From positions 186,001-250,000 of the forward strand of contig MPCU01000004.1 of NCBI GenBank assembly GCA_001874305.1: a DNA stretch of 64,000 nt, written 5' to 3'. How positions within the stretch are numbered: position 1 is the first letter of the stretch; every line of letters starts with the position of its first letter. This stretch comes from Bacteriovorax sp. MedPE-SWde (GTDB lineage: Bacteria; Bdellovibrionota; Bacteriovoracia; Bacteriovoracales; Bacteriovoracaceae). Of this stretch, positions 1 through 64,000 are shown in pieces. A model generated the notes under the pieces. The model did not search any database. It was given only the letters and a program-made list of their open reading frames with translations, and was not told the origin of the DNA. The translations under genes were made by a program, and so were the position numbers.

Positions 1-1231
1 TCCAAATTGTCATATCTGGATCATGACTAACGGAGCTCTCACTATGTCCACAAATGATAATGTTATCGTGGTCATCTAGAATAACAGCGTTAGCAAAGTC
101 TTCTCCATTAGAGGTTCCACCTGCACTATGATGATGGATATATCCATCTTTTATATTATTTCCATCATGATCTTCGCCAAAAGTTGTATCGATATCTCCA
201 GAGGCTTTGTATTTCCACAAGGCCATATCATATCTAACAGATTGACTCTCAAGGATATGCCCCGCTGCCAAGATATCCCCTTCGCTATTCATTATGACAG
301 ATTTTATATCACCACTTTTAGAGGAAAAGGATTCAACTCCACCAAAGCTAAAGTTATTATCTAATGAACCAGTCGAGTTAAGTTTCCAAAGAGTCGGCTT
401 ACCATTTGCTATTCCACCAACAATGACATTTGAGCTTGCGTCTAAAGTTAGAGCATAGGCTTTCTCCGATTGAGCATTACTATCATAGAGAAAGTATCCA
501 ACTCCATTATAGCTTTGATCAATTCGCCCATCAGAAGTTAACTTCATTATCATCATGTCATCTGAGCCAGAAGAGTTTGAATGACCAGCAAGATAAATAC
601 TTCCTTCAGAGGAAACCTTTATCGCTGTAACATCTTCAGTTGAAGTTGATGAAAATGAATAAATAATAAATCCATCCTGCTTTCCATCTACAGGATACTT
701 ATCCTCTCCAAAACTTTGATCAAGTACTCCGTCTGTTGAGTACTTAACGACAATCAAATCGTAATTCAATCCATTATGTGCCTGACCAGTAACAAGAATT
801 CCACCATCGGATGCAAAAGCAAGTGCCCTACCAAAGTCGTGTTGGTTCCCATTGGCCTTTCCTGTTGGATCGTCTAATACGACGTAACCTTTACCTCCAG
901 CAAAACTAGTATCTAGTCCTCCATTTTTATCAAGCTTCCAAAGAACGATGTCATACTCAGGGTTTCGTGCATAGCCTGCAATATAAACTTCATCACTAGG
1001 GCCAACAAGAAGGCCTAATCCATCATCATGACTTCCGCTTATATCAAAAGCATTAAATCCTTTCTTCTCAGGACCAAATGTCTCATCAAGGGCCCCAAGA
1101 GCGAGATCTCTTTTAACCTTTCCAGAAATTGGATTCGCAGAAGAAGTGGTCGCACTCTCAGAAGCATTGTCAGAGTTACATGAGTAAAAAATTATTAGAG
1201 GTATAAAGAAGAAAGTTAGGATTTTTGTCAT
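1..1231 (-). CDS. Delta-60-repeat lipoprotein, 3' part cut by window edge
   Basis: A reading frame runs on the minus strand from an ATG at 1229-1231 to the window edge and is still open there. At least 410 codons are visible. The N-terminus is a lipoprotein signal ending in a lipobox-like FYSC followed by a Ser/Asn/Thr-rich linker. The rest is a series of roughly 50-60-residue units. Each has an LDxSFG-type turn (LDETFG, LDTSFA, LDQSFG, IDQSYN, IDTTFG) followed by a strand pattern like IYIAGYA or ILVTGQA. This is the delta-60 repeat (DUF5122) beta-propeller pattern of secreted and surface proteins. An AGAAG Shine-Dalgarno lies just upstream. It sits downstream of the giant repeat protein but behind a terminator, so it is probably a separate unit. 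Ligand or function is unknown. Confidence 0.8.
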   Translation of the reverse strand, partial: MTKILTFFFIPLIIFYSCNSDNASESATTSSANPISGKVKRDLALGALDETFGPEKKGFNAFDISGSHDDGLGLLVGPSDEVYIAGYARNPEYDIVLWKLDKNGGLDTSFAGGKGYVVLDDPTGKANGNQHDFGRALAFASDGGILVTGQAHNGLNYDLIVVKYSTDGVLDQSFGEDKYPVDGKQDGFIIYSFSSTSTEDVTAIKVSSEGSIYLAGHSNSSGSDDMMIMKLTSDGRIDQSYNGVGYFLYDSNAQSEKAYALTLDASSNVIVGGIANGKPTLWKLNSTGSLDNNFSFGGVESFSSKSGDIKSVIMNSEGDILAAGHILESQSVRYDMALWKYKASGDIDTTFGEDHDGNNIKDGYIHHHSAGGTSNGEDFANAVILDDHDNIIICGHSESSVSHDPDMTIW

Positions 1232-1264
1232 TACTTCTTATCGTACATTACGATAAAAAAGCTT

Positions 1265-1290
1265 AAAAAAAAGGGAGCTAAAAGCTCCCC
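1265..1290 (-). terminator. Intrinsic terminator of the giant repeat gene
   Basis: On the minus strand a GGGAGC stem (1284-1289) pairs with GCTCCC (1273-1278) around a five-base loop. It is followed by eight U. It begins 6 bases after the stop codon of the upstream gene. Confidence 0.85.
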
Positions 1291-1295
1291 TTCAT

Positions 1296-4200
1296 TTATT
1301 TACCACAAGCTTGTGATTTTTCTGTTTTAACTTGTTTTTCAAGTCTCATGATCTTCTCTCCAGTAACTATGTAGTTTAGAGAAACACCACATTTTTTAGA
1401 CTCATCAAATACTCTCTTAAAGAGGTACTTATTCTTGTACGCATACTTTCCAAAATCAGCATATGCTTTAACAAATTCTTTATTATTTGTTCCATAATAC
1501 TTTTTCATTTTCTTAACTTGTTTAAAAACTTTCTTTAAGTTGTAAACAGCATCTTGTTTTTCTCTTTTAATACAGCTTGAGTTTTTCTTACAGTCGTATT
1601 TAATTTGAGCAACAAGGTCATTTCTAAAATCGATCTCTTTAACAGAACTCATTAAGTGTTCTGTATATGCCTTAGAAAAGTCTATCTTCATTTCAACTTT
1701 CGTATAGTTTAGCTTTCCAGATTTCTTAGGAACAACTGTAGAAAGTTCACTGAATAAGTATGTCTTATTCACAAGTCTTCTAACTGCTCTTTTTAGTTTT
1801 TTCGCAGTTCCATTATTCGTTTCATAGCTCCAAACAAAAGACCCTTTAGCATCAAAGTACTCTTTATCATCAAGCTTCGTCTCTGTTACACCAGCATAGA
1901 ATGCCTTTACAGCATTTCTTTCTTTAGTTCCTAAGTTAGAGCTTGTTCCACTTGAATATATACCGTACTGGCTCTTAACCTTTGCACCTGTTTCATGAAC
2001 TGTCATATTTGATAATTCAAAAAACTTTCCTGCACTATATGTCCAAGAAGCTAGTTGGATAAAAGGAGTTGATGTACCTAAGTTAAAAGTACTTCCAGTA
2101 AATGTTGAACTAGATGAAACAACTTTTTCAACTCTTGGGTCTGCGTAATGATCCATATCTTGAACAGAAGCAATATTACCCTTTAACATATCTTCGTAAA
2201 CAGCTTTAATTTCATCATCAGCTAAGTCGAGAACAAATGAGAATGCCGCACCTTCTTTATTTATCTTAGAAACACTTGCTCCAACGAATAGTGCTCCAGT
2301 TGATAAAGACATTGATTTAAGCTTATTTCTTGTAACTTCGATATATACTCTAGACTCATCAAGCTTTTGAACAAAAGTTGTATAAGAACCTTGAGCAACT
2401 GCCGCAGTACTTAGAGGAATCAGGTCATACATTCCTCCAAGAGTGAACATTACACCACCGTTAGATTCATAAGTTACGCTATCACCAGCTCTCCAAGACT
2501 TAAGGTCTTCCGCTTTATATGGAACCTTCATTGTCTTCTCTACAGATGCTATTTCATTTTTCCCAAAAGCTAGCTTCTTAAATAGAACATTTGATCCTTT
2601 AATTGGAGCAATACCAATTCCGTACATAGTTCCAGCAAGTTCAGGATACTTATCTCCAGCATTAGGATAGTTCCAGCTTCCAGAAACACCAAGACCTAGA
2701 GTGTAGTTCTTTTTCTTTGTAACAATATATGCCGAAGCATTATTGATATAAGAAAGGTTCTTAGAAGGATATTGTTCAGACTCTACAACTTCAACAGACT
2801 GAGAAGCAAAGAGGTTCGTAAAGAGTAATGGCTTAACACTAAAAGCAGTGATTAGCTCATCTTCATTATTATTACCGATATGGTTATTCCCAATATTGTT
2901 ATTACCACGGTTATTATTACCGTTGTTCTCATCTCCAATATTGTCATTACCTTGGTTTCTATCACCAGTATTTCTATCACCGATGTTGTCGCTACCTAGG
3001 TTTGCGCTACCATTGTTTCTATCTCCAACATTGTAGTCACCATTATTGTCACTACCTGAGTTGAATTCACCATTGTTTCTATAACCATAGTTATAACTAC
3101 CGTTATTAAAGTCACCAGTATTGAAATCTCCAGTATTTTGCTGACCAAAGTTTCCATTACCAGTATTTAAACTTCCTTGGTTTCCTGATCCATTATTATC
3201 AAAACCAACATTATAACTTCCATTGTTTCTGTCACCAAAGTTAGAGTCACCAGTATTAGAGCTACCTACGTTAGAGCTACCAATATTATCATTCCCTAGG
3301 TTATGATCTCCAGTATTTCTATTACCGAGGTTCATATCACCCTGGTTTCTATTCCCTAAGTTATTATCACCAGTATTTCTATGTCCAATATTTCCAGAAC
3401 CAGTATTTCTGTTTCCTAAGTTATGGTTACCCTCATTTCTGTTACCAATATTTAGGTCTCCAGTATTGTTACTACCAACATTGAAGTCACCTGTATTAGC
3501 GTTACCGCTGTTGTGATCACCTGTGTTTCTGTTTCCAAAGTTGTTATCACCAGTATTTCTGTTACCAACGTTACTAGTACCTGTATTTCTATGCCCTAGG
3601 TTATTATCACCTGTATTTCTATTACCAACATTTCCATCACCAGTGTTTCCACTACCTGCATTGTAGAAACCTGTGTTGTTATTACCAACATTTGATTCCC
3701 CAGTATTTCCGTTACCAACGTTTGCCTCTCCGTTGTTACCGTTACCTGCGTTGTCATAACCTACGTTATTATTTCCGCTATTATAAGCACCGTCATTTCC
3801 ATTACCCATATTTGAGTAACCAGTATTGTTATTACCAGCGTTTCTATCTCCAACATTACCGTTACCAATGTTTCGACTTCCTACGTTTCCGTTTCCTGAG
3901 TTATAAGAACCGTCGTTATTACTACCAGAGTTATAATTACCTTCATTACGGTTACCAGTATTATAACTTCCTTCGTTTCCATTTCCTGAGTTGTAATCGC
4001 CTACGTTGTTATTACCAGCGTTATACTCACCAGTATTTCCGTTTCCAGTATTTCTATCACCTTCGTTTCTGTTTCCAGTGTTGTATTCACCTACATTGTT
4101 ATTTCCTGTATTATTTCTACCTTCATTTCCATGACCAGCATTACCACGCCCCTCATTTCCAGTACCAGCATTGTAGTCCCCTTCGTTACCGTTACCAGCA

Positions 4201-6428
4201 TTGAAGCGTCCGTCATTTCCAGCACCAGAGTTGTAGTCACCTAGGTTATTATTTCCAGAGTTTCTTCTACCTTCATTTCCATTACCGGCGTTATACTCAC
4301 CAGTATTTCCATTCCCAGAGTTTAGATCCCCAGTGTTTCCATTTCCAGAGTTGTGCTCACCTGAGTTTCTATTTCCAGCATTGAAGTCACCAGTGTTTGC
4401 GTTACCCGCATTGAAAGCGCCATCATTTCCGTTACCAGAGTTGAAGTTACCATCATTATTATTTCCAGAATTAAAGTCACCTGTATTTGAATGTCCTGAA
4501 TTGAAATTGCCTGTATTGCTGCTACCAGTATTAAAACCTCCAGTATTCCCATTTCCAGTATTGTAATTACCTTCATTATTATTTCCGGCATTAAACACAC
4601 CTGTGTTTCCATTCCCCTGGTTATAATCACCTTCGTTACGGTTACCACTATTGTAGTTTCCTTCGTTAGAGTTACCAGAGTTTAAGAATCCATCATTACC
4701 ATTACCAGAATTACTGTAATCAGAGTTTCTATTTCCCGAGTTCGAAAAACTTGTATTCCTGTTTCCTGAATTTACCTCACCAGTGTTACCACGACCTGTA
4801 TTTTGATTAGAATCTGCACCAACAAGAGAGCCTGATTGATTATCACCACGGTTAGCATGACCTGAGTTGTTACTTCCTCTATTGTACGTTCCCGAATTAT
4901 CATCACCCGCATTATAACTTCCGGAGTTTCGATCTCCATTATTCACGACACCAGTGTTACCATTTCCGTTATTGATGCTACCTGTATTACCATTCCCGTT
5001 ATTTACAACACCTGAGTTTCTGTCACCGTTATTTAAAGTACCAGTATTTCTATTGCCTCTGTTATAATCACCTTCATTCACATTCCCTGTGTTATTGGCA
5101 CCTACATTCATATTTCCTGTATTCTGATGTCCACTATTCCTACTACCACTATTCTGCATTCCAGTGTTTCTATTTCCGTTATTTTGAATACCAGTATTAG
5201 CATTACCGTTATTCTGAATACCTGTGTTTCTGTCACCATTATTTTGAACACCAGTGTTAGCATTTCCTCTATTTTCAACACCTGTATTTCTATTACCTGT
5301 GTTGCTTACGCCAGAGTTATTACTTCCTCTGTTTGTATCTCCAGTATTTGAATTACCACGGTTAGAAGAGCCATCATTTCGACTCCCTCTATTATAAGAG
5401 CCGTCGTTGTTATTTCCTCTGTTGTAAGAGCCGTCGTTATTATTTCCGTTATTATATGAGCCAGTATTTCCATTTCCAGAATTATAGCTAGCATCATTTC
5501 TATTACCATTGTTATAGCTACCATCATTTCTGTTACCAGTATTATAGTGCCCATCATTCTGGTTACCAGTATTGTAACGTCCAGTGTTTCTATCACCTGT
5601 ATTATTACTATTTACGTTTGCATTCCCTGTGTTGTGATCCGCAGAGTTTCTGTTTCCAGTATTAAAGTCAGCGCTATTTCTATTACCAGTGTTATAGTCA
5701 CCAGTATTTGCATTACCTCTGTTGTAATCTCCAGAGTTAGCATTACCTCTGTTACGATCTCCAGTATTTGCATTACCCGCGTTATAGTCACCAGAGTTTC
5801 TATTTCCTAGGTTTCTAGTCCCTTCATTTGCGTTACCGTTATTTAGGTCACCATTATTTCTGTTTCCAACATTGTTGTTCCCAGTATTTCGGTTACCATT
5901 ATTTAAGATACCATCGTTACCATTTCCATTATTAAGAGATCCATCATTACCGTTACCATTATTTAATCGCCCAGTATTTCTGTTACCGTTATTTAATGTA
6001 CCGTCATTATTATTCCCTAAGTTGGAATGACCAGAGTTCCCTGAACCAAGGTTCATGTCTCCATCTACACGATCATTAAAATTAGCGTTACTAGCATTGC
6101 TCGCTCCAACATTAATATTTGAAGATTGCCCATTAGTATTTAAAGTCGCTGCATCGTATGAGCTTCTTGAGTTTGAATTACCCGTTGCTGATGTATTTCC
6201 AGACGCAGTATTTGAGCCATGATTTGGCCCTAAGTCAGTTCCTAGAATCATGCTATTTAAAAGCATATTATTTGCATTCGTACTCGTATAATTTAGAGAT
6301 ACACAATTTCCCTGAGTGGAAATGAATCCTGTTGCAGGATCTATAGTTCTCTTACAAGGAATATTTTCTATTGTTGCCCATGTAGGAATGGCAAGCACAG
6401 CAATAACTGCAATTTTGATTTTTTGCAT
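1296..6428 (-). CDS. Giant exported Asn/Gly pentapeptide-repeat (NxGxx) protein
   Basis: 1,710 residues. A signal peptide (about 1-18, ending PTWA) is followed by a short Asn/Ser-rich lead (19-125). Residues 126-1188 are about 212 tandem NxGxx pentapeptides, mostly alternating as a decapeptide N-x-G-N-x-N-x-G-x-x. The fifth position is often R, G, N or A and the tenth often Y, F, L or H. This resembles the Pentapeptide_2 family known from mycobacterial PPE-MPTR proteins, and differs from the A(D/N)Lxx pentapeptides of MfpA/Qnr. Residues 1189-1710 form a separate, non-repetitive, Lys-rich domain with several cysteines near the end, which I do not recognise. The start is supported by GGAGA seven bases before the ATG. 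Export and a long rod or beta-helix shape are inference. Surface adhesion, prey contact or a protective layer are all possible; nothing in the sequence decides between them. Confidence 0.85.
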   Translation of the reverse strand: MQKIKIAVIAVLAIPTWATIENIPCKRTIDPATGFISTQGNCVSLNYTSTNANNMLLNSMILGTDLGPNHGSNTASGNTSATGNSNSRSSYDAATLNTNGQSSNINVGASNASNANFNDRVDGDMNLGSGNSGHSNLGNNNDGTLNNGNRNTGRLNNGNGNDGSLNNGNGNDGILNNGNRNTGNNNVGNRNNGDLNNGNANEGTRNLGNRNSGDYNAGNANTGDRNRGNANSGDYNRGNANTGDYNTGNRNSADFNTGNRNSADHNTGNANVNSNNTGDRNTGRYNTGNQNDGHYNTGNRNDGSYNNGNRNDASYNSGNGNTGSYNNGNNNDGSYNRGNNNDGSYNRGSRNDGSSNRGNSNTGDTNRGSNNSGVSNTGNRNTGVENRGNANTGVQNNGDRNTGIQNNGNANTGIQNNGNRNTGMQNSGSRNSGHQNTGNMNVGANNTGNVNEGDYNRGNRNTGTLNNGDRNSGVVNNGNGNTGSINNGNGNTGVVNNGDRNSGSYNAGDDNSGTYNRGSNNSGHANRGDNQSGSLVGADSNQNTGRGNTGEVNSGNRNTSFSNSGNRNSDYSNSGNGNDGFLNSGNSNEGNYNSGNRNEGDYNQGNGNTGVFNAGNNNEGNYNTGNGNTGGFNTGSSNTGNFNSGHSNTGDFNSGNNNDGNFNSGNGNDGAFNAGNANTGDFNAGNRNSGEHNSGNGNTGDLNSGNGNTGEYNAGNGNEGRRNSGNNNLGDYNSGAGNDGRFNAGNGNEGDYNAGTGNEGRGNAGHGNEGRNNTGNNNVGEYNTGNRNEGDRNTGNGNTGEYNAGNNNVGDYNSGNGNEGSYNTGNRNEGNYNSGSNNDGSYNSGNGNVGSRNIGNGNVGDRNAGNNNTGYSNMGNGNDGAYNSGNNNVGYDNAGNGNNGEANVGNGNTGESNVGNNNTGFYNAGSGNTGDGNVGNRNTGDNNLGHRNTGTSNVGNRNTGDNNFGNRNTGDHNSGNANTGDFNVGSNNTGDLNIGNRNEGNHNLGNRNTGSGNIGHRNTGDNNLGNRNQGDMNLGNRNTGDHNLGNDNIGSSNVGSSNTGDSNFGDRNNGSYNVGFDNNGSGNQGSLNTGNGNFGQQNTGDFNTGDFNNGSYNYGYRNNGEFNSGSDNNGDYNVGDRNNGSANLGSDNIGDRNTGDRNQGNDNIGDENNGNNNRGNNNIGNNHIGNNNEDELITAFSVKPLLFTNLFASQSVEVVESEQYPSKNLSYINNASAYIVTKKKNYTLGLGVSGSWNYPNAGDKYPELAGTMYGIGIAPIKGSNVLFKKLAFGKNEIASVEKTMKVPYKAEDLKSWRAGDSVTYESNGGVMFTLGGMYDLIPLSTAAVAQGSYTTFVQKLDESRVYIEVTRNKLKSMSLSTGALFVGASVSKINKEGAAFSFVLDLADDEIKAVYEDMLKGNIASVQDMDHYADPRVEKVVSSSSTFTGSTFNLGTSTPFIQLASWTYSAGKFFELSNMTVHETGAKVKSQYGIYSSGTSSNLGTKERNAVKAFYAGVTETKLDDKEYFDAKGSFVWSYETNNGTAKKLKRAVRRLVNKTYLFSELSTVVPKKSGKLNYTKVEMKIDFSKAYTEHLMSSVKEIDFRNDLVAQIKYDCKKNSSCIKREKQDAVYNLKKVFKQVKKMKKYYGTNNKEFVKAYADFGKYAYKNKYLFKRVFDESKKCGVSLNYIVTGEKIMRLEKQVKTEKSQACGK
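2865..6053 (-). repeat. Coding tandem array, 15/30-nt period
   Basis: About 3.2 kb of DNA keeps a strict 15-nt (pentapeptide) period with a 30-nt super-period. The Gly-codon columns stay in phase from 6053 down to about 4850 and from about 4800 down to 2865. The two blocks are offset by a single 6-nt gain at about 4800-4845, where the peptide reads GSLVGADSNQ instead of regular units. Synonymous positions vary freely (Asn AAT/AAC, Gly GGT/GGA/GGG/GGC) while the NxG frame is kept. That suggests an old array held by protein-level selection. Open frames on other strands and phases here are by-products of the repeat. Confidence 0.9.
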
Positions 6429-6528
6429 TATGGTTTCTCCAATTTAATTAATTTGTTTGAGCTTATTTAATAGAAATTTCAAAGATTTACAACGGATTGA
6501 TTCAAATATGTTATTTTATTCATAGGGT

Positions 6529-6543
6529 AACTATCTGATAGTT
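6529..6543. promoter_or_regulatory. 15-bp palindrome between ndh and the giant gene
   Basis: AACTATC and GATAGTT form perfect 7-base arms around a single base. It lies about 100 bp upstream of the giant repeat gene and about 45 bp past the ndh stop. No U-tract follows it on the minus strand, so an operator is likelier than a terminator. No regulator is assigned. Confidence 0.25.
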
Positions 6544-6586
6544 TGTACATACAATAAATGATATAGAAGGTGAACATCTTCTCATT

Positions 6587-7813
6587 TTATTCATCAAGTG
6601 ACTGTCTATCAGTGATGATTCTAACGCCTTTACTATTAAAGAAGAATGCAAAGGCCCACTGAATGAAAACCATCAACCTATTTCTAAAGTCTATAAGAAA
6701 GAGAATATGAATAAAGCTCCAGCTAAGCCATGCAAAAAGACCAGTTACTTTAAGACCGTGAAAGTTTACAACTGCCTTGTAGTTTCCAATAGTCGCCATT
6801 GAACCTTTATCAATATATTTAAATGGTAGAGATTTACTTTTTTTGATTTGCTTGGACACATGTCGGCCCTGTTGAGAAGCGACAGGGGCAAGAGATGGAA
6901 GAGGCTTACCTTTAGAGTTTTTTAAATGTGCAGAATCACCTAATACATAAATATTAGAATATTCAGGAATAGAGAGATCATTATTTACTTCTACCCTTCC
7001 CATTCGATCTAGCTTTACTTCTAGTTTCATAAGAAGTGGAGAAGCCTTATTTCCTGCTGCCCATATGATATTTTCTGAGCAGATTTCATCATCTTCTAAT
7101 ACAACGATCCCTTTTTTAATTTCTTTTACTCGTGAACGAGTTAGAACAGTTACTCCAAGGTCTTCTAGATAGCCTTTTGCCTTTTTTGACAACATACCTG
7201 AGTAAGCAGGAAGAACCTCCTTTCCCCCTTCAATAAGATATATCTTGGCCTTAGTTGGATCAAAATCACGAAACTCCTTAGATAGAATATCGTAGGCAAT
7301 CTCTGCAAATGCACCGGCCAACTCAACTCCCGTTGGACCTGCACCTATAATCACAAAGTTTAAACTCTTTTCATTACTTCGCTCGCATTCTTCGAATGAT
7401 TTTAGCATTTTATTTCTAATAGTAAGAGCGTCTTCAATTGTTTTTAAACCAGGAGCGAAGTCTTTCCAGGACTCGTTTCCATAATAGAAAGGCCTTGCCC
7501 CTGGTGAGAGGATGAGATAGTCGTATTGATGAGAGACATTGGACGACGTAAGAACAAGTTTATTATTTTTATCAATATCGACTACCTCATCGAGGAGAAC
7601 TTTTATATTTTTACCACCGGCCAAGATTTCTCTAATAGGTGCGGAAATATCCGCGGGAGAAAGAGAAGCCGAGGCCACCTGATAAAGAAGAGGTTGAAAG
7701 AGATGATGATTCTTTTTATCTATAAGAGTTACTTCAAAGTCAGTATTCATAAAGGACTTTGCTGCCGCAATTCCAGCAAATCCTCCCCCAACAATTAAGA
7801 CCTTCTTTTTCAT
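6587..7813 (-). CDS. ndh: Type II NADH dehydrogenase (NDH-2)
   Basis: 408 residues from an ATG at 7811-7813, chosen because GGAG stands six bases upstream. A frame extension of 14 codons to 7855 has no ribosome site. The N-terminus has the FAD dinucleotide fold (GGGFAGIAAA). A second GxGxxG in the middle (IGAGPTGVELAGA) is the NAD(H) site, and a late VLGDSAHL motif binds flavin. Length and motif order match single-subunit, non-proton-pumping NADH:quinone oxidoreductases. The C-terminal quarter has the amphipathic/hydrophobic stretch (about 355-390) that anchors the enzyme at the inner membrane. It is divergent from a LysR regulator across a 100-bp gap, so that regulator may control it. Confidence 0.88.
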   Translation of the reverse strand: MKKKVLIVGGGFAGIAAAKSFMNTDFEVTLIDKKNHHLFQPLLYQVASASLSPADISAPIREILAGGKNIKVLLDEVVDIDKNNKLVLTSSNVSHQYDYLILSPGARPFYYGNESWKDFAPGLKTIEDALTIRNKMLKSFEECERSNEKSLNFVIIGAGPTGVELAGAFAEIAYDILSKEFRDFDPTKAKIYLIEGGKEVLPAYSGMLSKKAKGYLEDLGVTVLTRSRVKEIKKGIVVLEDDEICSENIIWAAGNKASPLLMKLEVKLDRMGRVEVNNDLSIPEYSNIYVLGDSAHLKNSKGKPLPSLAPVASQQGRHVSKQIKKSKSLPFKYIDKGSMATIGNYKAVVNFHGLKVTGLFAWLSWSFIHILFLIDFRNRLMVFIQWAFAFFFNSKGVRIITDRQSLDE

Positions 7814-7913
7814 ATCAACTCCAATTCTGTCATCTTTAATTATGATATAGCTCACTTTACGATGACATTATGATTGAAACAATACGATAATTTTGCAATA
7901 CTCTATTTCGAAT

Positions 7914-8849
7914 ATGGAAATAATCAAAAAGACAACATTTGACAGAATATACGCTTTTCAACTCGCTATGATAGTTCTCAAAGAAGGATCTTTTGTAGCA
8001 GCTTCGAGAAGATTACAAGTCTCACCATCAAATATCACAAAAGAAATTCAGAAGTTAGAAGATTACTTAGGTGTTAAAATATTCAAGAGAACAACTCGTT
8101 CATTGACCCTTACTCAAGAGGGTAAAATCGCTTTAGAGAGAGCAAGGAATATCTTAAATGATCTCCATGAGCTTGAAGATCATGTTCATGGCTCGGTTGA
8201 TACATTCCAAGGCTCGATGAGGGTTACTGCTCCAACGACTCTTGGTCAGAATCTCTTATCAAAGTACCTTGCTCAATACCAACTAGAGCATCCCTACATA
8301 GATCTAGATCTTCGATTTACTGATAGAATTTTAGATCCTGTTGAACAAGATATTGATCTAAGTATTCGAACGGCATTCTCTTTGAAAGACTCAAGTCTCT
8401 ATGTGAAAAATCTTGGAGAATTAGAAAGAGTTATTGTGGCCTCTGACGACTACCTTTCACATTTTAAGGTACCAAGGAATCCAGACAATCTTAATAAACA
8501 TAATTGTCTCTTATATATGCGTGGAGATAGTCCATTTATCTGGTCTTTTAATAAAGGTGGATTAAATAGAAATATTCATGTTCAAGGAACTTATAAATCG
8601 AATAACTTACTGAGTCTTATTAAAGCTTGTGAGCTAGGTGTTGGTATATTAAACATCCCAAGGTATTTAGTTAAAGAGCAAATTGAAGAAGGGAGTTTAA
8701 AGGTTTTATTTAAATCTTGGCGACTTCCTGCACATAGTATTTTTTTACTCTCCTCCAGAAAACCGTCAGAGAGTAAAAGATTAAGTACAATGGTAGAATT
8801 CTTATCAGAAAGTCTACAAGATTATTGTAAGAGGTCTAAAAGACTCTAG
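7914..8849 (+). CDS. LysR-family transcriptional regulator
   Basis: 311 residues from the ATG at 7914. A TTG at 7893 would add seven residues, and neither start has a strong Shine-Dalgarno. The N-terminal winged helix-turn-helix is clear (AASRRLQVSPSNITKEIQKLE, about residues 30-50, then the wing LGVKIFKRTTRSLTLTQEG). The effector-binding periplasmic-protein-like fold follows (RVTAPTTLGQ onwards). The gene lies head to head with ndh, the usual arrangement for a LysR protein and its target, so control of respiratory NADH oxidation is a reasonable guess. The 3' end overlaps the convergent RNase G gene by 4 bp. The inducer is unknown. Confidence 0.88.
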   Translation: MEIIKKTTFDRIYAFQLAMIVLKEGSFVAASRRLQVSPSNITKEIQKLEDYLGVKIFKRTTRSLTLTQEGKIALERARNILNDLHELEDHVHGSVDTFQGSMRVTAPTTLGQNLLSKYLAQYQLEHPYIDLDLRFTDRILDPVEQDIDLSIRTAFSLKDSSLYVKNLGELERVIVASDDYLSHFKVPRNPDNLNKHNCLLYMRGDSPFIWSFNKGGLNRNIHVQGTYKSNNLLSLIKACELGVGILNIPRYLVKEQIEEGSLKVLFKSWRLPAHSIFLLSSRKPSESKRLSTMVEFLSESLQDYCKRSKRL

Positions 8850-10423
8850 GCAAAAATCTCATACTGTTCTACATGATATGAGTTTTCAGAACGAATCTGT
8901 AGGCTAACTCCGTAGGCCTCTTCAAGAGTCTCAATAAGATCAAGATCTTCACCGCAAAGTCTTGCCGTTACTTCAGGGTGAGCAAAAATAGAAATTTTCT
9001 TTGCACCACTCTTATCTTTCTTAATTGTCTTAGTTAACTCTCTTACAAGTTCGTAGCATACAGTCAGAACAGTTTTTACACCACCAGTCCCTTCACAATA
9101 AGGACATCCTTCGCAAAGAATTCTAGTCAGAGTATCTCTCGTTCTCTTTCTCGTCATTTCAACGAGACCAAGCTCAGAAATTGGAAGAACTTTGGTCTTT
9201 GCTCTATCTTTCTTTAGTGCTTCAAGAAGAGTCTCATAAACTGCTTGTCTATTTTCAAGCTTCTCCATATCAATGAAGTCGATAATAATAAGTCCACCAC
9301 AGTTTCGTAGTCTTAACTGATAAGCTATTTCTTTAACGGCCTCTAAGTTAGTTCTAACAATCGTTTCTTCGAGTGTTTTCCTACCAACAAATTTTCCGGT
9401 GTTAACATCCACAGAAACAAGAGCTTCCGTTTGATCTATGTTTAGAGAGCCACCAGAGCGGAGGTACACTTTATTACTGAGACCTCTTTCAATCTCAATA
9501 TCAATTCCATGCTTTTCAAAAATTGGAGTCGACTCATCATAGAAAGTTGCCTTCCCCTTTATTTGTGGAAGATACTTTGTCGCAAATCTATCTATCTCTT
9601 TAAGACCCTCTTTAGTATCAATGAAGATATTATCAACATCTTCATCAGTAATATCTCTAAGAACTCTTTGAATAAAAGTAAGGTCTTCATAACAAAGAGC
9701 AGGAGCTTTAGCTTTATCAAAAGTCTTATGAACTTCTTTCCAAATTTTTACAAGAAGGTCATAATCATTTCTTAGTGTTTTACTAGAGCTACCTTCAGCA
9801 ACAGTTCTTGCAATGATCCCCTTCCCTTCCGGGCGGATACTTTCAAGGATAGACTTAAGCCTCTCTCTCTCTTCATCATTTTCGATTCTACGAGATACAC
9901 CTGTGTGCTCTATATAAGGCATATAAACAACATAGCGATTAGCGATTGTTATATGACGTGTAATTCTTGGACCTTTAGTAGAGATTGGCTCTTTTGCAAC
10001 TTGAACAATAATCTCATCTCCTTCTTTAAGAAATGATTCAATTGTTGCAGACTCAGGTCTAAGCTTCATATCTACAGCTTCTGTGAAAGTACTAAGCTCA
10101 TCTGGAATAATTTTTCCACTCATGTTCTTTTCATTTCTGGCAGCTTCAGACTTCTTTGCCATTTCTCTTTGTTCATCTAATGATGGCATATAGGCATCAT
10201 CAACATATAAGAATGCCGCCTTCTCGTATCCGATATCTACGAATGCTGATTGCATTCCAGGAAGAACTCTTAGAACCTTCCCTTTGTAGATATTTCCAAC
10301 TTTTGGCTGACTTGCAGTTCCATCTCTCTCTCTTTCCATTAGAAAATCGAGAATTTCTCCGTTTTCAACGAGAACTGCTCTCCATTCGTTGAGCGTTCTG
10401 TTGATAATTAAATCTTTTGACAT
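8846..10423 (-). CDS. rng: Ribonuclease G/E family endoribonuclease
   Basis: 525 residues, the size of RNase G rather than the long RNase E. An N-terminal S1 domain (about 35-130, VGNIYKGKVLRVLPGMQSAFVDIG) precedes the RNase-H-like and DNase-I-like catalytic core. Conserved features include SVDVNTGKFVG and IIIDFIDM, which carry the metal-binding Asp residues. The zinc-link CPYCEG (CPxCxG) that holds the dimer is present. There is no long disordered degradosome scaffold. The expected roles are 5'-end-dependent mRNA decay and 16S rRNA 5' maturation. AAGGA lies six bases before the ATG. Confidence 0.93.
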   Translation of the reverse strand: MSKDLIINRTLNEWRAVLVENGEILDFLMERERDGTASQPKVGNIYKGKVLRVLPGMQSAFVDIGYEKAAFLYVDDAYMPSLDEQREMAKKSEAARNEKNMSGKIIPDELSTFTEAVDMKLRPESATIESFLKEGDEIIVQVAKEPISTKGPRITRHITIANRYVVYMPYIEHTGVSRRIENDEERERLKSILESIRPEGKGIIARTVAEGSSSKTLRNDYDLLVKIWKEVHKTFDKAKAPALCYEDLTFIQRVLRDITDEDVDNIFIDTKEGLKEIDRFATKYLPQIKGKATFYDESTPIFEKHGIDIEIERGLSNKVYLRSGGSLNIDQTEALVSVDVNTGKFVGRKTLEETIVRTNLEAVKEIAYQLRLRNCGGLIIIDFIDMEKLENRQAVYETLLEALKKDRAKTKVLPISELGLVEMTRKRTRDTLTRILCEGCPYCEGTGGVKTVLTVCYELVRELTKTIKKDKSGAKKISIFAHPEVTARLCGEDLDLIETLEEAYGVSLQIRSENSYHVEQYEIFA

Positions 10424-10458
10424 ATATATTCCTTAAAAAATTATACAAAATAGCATTG

Positions 10459-10600
10459 CCTCAGACATAGTCTGAGGTCTTTAGTCGGGTGTCCCCTGTC
10501 CGCACACGCTTATTCGTCAAAAGCTTCGCTACGCTTGCCATTTTTGACGCATGCATGACGGTAAAGCTCCGACGCAAAAATACCTTAGTATTTTTTCGCG
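10459..10600. repeat. GC-richer palindromic intergenic element
   Basis: The gap between RNase G and NupC holds three inverted repeats. CCTCAGAC/GTCTGAGG (10459-10466 and 10470-10477) is perfect with a 3-base loop. CGTCAAAA/TTTTGACG (10515-10522 and 10542-10549) is the second. CGCAAAAATAC with GTATTTTT-CGC (10573-10583 and 10588-10599) is imperfect. The middle part (about 10484-10575) is visibly richer in G+C and CpG than its AT-rich surroundings. The last hairpin could end nupC transcription. The whole looks like a mobile intergenic (REP/MITE-like) unit or a small RNA, and no second copy is present in this window. Confidence 0.5.
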
Positions 10601-10604
10601 GGCA

Positions 10605-11819
10605 TTATAAAAACATACCCGCAATTGACGCAGTCATCAAGCAGGCAAGGGTTCCCGCTATTAGAGATTTAACCCCTAACTTAGCAAGATCCTTTCTACG
10701 AGATGGTGCAAGTACTCCAATACCACCTACTTGAATTGCAATTGAGCTAAAGTTCGCAAAACCGCAAAGTGCATATGTTGAGATAGCAATTGAGCGAGGC
10801 GAAAGGTTCTTCATCTGACCAGTCAGATCAAGATATGCCACAAATTCGTTTAAAATAATCTTCTTACCAAGTAGTGATCCCACTATCTGGCAATCTTGCC
10901 ATGGAACACCTAGAAGCCAAGCTACTGGAGCAAAAAGGTATCCAGTTATTAGTTCTAGAGATAGCTGAGGAAAACTAAATAGCCCCCCTGCCCATCCAAG
11001 AATTCCATTAAACATCGCTATAAGAGCAATGAATGCCAAGAGCATTGCACCAACATTAAGGGCGAGCTTTAATCCGTCACTTGCTCCAGCTGCTGCTGCA
11101 TCAACAAGGTTTTCAGTATTTTTCTCTAATTCAATTTTTATTCCACCAGTTGTTACCGACTCTTCCTGCTCTGGGTACATAAGCTTCGCGCAAACAAGTG
11201 CAGCTGGTGCAGACATTACAGACGCCGCTAGCAAGTGAGCGGCATCGATACCAAAACCAACATAAGCAGCAAGTACTCCACCTGCAACAGTCGCCATACC
11301 ACCAGTCATTAGCGCCAAAAGCTCAGACTTAGTCATAGACGGAATAAATGGCTTAACAACAAGCGGAGCTTCAGTTTGCCCCGCAAAAATATTTGCTGCC
11401 GCGGCCAGTGACTCCGCACCAGAAGTTCCCATTACTTTCATCATTACTTTTGCAGCCACTTTAATAACAAACTGCATCAGGCCAATATGATAGAGAACAC
11501 TCATTAAAGAACTTGTGAAAATAATTGTAGGTAGAACCATTACGAAGAAGATAAATCCAAACTTCTTTGTATCAGTGAGAGGTCCAAAGATGAAGCCAGA
11601 ACCTTCAGCTGTAAAGTTTAAGATCCCTGTGAATACTGCCCTCGCACCTTCAAAAAAACCTTGTCCCCAAGACGTCTTTAAAATAATAAGGCCTAGAAAT
11701 ATTTGGAGTGCCACACCAGAGAGAACTGTTCTCCAGTTGATTTTCTTTCTATCCGTAGATAATAAGAAGGCCACAAGTAACATGACCATTAGGCCTATAA
11801 AAGATATAAATCTTTCCAT
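10605..11819 (-). CDS. nupC: Concentrative nucleoside transporter (CNT/NupC family)
   Basis: 404 residues, the usual size of bacterial CNT proteins. The sequence is strongly hydrophobic throughout. The hallmark motifs are there: [11 protein letters not shown] in the first half, NEFVAYLDL in the second half, and [15 protein letters not shown] near the C-terminus. These form the nucleoside- and cation-binding re-entrant segments in known CNT structures. The expected role is cation-coupled nucleoside uptake across the inner membrane. It is encoded near deoA-punA on the other strand, which would cleave the imported nucleosides. The Shine-Dalgarno GGAG lies inside a stem-loop (11820-11859), so expression may be attenuated. 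The encoded C-terminus overlaps the palindromic element downstream. Confidence 0.92.
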
Positions 11820-11859
11820 AAAAAAAACTCCAAGGGATTATGCTTATCCATTGGAGTTT
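11820..11859 (-). promoter_or_regulatory. Leader hairpin with U8 burying the nupC ribosome site
   Basis: On the minus strand AAACTCCAA (11851-11859) pairs with TTGGAGTTT (11825-11833). Four more inner pairs form after one mismatch. Eight U run straight into the nupC ATG (11817-11819). By shape this is an intrinsic terminator for the upstream exported-protein gene. Its 3' arm, however, contains the GGAG Shine-Dalgarno of nupC, so the same structure would block nupC translation if transcribed. The pairing is seen directly; regulation is inferred. Confidence 0.6.
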
Positions 11860-11887
11860 ACTAAGATTGACTTAATTTATCAAATAA

Positions 11888-12298
11888 CTAAAATTTAAAA
11901 CTATAAGAAAAAGAAGGGTGAGAAACCTTAAGATTTTTAACGGCTTCTTTGCTTTGTGCGACATGCCATTGCTGTCTGTCACCTGTTGAGAAATCCTCTG
12001 GATTTATAGAGCCACTTTCATAGAGACCCTTTGACTTATTAGCCTGACCCCATGCAACAATACCTACACCAACGATAATCCCAATAGCACCACCAACAAC
12101 AATATTTTTAAGGTGATCACCGGGCTCCTCTACAAAAGAAAGTGTAGATAGGCCAAGAACAGCACCACCAGCACCAGTTCCAGCAATTATAGCAACATCT
12201 CGAATTGAATCGTCCACGAAAGACTTTTCTTCAGCAACAGCAGATTGTGCTATAACGAAATTAAGTGCGATGCAAAAAATAAATAAAATTCTTTTCAT
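11888..12298 (-). CDS. Exported glycine-zipper-like protein, function unknown
   Basis: 136 residues. A signal peptide (about 1-22, ending SAVAEE) is followed by two small-residue-rich hydrophobic segments, about 36-55 (AIIAGTGAGGAVLGLSTLS) and 66-83 (VVGGAIGIIVGVGIVAWG). They have the GxxxG spacing of glycine-zipper membrane segments. A short polar, basic C-terminus ends in aromatic-rich SFSYSFKF. A terminal Phe preceded by alternating aromatic residues recalls outer-membrane beta-signals, but the protein is too short for a barrel. GGATATAG precedes the ATG. It sits upstream of nupC on the same strand, separated by a terminator-like hairpin. I do not recognise the family. Confidence 0.6.
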   Translation of the reverse strand: MKRILFIFCIALNFVIAQSAVAEEKSFVDDSIRDVAIIAGTGAGGAVLGLSTLSFVEEPGDHLKNIVVGGAIGIIVGVGIVAWGQANKSKGLYESGSINPEDFSTGDRQQWHVAQSKEAVKNLKVSHPSFSYSFKF

Positions 12299-12490
12299 AA
12301 CTATATCCTAATGGTCTTTATACATTAATTATATATCAGCTAGATAATCTTTAAAGCTCTTTCAATTTGCAACTTGTACGAGGATTTACTATATTTGATC
12401 ACTACCTCTATCCCATTATGGTACATGGCAGGTATGTTTTTAGCAATGATTATGACCCGGCACATGGCCAGTCAAAAGAGAGCCCACACA

Positions 12491-13816
12491 ATGACAAAAA
12501 TTTCAGATTTTAGTGCCTATAGTCTTATCGCAAAAAAGCGTGATGGAAAATCTCTTTCAGATGAAGAGATAAAGTGGTTCATCAATGGACTACTTTCTGG
12601 AGAGGTTGCTGAATACCAGATGTCTGCACTTCTCATGGCGATCTACCTCAATGGTATGATAGTTAAAGAAACTGCGGCGCTTACAGATGCTATGCTCTAC
12701 TCGGGTGAAACATTAAAGTTCAAAGGAAAGTCAGTTATCGATAAACACTCAACTGGTGGTGTTGGAGATAAGGCTTCATTTATCCTCGGACCAATAGCCG
12801 CGGCCTGTGGAGTAAAGGTTCCAATGATGGCCGGACGTGGTCTTGGTCACACAGGTGGAACAGTAGATAAAATTGAAAGTATTAAAGGCTTTAAAACTTC
12901 GATCTCTTTAGAAGCATTTAAAAAGCAACTTATAAAAGAAGGTATTGTTCTCATCGGACAAACGAAGGACATTGCTCCTGCTGATAAAGTTATTTATGGA
13001 CTGAGAGATGTTACAGCAACAGTTGAGTCTATTCCTTTAATCACTGCTTCTATCATGAGTAAGAAACTTGCTGAAGGTGCTAATGGAATTGTCATGGACA
13101 TTAAAACTGGCCAAGGCGCATTCATGGACAATACTAAGGACGCTAAGGCCTTAGCAAAGAGCTTAAGAAATACGGCAAAGAGATTTGGAAAAGGAATGGT
13201 AACTTACATTACCGATATGAACCAACCTCTAGGTAACTATATTGGTAACTCTCTTGAGATTATAGAGTCAATTGAAACACTGAAAGGAAATGGTCCTAAA
13301 GATCTTACTGATATTTCTGTAAAGCTCGCTGGAGCAATGATTTACCTGGCGGGTAAGGCAAAAGATATTCCAGAGGGAGAGAAGAAGGCGCAAGCGTCTA
13401 TTGATAATGGGAAAGCACTAGCAGTATTCAAAAAATTAATAAAAGTACAAGGTGGAGATGAATCAGTTATTGAGGATTACTCAAAACTTCCTCTAGCTAA
13501 GAAAGTTACTCATTATAAAGCAACTAAATCTGGCTTTGTTTCCAGTATAGCTTGTAAAGAGATGGGCCTACACTGTGTTGCACTTGGTGGTGGAAGAAGA
13601 AAAGCTTCGGATATCGTTGATATGGGAGTAGGATTTATTCTAAAAAAGAAAGTTGGAGACAAGGTTACTAAAGGTGAAACTCTAGTAGAAATCCTTCATC
13701 ATAAAAAACAAGAAGCTCAAGTTGAAGATATATTGAAGGCGCTAAAGAAAGACATAAAGCTGTCTACTACTAAGCCGAAGAAGACAAAATTAATCTATGA
13801 AATGAAGGAAGTATAA
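12491..13816 (+). CDS. deoA: Thymidine/pyrimidine-nucleoside phosphorylase
   Basis: 441 residues from the ATG at 12491, matching the roughly 440 residues of DeoA. The frame stays open upstream to a TTG at 12374, but that extension is a hydrophobic stretch foreign to the family and has no ribosome site. Family signatures are clear: LLSGEVAEYQMSALLMAI near the N-terminus, the phosphate- and substrate-loop region KHSTGGVGDK, and MMAGRGLGHTGGT. A C-terminal alpha/beta domain follows (GGGRRKASDIVDMGVG). It converts thymidine or other pyrimidine deoxynucleosides plus phosphate to the base and (deoxy)ribose-1-phosphate. Its stop overlaps the start of punA (TAATG), so the two are translationally coupled. 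Confidence 0.92.
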   Translation: MTKISDFSAYSLIAKKRDGKSLSDEEIKWFINGLLSGEVAEYQMSALLMAIYLNGMIVKETAALTDAMLYSGETLKFKGKSVIDKHSTGGVGDKASFILGPIAAACGVKVPMMAGRGLGHTGGTVDKIESIKGFKTSISLEAFKKQLIKEGIVLIGQTKDIAPADKVIYGLRDVTATVESIPLITASIMSKKLAEGANGIVMDIKTGQGAFMDNTKDAKALAKSLRNTAKRFGKGMVTYITDMNQPLGNYIGNSLEIIESIETLKGNGPKDLTDISVKLAGAMIYLAGKAKDIPEGEKKAQASIDNGKALAVFKKLIKVQGGDESVIEDYSKLPLAKKVTHYKATKSGFVSSIACKEMGLHCVALGGGRRKASDIVDMGVGFILKKKVGDKVTKGETLVEILHHKKQEAQVEDILKALKKDIKLSTTKPKKTKLIYEMKEV

Positions 13817-14640
13817 TGGAAGCGACAGTTGAGAAACTACAAGCGACAGCTAATTTTATAAAAGACAAAGTTAAAGAACTACCACAAATTGGAGTTGTTC
13901 TTGGTTCAGGACTTGGTGACTTTGCTGATTCTTTAGATGATAAAGTAGAGATACCTTATACAGAAATTCCGGGGTTCAAAAAAACTACAGTTTTAGGACA
14001 TGCAGGAAAGTTAGTCATTGGAAAAATCAATGGTGTTAGTATTGCTGTAATGGCCGGAAGAATTCATGCTTATGAAGGCCATAGCATGGAAGAAGTTGTT
14101 TACCCTGTTCGTGTTCTAGGAATGCTTGGAATAGAGACACTAATTCTAACTAATGCTGCCGGAGGTGTTAACGCTAACTACCACCCGGGTCAATTAATAC
14201 TAATAAAAGACCATATAAACCTAACAGCAACTAACCCACTTTTAGGGCCAAATAATGAACAACTGGGAACACGTTTTCCAGATATGAGTTTCGCTTGGCA
14301 TCCAGACCTAAGAGAAGTTGCAATGAAGGCCGCTAGTGACATTGGCTATGACTTAAAAGAAGGTGTTTATGCTGGAGTTATTGGTCCATGCTACGAAACA
14401 CCTGCTGAAGTAAGAATGCTCGGTGTTCTTGGAGCAGACATGGTTGGAATGAGTACTGTTGCTGAAAATATCGCAGCTGTACACATGGGAATGAAGGTCA
14501 TGGGTATCTCTTGTGTGACTAATATGGCCGCAGGGATTGAAAAAGGTGAACTAAAGCACGAAGATATAAAAGAGCAAGCTGCTCAGGTTATGACTAAATT
14601 TTGTGATATCCTAAAAGCGGTTGTTTCTTCACATAAGTAA
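13816..14640 (+). CDS. punA: Purine-nucleoside phosphorylase (trimeric PNP type)
   Basis: 274 residues. The family motifs are IGVVLGSGLGDFAD (phosphate loop), VLGHAGKLVIG, MAGRIHAYEGH, LTNAAGGVN, GPCYETPAEVRML and the purine-site Asn in CVTNMAAGI. The layout is the trimeric, PunA/XapA-like NP-I type, not the hexameric DeoD type. It releases purine bases and ribose-1-phosphate. It is coupled to deoA by a one-base stop/start overlap. With NupC nearby on the other strand, the window holds uptake plus phosphorolysis of both pyrimidine and purine nucleosides, a useful set for a cell feeding on another cell's nucleic acids. A strong hairpin follows the stop. Confidence 0.93.
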   Translation: MEATVEKLQATANFIKDKVKELPQIGVVLGSGLGDFADSLDDKVEIPYTEIPGFKKTTVLGHAGKLVIGKINGVSIAVMAGRIHAYEGHSMEEVVYPVRVLGMLGIETLILTNAAGGVNANYHPGQLILIKDHINLTATNPLLGPNNEQLGTRFPDMSFAWHPDLREVAMKAASDIGYDLKEGVYAGVIGPCYETPAEVRMLGVLGADMVGMSTVAENIAAVHMGMKVMGISCVTNMAAGIEKGELKHEDIKEQAAQVMTKFCDILKAVVSSHK

Positions 14641-14661
14641 TAAGAAAATAATACCTAAATA

Positions 14662-14690
14662 TACGGCATTGATTCCAATGCCGTACTCTT
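14662..14690 (+). terminator. Hairpin ending the deoA-punA unit
   Basis: TACGGCATTG (14662-14671) and CAATGCCGTA (14676-14685) form a perfect 10-bp stem with a 4-base loop. The following tract (CTCTT) is only partly U-rich, so it is a probable rather than certain intrinsic terminator. Confidence 0.65.
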
Positions 14691-14748
14691 GATAGAATAG
14701 TAGAAAGCTAATCTATATGCCGAATGAATATTCGGAATCGGAAATTGA

Positions 14749-16062
14749 ATGATTAATAATGAATCTAAAGAACTTCTCAGCTCATTGAGCTTTTGTGTAT
14801 TTGACCTTGAAACTACAGGTGGTAATCAAAAAAGCGACAAAATCATTGAAATTGGTATGGTCAATATTGATAATCTTCAAATTGGCGAGAAAGTAAACTT
14901 CCTAGTTGATCCAGAAAGAAAAATTCCAGACTTTATTCAAAAACTTACTTCTATTAAACAGGCCGATGTTGAAGGTTGTCCAAGAATAGAAGACCTCATG
15001 GATAAAATCCTCGAGATAATTGGAGATAGAATTCTTGTGGCACATAATGCTTCTTTTGATGTTCCCTTTCTAAACTCAGTATTAGAAAGAATGGGAAGAC
15101 CAAGAGTTGAGAATAAGAGTATTTGTACTAACTTAATGACCAAATACCTCATTCCAACAATGATGAACTCTAATCTCAATTACATGAGTAATATATTTAA
15201 TATTAGTCACCAAAAGGCCCACAGAGCTTTAGATGATGCGGATGCAACAGCAAAACTCTTTCTCAATTATTTAAAGATATTTGAAGATAAAGGTGTAAAG
15301 AAAGTAAATCACCTCTACTACCCTAAGAATAGATACGAACTTGATCTTACAAATTTTAAGAAAGAGTCTACAACTGAAGAAGTACTAGAAAAAATAAAGA
15401 CTATAGACTCTCCCTTTCTACTTTCTTTAAAGGGTCACAATGGAATAATCCTAAGTGCTTTTCCTTGCTCAGGAAATGAAGAAGAGCTTGATCATATTCA
15501 AGGCCTAATTGAAGAAACAGATTGGGAAACTCTGACTATAAAATTAGTTGGACCTTTTACAGAAGTACTTATTAAGTTCAATCACCTATTTGCAAAACTA
15601 AACTCAGAGCAAAAGGAAAGTGTCATCTCTAAGCTTTGGGAGTTTCATATTCCGAATGGAGATAGATCGGAACTTAAAAAGAGTGCTAAAGAAAGATTAA
15701 GTAACGACTTCGTTATTATGAATCACTTAGTCCCTGAACAGTTCACAATCTATCCGATGTCTGCTCTTGGCCATAGAAATGAGCTAGTATTTAGATACCC
15801 TGGACACAAGAAGAAACTTATTCAATATATAAATTCTAAAAGTAATAAGATGATGAGTGGTAAGATGAGAAAAGTATCCTACTCGGCTCCTCTTAAGGAT
15901 TTTTTAGACTGCTATATGTGTACAATGCTAGACAAGAACACTGAAATACTTTTGTTTAATAAGTTTTCAGCAAAGAAAGACGAAGAGAAACTTCATACAA
16001 CAATTGAAAAATTCTTATCGAAAAATCCAAATACCTACAACTACCCCCAAAAATATATTTAG
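14749..16062 (+). CDS. DnaQ-like 3'-5' exonuclease with unknown C-terminal domain
   Basis: 437 residues. Residues about 11-180 are a DEDDh exonuclease domain: FDLETTG (exo I), HNASFDVPFL (exo II) and HRALDDADA (exo III with the catalytic His). This resembles the proofreading epsilon subunit and PolC-type exonucleases. The remaining 250 residues (about 188-437) are not a helicase, GIY-YIG or BRCT domain that I recognise. They are charged and carry a late GHRNELVFRYPGHKK segment. It could be a stand-alone repair or nucleotide-scavenging nuclease. The gene is not next to polymerase genes. Its last 48 bp overlap crcB tail to tail. Confidence 0.75.
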   Translation: MINNESKELLSSLSFCVFDLETTGGNQKSDKIIEIGMVNIDNLQIGEKVNFLVDPERKIPDFIQKLTSIKQADVEGCPRIEDLMDKILEIIGDRILVAHNASFDVPFLNSVLERMGRPRVENKSICTNLMTKYLIPTMMNSNLNYMSNIFNISHQKAHRALDDADATAKLFLNYLKIFEDKGVKKVNHLYYPKNRYELDLTNFKKESTTEEVLEKIKTIDSPFLLSLKGHNGIILSAFPCSGNEEELDHIQGLIEETDWETLTIKLVGPFTEVLIKFNHLFAKLNSEQKESVISKLWEFHIPNGDRSELKKSAKERLSNDFVIMNHLVPEQFTIYPMSALGHRNELVFRYPGHKKKLIQYINSKSNKMMSGKMRKVSYSAPLKDFLDCYMCTMLDKNTEILLFNKFSAKKDEEKLHTTIEKFLSKNPNTYNYPQKYI

Positions 16063-16374
16063 AAGTAATATGGAAATACCTTCAGCGGTATTTCCACTTT
16101 TAAATGCTCCTACAACTTCAAGGGAAAATGTACTAAATGTTGTAAGTCCACCAAGAACACCTGTTTTAAGCAACCTTGAAGAGTCATTAGAAAGGTCATA
16201 CTTAAACGATAGTATGAGCATCACTATGGCACCTATAACATTCACGGCCAAAGTACCAAGCCAAGGTCTAAGGTGAAAATAGCTGGCCATTAAGCCGGTA
16301 GAAAAGCGTAGAGAAGAACCTATTCCTCCTCCGATAAAAACATATAGTAATTCTTTAAAAGTATTACTCATCAT
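16015..16374 (-). CDS. crcB: Fluoride channel CrcB/Fluc
   Basis: 119 residues with four hydrophobic segments, the usual Fluc size. Signatures are GGGIGSSLRF near the N-terminus, GTLAVNVIGA (pore Asn) in segment 2, and GVLGGLTTFSTFSLE (the Phe/Ser/Thr fluoride track) in segment 3. It forms a dual-topology dimer that exports fluoride. The start is either ATG 16374 or the next ATG 16371; AGGGA upstream fits the second slightly better. It overlaps the upstream kinase-like gene by 11 bp, so it is co-transcribed. No fluoride riboswitch is seen in front of it. Confidence 0.93.
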   Translation of the reverse strand: MMSNTFKELLYVFIGGGIGSSLRFSTGLMASYFHLRPWLGTLAVNVIGAIVMLILSFKYDLSNDSSRLLKTGVLGGLTTFSTFSLEVVGAFKSGNTAEGISILLLNIFLGVVVGIWIFR

Positions 16375-17881
16375 AAATCCCTGATATTCTCATTACTTCG
16401 TTTTCAATATCAAGTCCCATATTTTCCATTTCCATTAAGTGAGAAATTAGTTTGATATCAAAATTCTTAAGTTCTGTAGTGTCATAAGAAAAGCTATTGT
16501 TTACTATCAACAACTCGTCTCCAACTCTCTTTAAGCTTAAGTTAATATTTTTCTCTAGTGACGAATTTATCAATAGTTTATGAGAAAGTATTGTCAGCAT
16601 CTCATTAAATAGAAGATAGAAAACCATTGGAAGTACAGATGCTTTAACACTCTCTTCTTTTAAGCTCTCACTCACATCTACGCTAATATTAAGTCCAGAT
16701 TCAATCACTCGATATCTTAATAGTGTTGTTGATTGCTGAAGAACTATATTTAAAGGCTTAATTACAGAGCCAAACCCTCTAAATTTAGAAAATCCCAAGA
16801 ATGTATCAATCAAGCCCTTACATCTAAGCCCACTCTCCTTCATCTCTCTTAATGCAACAATATTATCATCATCCCACTCTTCTAATTCTAAGAGAGAGAT
16901 TGCAGCAAGGATACCAGCAACAGGGTTATTTAATTCATGGGCCAAAGATCCCGAGATAATCCCAAGCTCAGTCTGTCCTTCAAGGTTTTGCTTTATTTCG
17001 CTTCCTTGCTTTACTAAAGTAAATAATCGATACCTCTCTTCGATATTTTCAAATAGTATTTTGTATTTCTCACCTTGATGCTCAATCCATCCCACATCGG
17101 CATGATCAGCAATAACACTTGGTAGAATACTTAATTGTGAGAACATTTCATTGTGAAGTATTACAATTCCATCATGATTAAGCGCAAACATAGGGTACTC
17201 AACAAGAGAGAGAATCTCATTCAATGAGACTTCATTCTCAATTGAGGTAATAGAATTAAAGTCAGGATTCCAATTTTCGCAGAAATTACATATAGAGAGT
17301 ACTGCACCACAAATATCTTCAGAGTATATATCTTCGAGAGTATCGCCTACAACAAAGAGATTGTCCGCAATCTGTAGACTAAAGTTTTCCCCAAGTGCCT
17401 TACTTTTTAAGTCGTCACTTAAATAAACATCTCCATCAAAAAGTCTTTTAAAATCAGCTGTTCTAACTAACCGAAAAAGAATATCAGCAAGTGTCTTGTA
17501 TTCGACAGAAAGATCAGTACATACTTTATAGAACTTCCAGTATGTCGTACTAGAGTAAGTCTTATTTTTTATAGATTCTGATGCCTTTAGTTTTATAAGA
17601 GCAGACTCTTCAAGTCTTCGAGTTAAACGTGAATACTCACAAGTAGAACGTATGGCCTCTATATTTGTAAAAAAATCTGTTAGATGGATAGAACTTCCAT
17701 TTTTAAAAGCAACAATCTCTTCTTGAATATTAATTTCAAAGTCTGGTGATTTTACTTGATTAGAAAGTAGAACCTTCTTTGACTCTAAGCTCTCTTGATC
17801 TCTTATTTCTAACTCTCCAGACGAGAGAGAATAATAGATTGGGTTAAGGTCGTCTTGAGTAAATAAATCACCTTCTAACAT
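16364..17881 (-). CDS. Histidine-kinase-like protein with degenerate ATPase region
   Basis: 505 residues, no membrane segment. The first 220 residues are unassigned. A PAS-like stretch follows (about 225-290, MFALNHDGIVILHNEMF). The dimerisation helix has a good H-box, SGSLAHELNNP, with the phospho-acceptor at about His315. Beyond it the expected DxGxG and GxGLGL nucleotide-binding motifs are absent. The matching region reads ELLIVNNSFSYD and then runs to a short end. A possible N-box remnant is FNEML. It may be a pseudokinase or phosphotransfer scaffold that needs a partner for ATP. It starts immediately after the xseA stop and overlaps crcB, so it sits inside the ftsE-crcB run. Confidence 0.7.
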   Translation of the reverse strand: MLEGDLFTQDDLNPIYYSLSSGELEIRDQESLESKKVLLSNQVKSPDFEINIQEEIVAFKNGSSIHLTDFFTNIEAIRSTCEYSRLTRRLEESALIKLKASESIKNKTYSSTTYWKFYKVCTDLSVEYKTLADILFRLVRTADFKRLFDGDVYLSDDLKSKALGENFSLQIADNLFVVGDTLEDIYSEDICGAVLSICNFCENWNPDFNSITSIENEVSLNEILSLVEYPMFALNHDGIVILHNEMFSQLSILPSVIADHADVGWIEHQGEKYKILFENIEERYRLFTLVKQGSEIKQNLEGQTELGIISGSLAHELNNPVAGILAAISLLELEEWDDDNIVALREMKESGLRCKGLIDTFLGFSKFRGFGSVIKPLNIVLQQSTTLLRYRVIESGLNISVDVSESLKEESVKASVLPMVFYLLFNEMLTILSHKLLINSSLEKNINLSLKRVGDELLIVNNSFSYDTTELKNFDIKLISHLMEMENMGLDIENEVMRISGIYDE

Positions 17882-19180
17882 CTACAAGGCCTTTGTTGCA
17901 TTAATATGTCCATCAGAGTAATGAACTTTAAAGATAGTACTACTATCGACCTTTTCAAAGTCTTCTGCTGATGAGAGTACTTTCCCATCTATTTCTGTGT
18001 AGGCGTATCCACGAGAGAGAACGTTTTTTGGATTCATTGCATCTAATAAATTCTTATTTCTTTCTAGCTTCTGAACTTTACTTTCAAAACTACTTAATAA
18101 AGTTTTCTTTAAACGCTCAACTTTCATATCCAGTTCATATTCATACTGCTGATAAGGTATTAGCTCATACTTTCTAACAACAGGGTTAAGCTGCTCTACT
18201 TGGGACTGAAATGAATGTAACTTCTTCCATAGCTCCTCAATAATTCGACGAGGGCTCTTCTGGGAAAGATCATATTTTTCTTTTGAAATTCTCTGTCTAA
18301 TTGAGCTAACTAAATGCTTTTTCGAGTTTTCAAGAGTTTCTACAATATTTTTCTGAGTATTGGTCAAAATCTCCGCGGCCGCAGATGGAGTTTCACATCT
18401 CAAGTCCGCAACATAATCAGAAATAGAGTAATCCACTTGATGCCCAACTGCACTGACTGTTGGAATAGGACAATTAAATATATCCCAGGCCAAAGCTTCG
18501 TCATTGAATGCCCAAAGGTCTTCAAGACTTCCTCCTCCACGAGTTAGTACAATGACATCAAGAAGCTTATCTAAATTTCCAGCTTCCTTATGCTTTAAAT
18601 GAAAGCGAATTGTTGCCTCTAGTGCTCTTCTAATAGATCCTGGTGCCGCATCTCCTTGAACAAGAGCAGGAACAACCATTATATCCATAAAGTGAGACCT
18701 TCTTTTAATGATATTTAAAAAGTCCTGTAGTGCCGCTCCTCTAAGAGCTGTAATCACAGCAATTCTCTTAGGAAGGTCAGGGATTTTTGTTTTACTTGAA
18801 AGATCAAAGAGGCCTTCTCCCGCCAACTTCTTCTTAAGCTTTTCAAATTGATCTTTTAAATCCCCTTTACCAATTGGGACAATTCTCTTAATGATCAGTT
18901 GGAATGAGCCACGTTTAGGGTATACCGAAATTGACCCAGTACACATGACCTTGTCACCATCTTTGAGATTCTTTATTACTGGATTTCTCATTGCATCCAT
19001 TTTAAAAACGGCTGCACCAAGAAGAGAATTTGGGTCACTAAGTGAAAGATACCAGTGACCGGCCGAAGAATGAGAGAGGTTTGTTACCTCTCCAACAACT
19101 GTAACATTACGAAATCCACCCTCAAGATTTTTCTTAATGGCGCTTATGAGATCTGTAACGGATGGGACTTTTTGATTCAT
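17882..19180 (-). CDS. xseA: Exodeoxyribonuclease VII large subunit
   Basis: 432 residues. An N-terminal OB-fold (about 5-100, with the family start TDLISAIKKNLEGGF and VVGEVTNLSHSSAGHWYLSL) precedes the catalytic domain. That domain carries VLTRGGGSLEDLWAFNDEALA and PTVSAVGHQVDYSISDYVADLR. The long charged coiled-coil region (about 290-385) and the final NPKNVLSRGYAYT motif are typical. It degrades single-stranded DNA to oligonucleotides with the small subunit XseB, which is not in this window. It lies 46 bp downstream of ctpA on the same strand, and the kinase-like gene follows without a gap. Confidence 0.93.
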   Translation of the reverse strand: MNQKVPSVTDLISAIKKNLEGGFRNVTVVGEVTNLSHSSAGHWYLSLSDPNSLLGAAVFKMDAMRNPVIKNLKDGDKVMCTGSISVYPKRGSFQLIIKRIVPIGKGDLKDQFEKLKKKLAGEGLFDLSSKTKIPDLPKRIAVITALRGAALQDFLNIIKRRSHFMDIMVVPALVQGDAAPGSIRRALEATIRFHLKHKEAGNLDKLLDVIVLTRGGGSLEDLWAFNDEALAWDIFNCPIPTVSAVGHQVDYSISDYVADLRCETPSAAAEILTNTQKNIVETLENSKKHLVSSIRQRISKEKYDLSQKSPRRIIEELWKKLHSFQSQVEQLNPVVRKYELIPYQQYEYELDMKVERLKKTLLSSFESKVQKLERNKNLLDAMNPKNVLSRGYAYTEIDGKVLSSAEDFEKVDSSTIFKVHYSDGHINATKAL

Positions 19181-19226
19181 CCCATAATCATCTGTTTTTT
19201 TACCTAATGTTGGTAGACCAGATGCA

Positions 19227-20585
19227 TCACATCTTCTTAAATTTAACTACTTGCAAGAAGCGAATTGCCTGTTGAACCTGGTAATCATTAGCAGGATTAT
19301 ACTTTCTTTGCTTTTCTTTAGTTGTTTTTAGTTTTGTAGACTTTTTTGCTTTAGCAATACGTCTTACTCTTGCAGCTTTTTCTCTTACAATTCTCGCTGC
19401 TTTTTCTTCTTTAGTCTCGATTGTAGCGGTTAAGTGATTCCTAAGGTCTGCTTCTCTTACATATCCATCTTCTGTAAAGTTCTCCTTTACCCACTTACCT
19501 TCTGTTGCAGCAACTTCTACATCAGGCTTAATACCAATGGCCTGAATCTTTCTTCCCGTAGGAGTCATATACTGTGCAATAGTTAATTTTAGCCCCTGAT
19601 CTTTAGAGACTTGAGAAACTGTTTGTACAGATCCCTTCCCAAAAGAGTTTGTTCCTATAATCATTGCTCTCTTATGATCCTGTAGAGCTCCTGCGACAAT
19701 CTCAGAGGCCGAAGCTGAAGAACCATTGATAAGTACAGCAATAGGTAAGTCTAGCTCCTTATGACCGCTCTTTTTAACATATCTAATTTCTTTATTCTTA
19801 GGATCTCGACCTTCAGTAGAAACCACGATCCCTTCTTTAAGAAATATAGAAGAAACATTAACTGCTTCATCTAGTAATCCACCTGGATTAGATCTTAGGT
19901 CAAGAACGATTCCTTTCGGAGCAGTTCCCTTCTTAAATGATTTCCTATGCTTTTTAATTGCTTTTACAATGAATTTTCCAGAGTTCCTTTGGAACTGATT
20001 TAGTCTAATTAGAATATAATCGTTTAATGTATAAGACTTTACTGGTCTCGTTTTGATAATTTGTCTTTTAACTTTAAAGTACTGAATATCTTTTACGCCT
20101 TTTCTTATTACTCCTAGGCTTATAACAGTACCAAGCTCCCCTTTCATTTTATCAACAGCTTCTTCTAAAGTTATCCCAAGTGTCGAGTCTTGATTAATCT
20201 CAACAATTTTATCACCGGACTTTAGCCCTACTTTGTAAGCAGGGGAATCTTCAATAGGTGTAACAATGACAAGAACCCCGTCTTTTTGTGTGACTTCTAT
20301 TCCTAGCCCGCCATATTCACCCTTTGTATCCTCTTGCATCTTTTCAAATATTTTCTTATCTAAGAAAGTCGAATGAGGATCAAGAGTTGAAAGCATTCCT
20401 TTTAAAGCGCCATCAATTAACTTTTCAGTATCTACTTTTCTATAATATTGAGATTCAACTATATGGAGAACTTTGTTAAAAAGTTCTAATTTTTCAAATC
20501 GAGACTTTTCTTTATTAGCGAGCGCCGGTGATGAAAATGCTAAAATTGCACTGGTACTAAGTACAGCGCAGATACGACGTTTCAT
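19227..20585 (-). CDS. ctpA: Carboxy-terminal processing protease (S41)
   Basis: 452 residues. A signal peptide (1-23, ending PALA) is followed by the S41 helical lead, with DPHSTFLDKK. A PDZ domain comes next (about 90-175, GGLGIEV and VGLKSGDKIVEIN), then the catalytic core. The Ser/Lys pair lies in NGSSASASEIVAGAL and NSFGKGSVQT. The basic C-terminal tail is Lys/Arg/Ala-rich. It is a periplasmic serine protease that trims protein C-termini and often controls cell-wall hydrolases. It lies 11 bp after envC in the ftsEX-envC run, which suggests it processes or regulates that machinery. GGGAG precedes the ATG. Confidence 0.93.
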   Translation of the reverse strand: MKRRICAVLSTSAILAFSSPALANKEKSRFEKLELFNKVLHIVESQYYRKVDTEKLIDGALKGMLSTLDPHSTFLDKKIFEKMQEDTKGEYGGLGIEVTQKDGVLVIVTPIEDSPAYKVGLKSGDKIVEINQDSTLGITLEEAVDKMKGELGTVISLGVIRKGVKDIQYFKVKRQIIKTRPVKSYTLNDYILIRLNQFQRNSGKFIVKAIKKHRKSFKKGTAPKGIVLDLRSNPGGLLDEAVNVSSIFLKEGIVVSTEGRDPKNKEIRYVKKSGHKELDLPIAVLINGSSASASEIVAGALQDHKRAMIIGTNSFGKGSVQTVSQVSKDQGLKLTIAQYMTPTGRKIQAIGIKPDVEVAATEGKWVKENFTEDGYVREADLRNHLTATIETKEEKAARIVREKAARVRRIAKAKKSTKLKTTKEKQRKYNPANDYQVQQAIRFLQVVKFKKM

Positions 20586-20596
20586 GTATTCTCCCT

Positions 20597-21622
20597 TTAA
20601 ACTTGAGTCTGCTGACTTTTAACAAGCTTGATTGTATTTTGAACTTTGTTTTTTTGTCTAACTTCGAAGTATAACTTCCCCATCGTGTTCTGCTTAATAG
20701 ATTTTTGAGTTTCACCTATTATCGCTAGACTTCCAACCTTATCACCCTTTTTCACATGAGCAGTAAAGTTCCCTAGAAAAATACTCTTAACTTTATTACC
20801 ATGTTCAATCATTACAACATTTCCAAAGTTAGCAAGTGTCCCAACGTGAACCACTGTTCCACTCTTAGAGGTCTTAATATCTGTTACAGAATTTACAGTG
20901 TATGTAATCCCACTCTGATCGTGGTCCATTGCAACATACTTTGTTATAGGATGTACGAAGTCTTGAGCTAAATAAGTATTTCTCTTAGACTTCTTGCGGT
21001 TTCTTTTCTTTTTGACAGGTCTTTGCTTCGCCACTCTCTTAAGTTGAGACTTAAGCTTTACTGATTTCTCTGTCTCAGTCATATAGGACTGTACATACTT
21101 TTGCTTACTACTTTCTAATCTTTGGACAAGATCGTATAAATCTCTTTCAACTTTTATTATCTCTGCAAAGTGATTTCTTAATTTACTGAGCTTACTCTTA
21201 AGTTTTATTTCATTTGCTAACTGATTTTTAACTTCTAGCTTATCTCTATTAATTCGGTTAAGAACAATCCTCTTCTCCATCAAATCCTCTGTTGTAGATT
21301 CATCAAGTGAGTTTAAAAGTAATTGTTTATATTCTCTATCAAGTTGGATACTCTTGTCGCTTAATTGATCAATTGACGTATTAAGAGCCCTCTCCACATC
21401 AAAGATTTGTAGATCTAGTTGCTGGCGCTTCTTTACTGTTGAAATATAATTCGTGTTATTCTTATTAAGGTTTTTCTCGATAACCTGAATCTGTCTTTTT
21501 AAAGAAACAACCTTGCTCTTAGATTTACGATAAGTTGCCTTTAATGAAGAACGAGTTGCACCATGGCAACTCGCAGAAATTATTAAGCATAGTAAAGTTG
21601 TTTTTATGAGATAGATTTTCAC
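20597..21622 (-). CDS. envC: EnvC-like murein hydrolase activator (coiled coil + LytM)
   Basis: 341 residues from a GTG start that overlaps the ftsX stop by four bases (GTGA). A signal peptide (about 1-21) is followed by a long charged coiled coil (about 25-215) and a basic linker (KKKRNRKKSKR). The C-terminal LytM-like domain is about 225-335. The zinc-site motifs are lost: the HxxxD position reads DQSGITY and the HxH position reads KLYFEV. Degeneracy at these sites is normal for EnvC, which activates amidases rather than cutting murein itself. Its place directly after ftsE-ftsX agrees with the FtsEX-EnvC complex. Confidence 0.87.
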   Translation of the reverse strand: MKIYLIKTTLLCLIISASCHGATRSSLKATYRKSKSKVVSLKRQIQVIEKNLNKNNTNYISTVKKRQQLDLQIFDVERALNTSIDQLSDKSIQLDREYKQLLLNSLDESTTEDLMEKRIVLNRINRDKLEVKNQLANEIKLKSKLSKLRNHFAEIIKVERDLYDLVQRLESSKQKYVQSYMTETEKSVKLKSQLKRVAKQRPVKKKRNRKKSKRNTYLAQDFVHPITKYVAMDHDQSGITYTVNSVTDIKTSKSGTVVHVGTLANFGNVVMIEHGNKVKSIFLGNFTAHVKKGDKVGSLAIIGETQKSIKQNTMGKLYFEVRQKNKVQNTIKLVKSQQTQV

Positions 21623-22413
21623 GCCTTAATCCAGTCCCTTTTTCCTGCAAGAGTAAGAGGAAATATTGAAATAAAGAGAAAGAAACAAAGAACTGCATAC
21701 CAATTTGGTACATAGAAAATAATTGAGACAAGGAAAGACCCTGTCGCAACTAGCCCTACCTGAGCTGCAGCGATCTTAAAGGCTACATTCTTCTTTCTTT
21801 GAAAGCTTTCTATAATATATGCCACTCTCATGATCTCCTTTCTAAGTAGGAAAAATGAGGTAGACCAAAAAAGAAATGTTACAGCAATCGCAACCTGTAA
21901 AGGCCACTTCTTTATTTGTACTATTAATTTCTTAAATATTTTTTCATTTGAAATTTTCTTTTTTACTGCACCAATTAGTATATTATCTTTTCCTGCAAGT
22001 CGAGTAAGATACTCCCTAATAAGGTTTATCGAGCTTTGGCTAACTTCTGAAGTTAGAGCAATTTTTAAAGACACCATTGTATTTAAAGAGCTTGCCTCTT
22101 TCTTACTTAGTTTTAAAGATGAACTGATCTTCTTAACTCTCTTCTTAGTAGAGCCCTTATCAAGTAGCTTTACTTCCTTAACTCCAGGAAGCCCTTCTAT
22201 CTTTCTCTTAACAGAGAAGATACTAACCTTTTCGCTAATTAGAGTATTAAAGTAGTGCTCGTTCTCAATATGTGGAAGCTTCTTAGAAATTACCTTTTGT
22301 AGGTCTCCAAAGTTAGCGACTCCAAAGAACAGTGCAAATGTAAGCACGCTCATTGAGACAGAGAGAAATGGACTTTTCTTAAATAGCTTAAATGCTTCTT
22401 TTAAATAAAACAT
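21619..22413 (-). CDS. ftsX: Cell-division ABC-type transmembrane protein FtsX
   Basis: 264 residues with four membrane segments, about 15-35, 168-190, 208-230 and 234-252. A periplasmic loop of about 130 residues after the first segment is the FtsX layout. The loop holds VKRKIEGLPGVKEVKLLDKGS, the permease-like extracellular domain seen in FtsX. It transmits ATP-driven changes from FtsE to periplasmic EnvC at the division site. The gene overlaps ftsE by 13 bp and envC by 4 bp, so all three are coupled. Confidence 0.88.
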   Translation of the reverse strand: MFYLKEAFKLFKKSPFLSVSMSVLTFALFFGVANFGDLQKVISKKLPHIENEHYFNTLISEKVSIFSVKRKIEGLPGVKEVKLLDKGSTKKRVKKISSSLKLSKKEASSLNTMVSLKIALTSEVSQSSINLIREYLTRLAGKDNILIGAVKKKISNEKIFKKLIVQIKKWPLQVAIAVTFLFWSTSFFLLRKEIMRVAYIIESFQRKKNVAFKIAAAQVGLVATGSFLVSIIFYVPNWYAVLCFFLFISIFPLTLAGKRDWIKA

Positions 22414-23105
22414 GCATGTCCTGAGTGAATGAGCCTTCCCTTATCAAGGTGAATAATTCGACCTGTAAATTTTTGTACTAGCTCTCTATTATGTGATGCC
22501 CATATTATGGTCATCTTTCTTTTTGAATTATAAATATTTAGAAGATCAAATAGCCTCTTCGCATTATCAAAGTCTAAAGAACTTGTTGGCTCATCAGCAA
22601 TAAATACATTGGGCCTCGTTAAAAGCGCTCGAATGATTGCGACCTTTTGCTTAAGACCACCATTTGCATCACTAATCTTCATATCAAGTCTAGAGCTAAT
22701 CCCTAGGATCTTAGCTAACTCTTCAAGATCAGATTTAAACTCATTTTTTGATTTATAGATAGAAGGATCATAAGCAAATGCTAAGTTTTCTCGACAAGTC
22801 ATCCTTTCAATCAGTCTGAGGTCTTGGAAAACTTGAACGGAGAAGTTAGAAGGCGAAGTATAGATTTTCCCACCGCTTGGAGCGATATTACCAGCAAGGA
22901 CATTTAAGAGCGTAGTTTTTCCAGCACCAGAAACCCCTGTCAAAAAGACAATTTCTCCTGAACCAACCTGTAAATTTACGTCTTTTAGCGCGTCTGCACC
23001 ATCAAATGAAACCCTTACATTATCAAGCTTGAATAATGTCTGGCCTTGAACAAAGCTATCTTGAAACATGCTTTGGGGATTTGTCTTATAACTTCCTGTT
23101 AACAT
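22401..23105 (-). CDS. ftsE: Cell-division ATPase FtsE
   Basis: 234 residues from the ATG at 23103-23105, chosen because AAGGA stands eight bases upstream. A TTG 24 bp further out lies across that ribosome site. Walker A is GVSGAGKTT (about 57-65) and Walker B is VFIADEPTSSLD (about 167-178), followed by a switch His in WASHNREL. The ABC signature is unusual: DANGGLKQKV stands where LSGGxQxR is expected, so the conserved Ser is Asn. The protein also has about 22 extra residues before the ABC core. Paired with FtsX it would power EnvC and amidase activation during septation or progeny separation. Confidence 0.87.
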   Translation of the reverse strand: MLTGSYKTNPQSMFQDSFVQGQTLFKLDNVRVSFDGADALKDVNLQVGSGEIVFLTGVSGAGKTTLLNVLAGNIAPSGGKIYTSPSNFSVQVFQDLRLIERMTCRENLAFAYDPSIYKSKNEFKSDLEELAKILGISSRLDMKISDANGGLKQKVAIIRALLTRPNVFIADEPTSSLDFDNAKRLFDLLNIYNSKRKMTIIWASHNRELVQKFTGRIIHLDKGRLIHSGHACFI

Positions 23106-23127
23106 TGAGCAATTCCTTCTCTCTTTC

Positions 23128-23153
23128 AATCAAATCATCCTAATTTGATTAGG
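23128..23153. promoter_or_regulatory. Overlapping palindromes in the ftsE leader
   Basis: Two mutually exclusive stems share bases. AATCAAAT (23128-23135) pairs with ATTTGATT (23143-23150). CCTAAT (23139-23144) pairs with ATTAGG (23148-23153). They lie 22-48 bp before the ftsE ATG. They could be an operator or a switch in the leader. AT-rich chance pairing is also possible. Confidence 0.3.
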
Positions 23154-23332
23154 ACCTTCTGATCCTTCGTTAATTGTATAATAGATCTGCATATAATTCA
23201 AAAAATCTTTCAAACCGAGAAAAAAACTCCACTATAAAACAGACTTAAATTAACCTAAATGATTTGCCTCTTTCTTCTTATCCATATGGCCTTATAATTG
23301 GCAGGTAAATATTTAAAATTTAAGGAGCATTG

Positions 23333-24157
23333 ATGTCTGCGACACCTGCCATTTATAAGTTTTTCGCCGATTATATCTATACAAAAACAGGTATTACATA
23401 TCTCGAAAAAGATTACTATAGACTCGATTCTCGATTTAAAGATCTCATGGAGTACTTTGAATTAGATAATGTGGATGCTTTATACGATATGTATAAGAGT
23501 AATATCACCCCAGATATGCACGCTGTTCTGATCAACTTCTCTACTAATAATGAAACTTACTTTTTTAGAGACAAGAGACCCTTTAAAGTTTTAGTGAAGG
23601 AGATCCTACCAAAGTTAATGGACCAATACACAATGGGTCTCATTAATATATGGAGTGCCGCCTCTAGTACTGGCCAAGAAGCTTTATCTATAGCTATGAG
23701 TATTAGTGACAAGTGTGACGACAAAACGCTTTCTCGAGTTCTCATTGACGCGACAGATATTTCAAAGGAAGCACTAAAAAAGGCTGAATCTGGAATCTAC
23801 AATGGTCTTGATGTGCAGCGCGGAATGCCAATTACAACCCTGATGAAGCACTTTGAACAACTTGAGAATGAAGATTGGAAAGTTAGTAAAGATCTCAAAT
23901 CTAAAGTAAGATTTAGTGAGTTTAATCTTTTGACTGATATTTACAGAAAGAACTATTATCATGTCATATTTTGTAGGAATGTTCTCATCTATCAAGATAA
24001 GCAAAATAAAGAGAATATTCTTAATGAGATATATACATCACTTAAGCCTGGAGGATATATGTTCTTGGGTAATGGTGAAAGTTTAATTGGACTAGAAACT
24101 AATTTTGAACGTGAAACATATGATGGGTTAACGATTTATAGAAAACCTATTGAATAA
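23333..24157 (+). CDS. cheR: CheR-type protein-glutamate methyltransferase
   Basis: 274 residues from the ATG at 23333, five bases after a strong AAGGAG. The N-terminal helical domain is followed by NETYFFRD, which matches the CheR T(x)FFRD motif. The SAM-binding Rossmann domain has IWSAASSTGQEALSIAM, close to the canonical WSAxCSTGEEPYS. Later come VIFCRNVLIY and GGYMFLGNGESL. It would methylate glutamates of chemoreceptors. No CheB, CheA or receptor gene is nearby, so it is an orphan copy here. A TATAAT lies at 23293-23298, but no convincing -35 box was found. An unknown protein follows 9 bp downstream. Confidence 0.87.
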   Translation: MSATPAIYKFFADYIYTKTGITYLEKDYYRLDSRFKDLMEYFELDNVDALYDMYKSNITPDMHAVLINFSTNNETYFFRDKRPFKVLVKEILPKLMDQYTMGLINIWSAASSTGQEALSIAMSISDKCDDKTLSRVLIDATDISKEALKKAESGIYNGLDVQRGMPITTLMKHFEQLENEDWKVSKDLKSKVRFSEFNLLTDIYRKNYYHVIFCRNVLIYQDKQNKENILNEIYTSLKPGGYMFLGNGESLIGLETNFERETYDGLTIYRKPIE

Positions 24158-24166
24158 GGCATAGCT

Positions 24167-24925
24167 ATGATTCAAAAAATTGCAAAGAACCTCAAAAGAG
24201 CATCTCACCTAAAAGACTATCTTTCTGGTAATGAGGCTCAAATATCATTCTATGATATCGTTTACGCAATCGAATCAGATAGCTTCTTACAAAAAGAAAT
24301 TAATGAGCTTGATATAAATGTAACCATGGCCTTCACTAATAAAGAAGATGCTATTAGTAACTCAGGAGAAAATAGCGTTGTTGCTATTATGCTTGGTAAA
24401 CTAATCCAAGAAACTTGTTCAGATGAGTGCATTAATCTGATTGGGCTCAACTATAATAACGGGAAGTTTGATAATTTTGTATTTATTCCTTTCTTCGACA
24501 AACTAACAAAGCAATATCTAATATCCCCTACTGATGAATCTATAGCTCTTCTATCAATTGATCAAAAGTCCCATCGACACATGGGAGTTCAAGCGACTTT
24601 CTTCAGTATTAATAATAAGTACATGCCTGAAGATATAGAAAATAGAGGAGAAACTCTTGGATCAATCGTTGAAGACCTCTCTTTTATGATTCCAAGAATA
24701 TCTCAACCAAAAGGAAGTGCGAATATTCTTTGTCTTCTACTTAATCTTGAAAACAAGGTTGAAGAGAAAGCATTTATCAGAATGTATAAGACCCTTGATG
24801 AATATACTGAAGTTCTCTTTGTTACCTCTGAATTAAAGCTTCAAACAGGTGAACTAGAAGAGATTCAGTACAATGGTGCAAATCTTGAAGGTATCTATAC
24901 TCCCATTATCAAAAGGCAATCCTAA
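24167..24925 (+). CDS. Unknown cytoplasmic protein downstream of cheR
   Basis: 252 residues, acidic, without a signal peptide or membrane segments. I recognise no domain. It begins nine bases after the cheR stop and is likely co-transcribed. The first half has an alternating strand/helix look (NSVVAIMLGKLIQE; FVFIPFFDK). The last third includes SANILCLLLNLENK, EVLFVTSELKLQ and YTPIIKR. The even spread of hydrophobic strands suggests a compact alpha/beta fold. Its position between CheR and a sensor kinase hints at a signalling role, which is only context. Confidence 0.6.
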   Translation: MIQKIAKNLKRASHLKDYLSGNEAQISFYDIVYAIESDSFLQKEINELDINVTMAFTNKEDAISNSGENSVVAIMLGKLIQETCSDECINLIGLNYNNGKFDNFVFIPFFDKLTKQYLISPTDESIALLSIDQKSHRHMGVQATFFSINNKYMPEDIENRGETLGSIVEDLSFMIPRISQPKGSANILCLLLNLENKVEEKAFIRMYKTLDEYTEVLFVTSELKLQTGELEEIQYNGANLEGIYTPIIKRQS

Positions 24926-25014
24926 CAACCTGATTATTCAACAATACCAGACTAAAGTAATCAAACCTTTTGACCGACAAGTTAGTCGAATTCAACTAAG
25001 ACAAAGACTTATAA

Positions 25015-26325
25015 ATGATTCTAGATAAGAAGACATTTAATGCATTTGGAGAACTCCGAGACGACGAGCTCGAAAATGCATACCGCCAAGACTTCTGGCC
25101 AGAAAATAAGAAGATGATATTCTGGGCATATAATATATGCTGTATCCTTCTCTTTTTTGCAGGAATATTCGGAGACTACAGTAGAGATTATGCTTGGGGT
25201 AGTGCAAATATACTAACAGCACTTAGAGTAGGTCTTGTTATTTCAGGTGCTCTTTTTATTTTTATCTTTAAGGACCACAAAGAGTACCCTAAGCACTTAG
25301 ATAATTACTGCTTCTTCTTACTTATGTACTCCTCTTTAATTATAATTGTGATGACACTGATGACTCAAGGAAATAGTAACACTCTCCTACCTGGGGTTAT
25401 GATTACAACTTGTAGTTTCTATATTGCTCTACCTGGTCGTTTTTCACATGTTTTGACATCCGCAATATCATTATTCCTAGTTTATTGTTTCTTTTTTAAC
25501 TATCAAGAACTTGGGCTTAAAGCACATTTCTACACATGCTTTATGCTAGCTTCAACTAATATTATTCTAATCTATTTTAAAAAAACATTTTCACAGAATC
25601 ATAGAACTAACTTCCTAGTACGTGAGTACCACAGAGAAGTTTCCACTGCTAAAGACACGATCCTTAAAATAATTGGTCATGACCTAAAGAATCCATTAAC
25701 GGTAGTAATTAACAAGGCTTATTTTGCCAAAAGAGAAATAGAAAAAGGTAATTTAGAGAAGGCCACAAAACATATTGAATCAATTGAAAAATCTAGTGGT
25801 AGTTTATCTACCCTTCTACAAAGTCTCCTTGATTGGGCGCTATCAGAAAGATCTGACGATCCTGATGATAATAGTTTTCAAAATATATCTAATCCTTGCT
25901 CGAAAGCATATGAGCAATGTACGGAACAGGCTTCGCTTAAAAACATTAATTTAAAATTTAATGTAGAAGACTCTAACTTTAAATTTAATACTAATATGGT
26001 TGAGACTGTAATTAGAAACCTTGTTTCAAATTCCATCAAGTTTAGTCCTGAAAATAAGAGTATTGAAATTTCAGGAAGAGACTCTGGAGAGATCTACAGT
26101 ATTTCTATTAAAGATGAAGGTGTCGGAATGTCCAGAGATATGATATCTAAAATTTTAGAAGGAAAGAACCTTATCTCGAATTCTGGAACAAGTGGAGAGA
26201 AAGGGACAGGAGTTGGGCTAAAGCTAGTTCATCACTTTATTCACTCTCATCACGGTAAATTAGATATAAAGTCAAAACAAGGACAAGGAAGTGAATTTGT
26301 TATCCACCTCCCTATCCTAAAATAG
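25015..26325 (+). CDS. Membrane sensor histidine kinase
   Basis: 436 residues. Six hydrophobic segments lie in the first 190 residues, with very short loops, so sensing is probably inside the membrane. The kinase core is complete. The H-box is KIIGHDLKNPLT (His at about 222). The N-box is TVIRNLVSNSIKFS. G1 is KDEGVGM, the G2/lid is GTGVGLKLVHHF, and the last strand is GSEFVIHLP. No response regulator lies beside it, so its partner is elsewhere. It ends two bases from the convergent HD-domain gene. Confidence 0.9.
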   Translation: MILDKKTFNAFGELRDDELENAYRQDFWPENKKMIFWAYNICCILLFFAGIFGDYSRDYAWGSANILTALRVGLVISGALFIFIFKDHKEYPKHLDNYCFFLLMYSSLIIIVMTLMTQGNSNTLLPGVMITTCSFYIALPGRFSHVLTSAISLFLVYCFFFNYQELGLKAHFYTCFMLASTNIILIYFKKTFSQNHRTNFLVREYHREVSTAKDTILKIIGHDLKNPLTVVINKAYFAKREIEKGNLEKATKHIESIEKSSGSLSTLLQSLLDWALSERSDDPDDNSFQNISNPCSKAYEQCTEQASLKNINLKFNVEDSNFKFNTNMVETVIRNLVSNSIKFSPENKSIEISGRDSGEIYSISIKDEGVGMSRDMISKILEGKNLISNSGTSGEKGTGVGLKLVHHFIHSHHGKLDIKSKQGQGSEFVIHLPILK

Positions 26326-26327
26326 AA

Positions 26328-27752
26328 TTACTCTTTAATTACATTTTCTTTGATTAATAGTTCATAAGCATTCTTAGAACAAAAGAAGTTCGGCGTATAA
26401 CTCATACTATTAGATAATTTTGAAATAACAGAGTTTTCAACATCTGCAAGAAGCTTAACATCCCCGTTATCATAACTAATCTTTACCGGATCTCTTTCTA
26501 AAAGAAGGTTCACGTTATTATTATCTTTAGCTATAGACTTAGGTGACTTAACAAAAATAATCTTCTTAGATGGTAAGTCAGGAAGAACCCAATCTGCGGC
26601 TCCACCTTTACTCATTACCACTTGCTCCATCTCAGTAGCTTTAGCCTGTGCCTTCTTGTACACCTTTTCATTTGTTTTATGGTCATCTTGGTTGAGAAGT
26701 ACTTGCCTAAACTCACTAGACTTAACGGCCACGGCCCCAGTCTTTAAAAGAAGAGTTTTCGCCATATCTTTAATATCTGGAACATTATCTAAACTTCCAT
26801 CAATATACTTTGCGTGAATTGTATTCATAAAGTACGAGTCATTAAATCCATAGAACTTCATTGGTTCATTTGCAATAATATCCAATAACTCGCTATATCT
26901 ATGAATATAGCCCTTTTCGATAAAGTGAAAGCATATTTTTTCTGCTAAGATATCGTATCTCGCCCCTCTTGGAGAGCGGATAACTTGTGAATACCAAGCA
27001 AATCGTGCGTTAAGGAAATCCTCTACACAGTGAAGAGCATTGTGTTTAATAGTGAGTATATCGTGATCCCCAATTCTCACTGGCTTAAAGTGATGAAGAA
27101 GATAATCTCTATCATAGGCTCCATATTTTAATCCAGTGTAGTGAGCATCCCTTAATAGATAATCCATTCTGTCACAGTCAATTTCCGAGTGAAGAATTTG
27201 GTTCGCCATTACAGAAGAATGCGTTCCCTTTACAAGATCTGAAATCATTTGTGGATCAATTCCATACTTCTTCAATATATACGTTAGACCACCCTCATAA
27301 TCAGTATTCTTAATAATGAATGCGCCAAGGTTTTCATGATCATCTTTAAGACCTTTTCCACCCTTCTTATTTGTTGTTTCACCAAAGCGAATATAGGCCA
27401 TTTCTGTAGTATGTGAAAAACAGAATGTCCCAATATCGTGAAGAAGTGCAGCAACTCGAATTGCTTTATTATAAACGGCCTTTCTAGTTAAACATTTAGG
27501 GTCATGTAATTGTTCATCATCAACTGCTCTCTTACATGACTTTAGAATTTCATGAGCGTTATGCATGACACCAATACAGTGTCCATATCGAGAGTGCTCT
27601 GCCCCGTGAAAAACGTAGCAAGAAAAACCCAACTGTTTAATCCAGCGTAATCTTTGAAAAAATGGAGAATGGATGATTTCGACTTCTAATGGTGTTAGGC
27701 TGATAAACCCGTAAAGCGGGTCAAAGACCATACTGCTTTTAGTAACATCCAT
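26328..27752 (-). CDS. HD-domain phosphohydrolase (dGTPase-related)
   Basis: 474 residues. The N-terminal half has the metal-binding HD pattern in the order known from the dGTPase/YwfO group. These are FQRLRWIKQLG, HSRYGHCIGVMHNA, then ALLHDIGTFCFSHTTE and a downstream SEIDCDRMDYLLRDA. These supply the H...HD...D ligands. The C-terminal 200 residues are less conserved and Lys-rich. Activity on dNTPs or another nucleotide is likely. An RNA or signalling substrate cannot be excluded. AGAGGTAAAC precedes the ATG. A terminator separates it from the small gene upstream. Confidence 0.82.
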   Translation of the reverse strand: MDVTKSSMVFDPLYGFISLTPLEVEIIHSPFFQRLRWIKQLGFSCYVFHGAEHSRYGHCIGVMHNAHEILKSCKRAVDDEQLHDPKCLTRKAVYNKAIRVAALLHDIGTFCFSHTTEMAYIRFGETTNKKGGKGLKDDHENLGAFIIKNTDYEGGLTYILKKYGIDPQMISDLVKGTHSSVMANQILHSEIDCDRMDYLLRDAHYTGLKYGAYDRDYLLHHFKPVRIGDHDILTIKHNALHCVEDFLNARFAWYSQVIRSPRGARYDILAEKICFHFIEKGYIHRYSELLDIIANEPMKFYGFNDSYFMNTIHAKYIDGSLDNVPDIKDMAKTLLLKTGAVAVKSSEFRQVLLNQDDHKTNEKVYKKAQAKATEMEQVVMSKGGAADWVLPDLPSKKIIFVKSPKSIAKDNNNVNLLLERDPVKISYDNGDVKLLADVENSVISKLSNSMSYTPNFFCSKNAYELLIKENVIKE

Positions 27753-27774
27753 GTTTACCTCTTAAATGTATAAA

Positions 27775-27798
27775 GGCCACTCCTTCAATGGAGTGGCC
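27775..27798. terminator. Bidirectional-looking terminator hairpin
   Basis: GGCCACTCC (27775-27783) and GGAGTGGCC (27790-27798) form a perfect 9-bp stem with a 6-base loop. AT-rich tracts lie on both sides: U-rich on the plus strand after 27800, and UUUAU on the minus strand. It follows the small basic-tail gene on the minus strand. Confidence 0.75.
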
Positions 27799-27818
27799 AT
27801 ATCTTTTATTTTTTTAAA

Positions 27819-28028
27819 TTATTGAATCTTTTTCTTTCTAGGCTTTCTTTTCTTTTTAGCTTTAGGATTTAAAGTCACGTTAACTAACTCCAGAACTGCT
27901 TTCGCCTCTTTTCTAAGTCCATTTTCGTGAATAAATCTGTAGAAGTTCTCAATATCTGGTGAGCTTCTAAAGTTTTTTATACCTTTTACTGCTTCACCTT
28001 CTGTTGCTACTGCTGTTTGTTTCGACAT
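27819..28028 (-). CDS. Small protein with Lys/Arg-rich tail
   Basis: 69 residues. A strong GGAGG seven bases before the ATG supports translation. The middle is a plausible helical region (SPDIENFYRFIHENGLRKEAK). The last 16 residues are almost all basic (KAKKKRKPRKKK), like nucleic-acid-binding tails. It lies 81 bp downstream of the sigma-54-activator-like gene and has its own terminator. No family is recognised. A small nucleoid- or RNA-binding protein is one reading. Confidence 0.7.
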   Translation of the reverse strand: MSKQTAVATEGEAVKGIKNFRSSPDIENFYRFIHENGLRKEAKAVLELVNVTLNPKAKKKRKPRKKKIQ

Positions 28029-28109
28029 ATTCAGTTCCTCCGAACTATGATTCTATAAATTTATTTTTAATAATACAATTAATTCCGCCTATTTAAGGCT
28101 TTTTTCGGC

Positions 28110-29660
28110 CTATGCTTCCTTTGGCTCGATCATTCCGTAGCTATGAAGCTTGTTATATAGAGTCTTTACTGTAATTCCTAATGTCTTAGCTGTTTTAGTT
28201 TTATTTCCGCTAAGGTGCTCAAGAGTTCTACAAATATGCTCTCTTTCAAGGTCATTTAGAGTCATTTCTCTAAATCCTCTTTCTTCAACTGCTTCTGCTT
28301 CTTCTTCAAACATTTCAACTTTAATACTATCTGCTAGGTGGTCTCTTTCAATAATTGAACTTGGAGAAAGAATATATGCTCTTTCCATAATTGAATGAAG
28401 CTCTCTAACATTTCCTGGCCAGTGATAATCAGAAAGTAACTTGATTACACCTGGTGACATTGATTTTTGAGAGTCAGCTGACTTTCCTACATTTAAAAAG
28501 TGTGATGCAAGAACTTCAATATCTTCATGTCTTTCTCTAAGAGACGGCACTCTTAAAGACATTGTTGATACTGAGAAGTATAAGTCTTCTCTAAATGTTC
28601 CTTCTTCAACACATGTCGCTATATCTTTTGATGAAGCTACGATTACTCTTAAGCTTGATCTTAGTGGAACTTGTGTTCCAGCTCTAAAGAAGATCCCTTC
28701 TTTAATAAAATTCATTACTTTTGCCTGTAGTCTTACTGGCATTTTATCAATATTGTTAAGGAATACTGTTCCGCCATCTGCTGCTTCACATACACCTTTA
28801 TGTATTCTTAAACCTTTAATTACATCTAGCTCTTCTCTTCCAAAGATTTCTGATTCAAGTTGCTCTTCTGATCCCATTGAACAATCTACAGAGATAAATG
28901 CTCTTTGATTTCTCTTACTTCTACAGTGAATTCTTCTGGCGATCATTTCTTTTCCAACACCTGACTCACCGTTAATTAGTACGTTTACATCAGTTGCTGC
29001 AACTCTATCTACTGTTGAAAGAATCTCTTTCATTACTCCAGAGTTTCCAACAATCTCTTTTTCTTCAATTCTGTATGTATCAACAAGATCAAGTCCGCCT
29101 TTCTTCTTATTAAGTTCTGTCTCCTTCTCTTCAATCTTCTTTTGAAGTGATTCATTTAAGAACTTAGCAGAAAGATACATCTTCATATTTGCTAATGGAC
29201 CTTGAATTTCATTTAAAATTTCTACTACTGTATTGATATCTGATCTTTCAAACTTTCTTGAGTCATCTTTTACTCTAAAGTGTACTGTTCCGATGATGAT
29301 TCCATCTACTGATACTGGAACACATAGTTCTGATACAACATCTGTTTCACCAGCTGATGCAAAGATTGGGTCTCTTGAAACATTATTTGAAAAGTATGGT
29401 CTCTTTGTCTTTACTACGTAACCTGCAGCTCCAAGACCTTTTGTCTTTCTAACTGACTTTTTAACGGCCCTACCGTTCTTAGCTACTCTTCTGCAGCTAT
29501 TATCTTCATGTACAAGGTTAAGAACAATTTCATCACAAGCGATAACTTTTCCAAAGAATTTAGTAAGTTCACCGAAGAAAACTGCTTCATCTAAAGTTGA
29601 AAGAAGTTTAGACGATAGAGTGTCGATTTTTGTTAACTCTTTAGCCACTGTGTTTGTCAT
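28110..29660 (-). CDS. GAF-AAA+-Fis regulator lacking GAFTGA and Walker B acids
   Basis: 516 residues with the layout of a sigma-54 enhancer-binding protein: GAF domain (about 20-165), coiled linker, AAA+ domain (about 205-430) and Fis-type helix-turn-helix (about 470-508, NKTKTAKTLGITVKTLYNKL). Walker A is intact (GESGVGK, 231-237). The sigma-54-contacting GAFTGA loop is missing: after ESEIFG the chain reads REELDVIKGLRIHKG. Walker B, normally FLDE, is FLNN (N302, N303), so ATP hydrolysis should fail. The arginine-finger region FREDLYF keeps its first Arg. It probably binds DNA and perhaps ATP but not sigma-54, and could act as an anti-activator or as a regulator of sigma-70 promoters. GGGAG precedes the ATG. 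Confidence 0.88.
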   Translation of the reverse strand: MTNTVAKELTKIDTLSSKLLSTLDEAVFFGELTKFFGKVIACDEIVLNLVHEDNSCRRVAKNGRAVKKSVRKTKGLGAAGYVVKTKRPYFSNNVSRDPIFASAGETDVVSELCVPVSVDGIIIGTVHFRVKDDSRKFERSDINTVVEILNEIQGPLANMKMYLSAKFLNESLQKKIEEKETELNKKKGGLDLVDTYRIEEKEIVGNSGVMKEILSTVDRVAATDVNVLINGESGVGKEMIARRIHCRSKRNQRAFISVDCSMGSEEQLESEIFGREELDVIKGLRIHKGVCEAADGGTVFLNNIDKMPVRLQAKVMNFIKEGIFFRAGTQVPLRSSLRVIVASSKDIATCVEEGTFREDLYFSVSTMSLRVPSLRERHEDIEVLASHFLNVGKSADSQKSMSPGVIKLLSDYHWPGNVRELHSIMERAYILSPSSIIERDHLADSIKVEMFEEEAEAVEERGFREMTLNDLEREHICRTLEHLSGNKTKTAKTLGITVKTLYNKLHSYGMIEPKEA

Positions 29661-29701
29661 TGCCTGTCTCCCGTTGTATTTTTAGTTTTTGTTTTTTTAA
29701 T

Positions 29702-29754
29702 AACGCTAAGCGTTGATCTAAAACCATAATACAGTGCGTCTGAAATTTTTACAA
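29702..29754 (-). promoter_or_regulatory. Sigma-70-type promoter with start-site palindrome
   Basis: On the minus strand TTGTAA (29749-29754) and TATTAT (29726-29731) are separated by 17 bases. The 13-bp palindrome AACGC-TAA-GCGTT (29702-29714) falls about +6 to +18 from the expected start. It could be an operator, possibly for the gene's own Fis-type product, or a leader hairpin. There is no -24/-12 (GG...GC) sigma-54 promoter. Confidence 0.55.
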
Positions 29755-29759
29755 GACTA

Positions 29760-29775
29760 AAACACTCGGGTGTTT
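29760..29775 (-). terminator. Weak hairpin after tolB
   Basis: AAACAC and GTGTTT form a 6-bp stem with a 4-base loop, 18 bp past the tolB stop. Only a short U-rich run follows on the minus strand. It abuts the -35 box of the next gene's promoter. Confidence 0.35.
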
Positions 29776-29793
29776 AAAAAATTTACTAATTTC

Positions 29794-31125
29794 TTAGATT
29801 TTCAATGACTTAAACCATCTAGGACTTATACACTTTCCAAAATTTTCAGTAAGAGAACCTATCACCTTGCCCTCAGTGTCCATAATATAGACATTCTGAA
29901 TGGCCTTTCTTTGGGACAGAACCCTCTGACTTGTAAAAATAATGAACTGTCCATCTTTTGAATAGTCTGGGTCCTCATTTGAGCCAAAATCCTTAGTCAA
30001 ACGACCTAAACCTGAGCCATCACTATTGATCTTAAAGAGGTCAAAACGGCTATCTAGCCAAGAAGAGAAGACTATTTCACGCCCATCTGGAGAAAAACGA
30101 GGTGTTGCATTGAATTTTCCAACGTAACTGATACGCTTCACCTTATTTTCAATACTTAGAGGGTTCATTGTATAAATCATCGGCTTTCCGGGCCTTCCAG
30201 AGAGAAATGTCATTAAAGAGCCGTCACTTGTAATAGATGGATCAACATCTGGTGCTCCGTGCTTTGTAAGTCTTTGCAGAGCTCCTGTCGCAATACTCAT
30301 CTTATATAACTCAGCATTCCCTTGATGAGAGAGCGTGAGAATGATCGACTTACCATCTGAAGTAAAGACACCGCCAGAGTTAATCCCTTTCTTACTAGAG
30401 ATGAGTCGAGATTTCTTCGTCTTAACATCAAGAAGTCTAAGGTTGATATTTCTTCCCCTCTTCTTAGTCTCATCAATAAGAGAGTATAGAATAGATCTTC
30501 CGTCAGGAGAAACAGCAGGAGAGATTACAATCCCACCATGTCTCGTTAGTTGTTTTATATTGGCCCCATCAAAGTCCATTATATAGAGCTCTTTAGTCCC
30601 ACTTCTTCTTTTAGCATCTGACACAAAGACAATCTTATGAAGAAAGACTGGCTCCTTTCCGACAATTTTCTTATAAGTACTATCAGAGATTGAATGTGCA
30701 ATCTCTCTAATATCAAGCGCTAAAGGAATACTACGAGATAGAAGTTCTTTTTCTTCGTTGATTCCAAACAACTTAACTTCTAAAGTTAATTGATTCGCAA
30801 CTCTCTTCGTTCCAGTTCTTATAAGGTAATTAACTTCTCTCGACTTCAAGGCCGTATAGCTAACATCATTTAAATCTTTTTGACCTATCATCTTAGGAAG
30901 TACATGAAAGTAATTTGCATAGAAACGAAAGTCGTTTCTAACTATATTTAAGATTTTATCTATTTTCTTAAGGTCAATAGCTTTAACTGAAGCGTCCTTA
31001 TAAGCACTCTCAATGAGAATCTTTTCTTTAACAACTTCAGCTTCGCCAACAGCAACAACAGTTAGTCCATTCTGCGCGAAACAGTTAATAGTAAAGAATA
31101 TAGATAGTGATAGAATAAATTTCAT
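29794..31125 (-). CDS. tolB: Tol-Pal system beta-propeller protein TolB
   Basis: 443 residues. A signal peptide (about 1-17, ending CFAQ) precedes an N-terminal alpha/beta domain (about 20-165). A propeller follows, with repeated blades carrying the TolB signature: ELYIMDFDGANIKQLT, SPDGRSILYS, NAELYKMSIATG, PRFSPDGREIVFSS and DLFKINSDGSGLGRLT. It is periplasmic and shuttles between Pal and TolA during outer-membrane constriction. It is the last gene of the sppA-to-tolB run. Pal, often next, does not follow here; a weak terminator and a new promoter do. Confidence 0.93.
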   Translation of the reverse strand: MKFILSLSIFFTINCFAQNGLTVVAVGEAEVVKEKILIESAYKDASVKAIDLKKIDKILNIVRNDFRFYANYFHVLPKMIGQKDLNDVSYTALKSREVNYLIRTGTKRVANQLTLEVKLFGINEEKELLSRSIPLALDIREIAHSISDSTYKKIVGKEPVFLHKIVFVSDAKRRSGTKELYIMDFDGANIKQLTRHGGIVISPAVSPDGRSILYSLIDETKKRGRNINLRLLDVKTKKSRLISSKKGINSGGVFTSDGKSIILTLSHQGNAELYKMSIATGALQRLTKHGAPDVDPSITSDGSLMTFLSGRPGKPMIYTMNPLSIENKVKRISYVGKFNATPRFSPDGREIVFSSWLDSRFDLFKINSDGSGLGRLTKDFGSNEDPDYSKDGQFIIFTSQRVLSQRKAIQNVYIMDTEGKVIGSLTENFGKCISPRWFKSLKI

Positions 31126-31137
31126 AAAGACTCCTTT

Positions 31138-31929
31138 TTATAAAGGGAATGCAAGTGCAATATCCCCTGCCGCAATCCTTGCAGCAATCTCTTTTTCAGG
31201 AATAGGAAAAGAGCCAACCTTTTTAATGGCCACGAGGGCCCTTTGATCATAATCAGTGTTTCCACTAGATTCTATAACTTTAAATTTTAATAATTTTCCA
31301 CGAGAACTAATAAAAACTTGTATTCGACACTTCAGATCCTTACCAAGAAGGTACCCAGGTAATTTCCAATTTTGTCTAATAACCTCGGAGACAGAAGTAG
31401 CATAAGTATCAAAGAGATCACCTGAATTTACTCCAGCACCTCCAGTATAACTATTCCCTTCACTTATTTGATTTCCAAGAGCTAAGATCTTTTTAAGATT
31501 CTTTCCTCTGATTCCACCATTTCCAGATGTACCCGTAACTTTCTTCTTTCTTTTAACTTTCTTAGTCTTAGACTTTTTAATATTTCTCTTACTTAATCCT
31601 TTAAGCATATCTGCAAAAGACGTTTTCTTTACCTTCTTTTTAAATACCGTATTCTCATCTCCACCCTTTGGAGCCTTTTTAACTTTTTCAACCTTCAATA
31701 TTTTTCCTGGAGCAGGATTCATATTCTTAAGTTCTTGAATTGTAAGCTTCGGCATAGCAACAACATCTACTTTAATCGCCTTTCCAATAACTCTCATTTT
31801 CTTAGATATTGCAGGAACCTTATCACTATTAAAAAACTCAATATCTGAAAATGTAAATACTAAGGCAAAGAGGAGTGCATGGATCCCGAAAGAAAATAAA
31901 TGGTAAGGTATTATTCTATAGCCTGTCAT
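31138..31929 (-). CDS. tolA: TolA/TonB-type energy-transducing periplasmic protein
   Basis: 263 residues. There is one N-terminal membrane anchor (about 10-28), then a Lys-rich linker shorter than the long helix of E. coli TolA. The C-terminal TonB/TolA-like domain (about 170-263) has [29 protein letters not shown] and [15 protein letters not shown]. With TolQ and TolR upstream it would link proton flow at the inner membrane to TolB and Pal. It overlaps tolR by 4 bp. Confidence 0.87.
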
Positions 31930-32342
31930 TTCTGGTTTTCTATCTCCGTCACAAGAGCAATTTGATTTATATTATTTGCTTTTAAAAAAGACATTAATTT
32001 GGCCACTTTTCCGTAATCAAGTTTATAATCAGCTCTTAAAAAAAGTGTTCCTGTTTTAGTTTCACCAAACTTATCCATCACTAACTTAACCAACTCGCTC
32101 TTAAGAATCTTATCTTTACCAATATAGAACTCACCGGCCAGAGTGTAGCTCAAGATCACTTGTGATGAATTCAAGTTCACGGCATTAGACTCTTCAGTCT
32201 TAGGAAGAGTCATCTCAATACCATTAAACATTAAAGGAGCAGTTACCATAAAGATAACAAGTAGAACGAGCATAACATCAACAAGTGGTGTTACATTTAT
32301 CTCTGAAACTGGTCCATTATCATTTCTTCCGCCAAATGCCAT
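31926..32342 (-). CDS. tolR: TolR/ExbD family protein
   Basis: 138 residues. A short cytoplasmic start (ISEI-like [19 protein letters not shown]) leads into a single membrane segment at about 18-38. Its Asp (LVDVMLVLL) is the proton-path residue of this family. A periplasmic domain with [16 protein letters not shown] follows. It sits between tolQ (2-bp gap) and tolA (4-bp overlap). Confidence 0.92.
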
Positions 32343-32344
32343 AT

Positions 32345-33052
32345 CTACTCTTTTGTTTTCTTAACAAGGATTCTCTCAACTTCATTTAAAAAGTGTTCAC
32401 CAAATGAAACAAGAGATTCCCTCATTTTAGATTTACGACTACCAAACTTATTGTAAAACCATACCGCAGGGATTGCAGCAACTAGACCTACTGCTGTAGC
32501 AACAAGTGCCTCGGCAATTCCAGGAGCAACTGTTTCAATTGTAGCTCCACCAGAAGAAAGACTAGCAAATGAATCTATAATCCCCCAAACGGTTCCAAAT
32601 AAACCTACAAATGGTGAAATTGAGCCGATACTTGCTAAAGTTGTTAGAGAATCACCCATATCTTCTTCAACTTTTACCATTGAAGCATTTAGTGAGCGCT
32701 CTAAAGAGACCATTCCAAAGTCTTTAAAGTGATCTTTTAACTGATAGAGGTCCCCTCCGTTAGCATCTCTCATCTTTAAAAACTCATCATAACCAGCTTC
32801 AAATAAAACTCTATATGGAGACATTTCCATTTTCTTACTATGATCGTGAATCTCTTTTAAGCTTGAAGAGTTATTAAAAAGATTTATAAATTGATCATTC
32901 GCTTCATTTAGAGACTTAAAAAATGCCATTTTCTTGAATATTATTCCCCATGATACAACGGAGGCAAGAACGAGAAGAAGTAAATCTAGTTTTACGACAA
33001 TACTCGCATCTAACATTATTTGATAAATACTTAATCCATGAGTAGCACTCAT
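32345..33052 (-). CDS. tolQ: TolQ/ExbB family proton-channel protein
   Basis: 235 residues with three membrane segments, about 20-38, 138-160 and 178-200. The conserved cytoplasmic and channel motifs are [20 protein letters not shown] and the Gly/Ala-rich third segment [20 protein letters not shown]. It forms the Tol motor with TolR. AAGGAG lies before the ATG. The upstream membrane gene overlaps it by 4 bp. Confidence 0.93.
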
Positions 33053-33858
33053 ATAGAACTCCTTTTACGGTATAAAAAATAGAAGTAGCCTAAGAACACT
33101 GTTACTAGACTAAAACTATGTAAATCGATTGAATATATTGATGATTTAAATAATGAAAACTTACTACCCCAAACCGGATCGAATCCAATTATACAATAAA
33201 GTGGAAGTAGAACTACTCCTATGAACGTAAGACTAACTGCGATCGACCTCTTAAATAGAAAGAAGTATGAGAAGTTGAGAACTAATAGAAAAACTGTAGA
33301 ATACGATATATTCTTAATCATTGGAAAGCAGGCCAAGAAATATACAAAAACAATAACTGAGCAATATAAAATCTTAGGAATAGCTTCACCAGAACTTTCT
33401 TCACTCTTCTCAATTATTAGAATAACTATAAAATCGATTAACATAGTTATGACAATCGAAGTAGTATGTACTGTTAAACGATCAATTCCAAATAAAACAT
33501 TATCCACAAGAACTGGCTTTATAAAGAACACAAAGAATACTATATTCATTACGGCAAGAGCGAGTGCATGAAATGAAGGAAGCATTCTCTTTCCTGAAAA
33601 TAAAATATCTCCAATACTCTTATGTTTACTGTCATAGAAGTATTTAAAGAAACAAAATAGTGCGACAGACTTAGACAGTAAATTCAGTGGCCAAGCATAA
33701 TCAAGAATCCAATTCTCTATTACAATTAATCTATGATCTAATCTAAAATGAAAGAAAGCGACACCCGAAATCACAACAATGTGAATAAGCCATGCAAAAA
33801 GATAGAAGATAGAAAACTTCAAATAAAAATGTGGAAAATATCTATTAATTTTATCCAT
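33049..33858 (-). CDS. Unknown polytopic membrane protein in the tol run
   Basis: 269 residues with about seven or eight hydrophobic segments and short loops. It is rich in Phe, Ile and Tyr. No family motif is recognised. It is locked into the operon by a one-base overlap upstream and a 4-base overlap with tolQ. It is presumably an inner-membrane protein made together with the Tol motor. No catalytic His/Asp cluster stands out that would suggest an enzyme. Confidence 0.7.
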   Translation of the reverse strand: MDKINRYFPHFYLKFSIFYLFAWLIHIVVISGVAFFHFRLDHRLIVIENWILDYAWPLNLLSKSVALFCFFKYFYDSKHKSIGDILFSGKRMLPSFHALALAVMNIVFFVFFIKPVLVDNVLFGIDRLTVHTTSIVITMLIDFIVILIIEKSEESSGEAIPKILYCSVIVFVYFLACFPMIKNISYSTVFLLVLNFSYFFLFKRSIAVSLTFIGVVLLPLYCIIGFDPVWGSKFSLFKSSIYSIDLHSFSLVTVFLGYFYFLYRKRSSI

Positions 33859-34727
33859 TATTTCTTTATTGGGTTAATCCAATTTAATTGTAATTCCGGT
33901 GATGGGTAAATTTTCACATAATTCTTATACATGAGGTTTTGCTTTGTTAAATCATCAATTTTTTCAAGAAGAGAGTAGTAATTCTGCCAAAACTTCTTAT
34001 TACTCTTAAAAACATTATTTAAGTGCTTTGTTACCTGATACTGTTCCTGAAAATTAAAGCCACTTTCAAATACAACTTTATCTACTTTTTCTTGAAATGT
34101 TTTTATCTCCGCCGCTGGAAACTTCTTTTGATAGAAGTTCCCTTCTTTAAGTTTTCCTAGAAGTACAGGGTCAAACTTTGACTTAAATTGATTGAATTTT
34201 AAACGAGTTAGATCTTCGTATAGTAATATTGATATTTGTAACTTCGACAGGTCCATTATCTTTATAAAGGGCACTGATATTACAAAGAGATATTCGTCTT
34301 TTCCAAATGGGAATCCGAAGTGAGTAATATTTGAAGAGTTGATATAGAGAATTTTATACTTTACTCCATACTCTCCCATATTTTTAAGAAACTGTTCGAA
34401 GTAGTCCCCTAACCCATAGTCTGGCTTATGAAAGTCCCATTTCAAAATAACACTATTCTTTACCAGCCAATACTCTGTCATCATCTTCCAAAAGACATCA
34501 TTGTGAGGAAGGTTGTAAAACTGCTTTGTCTTATTCTTTTTTATTTTTACTTTTTTCTTATGCTTGATCTGTTTTTTCTTAACGGTTTTAGCAAGACCGT
34601 CTTTCTTTAATACAGATTTAATATTATTAAAATCTACAAAGTCATTTTTAACCGGTAGAGCTTTTTCCTGAGATAAAGTTGATGTATTCCCACTAAGTAA
34701 TAGTGTGAAGATTAATATTTTCTTCAT
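33858..34727 (-). CDS. Unknown exported protein in the tol run
   Basis: 289 residues. A signal peptide (about 1-20, ending TLSQ) is followed by a basic linker (KKKQIKHKKKVKIKKNK) and a folded domain rich in aromatic residues and lysine (about 75-289). The linker resembles those of periplasm-spanning proteins. No known domain is recognised. It overlaps its neighbours by 4 bp (upstream) and 1 bp (downstream), so its level should follow that of the Tol proteins. Confidence 0.7.
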   Translation of the reverse strand: MKKILIFTLLLSGNTSTLSQEKALPVKNDFVDFNNIKSVLKKDGLAKTVKKKQIKHKKKVKIKKNKTKQFYNLPHNDVFWKMMTEYWLVKNSVILKWDFHKPDYGLGDYFEQFLKNMGEYGVKYKILYINSSNITHFGFPFGKDEYLFVISVPFIKIMDLSKLQISILLYEDLTRLKFNQFKSKFDPVLLGKLKEGNFYQKKFPAAEIKTFQEKVDKVVFESGFNFQEQYQVTKHLNNVFKSNKKFWQNYYSLLEKIDDLTKQNLMYKNYVKIYPSPELQLNWINPIKK

Positions 34728-35116
34728 GGCATCACACTCCCTTCAATAAAGAGATCTTGTAATCTTCCCCAATGGTGCATCTCTGAAATCCCAAGGTTTA
34801 GAAAATCGAAATACTTTCGATACTGATCTTGCCAACAGTCCTTCGGTCTTCTCTTAGAAAGATGTGATGTTAAAATATAGCCCTCATAACTTGCATAAGT
34901 TACTTTAGAGAACTCATCATCTCCAAAATGTTGAACTTTAAAAGGTTGTCCACATTCAAAAGTTGAGATTACACGGGAAAAACGTGAGCTATTTTGATGA
35001 ACCTGCCCATAGATTTTATTCAGATATCTCACAGGCTTTGCTTTCTTTAATTTCTTAGCAGAAACTGGTGCCGCCATAAGTAAAAGAAAAAATGTCATTA
35101 AAATACTTGTCTTCAT
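34724..35116 (-). CDS. Exported SH3-like domain protein
   Basis: 130 residues from the ATG at 35114-35116, which overlaps the lapB stop by one base (TAATG) and has GGAAGG just upstream. A longer frame to 35173 would run back into lapB with no signal peptide at its front. Signal peptide about 1-20 (AAPVSA). The core KIYGQVHQNSSRFSRVISTF followed by FKVQHFGDDEFSKVTYASYEGYILTSHL fits a bacterial SH3 (SH3b-like) barrel. A C-terminal tail follows. It may bind peptidoglycan or envelope proteins. The assignment rests on pattern only. Confidence 0.65.
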   Translation of the reverse strand: MKTSILMTFFLLLMAAPVSAKKLKKAKPVRYLNKIYGQVHQNSSRFSRVISTFECGQPFKVQHFGDDEFSKVTYASYEGYILTSHLSKRRPKDCWQDQYRKYFDFLNLGISEMHHWGRLQDLFIEGSVMP

Positions 35117-36345
35117 TACACCTTCCAACGGAACTGAATTGTTTCCCATTCGTGGCATTGAGGGCAGCGCCAAAAGATATCATCAGAGTTATATCCACAT
35201 TCTTTACAGTAATGCTTTGTTAACGTTTGATGCATATTTTGCAGAAGCTCTTTAACTTGCGACACTGCTTCATCGTTTTGATTCATATCTATAAGAATCT
35301 TAATATACTCAGACTTTAAAACCTCTGACTGATGTCCATTGTTTTCCATCCAAGTCTTGAGAAGTTTATATGCGTTATCTAACTCATTTTTGGCCTTAAA
35401 GAGACGCACCTTTGTAAGAACAACTGACTCAGACTTAACAAGATCCTCGTCTTCTAAATTCAAAAAGTAGTCCGTTAACATAATCAGTCTTTGAAAGTAC
35501 TTTTCTTTTACATCATCTTCACCTTTAAAGCCTTCCTCTAAAGATTCAAATGCAAATGAAGCATACATTGGTTGTTCCTTTAAAAGTTCTAGAAGATAAA
35601 ACTTAGCTTCATCAACATTCCCTTCACTTAAAAGAACTCTTAGTTTTAATATTTTTGCTGATACACTTGGAGCAAAACGAAATGCATCCTCTAAGTCCTC
35701 TTCACACTTTCTGATTTGGCCATTTTCAAACTGACTCTTAGCTTTTTGAACTAGTATGTGAGAAATTGTTTCAGACTGGCTTTCATGTCCAACCTTAGAA
35801 AGCATAATCCTGTAGTTATAAGCTGAGTCCCAGTCTCCGACATCTTCATAAATTCTACAAAGAGCGTGAATTACCTGGAATTGGTCTCTATTTATTCTTA
35901 AAACATCTTTATATGTTTCAATCGCTTTATCTACAAATCCACCTTTATCAAAGTCAACAGCAAGCTCTGTTAGAGCACGTAGCCTATGTGCTTCAGAAAT
36001 ATTCTCTCTCGCGATGAGACTTCTATGAATTGAGATTGCTTTTTCAATCTCACCATTACTTCTAAAAAGACCACCTAGAGCAAAGTATGTTTCAATAGTT
36101 TCACGATTAATATCAACAGCACTTAAGAACTCTTTAATGGCCAAGTCACGATCCCCTTTAATTAGGTATTGTGTAGCATTTAAGAATACTTTTGATTGCG
36201 CTTCATAAATTGAATTACGATAACGCTTTGATAACTTTGCTCCTGTGTCCTTCTCTATCAAGTAGTGATAAATCAGTACAATTGTAAAACCAACTGCAAC
36301 AACAGAGAGTAAATTATTTTGTAACCATTGAAGATATATTTCCAT
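35116..36345 (-). CDS. lapB: LapB (YciM) TPR protein, LPS-synthesis regulator
   Basis: 409 residues, close to the 389 of E. coli LapB. An N-terminal membrane anchor (about 10-28) is followed by about nine TPR helix pairs (for example AIKEFLSAVDINRETIETYFALGGLFRSNGEIEKA in pieces). The C-terminal rubredoxin-like zinc knuckle is CKECG...CPQCHEW. LapB steers FtsH-mediated turnover of LpxC and so sets lipopolysaccharide levels. It lies one base after sppA and overlaps the SH3 gene, putting LPS control, proteolysis and Tol in one transcript. Confidence 0.9.
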   Translation of the reverse strand: MEIYLQWLQNNLLSVVAVGFTIVLIYHYLIEKDTGAKLSKRYRNSIYEAQSKVFLNATQYLIKGDRDLAIKEFLSAVDINRETIETYFALGGLFRSNGEIEKAISIHRSLIARENISEAHRLRALTELAVDFDKGGFVDKAIETYKDVLRINRDQFQVIHALCRIYEDVGDWDSAYNYRIMLSKVGHESQSETISHILVQKAKSQFENGQIRKCEEDLEDAFRFAPSVSAKILKLRVLLSEGNVDEAKFYLLELLKEQPMYASFAFESLEEGFKGEDDVKEKYFQRLIMLTDYFLNLEDEDLVKSESVVLTKVRLFKAKNELDNAYKLLKTWMENNGHQSEVLKSEYIKILIDMNQNDEAVSQVKELLQNMHQTLTKHYCKECGYNSDDIFWRCPQCHEWETIQFRWKV

Positions 36346-36346
36346 A

Positions 36347-37366
36347 TTACTTATACATCATGACTGGAGTATTAGAACTCTTAACCATATCCTTAATAAA
36401 TGTTGATGCTTCTTCTAACTCTCCCATCATTTCTAGGAAGTTAAATTTCTTTTTCTTTTTAATGTAAATGAGATCTGGTTTATCACCTTTGATCTTTAAC
36501 TCTTTTTGAATTCCTCTAGCACATCCCCAAAGACCAGATAACTCATCTACTAGGCCTAGGCTTTTAGCATCTTCACCTGAAAAGATTTGTCCTTGTGCAT
36601 GATCAAGAAGGCTTCCTTTTATTTTTTCTTTTCTCGTTTTATTAATGTCTGAGATAAATTGCTTATGAACACCTTTAATCATATTGTCCATGATCCCTCT
36701 TTCTTCATCTGAAAGAGGTCTAGTAGGTTGTCCGATATCTTTGTATCTACCGGCCTTAATTGTTTGAGGGTTAAGTTTCGCAAAGTCATAGAGTTTAGAT
36801 AAATCCATAAATTGCATTATCACACCGATGGAGCCAGTAATTGTTCCAGGTAGCGCACAAATCTTTCGAGTAGCTGCACCTAGATAGTATCCACCACTAG
36901 CGGCCATTGAAGAGAAGCTCGCATATATAGGCTTACTCTCTTTTCCTTTTGATTTAGTGTAGGCTTCATCAATTCTTCTAATTTCATTATAGATTTCTTG
37001 TGTTGGAGCAACGGCACCACCAGGAGAATTAATCCTTAAGATAATTGCTTTAACATCTTTTCTTTCTTCAGCTTTATGAAGGTGCTCAATTGTTAGCTTA
37101 GACTTCATTATAACGCCTTCAACTTCAATGATTGCTATCTTCTCATCAGATGATGATCCACCAAAGCTAACGCCGCCACTTTTCTCTGCGCCCTTAAACA
37201 CTTTAACTGTATAAATTGAAAAAATAATGAGTACTACGAAAAAGACACCAACCATGGCCATAAGTCCTAACACGGCCTTATTCTTCTGTTTATCTCCAGA
37301 CAAAGCATCCTCCCTGAGCTTTAATAAATACCCCTCTATCTTCCCAAAAACATTAGGATACGACAA
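36347..37366 (-). CDS. sppA: Signal peptide peptidase SppA (short type)
   Basis: 339 residues from a TTG start; the following in-frame ATG is too far in, inside the membrane anchor. Membrane anchor about 31-55. The single S49 protease domain has INSPGGAV, the nucleophile Ser in SMAASGGYY, and the catalytic Lys in IKAGRYKDIG. It resembles the one-domain bacillus/archaeal-type SppA rather than the tandem E. coli form. It degrades leftover signal peptides in the membrane. It is the first gene of the run that ends in tolB. Confidence 0.9.
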   Translation of the reverse strand: MSYPNVFGKIEGYLLKLREDALSGDKQKNKAVLGLMAMVGVFFVVLIIFSIYTVKVFKGAEKSGGVSFGGSSSDEKIAIIEVEGVIMKSKLTIEHLHKAEERKDVKAIILRINSPGGAVAPTQEIYNEIRRIDEAYTKSKGKESKPIYASFSSMAASGGYYLGAATRKICALPGTITGSIGVIMQFMDLSKLYDFAKLNPQTIKAGRYKDIGQPTRPLSDEERGIMDNMIKGVHKQFISDINKTRKEKIKGSLLDHAQGQIFSGEDAKSLGLVDELSGLWGCARGIQKELKIKGDKPDLIYIKKKKKFNFLEMMGELEEASTFIKDMVKSSNTPVMMYK

Positions 37367-37449
37367 CTTTTTCCGAGTAATTAACGCCTATCGCTAAGTA
37401 ATTAGCTGATACGGGCCGATAAGTTAGATGTAATACGTGGAGAAAAGTA

Positions 37450-37707
37450 ATGAAAACAATAATTTGCCTTTTAACATTTCTAAGTTTTTCAACTTTTGCA
37501 GAAGAATACAAAGCACCAAAAGTTCAGAGACTACACTGGGAAAAAGTTGACAAAAAAACTCCACAACCTAAGGCCAATCCTTGGGTATCTGATTATCAAT
37601 TAAAAGAAACTGGGACCGTTGAAAACGGAGATAATCCAGAAAGAAAACCTTCTTCTGGTGATGAAACGAAGAAACCCAAATATTGGGATTTTCAAGTAGT
37701 GAAGTAG
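37450..37707 (+). CDS. Small exported protein, unknown
   Basis: 85 residues. A short signal peptide (about 1-17, ending TFAEE) is followed by a hydrophilic, Lys/Pro/Glu-rich sequence with little predicted fold (KTPQPKANPWVSDYQ, NPERKPSSGDETKKPKYWDF). GGAGAAAAG precedes the ATG. It ends three bases before the convergent rlmN stop. No family is recognised. Confidence 0.6.
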   Translation: MKTIICLLTFLSFSTFAEEYKAPKVQRLHWEKVDKKTPQPKANPWVSDYQLKETGTVENGDNPERKPSSGDETKKPKYWDFQVVK

Positions 37708-37710
37708 AGC

Positions 37711-38805
37711 TTAAGAGTTCTCTTCTTCCCCATCCCATAGATTTAACTTCTTATCCATTTCACTTTTTAGTTGCCCACAGGCCGCAAGAATGTCATCACC
37801 CTTTTGAGTCCTAACAGTACAAGTTATTCCATTAGATTCAAGCTGGTCCTTGAACCACGTAATACGTGATACAGAAGGTCTCTTGAATGAGGACTCTGGA
37901 TATTCATTAAAAGGAATAAGGTTAACTTTAGAAACTCTTTTTGGGAGTAAGTTAACAAGCGCTTCAATATCTTCTTTTCTATCGTTATATTTATCAATAA
38001 GAAGATATTCGTATGTAATATGTCTATGTGCTTTTAAAGGAATCTTTTTTATAGCACCAAGAAGTCTATCAAGGTCATATGCCTTATTTATCGGCATTAA
38101 TTCACTTCGAATTTCATTATGAGCAGCATGAAGAGAAATTGCCCAATTTATTGGAGGGAACTCAGTGAGCTTTTCTATTTGTGGAACGAGTCCAGAAGTA
38201 GAGAGCGTAACCCTTCTCTGACTAATCCCTAGACCCTTCGGCTCTAGTAAAACTTCAGTGGCAAGTTTAACATTTTCAAAATTATGTAGAGGCTCACCTT
38301 GACCCATATACACAAGATTTGAAAGTCTTGATTCTTCACCGTCATTAATTTTTAAAAACTTTGTTACTGCTAGAAACTGTCCTACGATCTCACCTGCTTC
38401 AAGGTGGCGAGTTAAGCCCATTGTTCCAGTATGGCAGAAAGTGCATCCAATAGCACAACCAACTTGAGAAGATACACAGAGAGTCTTTCTATTATTCTTG
38501 GCAGGAATCATAACTGTTTCAACAGTTTTATCATCTCTAAATGCCACTAAGAATTTTCTCGTGCCATCTTTTGAAAGTCCATTCCAAACAATCTTAGGAA
38601 TAGATGTATCTAAGTTTTCTTTAATAAACTCTTTCAATGCCTTTGGGATATTAGTCCACTTCTCCATATCAAACTCAAACTTTACATAGACCCAAGAGTA
38701 AAGTTGATCCGCAACGAAAGGTTTAAACCCATTTTCCTTAAGGAGGTCTTTAAACATTGGTAGCGTATAAGAATATAGTGATGGCTTTTCAAAAATTGGT
38801 TTCAT
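37711..38805 (-). CDS. rlmN: 23S rRNA/tRNA adenine C2-methyltransferase RlmN
   Basis: 364 residues from the ATG at 38803-38805. An in-frame ATG at 38880 adds 25 residues that do not look like the family, and neither start has a clear Shine-Dalgarno. The radical-SAM motif is CAIGCTFC (CxxxCxxC) in the context CVSSQVGCAIGCTFCHTG. The covalent-intermediate Cys is in DDILAACGQL near the C-terminus. VYMGQGEPLHNF and WAISLHAA are also present. It methylates A2503 of 23S rRNA and A37 of some tRNAs through a protein-bound methylene. Confidence 0.93.
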   Translation of the reverse strand: MKPIFEKPSLYSYTLPMFKDLLKENGFKPFVADQLYSWVYVKFEFDMEKWTNIPKALKEFIKENLDTSIPKIVWNGLSKDGTRKFLVAFRDDKTVETVMIPAKNNRKTLCVSSQVGCAIGCTFCHTGTMGLTRHLEAGEIVGQFLAVTKFLKINDGEESRLSNLVYMGQGEPLHNFENVKLATEVLLEPKGLGISQRRVTLSTSGLVPQIEKLTEFPPINWAISLHAAHNEIRSELMPINKAYDLDRLLGAIKKIPLKAHRHITYEYLLIDKYNDRKEDIEALVNLLPKRVSKVNLIPFNEYPESSFKRPSVSRITWFKDQLESNGITCTVRTQKGDDILAACGQLKSEMDKKLNLWDGEEENS

Positions 38806-38983
38806 AGATCGCCAATGTAGTGAATTATCAACATAATAGCAATGACTTAAGTAATAACTATACGATACTGAGATGACCAACGGTCGCCTATCTATCTGAT
38901 ATTATTCAAAAATTTTACTTCCTACATAATCTTGGTAAACTATTTAAAATAAAAGGATTTTTCATAAAACAAAAGGATTTGTT

Positions 38984-39811
38984 ATGAACACACTTAAGGT
39001 GTTAGCTCTCGCCCTTACTACTCAGTTTGGTCTCGCACAAACTCGTGGTCTTATACATAAGATACCAAAGAATGAGAATGTCATAAGAACATATAATACA
39101 GGTACTCCATCTGGAAAATTATCACAATCTGATGAATTTAAAATAGTTGTTTGGAATATGTATAAGGGTGAGAATGAGTCCTGGGAAAGTGACTTTAAAA
39201 ATCTTGCCTCTGATGCAAATCTAGTTATAGCTCAAGAAATGCGTCTTGATGGAAGAATGCAAAATGTATTTAAAAACTTTGGTGATTTTGAATACGCAAC
39301 TGCTACATCTTTTTACCTATATAAGAAAACGAGAACTGGTGTCGCGACAATATCAGATACCGTCTCAACCTCTAAAAAGTTTATAAGATCTAAAAACAAA
39401 GAGCCTGTCGTCCTAACTCCAAAAGTAGTTCTTATTACTAAATACCCTCTCGCTAATGGAGAAGAGCTCCTCGTTGCAAATATTCATGCAATTAACTTTG
39501 TCTCTGCTCAAAAGCTTAGAAGACAAGTTGATACAATTGCGAGGGAGATTAGAGATCACAAAGGTCCAGCTATTTTTGCAGGAGACTTTAACACTTGGAC
39601 TAATAAGAAACTTAGTTACGTGAGAACAATAAACAAAATGGTCGGACTTACAGAAGTAGAATTCACAGGAAAAGATGACCGCATGACATTCATGGGAAAT
39701 AAGTTAGATTATATTTTCTATAGAGGTTTAACTCTTAACTCAGCGAAAGTTCTTGGGGAGATCCAAGGAGCTGATCATAAACCACTAGTCGCAACTTTTT
39801 CACTCAATTAA
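38984..39811 (+). CDS. Exported EEP-family nuclease/phosphatase
   Basis: 275 residues. A signal peptide (about 1-19, ending GLAQ) is followed by an endonuclease/exonuclease/phosphatase fold. The metal and catalytic residues are in place: Asn in VVWNMYKG, Glu in VIAQEM, His in ANIHAINF, Asp-x-Asn in AGDFNTW, Asp in KLDYIFYRG and the final Asp-His in GADHKP. It could be a periplasmic or secreted DNase, or a sphingomyelinase-like enzyme; the motifs do not decide. Just upstream the sequence AAAAGGATTT occurs twice, 20 bp apart (38951-38960 and 38971-38980). The second copy is the ribosome site. Confidence 0.83.
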   Translation: MNTLKVLALALTTQFGLAQTRGLIHKIPKNENVIRTYNTGTPSGKLSQSDEFKIVVWNMYKGENESWESDFKNLASDANLVIAQEMRLDGRMQNVFKNFGDFEYATATSFYLYKKTRTGVATISDTVSTSKKFIRSKNKEPVVLTPKVVLITKYPLANGEELLVANIHAINFVSAQKLRRQVDTIAREIRDHKGPAIFAGDFNTWTNKKLSYVRTINKMVGLTEVEFTGKDDRMTFMGNKLDYIFYRGLTLNSAKVLGEIQGADHKPLVATFSLN

Positions 39812-39828
39812 AATCACCTACAGCTTTT

Positions 39829-39870
39829 ACTCCTTGTGACGATAAATAAACAAATACTGTTACAAGGAGT
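39829..39870 (+). promoter_or_regulatory. Hairpin covering the globin ribosome binding site
   Basis: ACTCCTTGTGAC (39829-39840) pairs with GTTACAAGGAGT (39859-39870): 12 consecutive pairs including one G-U, with an 18-base A/U-rich loop. The 3' arm contains the whole AAGGAG Shine-Dalgarno, five bases before the globin ATG at 39875. There is no U-tract after it, so it is not a terminator. An RNA thermometer, attenuator or protein-gated leader is possible. Confidence 0.65.
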
Positions 39871-39874
39871 ACAC

Positions 39875-40465
39875 ATGTCACTAGATATTAAAATCATTCG
39901 AGATTCATTTGCACAAGCAAAGCCAATTGCCGATCAAGTCGCAGACAAGTTCTACGAGTTTCTATTTGCAGACTATCCTGCGGCCCAACCACTTTTTGAA
40001 AATGTAAATATGGCAAAACAAAAGAAACAACTAATGGGTGGGCTAAGCCATATTGTTGATTCTCTGGACAAGCCAGAAGAGCTAACGAAATACTTGAAGT
40101 CATCAGGTCAAAGACACGTAAAATATGGAACGAAAGAAGAACACTACCCTCTAGTTGGTAATACTCTCATTAAAACTTTTGCACACTTCTTTGGTGATGC
40201 TTGGACTCCAGAACTTCAGCAACAATGGCTATGGGCATATGAGTTTATTGCGAATACAATGATTGAAGGTGCAAAGGAATTTGCTCCATCTCCAGTAGAT
40301 ATCCAAGATAAAATTCAAAACATTTGTCAAAAACTAATTGAAGACCAATTAGAATCAATTATTGATGATTCAATCAAGGCAAAAATTAGAGAAAGAGTAA
40401 GGCAAGAAATCTATCAAACTATTGATAGTGAATTTGCAAACCTACACGGAAAGAAAGCAGCTTAA
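39875..40465 (+). CDS. Flavohaemoglobin-like single-domain globin with C-terminal extension
   Basis: 196 residues from the ATG at 39875, five bases after AAGGAG. A GTG at 39836 would lie inside the leader hairpin. Residues 1-137 are a globin. The distal-helix Tyr is in FYEFLF (about Y27), the CD-corner Phe is F41, and the proximal His is H81 in SGQRHVKYG, followed by EEHYPLVGNTLI as in Hmp. The FAD/NAD reductase of flavohaemoglobin is missing. Instead a charged helical tail of about 55 residues follows (PSPVDIQDKIQNIC onward). Possible roles are NO or oxygen sensing or detoxification with a separate reductase. A cis hairpin may control translation. Confidence 0.85.
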   Translation: MSLDIKIIRDSFAQAKPIADQVADKFYEFLFADYPAAQPLFENVNMAKQKKQLMGGLSHIVDSLDKPEELTKYLKSSGQRHVKYGTKEEHYPLVGNTLIKTFAHFFGDAWTPELQQQWLWAYEFIANTMIEGAKEFAPSPVDIQDKIQNICQKLIEDQLESIIDDSIKAKIRERVRQEIYQTIDSEFANLHGKKAA

Positions 40466-40849
40466 TTAATTTAATAGCCCCGAGAAGAGACCACGTTTCT
40501 TTTCTTCGGGGTTCTCTAAAATTTCACCAACTTCAAAAAGAGCTTCGTTTAAATCAGAAACCTTAGATACTTTAGTTAGAGCTGTATTAATAGCTTCGCT
40601 ACCACAAAGACAAACCGCTTCCATTCGAGATTTTTCACTCAGAAGGTATGAAAATCGGATCAATTCTTCTTCCGTATCAAACGGCCCTATACGATCATTC
40701 TTATAGAATTGGGCGTATTCATCTTTTAGTAATTGTAGTTCATCAAACTGAACAAGACCCTTTAGAGAGTAGGCCAAGTCTATAAATCGATTCATGCCAC
40801 TTTTATTTTCAATAGAATAAATAACAAAGAGAACTTTTTCTATATTCAT
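40466..40849 (-). CDS. Unknown small cytoplasmic protein
   Basis: 127 residues, acidic and apparently mostly helical. There is no signal peptide and no recognised domain. Features seen are an N-terminal strand (VLFVIYSIEN), a middle with CLCGSEAIN, and a basic C-terminus (EEKKRGLFSGLLN). It overlaps the stop of the glycosidase-like gene upstream by four bases, so the two are probably translated together. It ends next to the convergent globin gene. Confidence 0.6.
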   Translation of the reverse strand: MNIEKVLFVIYSIENKSGMNRFIDLAYSLKGLVQFDELQLLKDEYAQFYKNDRIGPFDTEEELIRFSYLLSEKSRMEAVCLCGSEAINTALTKVSKVSDLNEALFEVGEILENPEEKKRGLFSGLLN

Positions 40850-42585
40850 TGTGAAATTACTCCAAAATCAAGAGAGACGCTTCCCTTTGGCATAAAATTT
40901 AACTCTATTTCATGTGTAGTATTGGACATCTCCACACTCTGCTCATCAATTATCTTTTGAAAAACAAGGGACGCCGGATATTTAATTTTGATCTTTCTCT
41001 TATAACTAGATGGATTAAAGATATTTAGCCTTCTCACTTTATCAAACTTAAGCTCACTAGGACCAACATTTCTCTCATGCCAAGCATAACGAATACCGCT
41101 CTCAGCATCAATTTCACAATAATCAAAATCTAAACTATTAAACACCTTTGACCAGAACTGGTGTTTCTTCTCTTCTTTCGTATCGATATTTAATAGCTCT
41201 TCGCTATCATAGATAAAGAGTCTTCCCTCTCCCATTGATATTGTTTCAATTTGTGTAAGGTATCTAATCTTCTCTATTTCTAGCTCATTTTCAAGGTAGA
41301 AAGATTCAAGTCTTCTTCTGATACCATCATTCATGCCCCTCTTGTCTATGATGATATTAATACCATTCATAAACATTCTAAGTGCACTACTTAACGTCTT
41401 CATATCAAGATCATTTCCAGAAAAGTAGTAGAACTGATGTTCTGAATCAAGCTCATCTTCCCATTCAAAATCTTTATAAGAAGCAAAGCAATGATCCCAA
41501 GCGAAGAAGTTCTCACAGAAACCAATAAAGCCTGATTCCTCTAAGTACTTTTTCTTATCCTGAGAATTTTCATGGTAAAAGACTTTTACAGAGAATGACT
41601 GTTTAAAGAAGTAATCATGTGATGTTGTTAGAGTTTTATCATTAAAGAAGTGCTCAACACTCTCTCGAGATAAGAATTTATTTTGAAAGGATTTAAAAAC
41701 TCCCTTCTTTCTTCTACTAGGTAAAAGAATTGAAGACGGGTAAATTCCACTTCCTAACAGATCCAAAGCTTCATCCATAATTTCAATATCAGATAAATGA
41801 TCAATAGTTCTTAGGAATACTTCATTCGAGTTTCCTAAGAGGAATCCATACCTTTTAAACCCCTGCCAATAAGTCTCAAGCTCCTTTTCCGCCCCTTGAA
41901 CGTAGAGATCACGTATCATTAGCTGATACTCTTTCTTAAGGGAGAGCTCCATATCCGCGTGAATTCCATCTGAACCAATAACCCCCTCTTCTTTCTTCGC
42001 TTGAACAAAGCGAGAGAAGCCATTATCAAATGCCCGCGAATGATCCTCTAAGTAAGAAGAATATTCACCATTATTCATATGTCCACATTCAGTTGCCCAG
42101 ACTCCACCATCAATACCTGAAGTAGAAAAATATTCAGCAAGTTTATTACAAAAAAGAGTAAAGGCCGTAAAAATTCTCGGATCATAAAAAGAATAGAGTT
42201 GATTGATATTGCCTTCGCCATCAGCATAGGCCTTAACAACACCATTCTCATTCTTTGCATGATTACGAGATAATATAAATGGAATTCCTCCATTTGGAAG
42301 AAATGGCATTGGCGAAACTGGAAGCAAGAAGATAACTTCTTTTCCAAGTTGCTTACATATTTCAGATAATTTCTTTAAATCTGTTTCGGGCTTTTCATTT
42401 GCAAAATCAAAACGATCACCAGTATCAGAGTGAAAACTCCAATTAATTGGTATTATTACCTTGGTTGTACCAGATAACTCTTCAAGTTTTGTTTGCCATA
42501 GTGATGCTGAAGTTTTCCAGTAAAGGAACCATCCTTCTCCTGGAAATACGAGATCATCATCCTTGATCACTGGGGTAGTTAACAT
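40846..42585 (-). CDS. Putative glycoside-hydrolase-like barrel protein
   Basis: 579 residues, no signal peptide. The first 380 residues suggest a (beta/alpha)8 barrel like the beta-galactosidase/GH42-type clan. It begins GEGWFLYWKTSASLW, then VIIPINWSFHS, KEVIFLLPVSPMPF and GVWATECGHMNNGEYSS. The Glu in WATECGHMN is a candidate acid/base. Later segments look like a trimerisation-type alpha/beta domain (FYYFSGNDLDMKTLSSALRMF) and a final beta-sandwich (about 510-579). Sugar specificity is unknown. The family assignment is tentative. GGAGACGATGGA precedes the ATG. Confidence 0.45.
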   Translation of the reverse strand: MLTTPVIKDDDLVFPGEGWFLYWKTSASLWQTKLEELSGTTKVIIPINWSFHSDTGDRFDFANEKPETDLKKLSEICKQLGKEVIFLLPVSPMPFLPNGGIPFILSRNHAKNENGVVKAYADGEGNINQLYSFYDPRIFTAFTLFCNKLAEYFSTSGIDGGVWATECGHMNNGEYSSYLEDHSRAFDNGFSRFVQAKKEEGVIGSDGIHADMELSLKKEYQLMIRDLYVQGAEKELETYWQGFKRYGFLLGNSNEVFLRTIDHLSDIEIMDEALDLLGSGIYPSSILLPSRRKKGVFKSFQNKFLSRESVEHFFNDKTLTTSHDYFFKQSFSVKVFYHENSQDKKKYLEESGFIGFCENFFAWDHCFASYKDFEWEDELDSEHQFYYFSGNDLDMKTLSSALRMFMNGINIIIDKRGMNDGIRRRLESFYLENELEIEKIRYLTQIETISMGEGRLFIYDSEELLNIDTKEEKKHQFWSKVFNSLDFDYCEIDAESGIRYAWHERNVGPSELKFDKVRRLNIFNPSSYKRKIKIKYPASLVFQKIIDEQSVEMSNTTHEIELNFMPKGSVSLDFGVISQ

Positions 42586-42639
42586 TCCATCGTCTCCTAT
42601 CTGAATATTCTAGCAAGAATCTTCGAACATTAGCAATGG

Positions 42640-43851
42640 TTAGGATGCCACTTTAAAGATTTTTTCAACCTCGTCCTCTAGTTCATCAAGATGAGGTTTT
42701 GACACGAGCCTAAAACCACTCTTATTCTTTTCCATCTCCTCACCAACTACTGCATTTGGATATGCAGTAAAGAGTATGAATGGAATAGTAGGAAATTCAC
42801 GTGAAGACTTTTTATAGAAATCTAAACCCGATTCCTCAGGCATTCTTAAATCACTAATAATTAAGTCTACATTATGTGTTAGAAGGTACTGATAAGCGAC
42901 TTTTGTATTTGAGCAGGCCTTAACTTCATACTGTTCGCCAAGTGTCGTTTGAATGCTACTCAGAATATCTTCAATATCATCTATAATGAGAATACTTTTC
43001 TTTTCAACACCTTCAACAGGAAGTTTTATCTTAAATCTTGCTCCGGCCTTAAAGCTTGTATCTAAATTTATTTCTCCTTTATTTTTTTGGATATATTCAC
43101 GTACAAGTTGAAGTCCTAGCCCATGTCCATCCTCTTCAGTATTTGTTGTTATATTCTTATAAAAAATTGACTCCATAGCTCTTTCACTAAAACCAGGTCC
43201 ATTATCTTCAATTGTTATATGTAGCTTATTATCAACTCTTTCAAAAACTAGTTTAACGATCTTTAATTCTTGATTAGATTTCTTCAATATGTGAAATGAA
43301 TTCTTTATTAGGTTAAAGATCGCCTGAGTTAAAGTTGTCCCAACGGAATGGATATTACAAAGACTCACTTCACGTGATTTTCGTATATCTAAAAGGACAT
43401 TGCTATCCTTAAAGACATAGCGAAACATATCTAAAATACTATCTATAAAGTCATTTACATGGATTTTATTAACCTGGTCATCTTCATCAACATACTTATC
43501 TGTAAGGCTTGAAAGTATATCAGTTATTTTATCTATATTTTTCTCAATATTTCCTAAGAGTTCGTTGGCCTTCTTTCCATCAACAGTTCCTTCATGGATA
43601 ATATGAACCATAACTTTTATTAAATTAAGAGGATTCGCAATCTCATGTCTAATTTCCGATAGACAATCTTCAAGGCCACCTCTCGAGCCAATTGTCTCTA
43701 AAACAATCAGTCTCTTTTCTGTGTCTGGCATCTCAATAACGGAAATTAAATTATCTGAATACTTCTTCTGTAGTTCTTCAACTGTCTTCAACTCACAGTT
43801 TCCACTGAGAAGCTCCAAGTTACCTTCTTTATCTGATAAGAATATATGCAT
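42640..43851 (-). CDS. Histidine kinase fused to a C-terminal receiver domain
   Basis: 403 residues, soluble. After a 55-residue lead, the H-box is SEIRHEIANPLN (His69). The N-box is NLIKNSFHIL, G1 is IEDNGPGFS and G2 is DGHGLGLQLV. A receiver domain follows (about 285-403) with IIDDIED, the phospho-acceptor D334 in ISDLRMPE, and the conserved Lys in SKPH. No input domain beyond the short N-terminus is visible. It may phosphorylate its own receiver and pass phosphate to a separate carrier. GAGGAG stands before the ATG. Confidence 0.9.
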   Translation of the reverse strand: MHIFLSDKEGNLELLSGNCELKTVEELQKKYSDNLISVIEMPDTEKRLIVLETIGSRGGLEDCLSEIRHEIANPLNLIKVMVHIIHEGTVDGKKANELLGNIEKNIDKITDILSSLTDKYVDEDDQVNKIHVNDFIDSILDMFRYVFKDSNVLLDIRKSREVSLCNIHSVGTTLTQAIFNLIKNSFHILKKSNQELKIVKLVFERVDNKLHITIEDNGPGFSERAMESIFYKNITTNTEEDGHGLGLQLVREYIQKNKGEINLDTSFKAGARFKIKLPVEGVEKKSILIIDDIEDILSSIQTTLGEQYEVKACSNTKVAYQYLLTHNVDLIISDLRMPEESGLDFYKKSSREFPTIPFILFTAYPNAVVGEEMEKNKSGFRLVSKPHLDELEDEVEKIFKVAS

Positions 43852-43996
43852 TTGATCTCCTCTTTCATTGCCATTTTAAGGTAAGTACAATGAACAGGTT
43901 AATAAATTGATCAGTGATTTTTCTTAATTTAGCACAGAGAGAATAACTTCTATCTAATTCAGATGTGTTATATAGGGAATCTATAAGGGGGCTTTG

Positions 43997-44776
43997 TTAT
44001 AATGAGTCGAAATAATCAACGAGGTCTTGAAACTCCAATGATTTTTCAAAAGATAGTCTTATATTTTTAAGCTTAACTGCCTCATTTTTAGTGATGTATT
44101 TAGCGACAGCTAACTTATCTAGGATTGTATTTACTGTATTTTCGGCATAGTCCGTTAACTTCTTCTCTCTAAATGACTGGGAATATCTAACAGGACTAGG
44201 TAATAACATCGCAAGAAAAGCTGATTCTTTTACGGATAACTTACTCGCATTCTTTTTAAAATAAAACTGTGATGCATTGGTAATACCATAAAGCCCGTCA
44301 CCATATTGAATGACGTTTAAATATGTTTCGAGTATTTTATCTTTAGAGAGTTGTTTTTCCAAAAATAGAGTACCTAGCAATTCTCTAATCTTTCGAGATA
44401 TTGTCCTCTCTCCATTTGTAAAAAGGTTTTTCACAACTTGTTGAGAGATTGTTGATGCTCCACGGACTCTCTTTCCTTTTAAGGTATCTTCTAGCGCCTC
44501 AGTCAATTGATTAAAATCAACCCCATCATGCGTATAGAATGACCAGTCCTCACTTATCACGATTGCTGAATAAGACTTCTTTTCTATTCTATTTAATTTA
44601 ATCCAAGAACGTGGCTTCTTATCAACTACTGTGTATGTAATCCCTTTTTCTTTATCATAACTTTTTAGAACATAACCATTCTTAAGCTTCAAAATATCCG
44701 TAACTGGAACTAGTGATACGATATAACCACAAGTTATTAAAAATAATGAAAATATAACGAGGATAAACTTATTCAT
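43997..44776 (-). CDS. mtgA: Monofunctional peptidoglycan glycosyltransferase
   Basis: 259 residues. An N-terminal membrane anchor (about 3-25) is followed by one GT51 domain. The catalytic Glu is in VISEDWSFYTHDGVDF. STISQQVVKNLF, ISRKIRELLGTLFLEKQLSK and ETYLNVIQYGDGLYGITNAS are all typical. There is no transpeptidase domain. It polymerises lipid II into glycan strands. It follows an unknown anchored protein (3-bp gap) and an M23-like protein in one run, so the unit concerns the cell wall. Confidence 0.92.
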   Translation of the reverse strand: MNKFILVIFSLFLITCGYIVSLVPVTDILKLKNGYVLKSYDKEKGITYTVVDKKPRSWIKLNRIEKKSYSAIVISEDWSFYTHDGVDFNQLTEALEDTLKGKRVRGASTISQQVVKNLFTNGERTISRKIRELLGTLFLEKQLSKDKILETYLNVIQYGDGLYGITNASQFYFKKNASKLSVKESAFLAMLLPSPVRYSQSFREKKLTDYAENTVNTILDKLAVAKYITKNEAVKLKNIRLSFEKSLEFQDLVDYFDSL

Positions 44777-44779
44777 TAA

Positions 44780-45544
44780 TTAGTGCTCATGCCCTTCATC
44801 TTGTCCATGGATTTCAATTTCCTTGGCAATTCTTATTGTTCCAATATCTTTTTGAGAATATGCATTAAAAGGATCTGACTTTAAATCTTCAGCTGTCATT
44901 CTCTTTACCCAAACAACATAACCATCAAATGTATTCCATGAGTAAAACCCATCTTTTTGAACTACTGCTTTCTCACTTAGTCCAAACTCTCTAATGGCAG
45001 TCGCAACTCCCTGAGCAAAGGCTTGTTTGCCGGGTCTATACTCAAAAGACATGTGCTGAACGAATTGCTTTCCTTCTTTACCTGTAAATATTTGTGCATG
45101 AAAATATCTTGCTCCAGGTAAGGAGTTCTTTGTTCTAATCGTATGCATGTCTCCAGTATCTTCATTCTTGTCTAGTGCAACAACAGGACTTAATCCCATC
45201 ACTTTAAGACGCTTAGTTATATTGCCGACTTCAATATCTTTTTTTCCAAACTCCGAAATAACAGAAGATAAAGAAACCAGAGATTCACCGTGTCGGTCTC
45301 TAGGTATTTCCACCTTAGCTACTTTAAAGTTACCGTCGGTATTTGATACACCTTGATGATTAGAAATATGAGCATGCGACTCGACTTTCTGTTTAGGAGC
45401 CTTCAAGTCTCTGTTAACTTTTTCAATATCAGCTATTGTGCCAGAAGTTTCTTTAAACTCCTCTGTCGAAAGGTTTATCTTTTGATAACCAATGACGATT
45501 GCACCAATGACCAATATTAATATAGCAATATTTTTCTTATTCAT
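44780..45544 (-). CDS. Membrane-anchored unknown protein between M23 and MtgA
   Basis: 254 residues from the ATG at 45542-45544, which overlaps the M23 gene stop by one base. A single N-terminal anchor (about 6-22) is followed by a periplasmic domain. Its C-terminus is acidic and His-rich (IHGQDEGHEH), and a HAHISNHQG stretch also stands near the start. Both could bind metal. The central part, about 75-230, has no domain that I recognise. Context suggests a role in peptidoglycan synthesis or hydrolysis. Confidence 0.65.
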   Translation of the reverse strand: MNKKNIAILILVIGAIVIGYQKINLSTEEFKETSGTIADIEKVNRDLKAPKQKVESHAHISNHQGVSNTDGNFKVAKVEIPRDRHGESLVSLSSVISEFGKKDIEVGNITKRLKVMGLSPVVALDKNEDTGDMHTIRTKNSLPGARYFHAQIFTGKEGKQFVQHMSFEYRPGKQAFAQGVATAIREFGLSEKAVVQKDGFYSWNTFDGYVVWVKRMTAEDLKSDPFNAYSQKDIGTIRIAKEIEIHGQDEGHEH

Positions 45545-47259
45545 TAAAAGTTCTTTCCTTCCCACTTAAGTAAGTAGTTAGTTGGATTTAATAAGTCAGA
45601 TCTTCTCTTATACTTATTACCGCCTGTTGAAAGTGGTCCTTTCCCTGTTCCTTTAAATAATTCAAAATGTAACATTGGACGACAGCAATTAGAATTAACT
45701 TTTCCAATATAACCAATTCTCTGTCCCATCTTTAGAGATTTTCCTTTAGAGACACCATTTTCCTGCTTTCCTGTTAGCTCTCCATAGCGAACAATGAATC
45801 CACCACTATGCTTAACTTCAAGCGCGTATGTCCCTTGATAAAAGTAGTATAAATTTCTTATAACTTTTCCAGGCGCAACCGCTAATGTTGGTTCATCTTT
45901 ATACCTATATAAATCACAGGCAGCATGGCTTCTCTTTCCACCACCTCTTCTAGCATTGAACCTTCTCATTCCTGAAGTATAACTATGTGTCGGCTTCTTA
46001 ACTGTTGGAAACTCACAACACTTTGGATCATCTAGACCCGTAATAGTTGTATCAACAGGTGTTCCACGATTACTTATATCTTTAGTATATTTACACTGTC
46101 CTTTTGGACTAATGAACTTTTCAGCTATCCAACCTACTTTCTGATCAGACTCTTCTCGTTGGGCGAATTCGACTTTCACAAAGGTATATTCGACACCGTC
46201 AATACTCTTAACTTGACTACTACTGCCTTCCCAATCTTGAAATATTTTAACTTTCTCACTTTGCTTGGCCCTAAATACAACGCTGTTTAATTTTTCAGAT
46301 CTTACATTAAGGGTATCACCTGCCACACAGACTTCACTTTCTATTGAAGCTACAGGTGTGTCCAGTTCTTCAGTTTCCTTGCGATCCTCTTTGTTTTTCT
46401 TCTTATCCTCTACAAAGTTAGAGGGCGCTGACTTATTAAAGGACTTATTTCCAAAAGGAAGTGACTTATTTAGGGCCAGTAGATCTAGCGCTTTTTCACT
46501 TGATGAAGTATTAATATCTTCAGCATTCTCAACATACTTTAGGTCACTACTTTCAGCTAAACCTTGAAGGTTATAGGCCCTTCCAAGCTCTAAATTTTCA
46601 TCTCTAAAAGCCTCATAGGTCTGTGTTCCTATTTCTTTAAATAGTTTAGTTTCATCCCAATAGACACCTACAAAAGCAGTAGGATCTGCATCCTCAAGAG
46701 AATCGTAAACTCTAAATACGGTATATTCTCTGTCTCGCTTATTGGCACACTTCATATTGAAATAACTTGCTTGAGACTCAACTCTCCAAAAGGATTCTTT
46801 GCTAACACCTAAGGTCTTCGCAGAGTCTTCTCCAAGATTTTTATTATTCACTGTCAGGATATAATCTTCCATAGGCAATAAGGACTTACTAAAGAGATAG
46901 CCTTTATCGAGCCTCTCAGAAAACCAGCGGCTTGCTTGTACTGAAGATGTTATATTCTTTCCTACCACTTCAACTTTATCGTAATACTTCTTTTTTCGAC
47001 CTTTAATGATCTTTACCAGAGAACCATTCACTAAATGAGACTGACGTACACCCTTATAGTTTCTTAAGTTTTCAGTACTCTTATTCATTCCACGGCCCCA
47101 AAAGCCACTTATTCGAAAGGGTATATTTTCACGGGCCATGACTTCACATGACTCCCCTTTAATAAGTCCCTCCTGATTATCCCAGAGATAAACAGGCGCA
47201 GCTGAAACACTGCCTAAGAAAAACAGTGTAGATAAGAATGGAAAGAGTTTACTCTTCAT
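45544..47259 (-). CDS. Exported SH3b + M23-like protein lacking catalytic histidines
   Basis: 571 residues from the ATG at 47257-47259, with AGAGGA eight bases upstream. A signal peptide (about 1-20) is followed by a long N-terminal part with SH3-like segments (an SH3b stretch near 310-385: DTLNVRSEKLNSVVF, GWIAEKFI). A C-terminal LytM/M23 domain spans about 430-560. The zinc ligands are kept: H445 and D449 in SHAACD, and H531 in MLHFEL. The two catalytic His positions are changed, to Glu494 in RYGELTG and Met529 in PMLHF. It may be a murein-binding or amidase-activating protein, not an endopeptidase. It heads the run with mtgA. Confidence 0.82.
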   Translation of the reverse strand: MKSKLFPFLSTLFFLGSVSAAPVYLWDNQEGLIKGESCEVMARENIPFRISGFWGRGMNKSTENLRNYKGVRQSHLVNGSLVKIIKGRKKKYYDKVEVVGKNITSSVQASRWFSERLDKGYLFSKSLLPMEDYILTVNNKNLGEDSAKTLGVSKESFWRVESQASYFNMKCANKRDREYTVFRVYDSLEDADPTAFVGVYWDETKLFKEIGTQTYEAFRDENLELGRAYNLQGLAESSDLKYVENAEDINTSSSEKALDLLALNKSLPFGNKSFNKSAPSNFVEDKKKNKEDRKETEELDTPVASIESEVCVAGDTLNVRSEKLNSVVFRAKQSEKVKIFQDWEGSSSQVKSIDGVEYTFVKVEFAQREESDQKVGWIAEKFISPKGQCKYTKDISNRGTPVDTTITGLDDPKCCEFPTVKKPTHSYTSGMRRFNARRGGGKRSHAACDLYRYKDEPTLAVAPGKVIRNLYYFYQGTYALEVKHSGGFIVRYGELTGKQENGVSKGKSLKMGQRIGYIGKVNSNCCRPMLHFELFKGTGKGPLSTGGNKYKRRSDLLNPTNYLLKWEGKNF

Positions 47260-47370
47260 CAATTAATCCTCTTCTAGTCGATAAATATATTGTCAGTAGT
47301 ATAGAGCGAACGAGACATGACAATGGTCTCTCAAGAAGGAATTACAGGGGGTGTTTAGAGTTTTGTCGGC

Positions 47371-47405
47371 CAAAAATAAGAAAGGGCGCCCAAATGAGCG
47401 CCCTT
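47371..47405 (-). terminator. Intrinsic terminator
   Basis: AAGGGCGC and GCGCCCTT (47398-47405 and 47382-47389) form an 8-bp stem with an 8-base loop. A UUCUUAUUUUU tract follows on the minus strand. It ends the 47456-48280 gene. Confidence 0.85.
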
Positions 47406-47455
47406 AAATACTTCCTAACTGACTAAAATTACTCAGAGGTCGTTATATTTCGGTA

Positions 47456-48280
47456 TTATTTCTTTAGCGTGAGGTTAATAGAGTCTTGATCTCTCCAACT
47501 TCTCTTTCTTGTTAGCCTGACACTCATGTCTTTATTTTGCCAACTATTGCTTAGCTTGAAGGCCAGTACAAAGTACTCGTCTTTGATCTCGTTTAAGGCC
47601 GCCATACAAGCAGGGTTTTCCTTTTCTTTTGCAAAGTATATTTGATCAAGAGAGTTGTCATACACCATTTCTTTTTTATGAATTCTACTCACATATTCTT
47701 TGAGGTTTTCAAATTCTTTCTTTTCATCATAGAACTTTCTACCGTAGGTAGAAGAGTCTAAAATATCCGCTTCGTAGTTAGATGCTGTTATCTCTTTAGA
47801 ACAAGTCTTAAGACGGCTAAGGACAAAGGCCTTATCCTGAAGCTGATAATATTCTTCTTCGAGTTCAGTTACACAATTAGAAATCATATCGTAAGACTTT
47901 TCAGAATATGAATTCTTGCTCGCGTTTAAAACATCACTAATTGAAGTCATGCCTTTCATTGTGCATGTTCCGTAATAGACATTAACTTCTTCATCCATAT
48001 AATCACGATCTACATCTACACCTGGGTAGCTTCTAATTTCAGCAATATAAGATTGCTCACTATCGTAGATTGACTCCATTAAAGTCATTTCCATTGTGCA
48101 AGTACCTGACTCAAAATCACACTTAGCGTCATAGAAGCTCCAGTTAAACTCACCTTCACACCAGGTATCTCCACAAATATTATCAATTTCCTCAGACCAG
48201 GTACTGGCCTCTCTTTGTGATAAGTCATTTGCATAAGTAGATAGTGAAACTAGCGTAGCCGCTAAAATTAAGAACTTCAT
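47456..48280 (-). CDS. Exported Cys-containing protein, unknown
   Basis: 274 residues from the ATG at 48278-48280, supported by GAGGGG four bases upstream; four more codons are open. Signal peptide about 1-17 (STYA). The N-terminal third has paired cysteines (CGDTWC, CDFESGTC, YGTCTM), which suggests disulphides in the periplasm or outside the cell. The rest is acidic and mainly helical (YYQLQDKAFVLSRLKTC; KKEFENLKEYVSRIHKKE). No family is recognised. It has its own terminator. Confidence 0.65.
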   Translation of the reverse strand: MKFLILAATLVSLSTYANDLSQREASTWSEEIDNICGDTWCEGEFNWSFYDAKCDFESGTCTMEMTLMESIYDSEQSYIAEIRSYPGVDVDRDYMDEEVNVYYGTCTMKGMTSISDVLNASKNSYSEKSYDMISNCVTELEEEYYQLQDKAFVLSRLKTCSKEITASNYEADILDSSTYGRKFYDEKKEFENLKEYVSRIHKKEMVYDNSLDQIYFAKEKENPACMAALNEIKDEYFVLAFKLSNSWQNKDMSVRLTRKRSWRDQDSINLTLKK

Positions 48281-48367
48281 AAAACCCCTCAAAAATTATT
48301 TAAGTTAAGATGCAGCAAGTTATACAAATATGTCTATAGACTGAGAAATATATACATTGGATACTGT

Positions 48368-48410
48368 TGATATAATAAATATATAAATCTTTAATGTTGC
48401 AAAGCGTTGC
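48368..48410 (+). promoter_or_regulatory. Extended -10 promoter and near-palindrome before acyl-CoA dehydrogenase
   Basis: TGATATAAT (48368-48376) matches an extended -10 element (TGnTATAAT). No good -35 box precedes it. About 20 bp past the likely start, GCAAAGCGTTGC (48399-48410) is an imperfect palindrome (GCAA..GC..TTGC) that could be an operator for a fatty-acid regulator. Confidence 0.35.
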
Positions 48411-48475
48411 GTCATGTCAGATCGTGTAAGAAGTTATAGGCTTTACGCCAAACATTAAAAAGGATGGATTGAACT

Positions 48476-49618
48476 ATGTGGTACTTTTCCGAAGAAGAAA
48501 AACAAATTCAACAAATGTGTCGTGACTTTGCTAATAATGAACTAGCACCGTTTGCGGAAAAGCATGATCATGAAGAATCTTTTAATATGGATGCCTTCAA
48601 GAAAATGGGTGAAATTGGAGTTCTTGGAATTACTGCAGATCCTGAATATGGTGGAGCAGGAATGGGTGCCCTATCGGCAACTATCGTTATGGAAGAATTT
48701 GGAAAGGCCTGTGCTTCTTCAACTCTATCTTTCCTAGCTCACTCAATCCTTTGTGTTAATAATATCCAAAACAATGCTTCACAAGAGCAAAAAGAAAAAT
48801 ATCTACCTAAGCTAATCACTGGTGAACATATTGGTTGTATGGGTATGAGTGAGCCTGAATATGGTTCAGATGCTGTAGGGATCCAAACAAAGGCCGATAA
48901 GAAGGATGATCACTATCTTCTTAACGGAACGAAAATGTGGATCACAAATGCACAGTACTCTGACATCGCTTATGTTTATACAAGAACAGGTCCAGAAAGA
49001 AAGAACCTATCAACATTCATCCTTGAAAAAGATAAGGGGCACTTCACTTTTGGTAAGCCAATTCACAAAATGGGAATGAGAGCTTCTCCTACAGGTGAGT
49101 TAGTGTTTGATAATGCAAAAGTTGGTCTAGATCAACTTGTAGGTAACGAAGGTGACTCAATCTATCACATGATGAAAAACCTTGAGCTTGAAAGAATAAC
49201 TATTTCAGGAATCTCTCTTGGTATAGCTCAAGCCTGTGTTGATCAATGTATTAAATATGCTAACGAAAGAGAGCAATTTGGAAAAACAATTGGTAACTAC
49301 CAACTTATCCAAAAGATGCTAGCTGAAATGGCAACGGAAACAGAGATGATGAGAAACTTCCTCTACAATGTTGCTTACAGATATGACCAAGGTGACAAAG
49401 GTCCAGTTGTTGCTGCTCAAGTTAAACTTGCAATTCCAAAGATGGCGACAAAAATTGCCCTCGACGCAATCCAACTTCTTGGAGGATATGGTTACTCTAG
49501 AGAGTTCCCTGTTGAGAGAATGATGAGAGATAATAAACTTAACGAAATTGGTGCTGGAACTAATGAGGTTATGATTATGATCATCGCTAAGAACTTATTA
49601 AAACAAGCTCAAGTATAA
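48476..49618 (+). CDS. Acyl-CoA dehydrogenase, isovaleryl-CoA dehydrogenase-like
   Basis: 380 residues with the full family fold: PEYGGAGM, GCMGMSEPEYGSDAVG, GTKMWITNAQ, REQFGKTIGNYQLIQ and LLGGYGYSREFPVERMMRD. The catalytic base helps place it. The usual C-terminal Glu (EGTxxI) is replaced (IGAGTNEV), while a Glu stands at LELERITISG (E239), the position used by isovaleryl-CoA dehydrogenase. That points to leucine or branched-chain acyl-CoA oxidation. An FAD cofactor and an ETF partner are expected. The gene stands alone, with a terminator behind it and a candidate promoter in front. Confidence 0.88.
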   Translation: MWYFSEEEKQIQQMCRDFANNELAPFAEKHDHEESFNMDAFKKMGEIGVLGITADPEYGGAGMGALSATIVMEEFGKACASSTLSFLAHSILCVNNIQNNASQEQKEKYLPKLITGEHIGCMGMSEPEYGSDAVGIQTKADKKDDHYLLNGTKMWITNAQYSDIAYVYTRTGPERKNLSTFILEKDKGHFTFGKPIHKMGMRASPTGELVFDNAKVGLDQLVGNEGDSIYHMMKNLELERITISGISLGIAQACVDQCIKYANEREQFGKTIGNYQLIQKMLAEMATETEMMRNFLYNVAYRYDQGDKGPVVAAQVKLAIPKMATKIALDAIQLLGGYGYSREFPVERMMRDNKLNEIGAGTNEVMIMIIAKNLLKQAQV

Positions 49619-49631
49619 GTACAAGAAATAC

Positions 49632-49660
49632 AGGGGAATCTAGAGGTTCCCCTTTTCTTT
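49632..49660 (+). terminator. Intrinsic terminator
   Basis: AGGGGAA (49632-49638) and TTCCCCT (49647-49653) form a 7-bp stem with an 8-base loop. UUUCUUU follows. Confidence 0.85.
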
Positions 49661-49768
49661 ACCCAAAGCTACTATCTTATTTCTAGATCAGTAACATATA
49701 ATCAATCTATTTTACCTCGCCCCTATCCTCAGCTATAAAGCCTTTAATTAAAAGAGAGAGGAGATAAG

Positions 49769-50266
49769 ATGAACTTTTTTAAACTACTACTTATTGGGCT
49801 AGCAAGCCTTAGCGCAACAGCAAATACAAAATCAATTTCTTGTGAGACCTTCTACCAAGTAGATTGGGATATGCCTGTCGAAATTAAAATCACGGCCGAT
49901 ATTACAAGAAATGAAGAAGGTAGCTACACTTTAGCGAGCCGTACACTAAGCCTTAGAATGGATCATGGGACAGACTACTCTTGGTACTCATTTACTGGTT
50001 CTTCTCAAGTTAGTATCAGTAACGATGAGAACTACAGACCAAGAAAATACAAAGGCTTTGCTAAGTTCTATATTGATTCCGAAATGGAAGGTTACGAAGA
50101 CGAAAGACCTGCTCCTTATGGACTATTTGGTTCTTTAGACTTCCTTATTCCTATGAAAGAATTGGATAACACAGAGTCAGGTGACGAGTTTAACGCTGTT
50201 ACTATAATGTCTTATATTGCTGACCACTGGGGTGGTTCAAGAACTTTAAAATGCATTGTTAAATAA
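49769..50266 (+). CDS. Small exported beta-rich protein, unknown
   Basis: 165 residues. Signal peptide about 1-19 (SATANT). The rest has alternating hydrophobic strands (VEIKITADI, YTLASRTLSLRM, SWYSFTGSSQVSI, RKYKGFAKFYID) and two cysteines, one near each end of the mature chain (SISCETF; LKCIVK), which could form a disulphide. It looks like a compact beta-sandwich or calycin-like periplasmic protein. GAGAGGAG precedes the ATG. It is single-gene, with a terminator after it. Confidence 0.65.
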   Translation: MNFFKLLLIGLASLSATANTKSISCETFYQVDWDMPVEIKITADITRNEEGSYTLASRTLSLRMDHGTDYSWYSFTGSSQVSISNDENYRPRKYKGFAKFYIDSEMEGYEDERPAPYGLFGSLDFLIPMKELDNTESGDEFNAVTIMSYIADHWGGSRTLKCIVK

Positions 50267-50271
50267 TAAGA

Positions 50272-50294
50272 GGGAGCCCTAAGGCTCCTTTTTA
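50272..50294. terminator. Terminator shared by convergent genes
   Basis: GGAGCC (50273-50278) and GGCTCC (50283-50288) form a 6-bp stem with a 4-base loop. Five U follow on the plus strand and a CUCUUAUU tract on the minus strand, so it may serve both neighbours. Confidence 0.8.
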
Positions 50295-50297
50295 AAA

Positions 50298-50924
50298 CTA
50301 TAACTTCTTACACTCTTTCAAAATATCTTTAGCCGCGGCTCTTACACTGTAGTCAGCATCTAAGAAGGCGTAGCGAATTTTTCCATTCTTATCTACGACG
50401 TATGTTCCAGGCATAGGAAGCTCATTATTTGAGTTTCCTTGACTCTTACTGAGCTCAATTCCAAACTTCTTATAAATAGGTAGAAGGTCTTTATTAAGTT
50501 TAAAAGCAAGACCAAACTTCTTAGCGATTTTATTGTCTTTATCTGGATAGATTTCAAAACCTAGAGAGTGCTTCTTCTTAGTTTTAGAAATTTCCTTTCT
50601 TATATCAGGAGTAATCCCAATTACCTTACATCCACTTTGCTCAAACTGAGATAAAAGACCTTGATAGTCTTTAAGCTCCTTCATACAGTAAGGACACCAT
50701 CCTCCCCTATAGAACTTTAGAACAACTGGTGATTTTTCATAAAAATGACTTATACTCTTTCCTCCAACCTTAAAGTTTGGAAGCTTCATTCCGACGTTAA
50801 CGGCAGACTTCTCAATTCCTGATGCTTTCAGGTCCTTAGTTGCCTTAACCATCTTCTCTTTATCAGTCATGGCAAAAATATTGAATGACATAAATAGTGT
50901 AAGTATCGTGATCATAAACTTCAT
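50298..50924 (-). CDS. Exported peroxiredoxin-like (AhpC/TSA) protein
   Basis: 208 residues. A signal peptide (about 1-18, ending IFAM) is followed by a thioredoxin fold with the redox site YRGGWCPYC (CxxC). This is the signature of the AhpC/TSA relatives that carry WCPYC. Later PMPGTYVVDKNGKI matches the cis-Pro strand of the family. A resolving Cys may be the second Cys of the CPYC pair. It probably reduces peroxides or disulphides in the periplasm. The electron donor is unknown. GGAG lies before the ATG. Confidence 0.82.
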   Translation of the reverse strand: MKFMITILTLFMSFNIFAMTDKEKMVKATKDLKASGIEKSAVNVGMKLPNFKVGGKSISHFYEKSPVVLKFYRGGWCPYCMKELKDYQGLLSQFEQSGCKVIGITPDIRKEISKTKKKHSLGFEIYPDKDNKIAKKFGLAFKLNKDLLPIYKKFGIELSKSQGNSNNELPMPGTYVVDKNGKIRYAFLDADYSVRAAAKDILKECKKL

Positions 50925-51042
50925 AGCATCTCCTTGATTTTATTATGAAATCCTATCATATCAACTCTCATTATTTATATAAAAAGTTCACTTTCATTGC
51001 TAAGCACTCAAATTCTCTATATGAAGTCTCAAAGGGGATAAA

Positions 51043-51861
51043 ATGTTAAAATTATTAGCTTCGTTATTAATAGCGACATCTATTAGCGCAGAGATTGTTG
51101 ATCTAAAAAAGTATCAAACACCTGTAAAAAATCAGAAAGACAGAAATACATGTGCCTACTTTGCAGTGACAGCACTCGTTGAGTCATCTATCAAAGTAAA
51201 GTTCAATAAAAGCTTCGATATCTCAGAGCAATTTCAAATTGCATATGGGAAAGATCACTTTGGTGAGTATGTAGATAAAGAGTTTGGAAGTACTTATGAT
51301 ATCGCACAGAACTTCGCGAGACAGTACTTCTTTGTAAAAGAAGAAGATCTTCCATATCAATCATCTTTCTTCGAGCCAGGTCAGCCCTGTGAGAATGAGG
51401 ACCCATTTGATACCGTAGCGCCTTCATTTTGCTACTCTCAAGGTCCAGTCGATAGATCAGACTATAACTATGTAAGACTTGATGGCCTCAAAGTTGAGTG
51501 GATAACGGGAATGTGGAGCTTTGGAAAGAGCCGAGCTGAACTTATTCAAGACAATATCAAGAAGAAAAGACCCGTTGTTATAACTGTAAAAGTCTATGCT
51601 CCACTTTGGGATAATACCAGAGTTGAATATACAGCAGATACAGATAAAAAGTGTGACGATGGTACATATACTTGCTATGGTCACGCAGTTCTCCTAACTG
51701 GTTATGATACAGACAAGAAGGTTTTCTTCTTTAAGAATAGCTGGTCAGAGAAATGGGGAAATAAAGGCTATGGAGAAATTAGTTTCGACTATATTAACAA
51801 CTTCTCAGACATGCCAATTACAGTCTACTACGACCGAATCCTTGCTGGACTTCGTGAATAA
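51043..51861 (+). CDS. Exported papain-like (C1A) cysteine protease
   Basis: 272 residues. Signal peptide about 1-16 (SISA). The mature chain begins almost at once with PVKNQKDRNTCAYFAV, matching the papain oxyanion-Gln and nucleophile-Cys motif (QxxxxxCxxF). The His is in CYGHAVLLTGYD and the Asn in FKNSWSEKWGNKGYGEI. The usual long inhibitory pro-region is missing. Several further cysteines may form disulphides. A secreted protease of this kind fits digestion of foreign protein. It stands 11 bp before rhlE, so the two may share a transcript. Confidence 0.88.
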   Translation: MLKLLASLLIATSISAEIVDLKKYQTPVKNQKDRNTCAYFAVTALVESSIKVKFNKSFDISEQFQIAYGKDHFGEYVDKEFGSTYDIAQNFARQYFFVKEEDLPYQSSFFEPGQPCENEDPFDTVAPSFCYSQGPVDRSDYNYVRLDGLKVEWITGMWSFGKSRAELIQDNIKKKRPVVITVKVYAPLWDNTRVEYTADTDKKCDDGTYTCYGHAVLLTGYDTDKKVFFFKNSWSEKWGNKGYGEISFDYINNFSDMPITVYYDRILAGLRE

Positions 51862-51872
51862 TTAAGGAATAT

Positions 51873-53177
51873 ATGACAGAATTCAAATCACTAAACTTAC
51901 TTCCATCTATAATGGATGCTCTAAATAAGAAAGGTTATAAGAACCCTACTCCAATTCAAGAGCAAGCAATACCTCATCTTCTAGAGGGACGTGACCTTTT
52001 AGGGATCGCACAAACTGGAACAGGAAAGACAGCGGCATTTTCATTACCCATTTTAAATTTTCTTGGAAAGAATAAAAAGAAAGTTAAGCCCTCAAGAACA
52101 AGAGTACTTATACTTACTCCAACAAGAGAACTTGCATCTCAAATTGATCAAAATATTAAAACCTATGCTCAAGGACTGGGTACGAGAAGTACTGTTATAT
52201 TCGGTGGAGTTGGTCACAGGCCACAAATTCAAACAATGTCTAAAGGTGTAGATATTCTTGTTGCGACACCTGGTAGACTTCTTGATTTAATGAATGATGG
52301 GCACATTAACTACGATCAACTAGATGTATTCGTACTAGATGAAGCAGATAGAATGCTAGATATGGGATTTATTAGAGATATAAAAAAGATTATTTCTTAT
52401 CTTCCTAAAAAGAAGCAAACGCTACTTTTTTCAGCAACAATGCCGACGGGAATTTCTTCACTTGCAACATCTCTTCTAAAGAATCCTGTTAAAGTGGAAG
52501 TTACTCCTCAAGCAACGACTGTTGAAAAAATTGATCAAAGAATTAATAAGGTTGAAAAGTCTAATAAGCCTCTACTTTTAAAAAGTATCTTAAAAGACAA
52601 AGAGATAAAGAGTGTTTTAGTTTTTACAAGAACTAAGCATGGAGCAAACAGAGTAGTTAAGCATCTTCTTGCCGACTCAATTGCGTCGGCGGCCATTCAT
52701 GGTAATAAGTCACAAAGTGCAAGAGAGAGAGCTCTTGGAGACTTTAGAGCTGGAAGAATTCGTGTTCTTGTTGCGACAGATATTGCAGCAAGAGGAATTG
52801 ATGTTAAGCAAGTTAGTCACGTGATTAACTATGACCTTCCTCACGAGCCAGAAAGTTACGTTCACCGAATCGGAAGAACTGCAAGAGCTGGACGTGAAGG
52901 TGTTGCAATTTCTTTTTGTGATAAAGAAGAAGAAAAACTACTTAAGCAAATTCAAAAATTTATAAAGCTTGATATTCCGGTTGATATAGCTCACCCATTT
53001 CACGGAGTTGCACCACATGTTGTAAAGACAGGTGCAGCGACAGGTCAATCAAGAAGACCAAAGTCCGCAAATCAAGCAAAGGGCAGTGGTAATTCAAAAC
53101 CTGGAAAGAAGCCTTTTCAAAAAAGAAGACGACCTAAAAAGAAGACTACAGAAGCAAATAAAACTCCCTCTGCATAA
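51873..53177 (+). CDS. rhlE: DEAD-box RNA helicase, RhlE type
   Basis: 434 residues. All helicase motifs are present: Q-motif (PTPIQEQAI), Walker A QTGTGKT, PTRELASQ, TPGRLLDL, DEADRMLDMGF, SAT, the second RecA domain with VATDIAARGIDV, and HRIGRTARAGREG. The last 60 residues are a basic, disordered RNA-binding tail (GKKPFQKRRRPKKK). The likely roles are RNA duplex unwinding in ribosome assembly or RNA decay. AAGGA precedes the ATG. Its stop codon lies inside the terminator hairpin. Confidence 0.93.
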   Translation: MTEFKSLNLLPSIMDALNKKGYKNPTPIQEQAIPHLLEGRDLLGIAQTGTGKTAAFSLPILNFLGKNKKKVKPSRTRVLILTPTRELASQIDQNIKTYAQGLGTRSTVIFGGVGHRPQIQTMSKGVDILVATPGRLLDLMNDGHINYDQLDVFVLDEADRMLDMGFIRDIKKIISYLPKKKQTLLFSATMPTGISSLATSLLKNPVKVEVTPQATTVEKIDQRINKVEKSNKPLLLKSILKDKEIKSVLVFTRTKHGANRVVKHLLADSIASAAIHGNKSQSARERALGDFRAGRIRVLVATDIAARGIDVKQVSHVINYDLPHEPESYVHRIGRTARAGREGVAISFCDKEEEKLLKQIQKFIKLDIPVDIAHPFHGVAPHVVKTGAATGQSRRPKSANQAKGSGNSKPGKKPFQKRRRPKKKTTEANKTPSA

Positions 53178-53190
53178 GAGGGATTTTTTT
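53166..53190. terminator. Terminator overlapping the rhlE stop
   Basis: CCCTCT (53166-53171) and AGAGGG (53177-53182) form a 6-bp stem with a 5-base loop. U7 follows on the plus strand and AGUUUUAUUU on the minus strand. The rhlE stop codon TAA (53175-53177) is in the loop/stem. Confidence 0.8.
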
Positions 53191-53404
53191 ATTCTGCGAG
53201 AACTTTAATTCTCTGCCCATCATATTCAACAACTTGATCGGCAACGATCTTACATCTCTTTCTTAGTTCAACATTCCCATCAACTTTTACTTCACCTTCA
53301 CTAATAACAAGTTTAGCGTGCCCACCTGTTTGGCAAAGTCCTTTTCTCTTTAAAAGATCACATAGTTGTACATATTCATGACCATTTAACTTAAATTCTT
53401 CCAT
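53189..53404 (-). CDS. YbcJ-like S4 RNA-binding protein
   Basis: 71 residues, essentially one S4 domain. YVQLCDLLKRKGLCQTGGHAKLVISEGEVKVDGNVE (about 11-46, given here as motif range) has the alphaL pattern with G-x-A-K-x-x-I-x-x-G-x-V-x-V-(N/D)-G. Small stand-alone S4 proteins of this type (YbcJ, YaaA) bind structured RNA, probably ribosomal. AGGAAAG precedes the ATG. It is convergent with rhlE and shares its terminator. Confidence 0.85.
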   Translation of the reverse strand: MEEFKLNGHEYVQLCDLLKRKGLCQTGGHAKLVISEGEVKVDGNVELRKRCKIVADQVVEYDGQRIKVLAE

Positions 53405-53446
53405 TTTCTTTCCTTTTACTAAAAAACTTAGCCCAACATACCACCA

Positions 53447-53475
53447 TTGAACAATTTGTCATTTAAATATAAAAT
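53447..53475 (+). promoter_or_regulatory. Sigma-70-type promoter
   Basis: TTGAAC (53447-53452) and TAAAAT (53470-53475) are 17 bases apart, about 33 bp before the ATG of the exported protein at 53508. Confidence 0.5.
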
Positions 53476-53507
53476 ATAGTACGCCACAAATAATTCAAGG
53501 AAGAAAT

Positions 53508-54308
53508 ATGAAAGCAGCTCTATTATTAGCAATTAGTGCAACAACACTTGCCTCAACATCATCCAAATATGATTCATGTCACTCAGCTAAAGAGTATATT
53601 ACGACCTATAATTTTCTCAAAGAGAATAAGGTTGTTTCTCTAAAATCAGGAGATATACAGAAAATAGCGAATGAGGTTTCAAATGGTTGTAAGCATTCAG
53701 CAAAGAGGTTTATTAAAATATATAGCGTTCTTACAAGGTCAGGTCTTGAAGCGAGCAATGCCATTAACCTTGCAACTGAATTCTCACTAAAAACGGATGA
53801 GCATAGTAAGACATTTCTCACTCTCTTTTCGGAATCTTTTCTTGAAAAGTATCTTGATCTTAATATCAAAGATGCCGTTAATATTTCAAAAAAGTTAGCA
53901 CTAGACCTTGATGGAGATATTACTAAGATCAAGAAGGATTTTCAAAAGACAGTTTCTTTTTGTATCGATGATAAGGAAATCAATTTAACCGGTCCAAAAT
54001 GTGCAGACATTGCAACAAAGGTTGTGACAAGTGGAGCAAAGTATAATGTAGAGCTTGCTCCAACATTTCTTAAAATGTTCAAATACGCAACGTCTAAGAA
54101 AGGAACAAATTTAGCAACATACCAGGCGATAAACTTATCGTTGGAACTTATAAAGAATGGACCTTACGCTCTTAAGAATTTTAAAGATGGATTTGAATTT
54201 GCGAGAGAAAAGAAGAATTTAGATTTAACAAATATGAAGGCCATAGAGTTTGGAAAAACTATGGCCCTTAGAAGTTCAAAAATTAAATTAGAATCTCATA
54301 GAGAATAA
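53508..54308 (+). CDS. Exported helical protein, unknown
   Basis: 266 residues. Signal peptide about 1-15 (TTLAST). The mature protein appears mostly helical, in repeating units of about 35-40 residues (for example SGLEASNAINLATEFSLK, LNIKDAVNISKKLALDL, LATYQAINLSLELIKNG, LTNMKAIEFGKTMALR). The recurring A-(I/V)-x-(L/F)-(A/S/G) core suggests a helical-repeat solenoid. Two cysteines (CHSAKEY and NGCKH) near the start could pair. AAGGA lies before the ATG. Its last 21 bp overlap the convergent gene. Confidence 0.62.
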   Translation: MKAALLLAISATTLASTSSKYDSCHSAKEYITTYNFLKENKVVSLKSGDIQKIANEVSNGCKHSAKRFIKIYSVLTRSGLEASNAINLATEFSLKTDEHSKTFLTLFSESFLEKYLDLNIKDAVNISKKLALDLDGDITKIKKDFQKTVSFCIDDKEINLTGPKCADIATKVVTSGAKYNVELAPTFLKMFKYATSKKGTNLATYQAINLSLELIKNGPYALKNFKDGFEFAREKKNLDLTNMKAIEFGKTMALRSSKIKLESHRE

Positions 54309-55004
54309 AACACCTGGTGCCAATTCTTTCTCTCCAACTCTAAAGATACTGGAAGTTAGGATTGGCCCATAAATTCTCTTCTTATACTTTGCCTGATCCT
54401 TAGCTATATCTTCCCAATCAGTACTAAATAATAGTGGCCCAAAGGCCGCTGCAAGTGAAACAGCATTAAAGACTTCTGAAGTTGAATCCTTCTCTGCATG
54501 AGACATCATATATGCATTTGCCCCAGCATTAGTAAGAACAGATAGCCATTTCATTCTCTTTGAAAGTTTCGCTGCTCTATTAATACCCTCTTCAGCGATT
54601 CTCTCTCTAATAAGTTTATGCTCAGCAGTCTTATTAGGTAGTCTTTTTACCTCATTTAGAGTTTCTTGATATACTTTAAGCTTTTGACCAACAAAGTAGT
54701 TTATCCCAAGCCATGAAGCACCAACAACAGTTCCAATAAGAGGAGATCTTTTTTCTGTATCACTTGACTCATCAACATTGCCAAACTGTAGAATACCGGC
54801 AGATAAAGTCGCAATGGCAGAGATCTGCATTGAAGGCTGGAAAACAAGTCCTCTACTCTCCTCTTTCTTTGCCTGCATTTTTACTCTCTGTGTAGCCAGC
54901 GGTCTTACCTGCAACTCAGGATAACTATATGCACTTTCAGCTGCGGCGACAGAAAAGCTTGATGAGACTAATGTAGTAATCATAAAATAACGAAAGATTT
55001 TCAT
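54288..55004 (-). CDS. Exported protein with hydrophobic segments, unknown
   Basis: 238 residues. Signal peptide about 1-22 (SVAAAE). Hydrophobic stretches follow at about 60-75, 90-108, 150-165 and 183-200, of moderate length and rich in Ala and Gly. The chain ends LAPGVLFSMRF with a terminal Phe, as in many outer-membrane proteins, but I cannot show a barrel. AAGGAAAT precedes the ATG. It is head to head with the FecR-domain gene. No family is recognised. Confidence 0.6.
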   Translation of the reverse strand: MKIFRYFMITTLVSSSFSVAAAESAYSYPELQVRPLATQRVKMQAKKEESRGLVFQPSMQISAIATLSAGILQFGNVDESSDTEKRSPLIGTVVGASWLGINYFVGQKLKVYQETLNEVKRLPNKTAEHKLIRERIAEEGINRAAKLSKRMKWLSVLTNAGANAYMMSHAEKDSTSEVFNAVSLAAAFGPLLFSTDWEDIAKDQAKYKKRIYGPILTSSIFRVGEKELAPGVLFSMRF

Positions 55005-55105
55005 TGTTATAATTTCCTTTGATCTATTGTTTAATATCTAAATATATTTCATTAAATAATACTCTTCAATTGTACTTGAGGGTATCCATTTTTTTAGGGG
55101 CAATT

Positions 55106-56245
55106 TTGATTACTAATATTACCAAATTATTTCTCTCAGTTTTTATCATTCACTCACTCTCCCATGCCGCACTTCCTGTTATTGGAGTTGTTAAGAAAGT
55201 AAGAGGAAAGGCATCGGCACTATTCATAGGAAGTCGTGATGCTGTAAAAATAAAAAAGGGTATGAAAATTAGAAAGGATACTTCTATCCTCACAGGAAGA
55301 AGAAGTTTTGTTCAAATCTCACTTCTCGATAAATCAAAAATCTCTGTTGGTCCTAATAGTAAAATGCTCATTGATAACATCTCAAAAAGCAAAGCGGGAT
55401 TTATAACACTATTAAAAGGTCAATTAAGATCAACTGTTAAGAAGAAAGTTAATTCCAAAAAAAATAAACTTATTATCAAGACTCGTACAGCGGCACTAGG
55501 AGTAAGAGGTACAGATTTTAGAACTAGCTATAACCCCGAAAATAAAATAACAAACCTTATTACCTTTAAAGGTAATGTTGCTCTAAAAAAAATTAATGAC
55601 AAGAAGATAGAAAAAAAAGAAGAGATTATAAAAGAGCTCAAATCTAAAGAGACAATTGAAGTAAAGAAAGGAAAATTCTCTTCAGTAAGTACTAACCTAG
55701 TTAAGGCAACAACACCTATTAAAATTTCACCTATTCAATACACGAGAATCAAACTCAATACAGAATTAAAGGAAGAGGTAAAGGCCCCACTAAAGAAGGT
55801 TTTTGAAAAAGAGCTTAAGAAAACAATAACTCTCTATAAAGAAATTTCTAAAGTAGAAAAGAAGAAGAATCTATTGGCCTCTCGTGAATACTCTGCAAAA
55901 AAGAGGACTTTTAGACCAACCTCTGGCGGGCTTATAGATTTTGGTTCAGGAATCTACGTTCCTCCGACAATTGTAAAAAAGAACTACGATGAGAAACTGA
56001 ATATCTATAAGATCAAACCTAAGAAAGGTGATGTTGCGAAATCAGGGGATTATATTGCGCCAAAAGGATTAATACTTGATGCAAAGAAAGGATTTCAGGC
56101 AATTGATATAGAAAGTAGCAAGAAGGAAGTTGCGCAACTTAATCAAGAGATTAAGGCACAGTTAATTAAACCAAAGAAACCAACTAGTGATGACCTAGAA
56201 ATAGACGTAGATGACTCTTACGAGAAGTACTTTAGAATTAAGTAG
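55106..56245 (+). CDS. Exported FecR-domain protein
   Basis: 379 residues from a TTG at 55106. It is chosen because AGGGG lies five bases upstream and the product then starts with a normal signal peptide (about 1-21, ending SLSHA). The frame is open back to 55019 but without a ribosome site. Residues about 30-150 form a FecR domain: VVKKVRGKASAL, GMKIRKDTSILTGRRSFVQISLLDKSKISVG (range about 55-85) and TRTAALGVRGTDFRTSY. The C-terminal half is Lys-rich and elongated. FecR domains of this exported type are found in surface and signalling proteins. No sigma factor or TonB receptor gene lies nearby. Confidence 0.75.
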   Translation: MITNITKLFLSVFIIHSLSHAALPVIGVVKKVRGKASALFIGSRDAVKIKKGMKIRKDTSILTGRRSFVQISLLDKSKISVGPNSKMLIDNISKSKAGFITLLKGQLRSTVKKKVNSKKNKLIIKTRTAALGVRGTDFRTSYNPENKITNLITFKGNVALKKINDKKIEKKEEIIKELKSKETIEVKKGKFSSVSTNLVKATTPIKISPIQYTRIKLNTELKEEVKAPLKKVFEKELKKTITLYKEISKVEKKKNLLASREYSAKKRTFRPTSGGLIDFGSGIYVPPTIVKKNYDEKLNIYKIKPKKGDVAKSGDYIAPKGLILDAKKGFQAIDIESSKKEVAQLNQEIKAQLIKPKKPTSDDLEIDVDDSYEKYFRIK

Positions 56246-56252
56246 CCTACTG

Positions 56253-56283
56253 GCCAATTTCTTTAAAAAGCGAAGAAATTGGC
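56253..56283. terminator. Hairpin after the FecR-domain gene
   Basis: GCCAATTTCTT (56253-56263) and AAGAAATTGGC (56273-56283) form a perfect 11-bp stem with a 9-base loop. It starts seven bases past the fecR-like stop. The following tract is only loosely U-rich. The stem overlaps the end of the small minus-strand gene. Confidence 0.6.
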
Positions 56284-56433
56284 AAATGCTTTTGCGTTTG
56301 GATGGATAAAAAGATGAAAAGCAGTAATGACAAAGAACGTCATTATGATAATCATGAGTGGAAAGCTATCAGTAATAGTCTCTTCACTAGTGTAAACACT
56401 TGTATTTGTTCCTATTTCTCTTTGATCTCTCAA
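56263..56433 (-). CDS. Candidate small membrane protein with TTG start
   Basis: 56 residues from a TTG at 56431-56433, five bases after a perfect AAGGAGG. An in-frame ATG 21 bp further up has no ribosome site. The N-terminal half is polar (EIGTNTSVYTSEETITD). Residues about 29-47 are one membrane helix (LMIIIMTFFVITAFHLFI). A short His/Lys/Phe tail follows. A TATAAT stands upstream on this strand (56463-56468) without a clear -35 box. The otherwise empty 367-bp gap and the strong ribosome site support it. Length and lack of homologues known to me keep it tentative. The rest of the gap, 56469-56612, shows nothing clear. Confidence 0.45.
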   Translation of the reverse strand: MRDQREIGTNTSVYTSEETITDSFPLMIIIMTFFVITAFHLFIHPNAKAFANFFAF

Positions 56434-56612
56434 GTTGCCCTCCTTGATAGACATCAGACTATATTATATGACACAAATCATCTAAATACTATTTAGTGAC
56501 AGAAGATGTAATAATTTCGACGAATTAGTTCACTCACTAGGAAATTTTTTTATTCACGATTGCCAACAGAATTTGGTAATCTCTCAAAAATTTAACTAAT
56601 AAAGGCAGAAAT

Positions 56613-57746
56613 ATGAATGAGATGCAGCAGGAAATTGTAGCAGGTCTAAATAGATACCGTATGGACAAAATTGAACCACTGATGGAGCACGACGATCAGG
56701 AGTGTAAATTTAGAATGGAACTCTTTAATGAGATGGGTGAACTTGGATTCACAGGTATGACTATTCCTGAAGAATACGGCGGTGCAGGCCTTTCATATGA
56801 AGACTTCTGTTACGCACTTGAAGAAATCTCTAAGAGCTCTATTTCGTACGCTGTAACAATTTCGGTATCATCTATGACTCAAGCAATTATTAATGCTTTT
56901 GGTAATGATGATCAAAAAAAGAAGTACCTTCCAGACCTTACAAGTGGAAAAGGAATTGGTGCCTTCGCACTATCTGAGTCAGGATCTGGTTCAGATGCGG
57001 CAGCATTGAAAACAACTGCTAAGAAAGTTGATGGCGGTTATATATTAAATGGAACTAAGCTTTGGATCACTTCTGGTGGTATTGCTAAGACTTATATTGT
57101 TATGGCGAGAACTGGTGTTGAAGGAGCTAAAGGTATTTCTGCATTTATCGTGCAAGATGGTACAGAAGGCTTTAGCTATGGAAAAAAAGAAAGCAAAATG
57201 GGATGGAATATCTCTCCAACTCGTGAATTAGTATTTGAAAATTGCTTTGTACCAGACTCAGACCTTTTAAAAGAAGAAGGGTTTGGATTTAAAGTAGCAA
57301 TGAGTGCCCTGGATAGAGGAAGAATTACAATTGGTGCCATCGGTGTTGGTTGTGCACAACGTGCTCTTGATGAGGCAGTAAAATACTCTCTTGAAAGAAA
57401 GCAGTTTAAGCAAGAAATTTTCAAATTCCAAGGACTTCAGTTCATGATGGCAGACATGGCCACAGAAGTTGAAGCATCAAGACTCTTAGTACATAGTGCT
57501 GCTCAATCATTTGATGCGGGTACTCCAAATCAAACAGTGGCATCAATGGCAAAAATGAAAGCTACTGATACAGCAATGAAGGTAACAACTGATGCTGTTC
57601 AAATCTTAGGAGGAGTTGGATATACTAAAGAGTATCCAGTTGAAAGATTTATGAGGGATGCCAAAGTTCTACAAATTGTAGAAGGTACGAATCAAATTCA
57701 AAAAGTTGTCATTGCAAGGCAACTGAAAAAGAAATACGAAAACTAA
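56613..57746 (+). CDS. Acyl-CoA dehydrogenase, short/medium-chain type
   Basis: 377 residues with the family motifs PEEYGGAGLSYEDF, GAFALSESGSGSDAAAL, GTKLWITSGG, ERKQFKQEIFKFQGLQF and LGGVGYTKEYPVERFMRDAK. The catalytic base is the usual late Glu in IVEGTNQIQ (about E357), unlike the other acyl-CoA dehydrogenase in this window. It probably oxidises straight-chain short or medium acyl-CoA, passing electrons through FAD to ETF. It lies 13 bp before pgi and could be co-transcribed with it. The Shine-Dalgarno is weak. Confidence 0.9.
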   Translation: MNEMQQEIVAGLNRYRMDKIEPLMEHDDQECKFRMELFNEMGELGFTGMTIPEEYGGAGLSYEDFCYALEEISKSSISYAVTISVSSMTQAIINAFGNDDQKKKYLPDLTSGKGIGAFALSESGSGSDAAALKTTAKKVDGGYILNGTKLWITSGGIAKTYIVMARTGVEGAKGISAFIVQDGTEGFSYGKKESKMGWNISPTRELVFENCFVPDSDLLKEEGFGFKVAMSALDRGRITIGAIGVGCAQRALDEAVKYSLERKQFKQEIFKFQGLQFMMADMATEVEASRLLVHSAAQSFDAGTPNQTVASMAKMKATDTAMKVTTDAVQILGGVGYTKEYPVERFMRDAKVLQIVEGTNQIQKVVIARQLKKKYEN

Positions 57747-57759
57747 TCTAAGGAAAGAA

Positions 57760-58989
57760 ATGAAGCTTAACTTTCAAACAAATAGCACGAGTGATACTTA
57801 CTCTCTCGAGACAATAAATACCTCAGTAGAGTCCTTCAAAAAATCTGAGAGATATGACTTCATCAGAACCTTAGAAGATAAGAATCTTATAAAAAGTACT
57901 ATTGAAGTTTTCAGTAAATTCAAAGATAGAAAAGACTTTGTACAGATTGGGATTGGAGGAAGCTCTCTAGGCCCTGAAATGCTAATCAAGGCCATTAATA
58001 GAACAGACGTAAACTTCTATTTCTTAAATAATATAGATACAGATAATACATTTGAAACATTAAATAAAATTGATCTTAAGAATGCACTCTTCTATGTTGT
58101 TTCAAAATCTGGCGGTACAGCTGAAACAATGGCACAAATGGCGATTGTTACAAATCGACTCATAGAAGCAGGTATTCAAGAATCCGATCTACCAAACTAC
58201 TTCGTATTCTGTACTGATCCAGTTAAAAGTACACTTAAAGACCTTGGAGAAGAACTTGGTATCGACATGCTCCACGTTCCATCTAATGTTGGAGGAAGAT
58301 TTAGTGTTCTAACTCCAGTTGGTCTTCTACCTGCCCTATTCGCAGGAATAGATATTGAACTACTCGTTAATTCAGCACATGACTTCGCGACTAAGTTTAT
58401 AGACTCTGAAGAGCTTAAAAAAACAACGCAGTCAGTTTTAAACTTATATAGTGATGGTGTTAACCAAACGGTACTAATGCCATACAGTTCGAAATTAAGA
58501 GAACTCTCATTTTGGTTTGTTCAACTATGGGCAGAAAGTCTTGGGAAGAATATTAATGGAAAGAGAATTGGTCTTACGCCAATTCCTTCATATGGTGCGA
58601 CCGATCAGCATTCTCAAATGCAACTCTTTATGGAAGGGCCAATTAACAAACTAATGTTCATGCTTCACGTTGAAGAATGTGAAAACACAATTAGCCTTGA
58701 AAATAATTTTAACCACGGAAAGCTTCAAAAGCTTAAACAATATTCTCTTAAAAACCTAATGGATGCAGAATTTTTTGGCACTTTAAAAGCTCTTGATGAG
58801 CAAGGTGTTAACTACATCCATATGGGAATAGAAAAAATTAACGAGAAATCTCTATCTGAGCTTATATTATTTTTCGAGATACTCACTGCAATCACAGGTA
58901 TCAGCCTAGAGCTTGACCCTTTTGATCAACCGGGCGTTGAAGCAGGTAAAGTATATTCATTTGAGTGGCTTGAAAAGTCCCTAAAATAG
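57760..58989 (+). CDS. pgi: Glucose-6-phosphate isomerase
   Basis: 409 residues, the short bacterial/Bacillus-like form. Motifs are GIGGSSLGPEML (phosphate binding), VVSKSGGTAETMAQM, GGRFSVLTPVGLLPA, GATDQHSQMQLFMEGP (PGI signature 2 region) and QPGVEAGK with the ring-opening/base residues. It interconverts glucose-6-phosphate and fructose-6-phosphate. AAGGAAAG precedes the ATG. A weak ACCCTG/CAGGGT hairpin with a long loop follows the stop, too poor to call a terminator. Confidence 0.93.
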   Translation: MKLNFQTNSTSDTYSLETINTSVESFKKSERYDFIRTLEDKNLIKSTIEVFSKFKDRKDFVQIGIGGSSLGPEMLIKAINRTDVNFYFLNNIDTDNTFETLNKIDLKNALFYVVSKSGGTAETMAQMAIVTNRLIEAGIQESDLPNYFVFCTDPVKSTLKDLGEELGIDMLHVPSNVGGRFSVLTPVGLLPALFAGIDIELLVNSAHDFATKFIDSEELKKTTQSVLNLYSDGVNQTVLMPYSSKLRELSFWFVQLWAESLGKNINGKRIGLTPIPSYGATDQHSQMQLFMEGPINKLMFMLHVEECENTISLENNFNHGKLQKLKQYSLKNLMDAEFFGTLKALDEQGVNYIHMGIEKINEKSLSELILFFEILTAITGISLELDPFDQPGVEAGKVYSFEWLEKSLK

Positions 58990-59087
58990 AGCTTAGGAAG
59001 CATATACCCTGTTGCGTTTAATACTAGGCAGGGTTAAAATTCTAGTAGCTATTTTTAATCATTTCAAAAAGTTACGAGGTTTTTATC

Positions 59088-59993
59088 ATGGGTGATGATG
59101 CAACGGTTGTACTAACCGACATTAAAGCAGCTTTGGCTTCGGCCGAAAAAGAGGCTTCAGAAAAGCCTGCGGCCCTACTAGTTGTTGGTGGCGAACTTAA
59201 CGGTTCCCTATTTGACTTAACGGCAGAAGAAGTTATTTGCGGACGAAGTGCAAAGAATGAAATCACACTAGATTTTAATGGAATATCAAGAGAGCACTTC
59301 AAGCTAACAGCTAGCGATGATGGCTACGATGTTCAAGATGCAGGTTCAAGAAACGGAACTTTCTTAAATAATGAAAAACTTGATGCACCAGTCTCTTTAA
59401 AGAAAGGTGATATGATCAAAGTTGGCGCAGTGGCCCTTAAGTTTCTTCCAAAGGGTGATCCTGAGAGACTAACTTACGATAAGCTAAACCTAGAAGCTAA
59501 TACTGATGGACATACTGGTTGTTTCAATAAGACTTACTTTAACAATAAGATTAATCTTGAAGTTAAGAAGTCTAAAGTAACAGGTGCCCCACTTTCTCTT
59601 ATCGTTTTCGATCTTGATCACTTCAAGAATTTAAATGATAACTATGGTCATGATGCAGGAGACTACGTTTTAAAAGAACTTGCAGAACTGATTAGAAACA
59701 ATGGCGTTAGAGACAATGATATTTTTGCTCGTTACGGTGGAGAAGAATTTGTAATTTTACTTCCTAAAACGAACCTAAAGCAGTCATATGAGATTGCCGA
59801 AAGACTGAGAAAAGTTGTAGAATCTCACGACTTTATCTATGAAGCTAACAAGCTTCCTGTAACGGCTTCAATTGGTGTTGCAGACTACAGAAAAGGAGTT
59901 TCAACTGGAACAGACCTTTTCAAGCGTGCAGATGAGTCAGTTTATAAATCTAAAGAAGGTGGTAGAAATCAAGTAAACTTCTACCGTGAGTAG
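59088..59993 (+). CDS. FHA-GGDEF diguanylate cyclase (DgcB-like)
   Basis: 301 residues. The N-terminal tail carries Thr6 and Thr10 (DDATVVLTD). A forkhead-associated domain follows (about 30-122) with the phosphothreonine-binding residues ICGRS, SREH and SRNG. Then a GGDEF domain (about 135-301) carries VFDLDHFKNLND and the active site GGEEF (217-221). An inhibitory I-site RDND stands five residues before it. This is the architecture of Bdellovibrio DgcB (Bd0742), a c-di-GMP synthase reported as needed for prey invasion, in which the FHA domain reads a phosphorylated Thr in the N-terminal tail. Orthology is inferred from architecture. The gene sits four bases before mutL. Confidence 0.9.
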   Translation: MGDDATVVLTDIKAALASAEKEASEKPAALLVVGGELNGSLFDLTAEEVICGRSAKNEITLDFNGISREHFKLTASDDGYDVQDAGSRNGTFLNNEKLDAPVSLKKGDMIKVGAVALKFLPKGDPERLTYDKLNLEANTDGHTGCFNKTYFNNKINLEVKKSKVTGAPLSLIVFDLDHFKNLNDNYGHDAGDYVLKELAELIRNNGVRDNDIFARYGGEEFVILLPKTNLKQSYEIAERLRKVVESHDFIYEANKLPVTASIGVADYRKGVSTGTDLFKRADESVYKSKEGGRNQVNFYRE

Positions 59994-59996
59994 AAA

Positions 59997-61718
59997 ATGG
60001 ATTTCGAGACCGAAAATAACCGAATAAACCTATTACCAGAACACTTAGTTGATCAAATAAAGGCCGGTGAAGTTGTTGAACGACCGGCCAATGTTCTCAA
60101 AGAGCTTCTCGAAAACTCTATCGATGCAGGCTCAACAGACATCAAGATAACAATTCAAGAAAATGGCCTAGATCTTATAGCAATAGAAGACAATGGTAAT
60201 GGAATGTTCTTTGAAGAACTCCCCTATGCATTTTGTAGACATGCTACTTCTAAGATAAATAGCTTCGAAGATATCTACAAATTAAATACTTTTGGATTTA
60301 GAGGCGAAGCCCTTGCAAGTATCTCCAGTGTATCACGAATCTCTTGTCATTCGGCGCCCAAAGCCGACCTAGAGCAGGGAGGAAAGTTAGTTATACATGG
60401 AGCTCAAACTGTTGATCATTCTTATTTTAGACCTAATAAACATGGTACCTCTACATTTGTAAAAGATCTCTTCTACAACACACCTGTTCGACTTAAATTT
60501 GTTAAGTCAAAAGTAAGCGAAAAGAATGCTTTAAAGAGAATTATAAATGCATTTCTTGTTTCATATCCTCAAGTTAAATTTTCAGTAACATGGGATGATA
60601 AAGATAGGGAGATTTTCCCTTCGTTCTCAGATGAAGATAAATCACAAAGAATAAAGAATGTTATCTCGAGAAAGAAAACAGGTTTAGAGATAATGGAGAG
60701 CACGAATAGCTACCTTAGTAACTCCGTTCGCTGCTTTGTCTCCAAAGGTTCTTCTAAAGGATATGTAGGAAAGCAGCACTACCTATTTGTTAATAACCGC
60801 CTTTTTACCGATAAGAAAATACATCAAATTATTATTAGAAATATGGAAAAGTTTTGGACCTATGGACAAACAGGTCATTACTTTATTGAACTGAATGTCC
60901 CAGAACATGAAATAGATGTAAATGTACACCCTAATAAAACACTAATAAAATTCTTAAAGGCCAATGAAGTCTTCTCTCTTATTTCTGCTTCGATTAAAAA
61001 ACTTATCAAAGAAAATCAAGATGAATCACACACTGAAATGTCACAAGCTCCTACGATGGAGTTTGGAGAGAATAGATCTTTAGATGGGATTCTAAACTCA
61101 CCAGTCTGGGCAAGCTCAACAGGCCATGGACAAGGTCAATCAAGCTTCTTTGAAGACTCACAGTATTCTCACGCTACAAATAAAATTGGCCAAGTTGATC
61201 TTTTTACAAATAAATCAGAAAGTGAAGTAATACCATGTGGAGCAAACCTCTTCATACTTAATACTTCTGATAGTGGTCCATACTTTGTAAATATGGATGA
61301 AGGATTGAGATCAATACTCCTATCTCTTGTTGATGTTGAGGATATCCCTTTGACACCTCTACTTATAAGTGAGCCTCTATCATTTGAAGTCCGTGACAAC
61401 GAATCAGAAGCTCTTGAAGAACTTAAACTACTTGGTTTTGAAATAGATCGAATTGATAGTCATACTTTAGTACTAAGAACAACACCTACAGCTCTCGAAA
61501 CATTTAGTTATAAAGTTATCATAGAATGTATTCTTGAGCAGATGGCTAAATCTCTAGATCTAGCTAAAATAGATTTTTCAAATATAAATGTTTCTCAAGA
61601 AAATACAGTTGAATTTATAAAGTCGAGAGATCTAATTAATCTAATAAAAGATGGTGTTGCAAAGAAAGTCTCAGGTAGAGAGTTAAAAAAGAAGATATAT
61701 GGCACAAAGAAAAAATAA
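59997..61718 (+). CDS. mutL: DNA mismatch repair protein MutL
   Basis: 573 residues. The GHKL ATPase is complete: AGEVVERPANVLKELLENS, IDAGS, EDNGNGM, FCRHATSKI and FGFRGEALASIS. The transducer domain follows to about residue 330, then a linker and a short dimerisation domain (about 395-573). The endonuclease motif DQHAxxExxxxE and the other C-terminal metal motifs are not found. The matching stretch reads VNMDEGLRSILLSL. So this MutL probably does not nick DNA itself, as in MutH-using bacteria. It follows the diguanylate cyclase by three bases and overlaps miaA by 20. Confidence 0.93.
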   Translation: MDFETENNRINLLPEHLVDQIKAGEVVERPANVLKELLENSIDAGSTDIKITIQENGLDLIAIEDNGNGMFFEELPYAFCRHATSKINSFEDIYKLNTFGFRGEALASISSVSRISCHSAPKADLEQGGKLVIHGAQTVDHSYFRPNKHGTSTFVKDLFYNTPVRLKFVKSKVSEKNALKRIINAFLVSYPQVKFSVTWDDKDREIFPSFSDEDKSQRIKNVISRKKTGLEIMESTNSYLSNSVRCFVSKGSSKGYVGKQHYLFVNNRLFTDKKIHQIIIRNMEKFWTYGQTGHYFIELNVPEHEIDVNVHPNKTLIKFLKANEVFSLISASIKKLIKENQDESHTEMSQAPTMEFGENRSLDGILNSPVWASSTGHGQGQSSFFEDSQYSHATNKIGQVDLFTNKSESEVIPCGANLFILNTSDSGPYFVNMDEGLRSILLSLVDVEDIPLTPLLISEPLSFEVRDNESEALEELKLLGFEIDRIDSHTLVLRTTPTALETFSYKVIIECILEQMAKSLDLAKIDFSNINVSQENTVEFIKSRDLINLIKDGVAKKVSGRELKKKIYGTKKK

Positions 61719-62667
61719 ACTTATTATTCTCTCTGGTGCCACCGCAACAGGGAAGACAGGTCTTAGTATCGATATATCGAAGAAGTTTAATAATAATAAA
61801 TTCTCTGTCGTTAATTTTGATAGTCTTCTCTTCTATAAAGAACTTAATATTGGTACTGCAAAACCTACTATTGAGGAAATGCAAGCTGTAGAACATCACC
61901 TCGTAAATGTTGGATCAATTTCAAAAGAAATAAACGCAAATGACTTTGTAAAACTAGCTGAAGAAAAAATTAATGAACTCCATGAACAAGGAAAAATACC
62001 AATACTCGTTGGTGGAAGTACATTCTATGTACGAAGCTTAATTAAGGGGATGTATGAATCTCCCTCTCCGACTGATGAACTTAAAGAAGAGATTGAAATA
62101 CTCTATAAGAAAGAAGGCATAGCTCCTTTTATAAACTTCCTTTCTAAAAATGATCCTGAGTCACTTCAGCAATTACATGAAAATGATCACTATCGTCTAA
62201 TGAGGGCCTATGAACATTATAAGACGACAGGATCTCCTATATCAGTACAAAAGAAATCCTATGATGAAAATAATCCTTATGACTTCTCAAAGAATATTCG
62301 TCCTGATTGGGATATGCTCCATATCTCTTTAGAGTTACCAAAAGAGCTCCATTGGCAAATAATGGAAAAGAGGGCTAAAGAGATGATTGACACTGGTCTC
62401 ATCGAAGAAGTTAAGGAATTACTCGCACAAGGCCATACTGGGCATGAAAAACCAATGCAATCTATTGGCTATAAAGAAACACTAGCTCACCTATCAGGAG
62501 ACTTAACTAGTAAGAAAGAACTAGTGGAAAGAGTCTTTATTAATACGAGAAGATTAGCAAAGTCCCAGAAGACATTCCTAAAGAAAATAACTCCAAAAGA
62601 AACTTTCCATACTCTTGAGGAAAGAGATAAAATATTCGACTTAGTAAGTAGGTTTCTCAATAGTTGA
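61699..62667 (+). CDS. miaA: tRNA dimethylallyltransferase MiaA
   Basis: 322 residues. The P-loop is SGATATGKTGLS (GPTASGKT in most). It is followed by the DSLLFYKELNIGTAKP motif, which matches the DSxQxYxxxxIGTAKP substrate-site pattern, then VGGSTFYVRSLIKG and IGYKETLAHLSG. It adds a dimethylallyl group to A37 of tRNAs reading UNN codons. Its start lies inside mutL (20-bp overlap), a common mutL-miaA neighbour pair. Confidence 0.93.
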   Translation: MAQRKNKLIILSGATATGKTGLSIDISKKFNNNKFSVVNFDSLLFYKELNIGTAKPTIEEMQAVEHHLVNVGSISKEINANDFVKLAEEKINELHEQGKIPILVGGSTFYVRSLIKGMYESPSPTDELKEEIEILYKKEGIAPFINFLSKNDPESLQQLHENDHYRLMRAYEHYKTTGSPISVQKKSYDENNPYDFSKNIRPDWDMLHISLELPKELHWQIMEKRAKEMIDTGLIEEVKELLAQGHTGHEKPMQSIGYKETLAHLSGDLTSKKELVERVFINTRRLAKSQKTFLKKITPKETFHTLEERDKIFDLVSRFLNS

Positions 62668-62729
62668 AAGAAATTCACCTCGTAGTTTCGCTTACTTTTT
62701 AATGTTACAATCACACATAAGGATTTTAT

Positions 62730-63593
62730 ATGTCTTCAGTTAAAAGGATGAAAATTATTATCATCTCAGATGGTACAGGTGAAACGGCAAAGGCCATTTC
62801 TCGTGCCGTTATGACTCAATTTCCAGACAAAGATGTTTACTTCACGAGATTTAAAAATGTCCGATCTAAGGATCAGATTAAATCAATATTTGAAGAAGCA
62901 GCTATCCACCACGACCTTGTTATATATACAATTGTTAGCTCTGAGTTAAGAGATTATATTTCTGAGATATCAAGATTAAAACATGTAAGAGCACTCGACT
63001 TAATGGGTCCTGTTATTACAACATTCTCTAATTACTTTGAGCAAGAACCTGAATCTATCCCTGGTCTTCTTCACCAAGTTAATAGTGAATACTTTGACAG
63101 AGTTGCCGCTATGGAATTCACTTTAAATCATGATGACGGAAGAAACTTAAGTACTCTACACCTTGCAGATGTCATTCTGGTTGGAATTTCGAGAACATCA
63201 AAAACTCCTTTATCTGTGTATCTATCTCAACATGGAATAAAGGTCGTTAATATTCCTATTATCAACGGACAAGACTTACCTAAACACCTATTTGAAGTTG
63301 ATCAAAGAAAAATATTTGCACTAACAATTGATCCTGACGCACTCTACTCTATTAGAAAGAACAGACTCAATAAATTAGGGGCTGAACAGCACACTGGAGA
63401 CTATGCGGAAACGAGCAAAGTTACAGAAGAAATAGAATGGGCCAATCAAATTTTCAAATCTAATAAACGATGGCCAATATTCAATGTTACAGACAAGGCA
63501 CTTGAAGAAACTGCTTCAGACATTATGAAGCTTTTAAATATGAGAAAGAATAATATTTTTAAACAACTTAAGAGTAATGAAGACGATGAATAA
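62730..63593 (+). CDS. ppsR: PEP synthetase regulatory kinase/pyrophosphorylase
   Basis: 287 residues of the DUF299/PpsR family. It opens with IIIISDGTGETAKAISRAV. The P-loop-like VGISRTSKTPLSVYL is in the second half, followed by GIKVVNIPII. These bifunctional enzymes use ADP to inactivate and phosphate to reactivate PEP synthase or pyruvate phosphate dikinase at a Thr. The target gene is not in this window. AAGGAT precedes the ATG. Its stop overlaps the next start (TAATG). Confidence 0.9.
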   Translation: MSSVKRMKIIIISDGTGETAKAISRAVMTQFPDKDVYFTRFKNVRSKDQIKSIFEEAAIHHDLVIYTIVSSELRDYISEISRLKHVRALDLMGPVITTFSNYFEQEPESIPGLLHQVNSEYFDRVAAMEFTLNHDDGRNLSTLHLADVILVGISRTSKTPLSVYLSQHGIKVVNIPIINGQDLPKHLFEVDQRKIFALTIDPDALYSIRKNRLNKLGAEQHTGDYAETSKVTEEIEWANQIFKSNKRWPIFNVTDKALEETASDIMKLLNMRKNNIFKQLKSNEDDE

Positions 63594-64000
63594 TGGGTAT
63601 ATTTAAGAACTTTAACGAAATTTCAGTACACTTTTCATCTTGTATTAATACTAAGGTGACCAATGAGTCAGGAAAAGTAGTTGGTAAGTTATGTGACTTC
63701 TTTGTAGACTACGAAGAAATTTACCCAATAGTTATAGCCATACAATATAAGCGTAACGGAAGATTTTTTTATATTAACTGGACTGACATTGTTCTATTCA
63801 ATTATAAGAATATCGTTATCAAAGACTCTGCTGAAGAAGGTCACAGTAGAACCTACCCAAAGATTAGTGAAAAAAAAGTAATTACAAGTATACTTGCCAA
63901 TCAATTCACAGAGGCAATCGAATACCCTCCTCTTGGAAAAGTTATTCTAGACAAACAAATTGTTGATACCTCTGGTAAAAAAGTTGTTCGTGTAAATGAT
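63593..64000 (+). CDS. PRC-barrel protein, 5' part, cut by window edge
   Basis: An ATG overlapping the ppsR stop by one base opens a frame that stays open for 136 codons to the window edge. Residues about 10-70 look like a PRC-barrel-type beta domain (SGKVVGKLCDFFVD, YPIVIAIQY, FYINWTDIVLF). A second copy begins near residue 118 (GKVILDKQIVDTSGKKVVRVND). This pattern is typical of the PRC segments joined to CBS and MgtE-like magnesium-channel domains, so the full protein may be of that type. The membrane part, if any, is outside the window. Confidence 0.65.
   Translation, partial: MGIFKNFNEISVHFSSCINTKVTNESGKVVGKLCDFFVDYEEIYPIVIAIQYKRNGRFFYINWTDIVLFNYKNIVIKDSAEEGHSRTYPKISEKKVITSILANQFTEAIEYPPLGKVILDKQIVDTSGKKVVRVND

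Follow-up and report, generated by a model that had tools for sequence, protein, structure and literature searches.

We find that a 1,710-residue protein encoded in a 64,000-nucleotide stretch of the Bacteriovorax sp. MedPE-SWde genome (hereafter the window) belongs to a family of proteins that share a conserved C-terminal domain and differ in the repeat array in front of it. We put at about even odds (a probability near 0.5) the reading that it is an exported surface fibre, in which an exchangeable array stalk is carried on a conserved C-terminal module, probably for cell contact. In this reading three parts follow one another: the signal peptide together with a short segment after it, then a long roll of NxGxx pentapeptides, and finally a conserved domain of ~510 residues. 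The gene is read 6428..1296 on the minus strand, and its features are collected in Table 1.

Table 1. Features of the NxGxx-array gene and its product, in window positions.
Feature	Residues	Position	Strand	Basis
Whole gene, 1,710 codons + stop	1-1710	1296..6428	(-)	Open frame exactly spans these positions, ATG start
Ribosome-binding site GGAGA, a few bases 5' of ATG, at good distance		6436..6440	(-)	Sequence
Putative signal peptide, MQKIKIAVIAVLAIPTWA	~1-18	6375..6428	(-)	Read by eye from sequence
Short N-terminal segment	19-125	6054..6374	(-)	Sequence, homologues
NxGxx array block 1, 81 pentapeptides (77 strict)	126-530	4839..6053	(-)	Pfam match and unit tabulation
Interruption and register shift	531-542	4803..4838	(-)	Unit tabulation
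NxGxx array block 2, 129 pentapeptides (126 strict)	543-1187	2868..4802	(-)	Pfam match, unit tabulation; AlphaFold2 model covers residues 793-912
Shared array end (...NNNRGNNNIGNNHIGNNNEDEL)	1168-1192	2853..2927	(-)	Comparison of five NxGxx arrays
Conserved C-terminal domain (522 residues)	1189-1710	1299..2864	(-)	Family member without any described model
Symmetrical stem-loop just 3' of stop codon, possible terminator		1273..1289	(.)	Consensus match only; equal number expected by chance

The initial annotation described an exported protein with a signal peptide in front, and the sequence bears this out: the window protein is probably exported via this peptide. The same layout is found at the N-termini of two close homologues, L108 and L037, with two Cys residues (CKRTIDPATGFISTQGNC) within residues 19-125 kept in both. 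A crude signal-peptide score based on a simple hydrophobicity rule is positive for 59 of 71 family members vs. 213 of 398 neighbouring control frames, a weak separation. We find no operon partner for the window gene, whose neighbours encode a dehydrogenase resembling NDH-2 and a propeller protein of the DUF5122 type, nor any neighbour gene common to the NxGxx members, as the surroundings of L108, L037, L118 and L112 all differ. The DUF5122 beta-propeller gene is partial (window positions 2-1231, same strand), and its N-terminus resembles a lipoprotein signal.

The array spans residues 126-1187 and comprises 210 pentapeptides (81 + 129), 203 of which are strict NxGxx units, with the first Asn of the unit kept in 209 of the 210. 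An array of this kind is far beyond chance. The Pentapeptide_2 profile (PF01469), named in the initial annotation as the one to search with, recognises the window protein with an E-value of 1.2e-140 and 457.6 bits, well above the Pfam gathering cut-off of 26.4, in 45 passing stretches. The estimate of about 212 units is thus nearly exact, but the array is not unbroken as had been proposed, since the 12 residues 531-542 interrupt it and move the register by two residues. The alternation noted earlier is confirmed by the array's self-match, which reaches 0.55 at lag 10 against 0.41 at lag 5; the period is 10 rather than 5, and this period fits the two faces per coil that had been suggested. Every tabulated copy of the decapeptide N-x-G-N-x-N-x-G-x-x has Asn at positions 1 and 6, and Gly fills positions 3 and 8 with hardly an exception, while Arg or Gly is frequent at position 5, Thr, Asp or Glu at position 7, Asp, Ser or Asn at position 9, and Tyr or Phe at position 10. 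Charged residues are confined to the variable positions 2, 4, 5, 7, 9 and 10, and Lys, Cys, Pro and Trp do not occur in the array at all.

The array is not a simple product of DNA slippage, a candidate that we reject on three counts: block 2 contains no pair of identical 30-base units, AAT and AAC are used about equally for the invariant Asn, and dN/dS in the array of a paralogue is 0.09. At the protein level, units share 52% identity on average. The dN/dS value comes from the array of the paralogue, not from the window gene's own copy, and was obtained by comparing the paralogue locus (L108) of the same genome with a contig of genome G124 (L106:1-6045, G124:C107) that is 97.4% identical to it over 6 kb. 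Across 542 shared codons there are no internal indels, and dN/dS is 0.10 overall and 0.09 in the array; selection acting on the protein thus maintains the paralogue's array, and such NxGxx arrays are under selection, as measured on the paralogue copy. G124 is the genome of another genus, and its contig is either misbinned or the result of recent transfer.

AlphaFold2 was used to probe the fold of 120 array residues (793-912), in an alignment with six further segments of that array. The best model is a regular two-strand roll with a pLDDT of 94.8 and a three-residue strand in almost every pentapeptide, a regular solenoid prediction of the kind that the initial annotation had named as support; the five models range from 94.8 down to 69.7. 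A structural aligner groups this model with adhesin heads and curli, matching it to CbpF (Z 11.6), to UspA1 over all 120 residues (Z 10.6, 1.7 Å), to a CsgA (Z 10.4) and to YadA (Z 9.8). Foldseek ranks GlmU hexapeptide solenoids and an ice-binding protein on top, at low TM-scores. No classical pentapeptide (Rfr) fold stands among the listed matches, an absence that rules nothing out.

AlphaFold2 gives beta-solenoids high confidence even for random perfect repeats (PMC11795689), and the predicted roll, being of the kind that it over-predicts, is support and not proof. This caution is a serious one, softened by the repeats being imperfect and selected, and by charges sitting only where they could face outward, though neither replaces experiment. 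On the model, the array is most likely a thin two-sided beta-roll with ten residues per coil, a geometry that would explain the decapeptide code. Because charges occupy only the variable positions, a roll with Asn and Gly inside would bury none. At ~4.8 Å per coil, ~105 coils would make a flat rod of ~50 nm; the long rigid fibre or coat proposed earlier remains an inference. That the flat, repetitive face of the array binds ice, mineral or sugar surfaces, as in ice-binding solenoids, we consider highly improbable: the structures matched do include an ice-binding protein of ryegrass, but the array has no regular TxT-type ladder, its outward positions vary freely, and fold similarity does not show function.

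The C-terminal domain (residues 1189-1710) matches no Pfam, NCBIfam or PDB entry; it is the 520-residue unknown domain of the initial annotation. Searching Pfam and NCBIfam with 45 members and PDB with a profile returns only scattered, chance-type matches of single members, and the literature searched contains no paper describing this family. AlphaFold2, given the domains of the window protein and L037 (two sequences), reaches a mean pLDDT of 30. Gly and Pro make up most of the best-conserved columns, joined by one Lys and two Cys, and no catalytic pattern is apparent; this favours a module for structure or binding over an enzyme.

The window protein had been seen as a stand-alone array; instead, its array is one of several variants found in front of a conserved C-terminal domain that is widespread. 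The same genome encodes a second NxGxx protein (L108, a 1,461-residue frame) with a domain 70% identical to that of the window protein, and a third member (L109, a 574-residue frame) in which Met/Asp/His-rich repeats replace NxGxx. Of the order's 129 genomes, 54 contain the domain by a single-sequence search and 74 by a profile built from 45 members; across the phylum, 102 of the 369 genomes searched carry it. The window protein, itself included in the profile, matches positions 2-530 of 531 with an E-value below 1e-150. The hits extend to most members of genus g52, which we take to be Bdellovibrio, the name resting on genome G132, presumably B. bacteriovorus HD100, which carries two copies (L142:4302-7490 and L143:3961-6843). 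A close search of genome contigs, reaching beyond the phylum, returns a single match, to a Halobacteriovorax marinus isolate; this is the nearest named record and, with the lineage, fits the earlier suggestion of a possibly predatory bacterium. A close search of viral contigs and plasmids finds no relative of the domain.

Signal-like starts are visible in most domain members, and the order of signal peptide, repeats and conserved C-terminal domain matches that of autotransporters. The domain could accordingly be read as a translocator or outer-membrane anchor and the array as its exported passenger, and the domain does have Gly-rich, strand-like stretches. We nevertheless find this improbable. 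No autotransporter or YadA-anchor model matches, and the members end in a helical-looking stretch and a conserved Cys rather than in an aromatic beta-signal, an observation that rests on a poor model. Members without any passenger also occur: L119, L120 and L124 consist of a signal peptide and the domain alone, so that the domain must work on its own, which weighs against a pure translocator.

The alternative that we prefer, a constant module with an exchangeable stalk, draws on the diversity of the arrays, which lie between the signal peptide and the domain. In the 71-member tree set, 5 arrays are NxGxx, 14 are Gly-x-x triplets (NGDNGS, GNNGNN), 14 Gly-rich or Ser/Gly, 5 Pro-rich, 3 Asp/His and 3 Met/Asp, and 27 members have no array; classes were set by simple rules with three manual corrections, which apply equally to the AU test and the HTTM counts below. 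Array type has switched many times over the domain tree: the seven classes require at least 17 changes, against a minimum of 6. A single clade of the triplet class is rejected (p-AU 1.4e-5). A single origin of the NxGxx class is possible: its five members are separated from the rest by a poorly supported branch (support 17), and the motif GNxHxGxxNEDEL closes all five arrays compared, even where identity between the domains that follow falls to 28-31%, which favours one origin. Pentapeptide_2 arrays occur in 6 of the 369 genomes of the phylum; related arrays thus exist in other genomes, but the NxGxx version is absent from sister genomes of the same genus, whereas the initial annotation had named related arrays in sister species as support. 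The Met/Asp/His repeats (GDMHDM, MDHDMSG) in L109:7519-9240, L091:6172-8100, L080:6130-8052 and L085:6370-8298 look metal-binding.

This same diversity can be turned to another account, in which the array is disordered or gel-like and forms a hydrated, Asn/Gly-rich brush round the cell, as the family's other low-complexity arrays might. The relatives' Pro-rich, Gly/Ser and Asp/His arrays cannot all share one fold, length and hydration might suffice for function, and the bias of AlphaFold2 towards solenoids (PMC11795689) weakens the case for a roll. We judge a brush unlikely, if less so than a translocator, as the strictly conserved Asn and Gly at fixed spacing, the period of 10 and the common array-end motif exceed what a brush would need, and dN/dS in the paralogue's array is 0.09.

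The triplet members have a neighbourhood of their own. Of the 14 triplet-array genes, 13 (L113, L114, L115, L117, L121, L122, L137, L138, L139, L142, L144, L148 and L154) have an HTTM (PF05090) gene within 4 kb, vs. 2 of the 57 other members, a link that is strong in count and comes from few independent clades, with three independent pairs for which a sign test cannot reach significance. The PF05090 match itself was tested on two of these membrane-protein genes, and the rest were joined to them by blastp clustering. On the Bacteriovorax side, the HTTM gene follows on the same strand at a distance of 8-75 bases, and L069, a truncated member outside the tree set, also has an HTTM neighbour. HTTM proteins are possibly an unrecognised partner or modifying system for triplet members. 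In Bdellovibrio, a second small membrane-protein gene often accompanies the HTTM gene beside a triplet-array member. In several species of that genus (L142:204-4087), the triplet-array gene is followed on the same strand by undescribed genes of 914 and 205 residues and a small one of 176 residues, none with a Pfam match.

Taken together, a constant exported domain joined to interchangeable, length-variable, hydrophilic arrays fits a surface stalk or spacer. In the reading that we favour, the domain would be the constant part and the region between it and the signal peptide an exchangeable stalk, made of NxGxx in the window protein, of Gly-x-x, Gly/Ser, Pro, Asp/His or Met/Asp repeats in other members, or of nothing at all. 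The stalk of the window protein would be a stiff rod of ~105 coils, with Asn and Gly inward and variable residues outside, and an extended surface fibre or coat, anchored at one end, would keep either the domain or the rod's distal end at a distance from the cell as it meets prey or surfaces. A prey-contact role is suggested by analogy, because other exchangeable fibres of the phylum, the MAT proteins, act in this way. More tentatively, these proteins may form a Bdellovibrionota-wide surface-protein family built on an undescribed ~510-residue domain, whose stalk (an NxGxx roll, a Gly-x-x helix, a Pro or Gly/Ser brush, or metal-binding-like Met/His/Asp repeats) has been repeatedly swapped in the service of prey contact.

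These findings turn an isolated oddity into a family open to testing, with the domain in most Bdellovibrio genomes searched, one of them presumably that of the genetically tractable strain HD100. The family is a natural experiment on stalk function, with at least five chemically distinct repeat arrays attached to a single domain, and its NxGxx members provide a mycobacteria-free subject for the structure of MPTR-type repeats. The link between triplet arrays and HTTM genes suggests an unrecognised partner or modification.

Among known systems, the mycobacterial PPE-MPTR proteins share the NxGxx repeat, the same Pfam model (PF01469) and very large size, up to 3,716 residues (PMC7028111), in exported proteins. 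The initial annotation's comparison holds for the repeat type but not beyond it, as the PPE domain is absent and the model also matches a Methanosarcina genome and Rheinheimera phages. The window protein contains no PPE or PE domain, no other Pfam family at E-values up to 1 and no NCBIfam match, and we reject its assignment as a PPE-MPTR protein; it has an ordinary signal peptide and its own C-terminal domain and comes from an unrelated organism. Sec export is more likely than ESX-5 type VII secretion, because a signal peptide can be read from the sequence. Classical A(D/N)Lxx pentapeptide repeats (PF00805, Rfr fold) give no match at E-values up to 1. The Barba pentapeptide proteins of Rheinheimera phages and PHROG 14105 also carry NxGxx arrays, ~50% identical over 129 residues, but these proteins are small (~325 residues), too short for the C-terminal domain; the Barba protein at L157:5647-6624 is annotated as pentapeptide, and PHROG 14105 (function unknown) matches the window array. 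The left-handed beta-roll heads of the YadA, UspA1 and CbpF adhesins resemble the predicted array fold (Z 9.8-11.6), in a model of the kind over-predicted by AlphaFold2, although the window array would have ten residues per coil and the protein has no YadA anchor by Pfam. The MAT fibres of Bdellovibrio bacteriovorus are likewise exported modular proteins with exchangeable parts from the same predatory phylum, with a constant beta-rich domain of ~130 residues after the signal peptide and an S74 peptidase domain in 13 of 21 MATs (PMC10769870), for which the window protein has no Pfam match. MAT fibres vary at the C-terminal tip behind a fixed N-terminal domain; the window family has the opposite plan, a fixed C-terminal domain behind a variable N-terminal array. 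The repeat type and the general idea of repeat-stalk surface proteins are thus known, and the domain and its combination with the arrays are new.

Follow-up and report, generated by a model that had tools for sequence, protein, structure and literature searches.

The gene at 28,110–29,660 (minus strand) of the window, by which we mean the whole 64,000-nucleotide stretch of DNA analysed, encodes a degenerate enhancer-binding protein of 516 residues. Our best explanation, to which we give a probability of about two in three, is that this protein is a former σ54 activator that now works as a σ54-independent DNA-binding regulator, binding ATP without hydrolysing it, repressing its own gene and probably activating two others, gene X and LDT-1. 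The reading frame is open throughout, from an ATG at 29,660 to a stop at 28,110, and encodes a protein of the NtrC/NifA class with the order GAF, AAA+, lid and Fis-type HTH. Pfam matches were obtained to Sigma54_activat (6.9e-45), the AAA lid, HTH_8 and GAF_2 (8e-8). The AAA+ core (Pfam Sigma54_activat) and the Fis-type HTH expected of a bacterial enhancer-binding protein are therefore both present. The GAF domain (residues about 24–150; 29,211–29,591, minus strand) is seen in the Pfam match and in an AlphaFold2 model. The AAA+ fold of that model is confident (mean pLDDT 84), with a target-normalised TM of about 0.9 to the active NtrC1 and FleQ domains, and the model indicates that the NtrC-type AAA fold is retained. 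At the sequence level the closest solved relatives are NifA, NtrC1 and ZraR. The top NCBIfam match is also NifA (TIGR01817), which shares the GAF-AAA-HTH order; NifA, however, retains GAFTGA and Asp-Glu, and the score of 268.5 bits is far below the cut-off of 528.85.

Walker A is intact (GESGVGK, residues 231–237; 28,950–28,970, this and the following motifs all being on the minus strand), as is the Fis-type HTH (residues 464–510; 28,131–28,271), whose GNKTKTAK-LGITVKTLYNKLHSYG stretch is near invariant among orthologues. A sequence-only reading of this DNA had reported both of these correctly, and had described the σ54-contacting loop as gone. GAFTGA is indeed absent, but in this protein the L1 loop is replaced at equal length, with LDVIKG (residues 278–283; 28,812–28,829) at the GAFTGA position and FGREELDVIKG where intact relatives have FGHEKGSFTGA. 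Across the family this position is variable or deleted, the deletion being confined to a sister clade. Alignment confirms the same reading's Asn-Asn in place of the Walker B Asp-Glu (FLNN, residues 300–303; 28,752–28,763). Further defects are found at the switch Asn, which is Asp (SVDC), at the sensor I Asn, which is Ser, and in the Arg-finger segment (28,572–28,592), where the first Arg (residue 357) is retained and the second is Ser (residue 363; FREDLYFSV). Hence, for the ATP-hydrolysis residues of an enhancer-binding protein (Walker B Asp-Glu, switch Asn and two Arg fingers), this protein has NN, Asp and R...S. The sensor II Arg (residue 419; 28,404–28,406) is still present.

The loss is common to syntenic orthologues in about 90 Bacteriovoracaceae-type genomes, the named records belonging to Bacteriovoracaceae and Halobacteriovoraceae (Bdellovibrionota), and GAFTGA is missing in all 82 degenerate orthologues. 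Identity to the window's protein across its family is mostly 36–68%. Since nearly all family orthologues, many of them under 50% identical, share the loss, it can be ascribed neither to chance nor to a local sequencing error. The gene occupies a single conserved locus, with tolQRA-tolB upstream on the same strand and genes for a 69-residue basic protein, an HD hydrolase and ftsE/ftsX-like products downstream (names read from the sequences). In other families of the phylum every relative retains G(A/S)FTGA, Asp-Glu, both Arg fingers and the sensor II Arg, and two of them have the same downstream small gene and an ftsE-like gene. Within the family the full motif set is retained only in L026 and L284, both of which branch basally and which, alongside the intact outgroup families, mark the descent from an enhancer-binding protein with loss of GAFTGA. 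The sequence-only reading had proposed a search for orthologues with the same losses, which nearly all family members turn out to have, and had taken any that keep GAFTGA and Asp-Glu as a pointer to sequencing error. Such orthologues do exist, but because they are limited to the two basal lineages and to other families they represent the ancestral state, with no sign of error.

In a tree of 93 taxa, made with the loop and Walker B columns left out, GAFTGA changes once, the Asp-Glu pair once, and the Walker B Asp and the sensor II Arg four times each. This sequence-based reconstruction shows a single loss of GAFTGA close to the family's base, after which the ATPase residues decayed by different routes. 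In the larger clade, which includes the window, Walker B and the second Arg finger have mostly been lost, the switch Asn is mostly Asp and the sensor II Arg is retained. In the sister clade the loop is deleted, the sensor II Arg and the Walker B Glu are lost and the second Arg finger is retained. Walker A Gly-Lys is present in 80 of the 82 degenerate orthologues, compared with 27 for the Walker B Asp and 3 for the Glu. At matched HTH identity the AAA core is 35% identical in degenerate pairs as against 68% in intact pairs, and nearly all species retain, at this one locus, the P-loop, the GAF domain and, most of all, the HTH. We read this pattern as release from the remodelling job, with selection staying on DNA reading and on the GAF domain, and it appears that nucleotide binding is also still under selection in the degenerate orthologues. 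The earlier prediction that the protein should bind DNA, and maybe ATP, but not remodel σ54 holoenzyme is thus well supported by the HTH, the P-loop and the combined loss of GAFTGA and catalytic residues. RpoN is present in the window's genome, and a search of 58 genomes found it in 55, so the loss of GAFTGA is not a consequence of the loss of σ54. The window's genome also has several GAFTGA-intact activators with unrelated HTHs; comparison of the genome's activators found no paralogue with an HTH similar to that of the window's protein.

Judged by its elements, the promoter of the regulator gene is of the σ70 type. A −35 hexamer TTGTAA (29,749–29,754) and a −10 hexamer TATTAT (29,726–29,731), with a 17-nt spacer, are followed by the dyad CAACGCTTAGCGTTA (29,701–29,715; all minus strand), a candidate autoregulatory operator centred at about +10. 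This layout is strikingly conserved in the family as TCTTGTAA, 17 nt, TATTAT and then the inverted repeat TNACGCNNNGCGTNA, which in most species is centred 42–46 nt from the −35 (about +10). The dyad scores at least 12 in 41 of 59 promoters kept out of motif training, against 0.5% of shuffles; certain lineages (the L254–L268 group, L282 and L286) have it in a weak form or at a shifted position. A −24/−12-like element was found in none of 80 regions upstream of the regulator gene. Directly upstream of the −35, and at a fixed distance from it, is a further conserved block, AAACACCCGAGTGTTTTAG in the window (29,757–29,775, minus strand) and ACACCCGAG(C/T)ATTTTAG over the window and the orthologous promoters, which may be the site of a second regulator.

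Across the roughly 740 kb of sequence fetched, the motif picks out hardly anything besides the regulator's own promoters and those of its intact relatives. In two other families (G040 and G054) it stands before relatives that share the HTH and keep GAFTGA, and there the surrounding genes are different. That occurrence is the strongest ground we have for linking the dyad to the HTH, and it implies that the operator is older than the loss of GAFTGA. The evidence that TNACGCNNNGCGTNA is the site of the window's protein is circumstantial, and we treat it as the predicted site. Strong sites are few per genome. Over the whole genome the strict dyad, with one mismatch allowed, is found no more often than its reversed control, and we reject a wide regulon accordingly. 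A looser pattern gave 46 matches in the window's own genome against 22 in the control, and 134 against 200 and 37 against 113 in two outgroups; because the outgroup matches fall below their controls, we claim no general enrichment. With a short 19-column model (R2) the power fell, and almost no matches were obtained. Within the window there is an isolated dyad match (score 12.5) at 48,395–48,409, upstream of a likely start codon.

A profile made from the regulator's promoters only was run over eight genomes. Besides the own promoter it matched, in two genera, the promoter of a gene for a secreted protein (gene X, orthologous between the two), and the dyad is found there in 7 of the 11 genomes with X, the window's own included. 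LDT-1, a YkuD-like L,D-transpeptidase (Pfam YkuD 0.002, below the cut-off), was set down as a hypothesis before the orthology test; a dyad scoring at least 12 was found at LDT-1 in 4 of 9 genomes, one of them the genome that had suggested it, with one more at 10.8. Off-target matches put the chance rate of the dyad at the order of 0.001–0.002 per promoter. In G012 LDT-1 and X lie next to each other in divergent orientation with one dyad in common; the two are divergent neighbours in G018 as well, where, as in G015, neither has the dyad. Another candidate, LDT-2 (G000:C14:642), was rejected, because its dyad, present in the window's own genome, is missing from all seven homologous loci examined elsewhere. 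Further dyad sites in the window's own genome are not put forward as targets. At X and LDT-1 the dyad stops 8–10 nt upstream of a −10 hexamer at 6 of the 13 sites, where 0.46 would be expected, a post hoc figure, as the offset was noticed before counting. A dyad so placed overlaps or replaces the −35 box. The conserved dyad, a candidate binding site by sequence, stands at σ70-type promoters (own, X and LDT-1). A GAF-controlled regulator of normal promoters had been among the earlier suggestions, and it is the part about normal promoters that this candidate operator upholds.

We propose a model in which ATP is bound but not productively hydrolysed, so that nucleotide or the GAF signal would serve as a ligand switch that sets the oligomeric or DNA-bound state, with no mechanical work on σ54. 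The regulator would bind TNACGCNNNGCGTNA, and from a dyad centred at about +10 of its own σ70 promoter it would block transcription, giving autorepression. At X and LDT-1 it would act from about −29, with the dyad at the place of the −35, as a class II-like activator of σ70 polymerase. Activation is the more likely role here because a −35 box is missing from some of these promoters; less probably, the dyad-bound regulator would repress them.

This last option can be extended to a protein that is purely a repressor, acting through the same operator, with ligand-controlled derepression of its own gene, X and LDT-1. Every dyad lies within the core promoter or just downstream, and at gene X in G000 (the window's genome) and G004 it overlaps a usable −35 (TTGCGC or TTGTGC, 17-nt spacer), both of which suit repression. 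However, X in G003 and LDT-1 in G000 show, by eye, no −35-like hexamer 17 nt upstream of the −10, for which activator-dependent promoters are the better fit, and we regard pure repression as rather unlikely. Less likely again is that another regulator owns the dyad and the degenerate protein binds elsewhere. The link between protein and dyad is one of position and phylogeny only, but the occurrence of the dyad before intact same-HTH homologues among different neighbours in two other families argues against a separate owner.

The sequence-only reading had also raised a decoy, or an anti-activator within mixed oligomers. Such a protein would poison the ATPase rings of intact σ54 activators or occupy their enhancers, and RpoN, intact GAFTGA activators and a retained AAA fold are all to be found in this genome. 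Against this, no other activator of the genome has a similar HTH, the dyads stand at σ70-type promoters, none of the 80 regions upstream of the regulator gene has a −24/−12-like element, and the AAA domain evolves fast, unlike a partner-binding surface; neither form of the idea gained positive support, and we consider it improbable. The accelerated AAA evolution and the very divergent members L064 and L065 might instead speak for a functionless, decaying pseudogene-like remnant, a view made scarcely credible by the open frame, the synteny, the near-invariant HTH, and a promoter and P-loop that are conserved over about 90 species.

The preferred reading, a σ54-independent DNA-binding regulator, resembles the enhancer-binding protein derivatives of the VpsR, HupR and Rhodobacter capsulatus NtrC type, and by analogy the published GAFTGA-less relatives make each step of the mechanism plausible. 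VpsR of Vibrio cholerae, whose structure (7v2b) is among the Foldseek matches, likewise combines an NtrC-type AAA fold without GAFTGA with σ70 promoters, and is reported to be independent of ATP (PMC10274813). It is not an orthologue, having a receiver-like domain and c-di-GMP where our protein has GAF, and a different HTH and targets. R. capsulatus NtrC and HupR have also lost GAFTGA and use the housekeeping polymerase (PMC10274813, PMC3162934), but they are two-component receiver proteins, whereas the window's protein has a GAF domain and has lost the Walker B acids. For R. capsulatus NtrC, in which the loop is deleted and not substituted as in the window's clade, ATP binding is reported to be needed and hydrolysis not (PMC10274813). 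TyrR and DhaR of E. coli are former σ54 activators at σ70 promoters. TyrR is both a repressor and an activator. The sensor domains and targets of these two differ from those seen here, and TyrR alignments still mark a Walker B motif; both are listed with HupR and VpsR as activators that lost the element (PMC3162934). Caulobacter NtrC, again GAFTGA-less, represses and activates σ70 promoters (PMC10274813), but it requires intact Walker A and B, and Walker B is lost in the window's protein. Because HTH mutants of Caulobacter NtrC activate some σ54 genes (PMC12421884), the absence of GAFTGA does not, by this analogy, strictly exclude σ54 effects.

Isolated GAFTGA-less activators were thus already known. 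As far as our search could tell, the novelty lies in a series that spans the family, in a P-loop that outlasts both Walker B acids, and in a candidate operator with a small predicted regulon. Together the intact outgroups, the two basal lineages that survive intact and some 80 degenerate orthologues from one locus trace the change from a remodelling ATPase to a plain transcription factor, in which the coupling loop is lost once, the catalytic residues decay by different routes, and the nucleotide-binding loop and DNA reader are kept. More tentatively, and with somewhat less than even confidence, we suggest a sigma-factor switch at a conserved operator, in which the HTH and dyad were kept while the regulator moved from σ54 to σ70 across nearly the whole predator family, with ATP binding as a non-hydrolytic ligand switch and a regulon of cell-wall and secreted proteins. 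Only the types of target hint at a possible role in predation. The dyad offers a ready test for binding and regulon. Annotation pipelines call such proteins σ54-dependent activators, a label that misleads across an entire family of bacterial predators.

The 69-residue basic protein of the locus (27,819–28,028 of the window, minus strand) has no Pfam match; its gene adjoins the regulator gene throughout the family and also adjoins GAFTGA-intact relatives in another family (f12). Two more degenerate activators are found in the window's genome. L040 (G000:C12:77112-77561), a PilZ-GAF-AAA-HTH protein of 661 residues, has CAFTSTKGG at the GAFTGA segment and HE at Walker B. L039 (G000:C15:181433-181888), a short AAA-HTH protein without GAFTGA, has VLVNI at Walker B and lies about 4 kb from the intact response-regulator activator L031.
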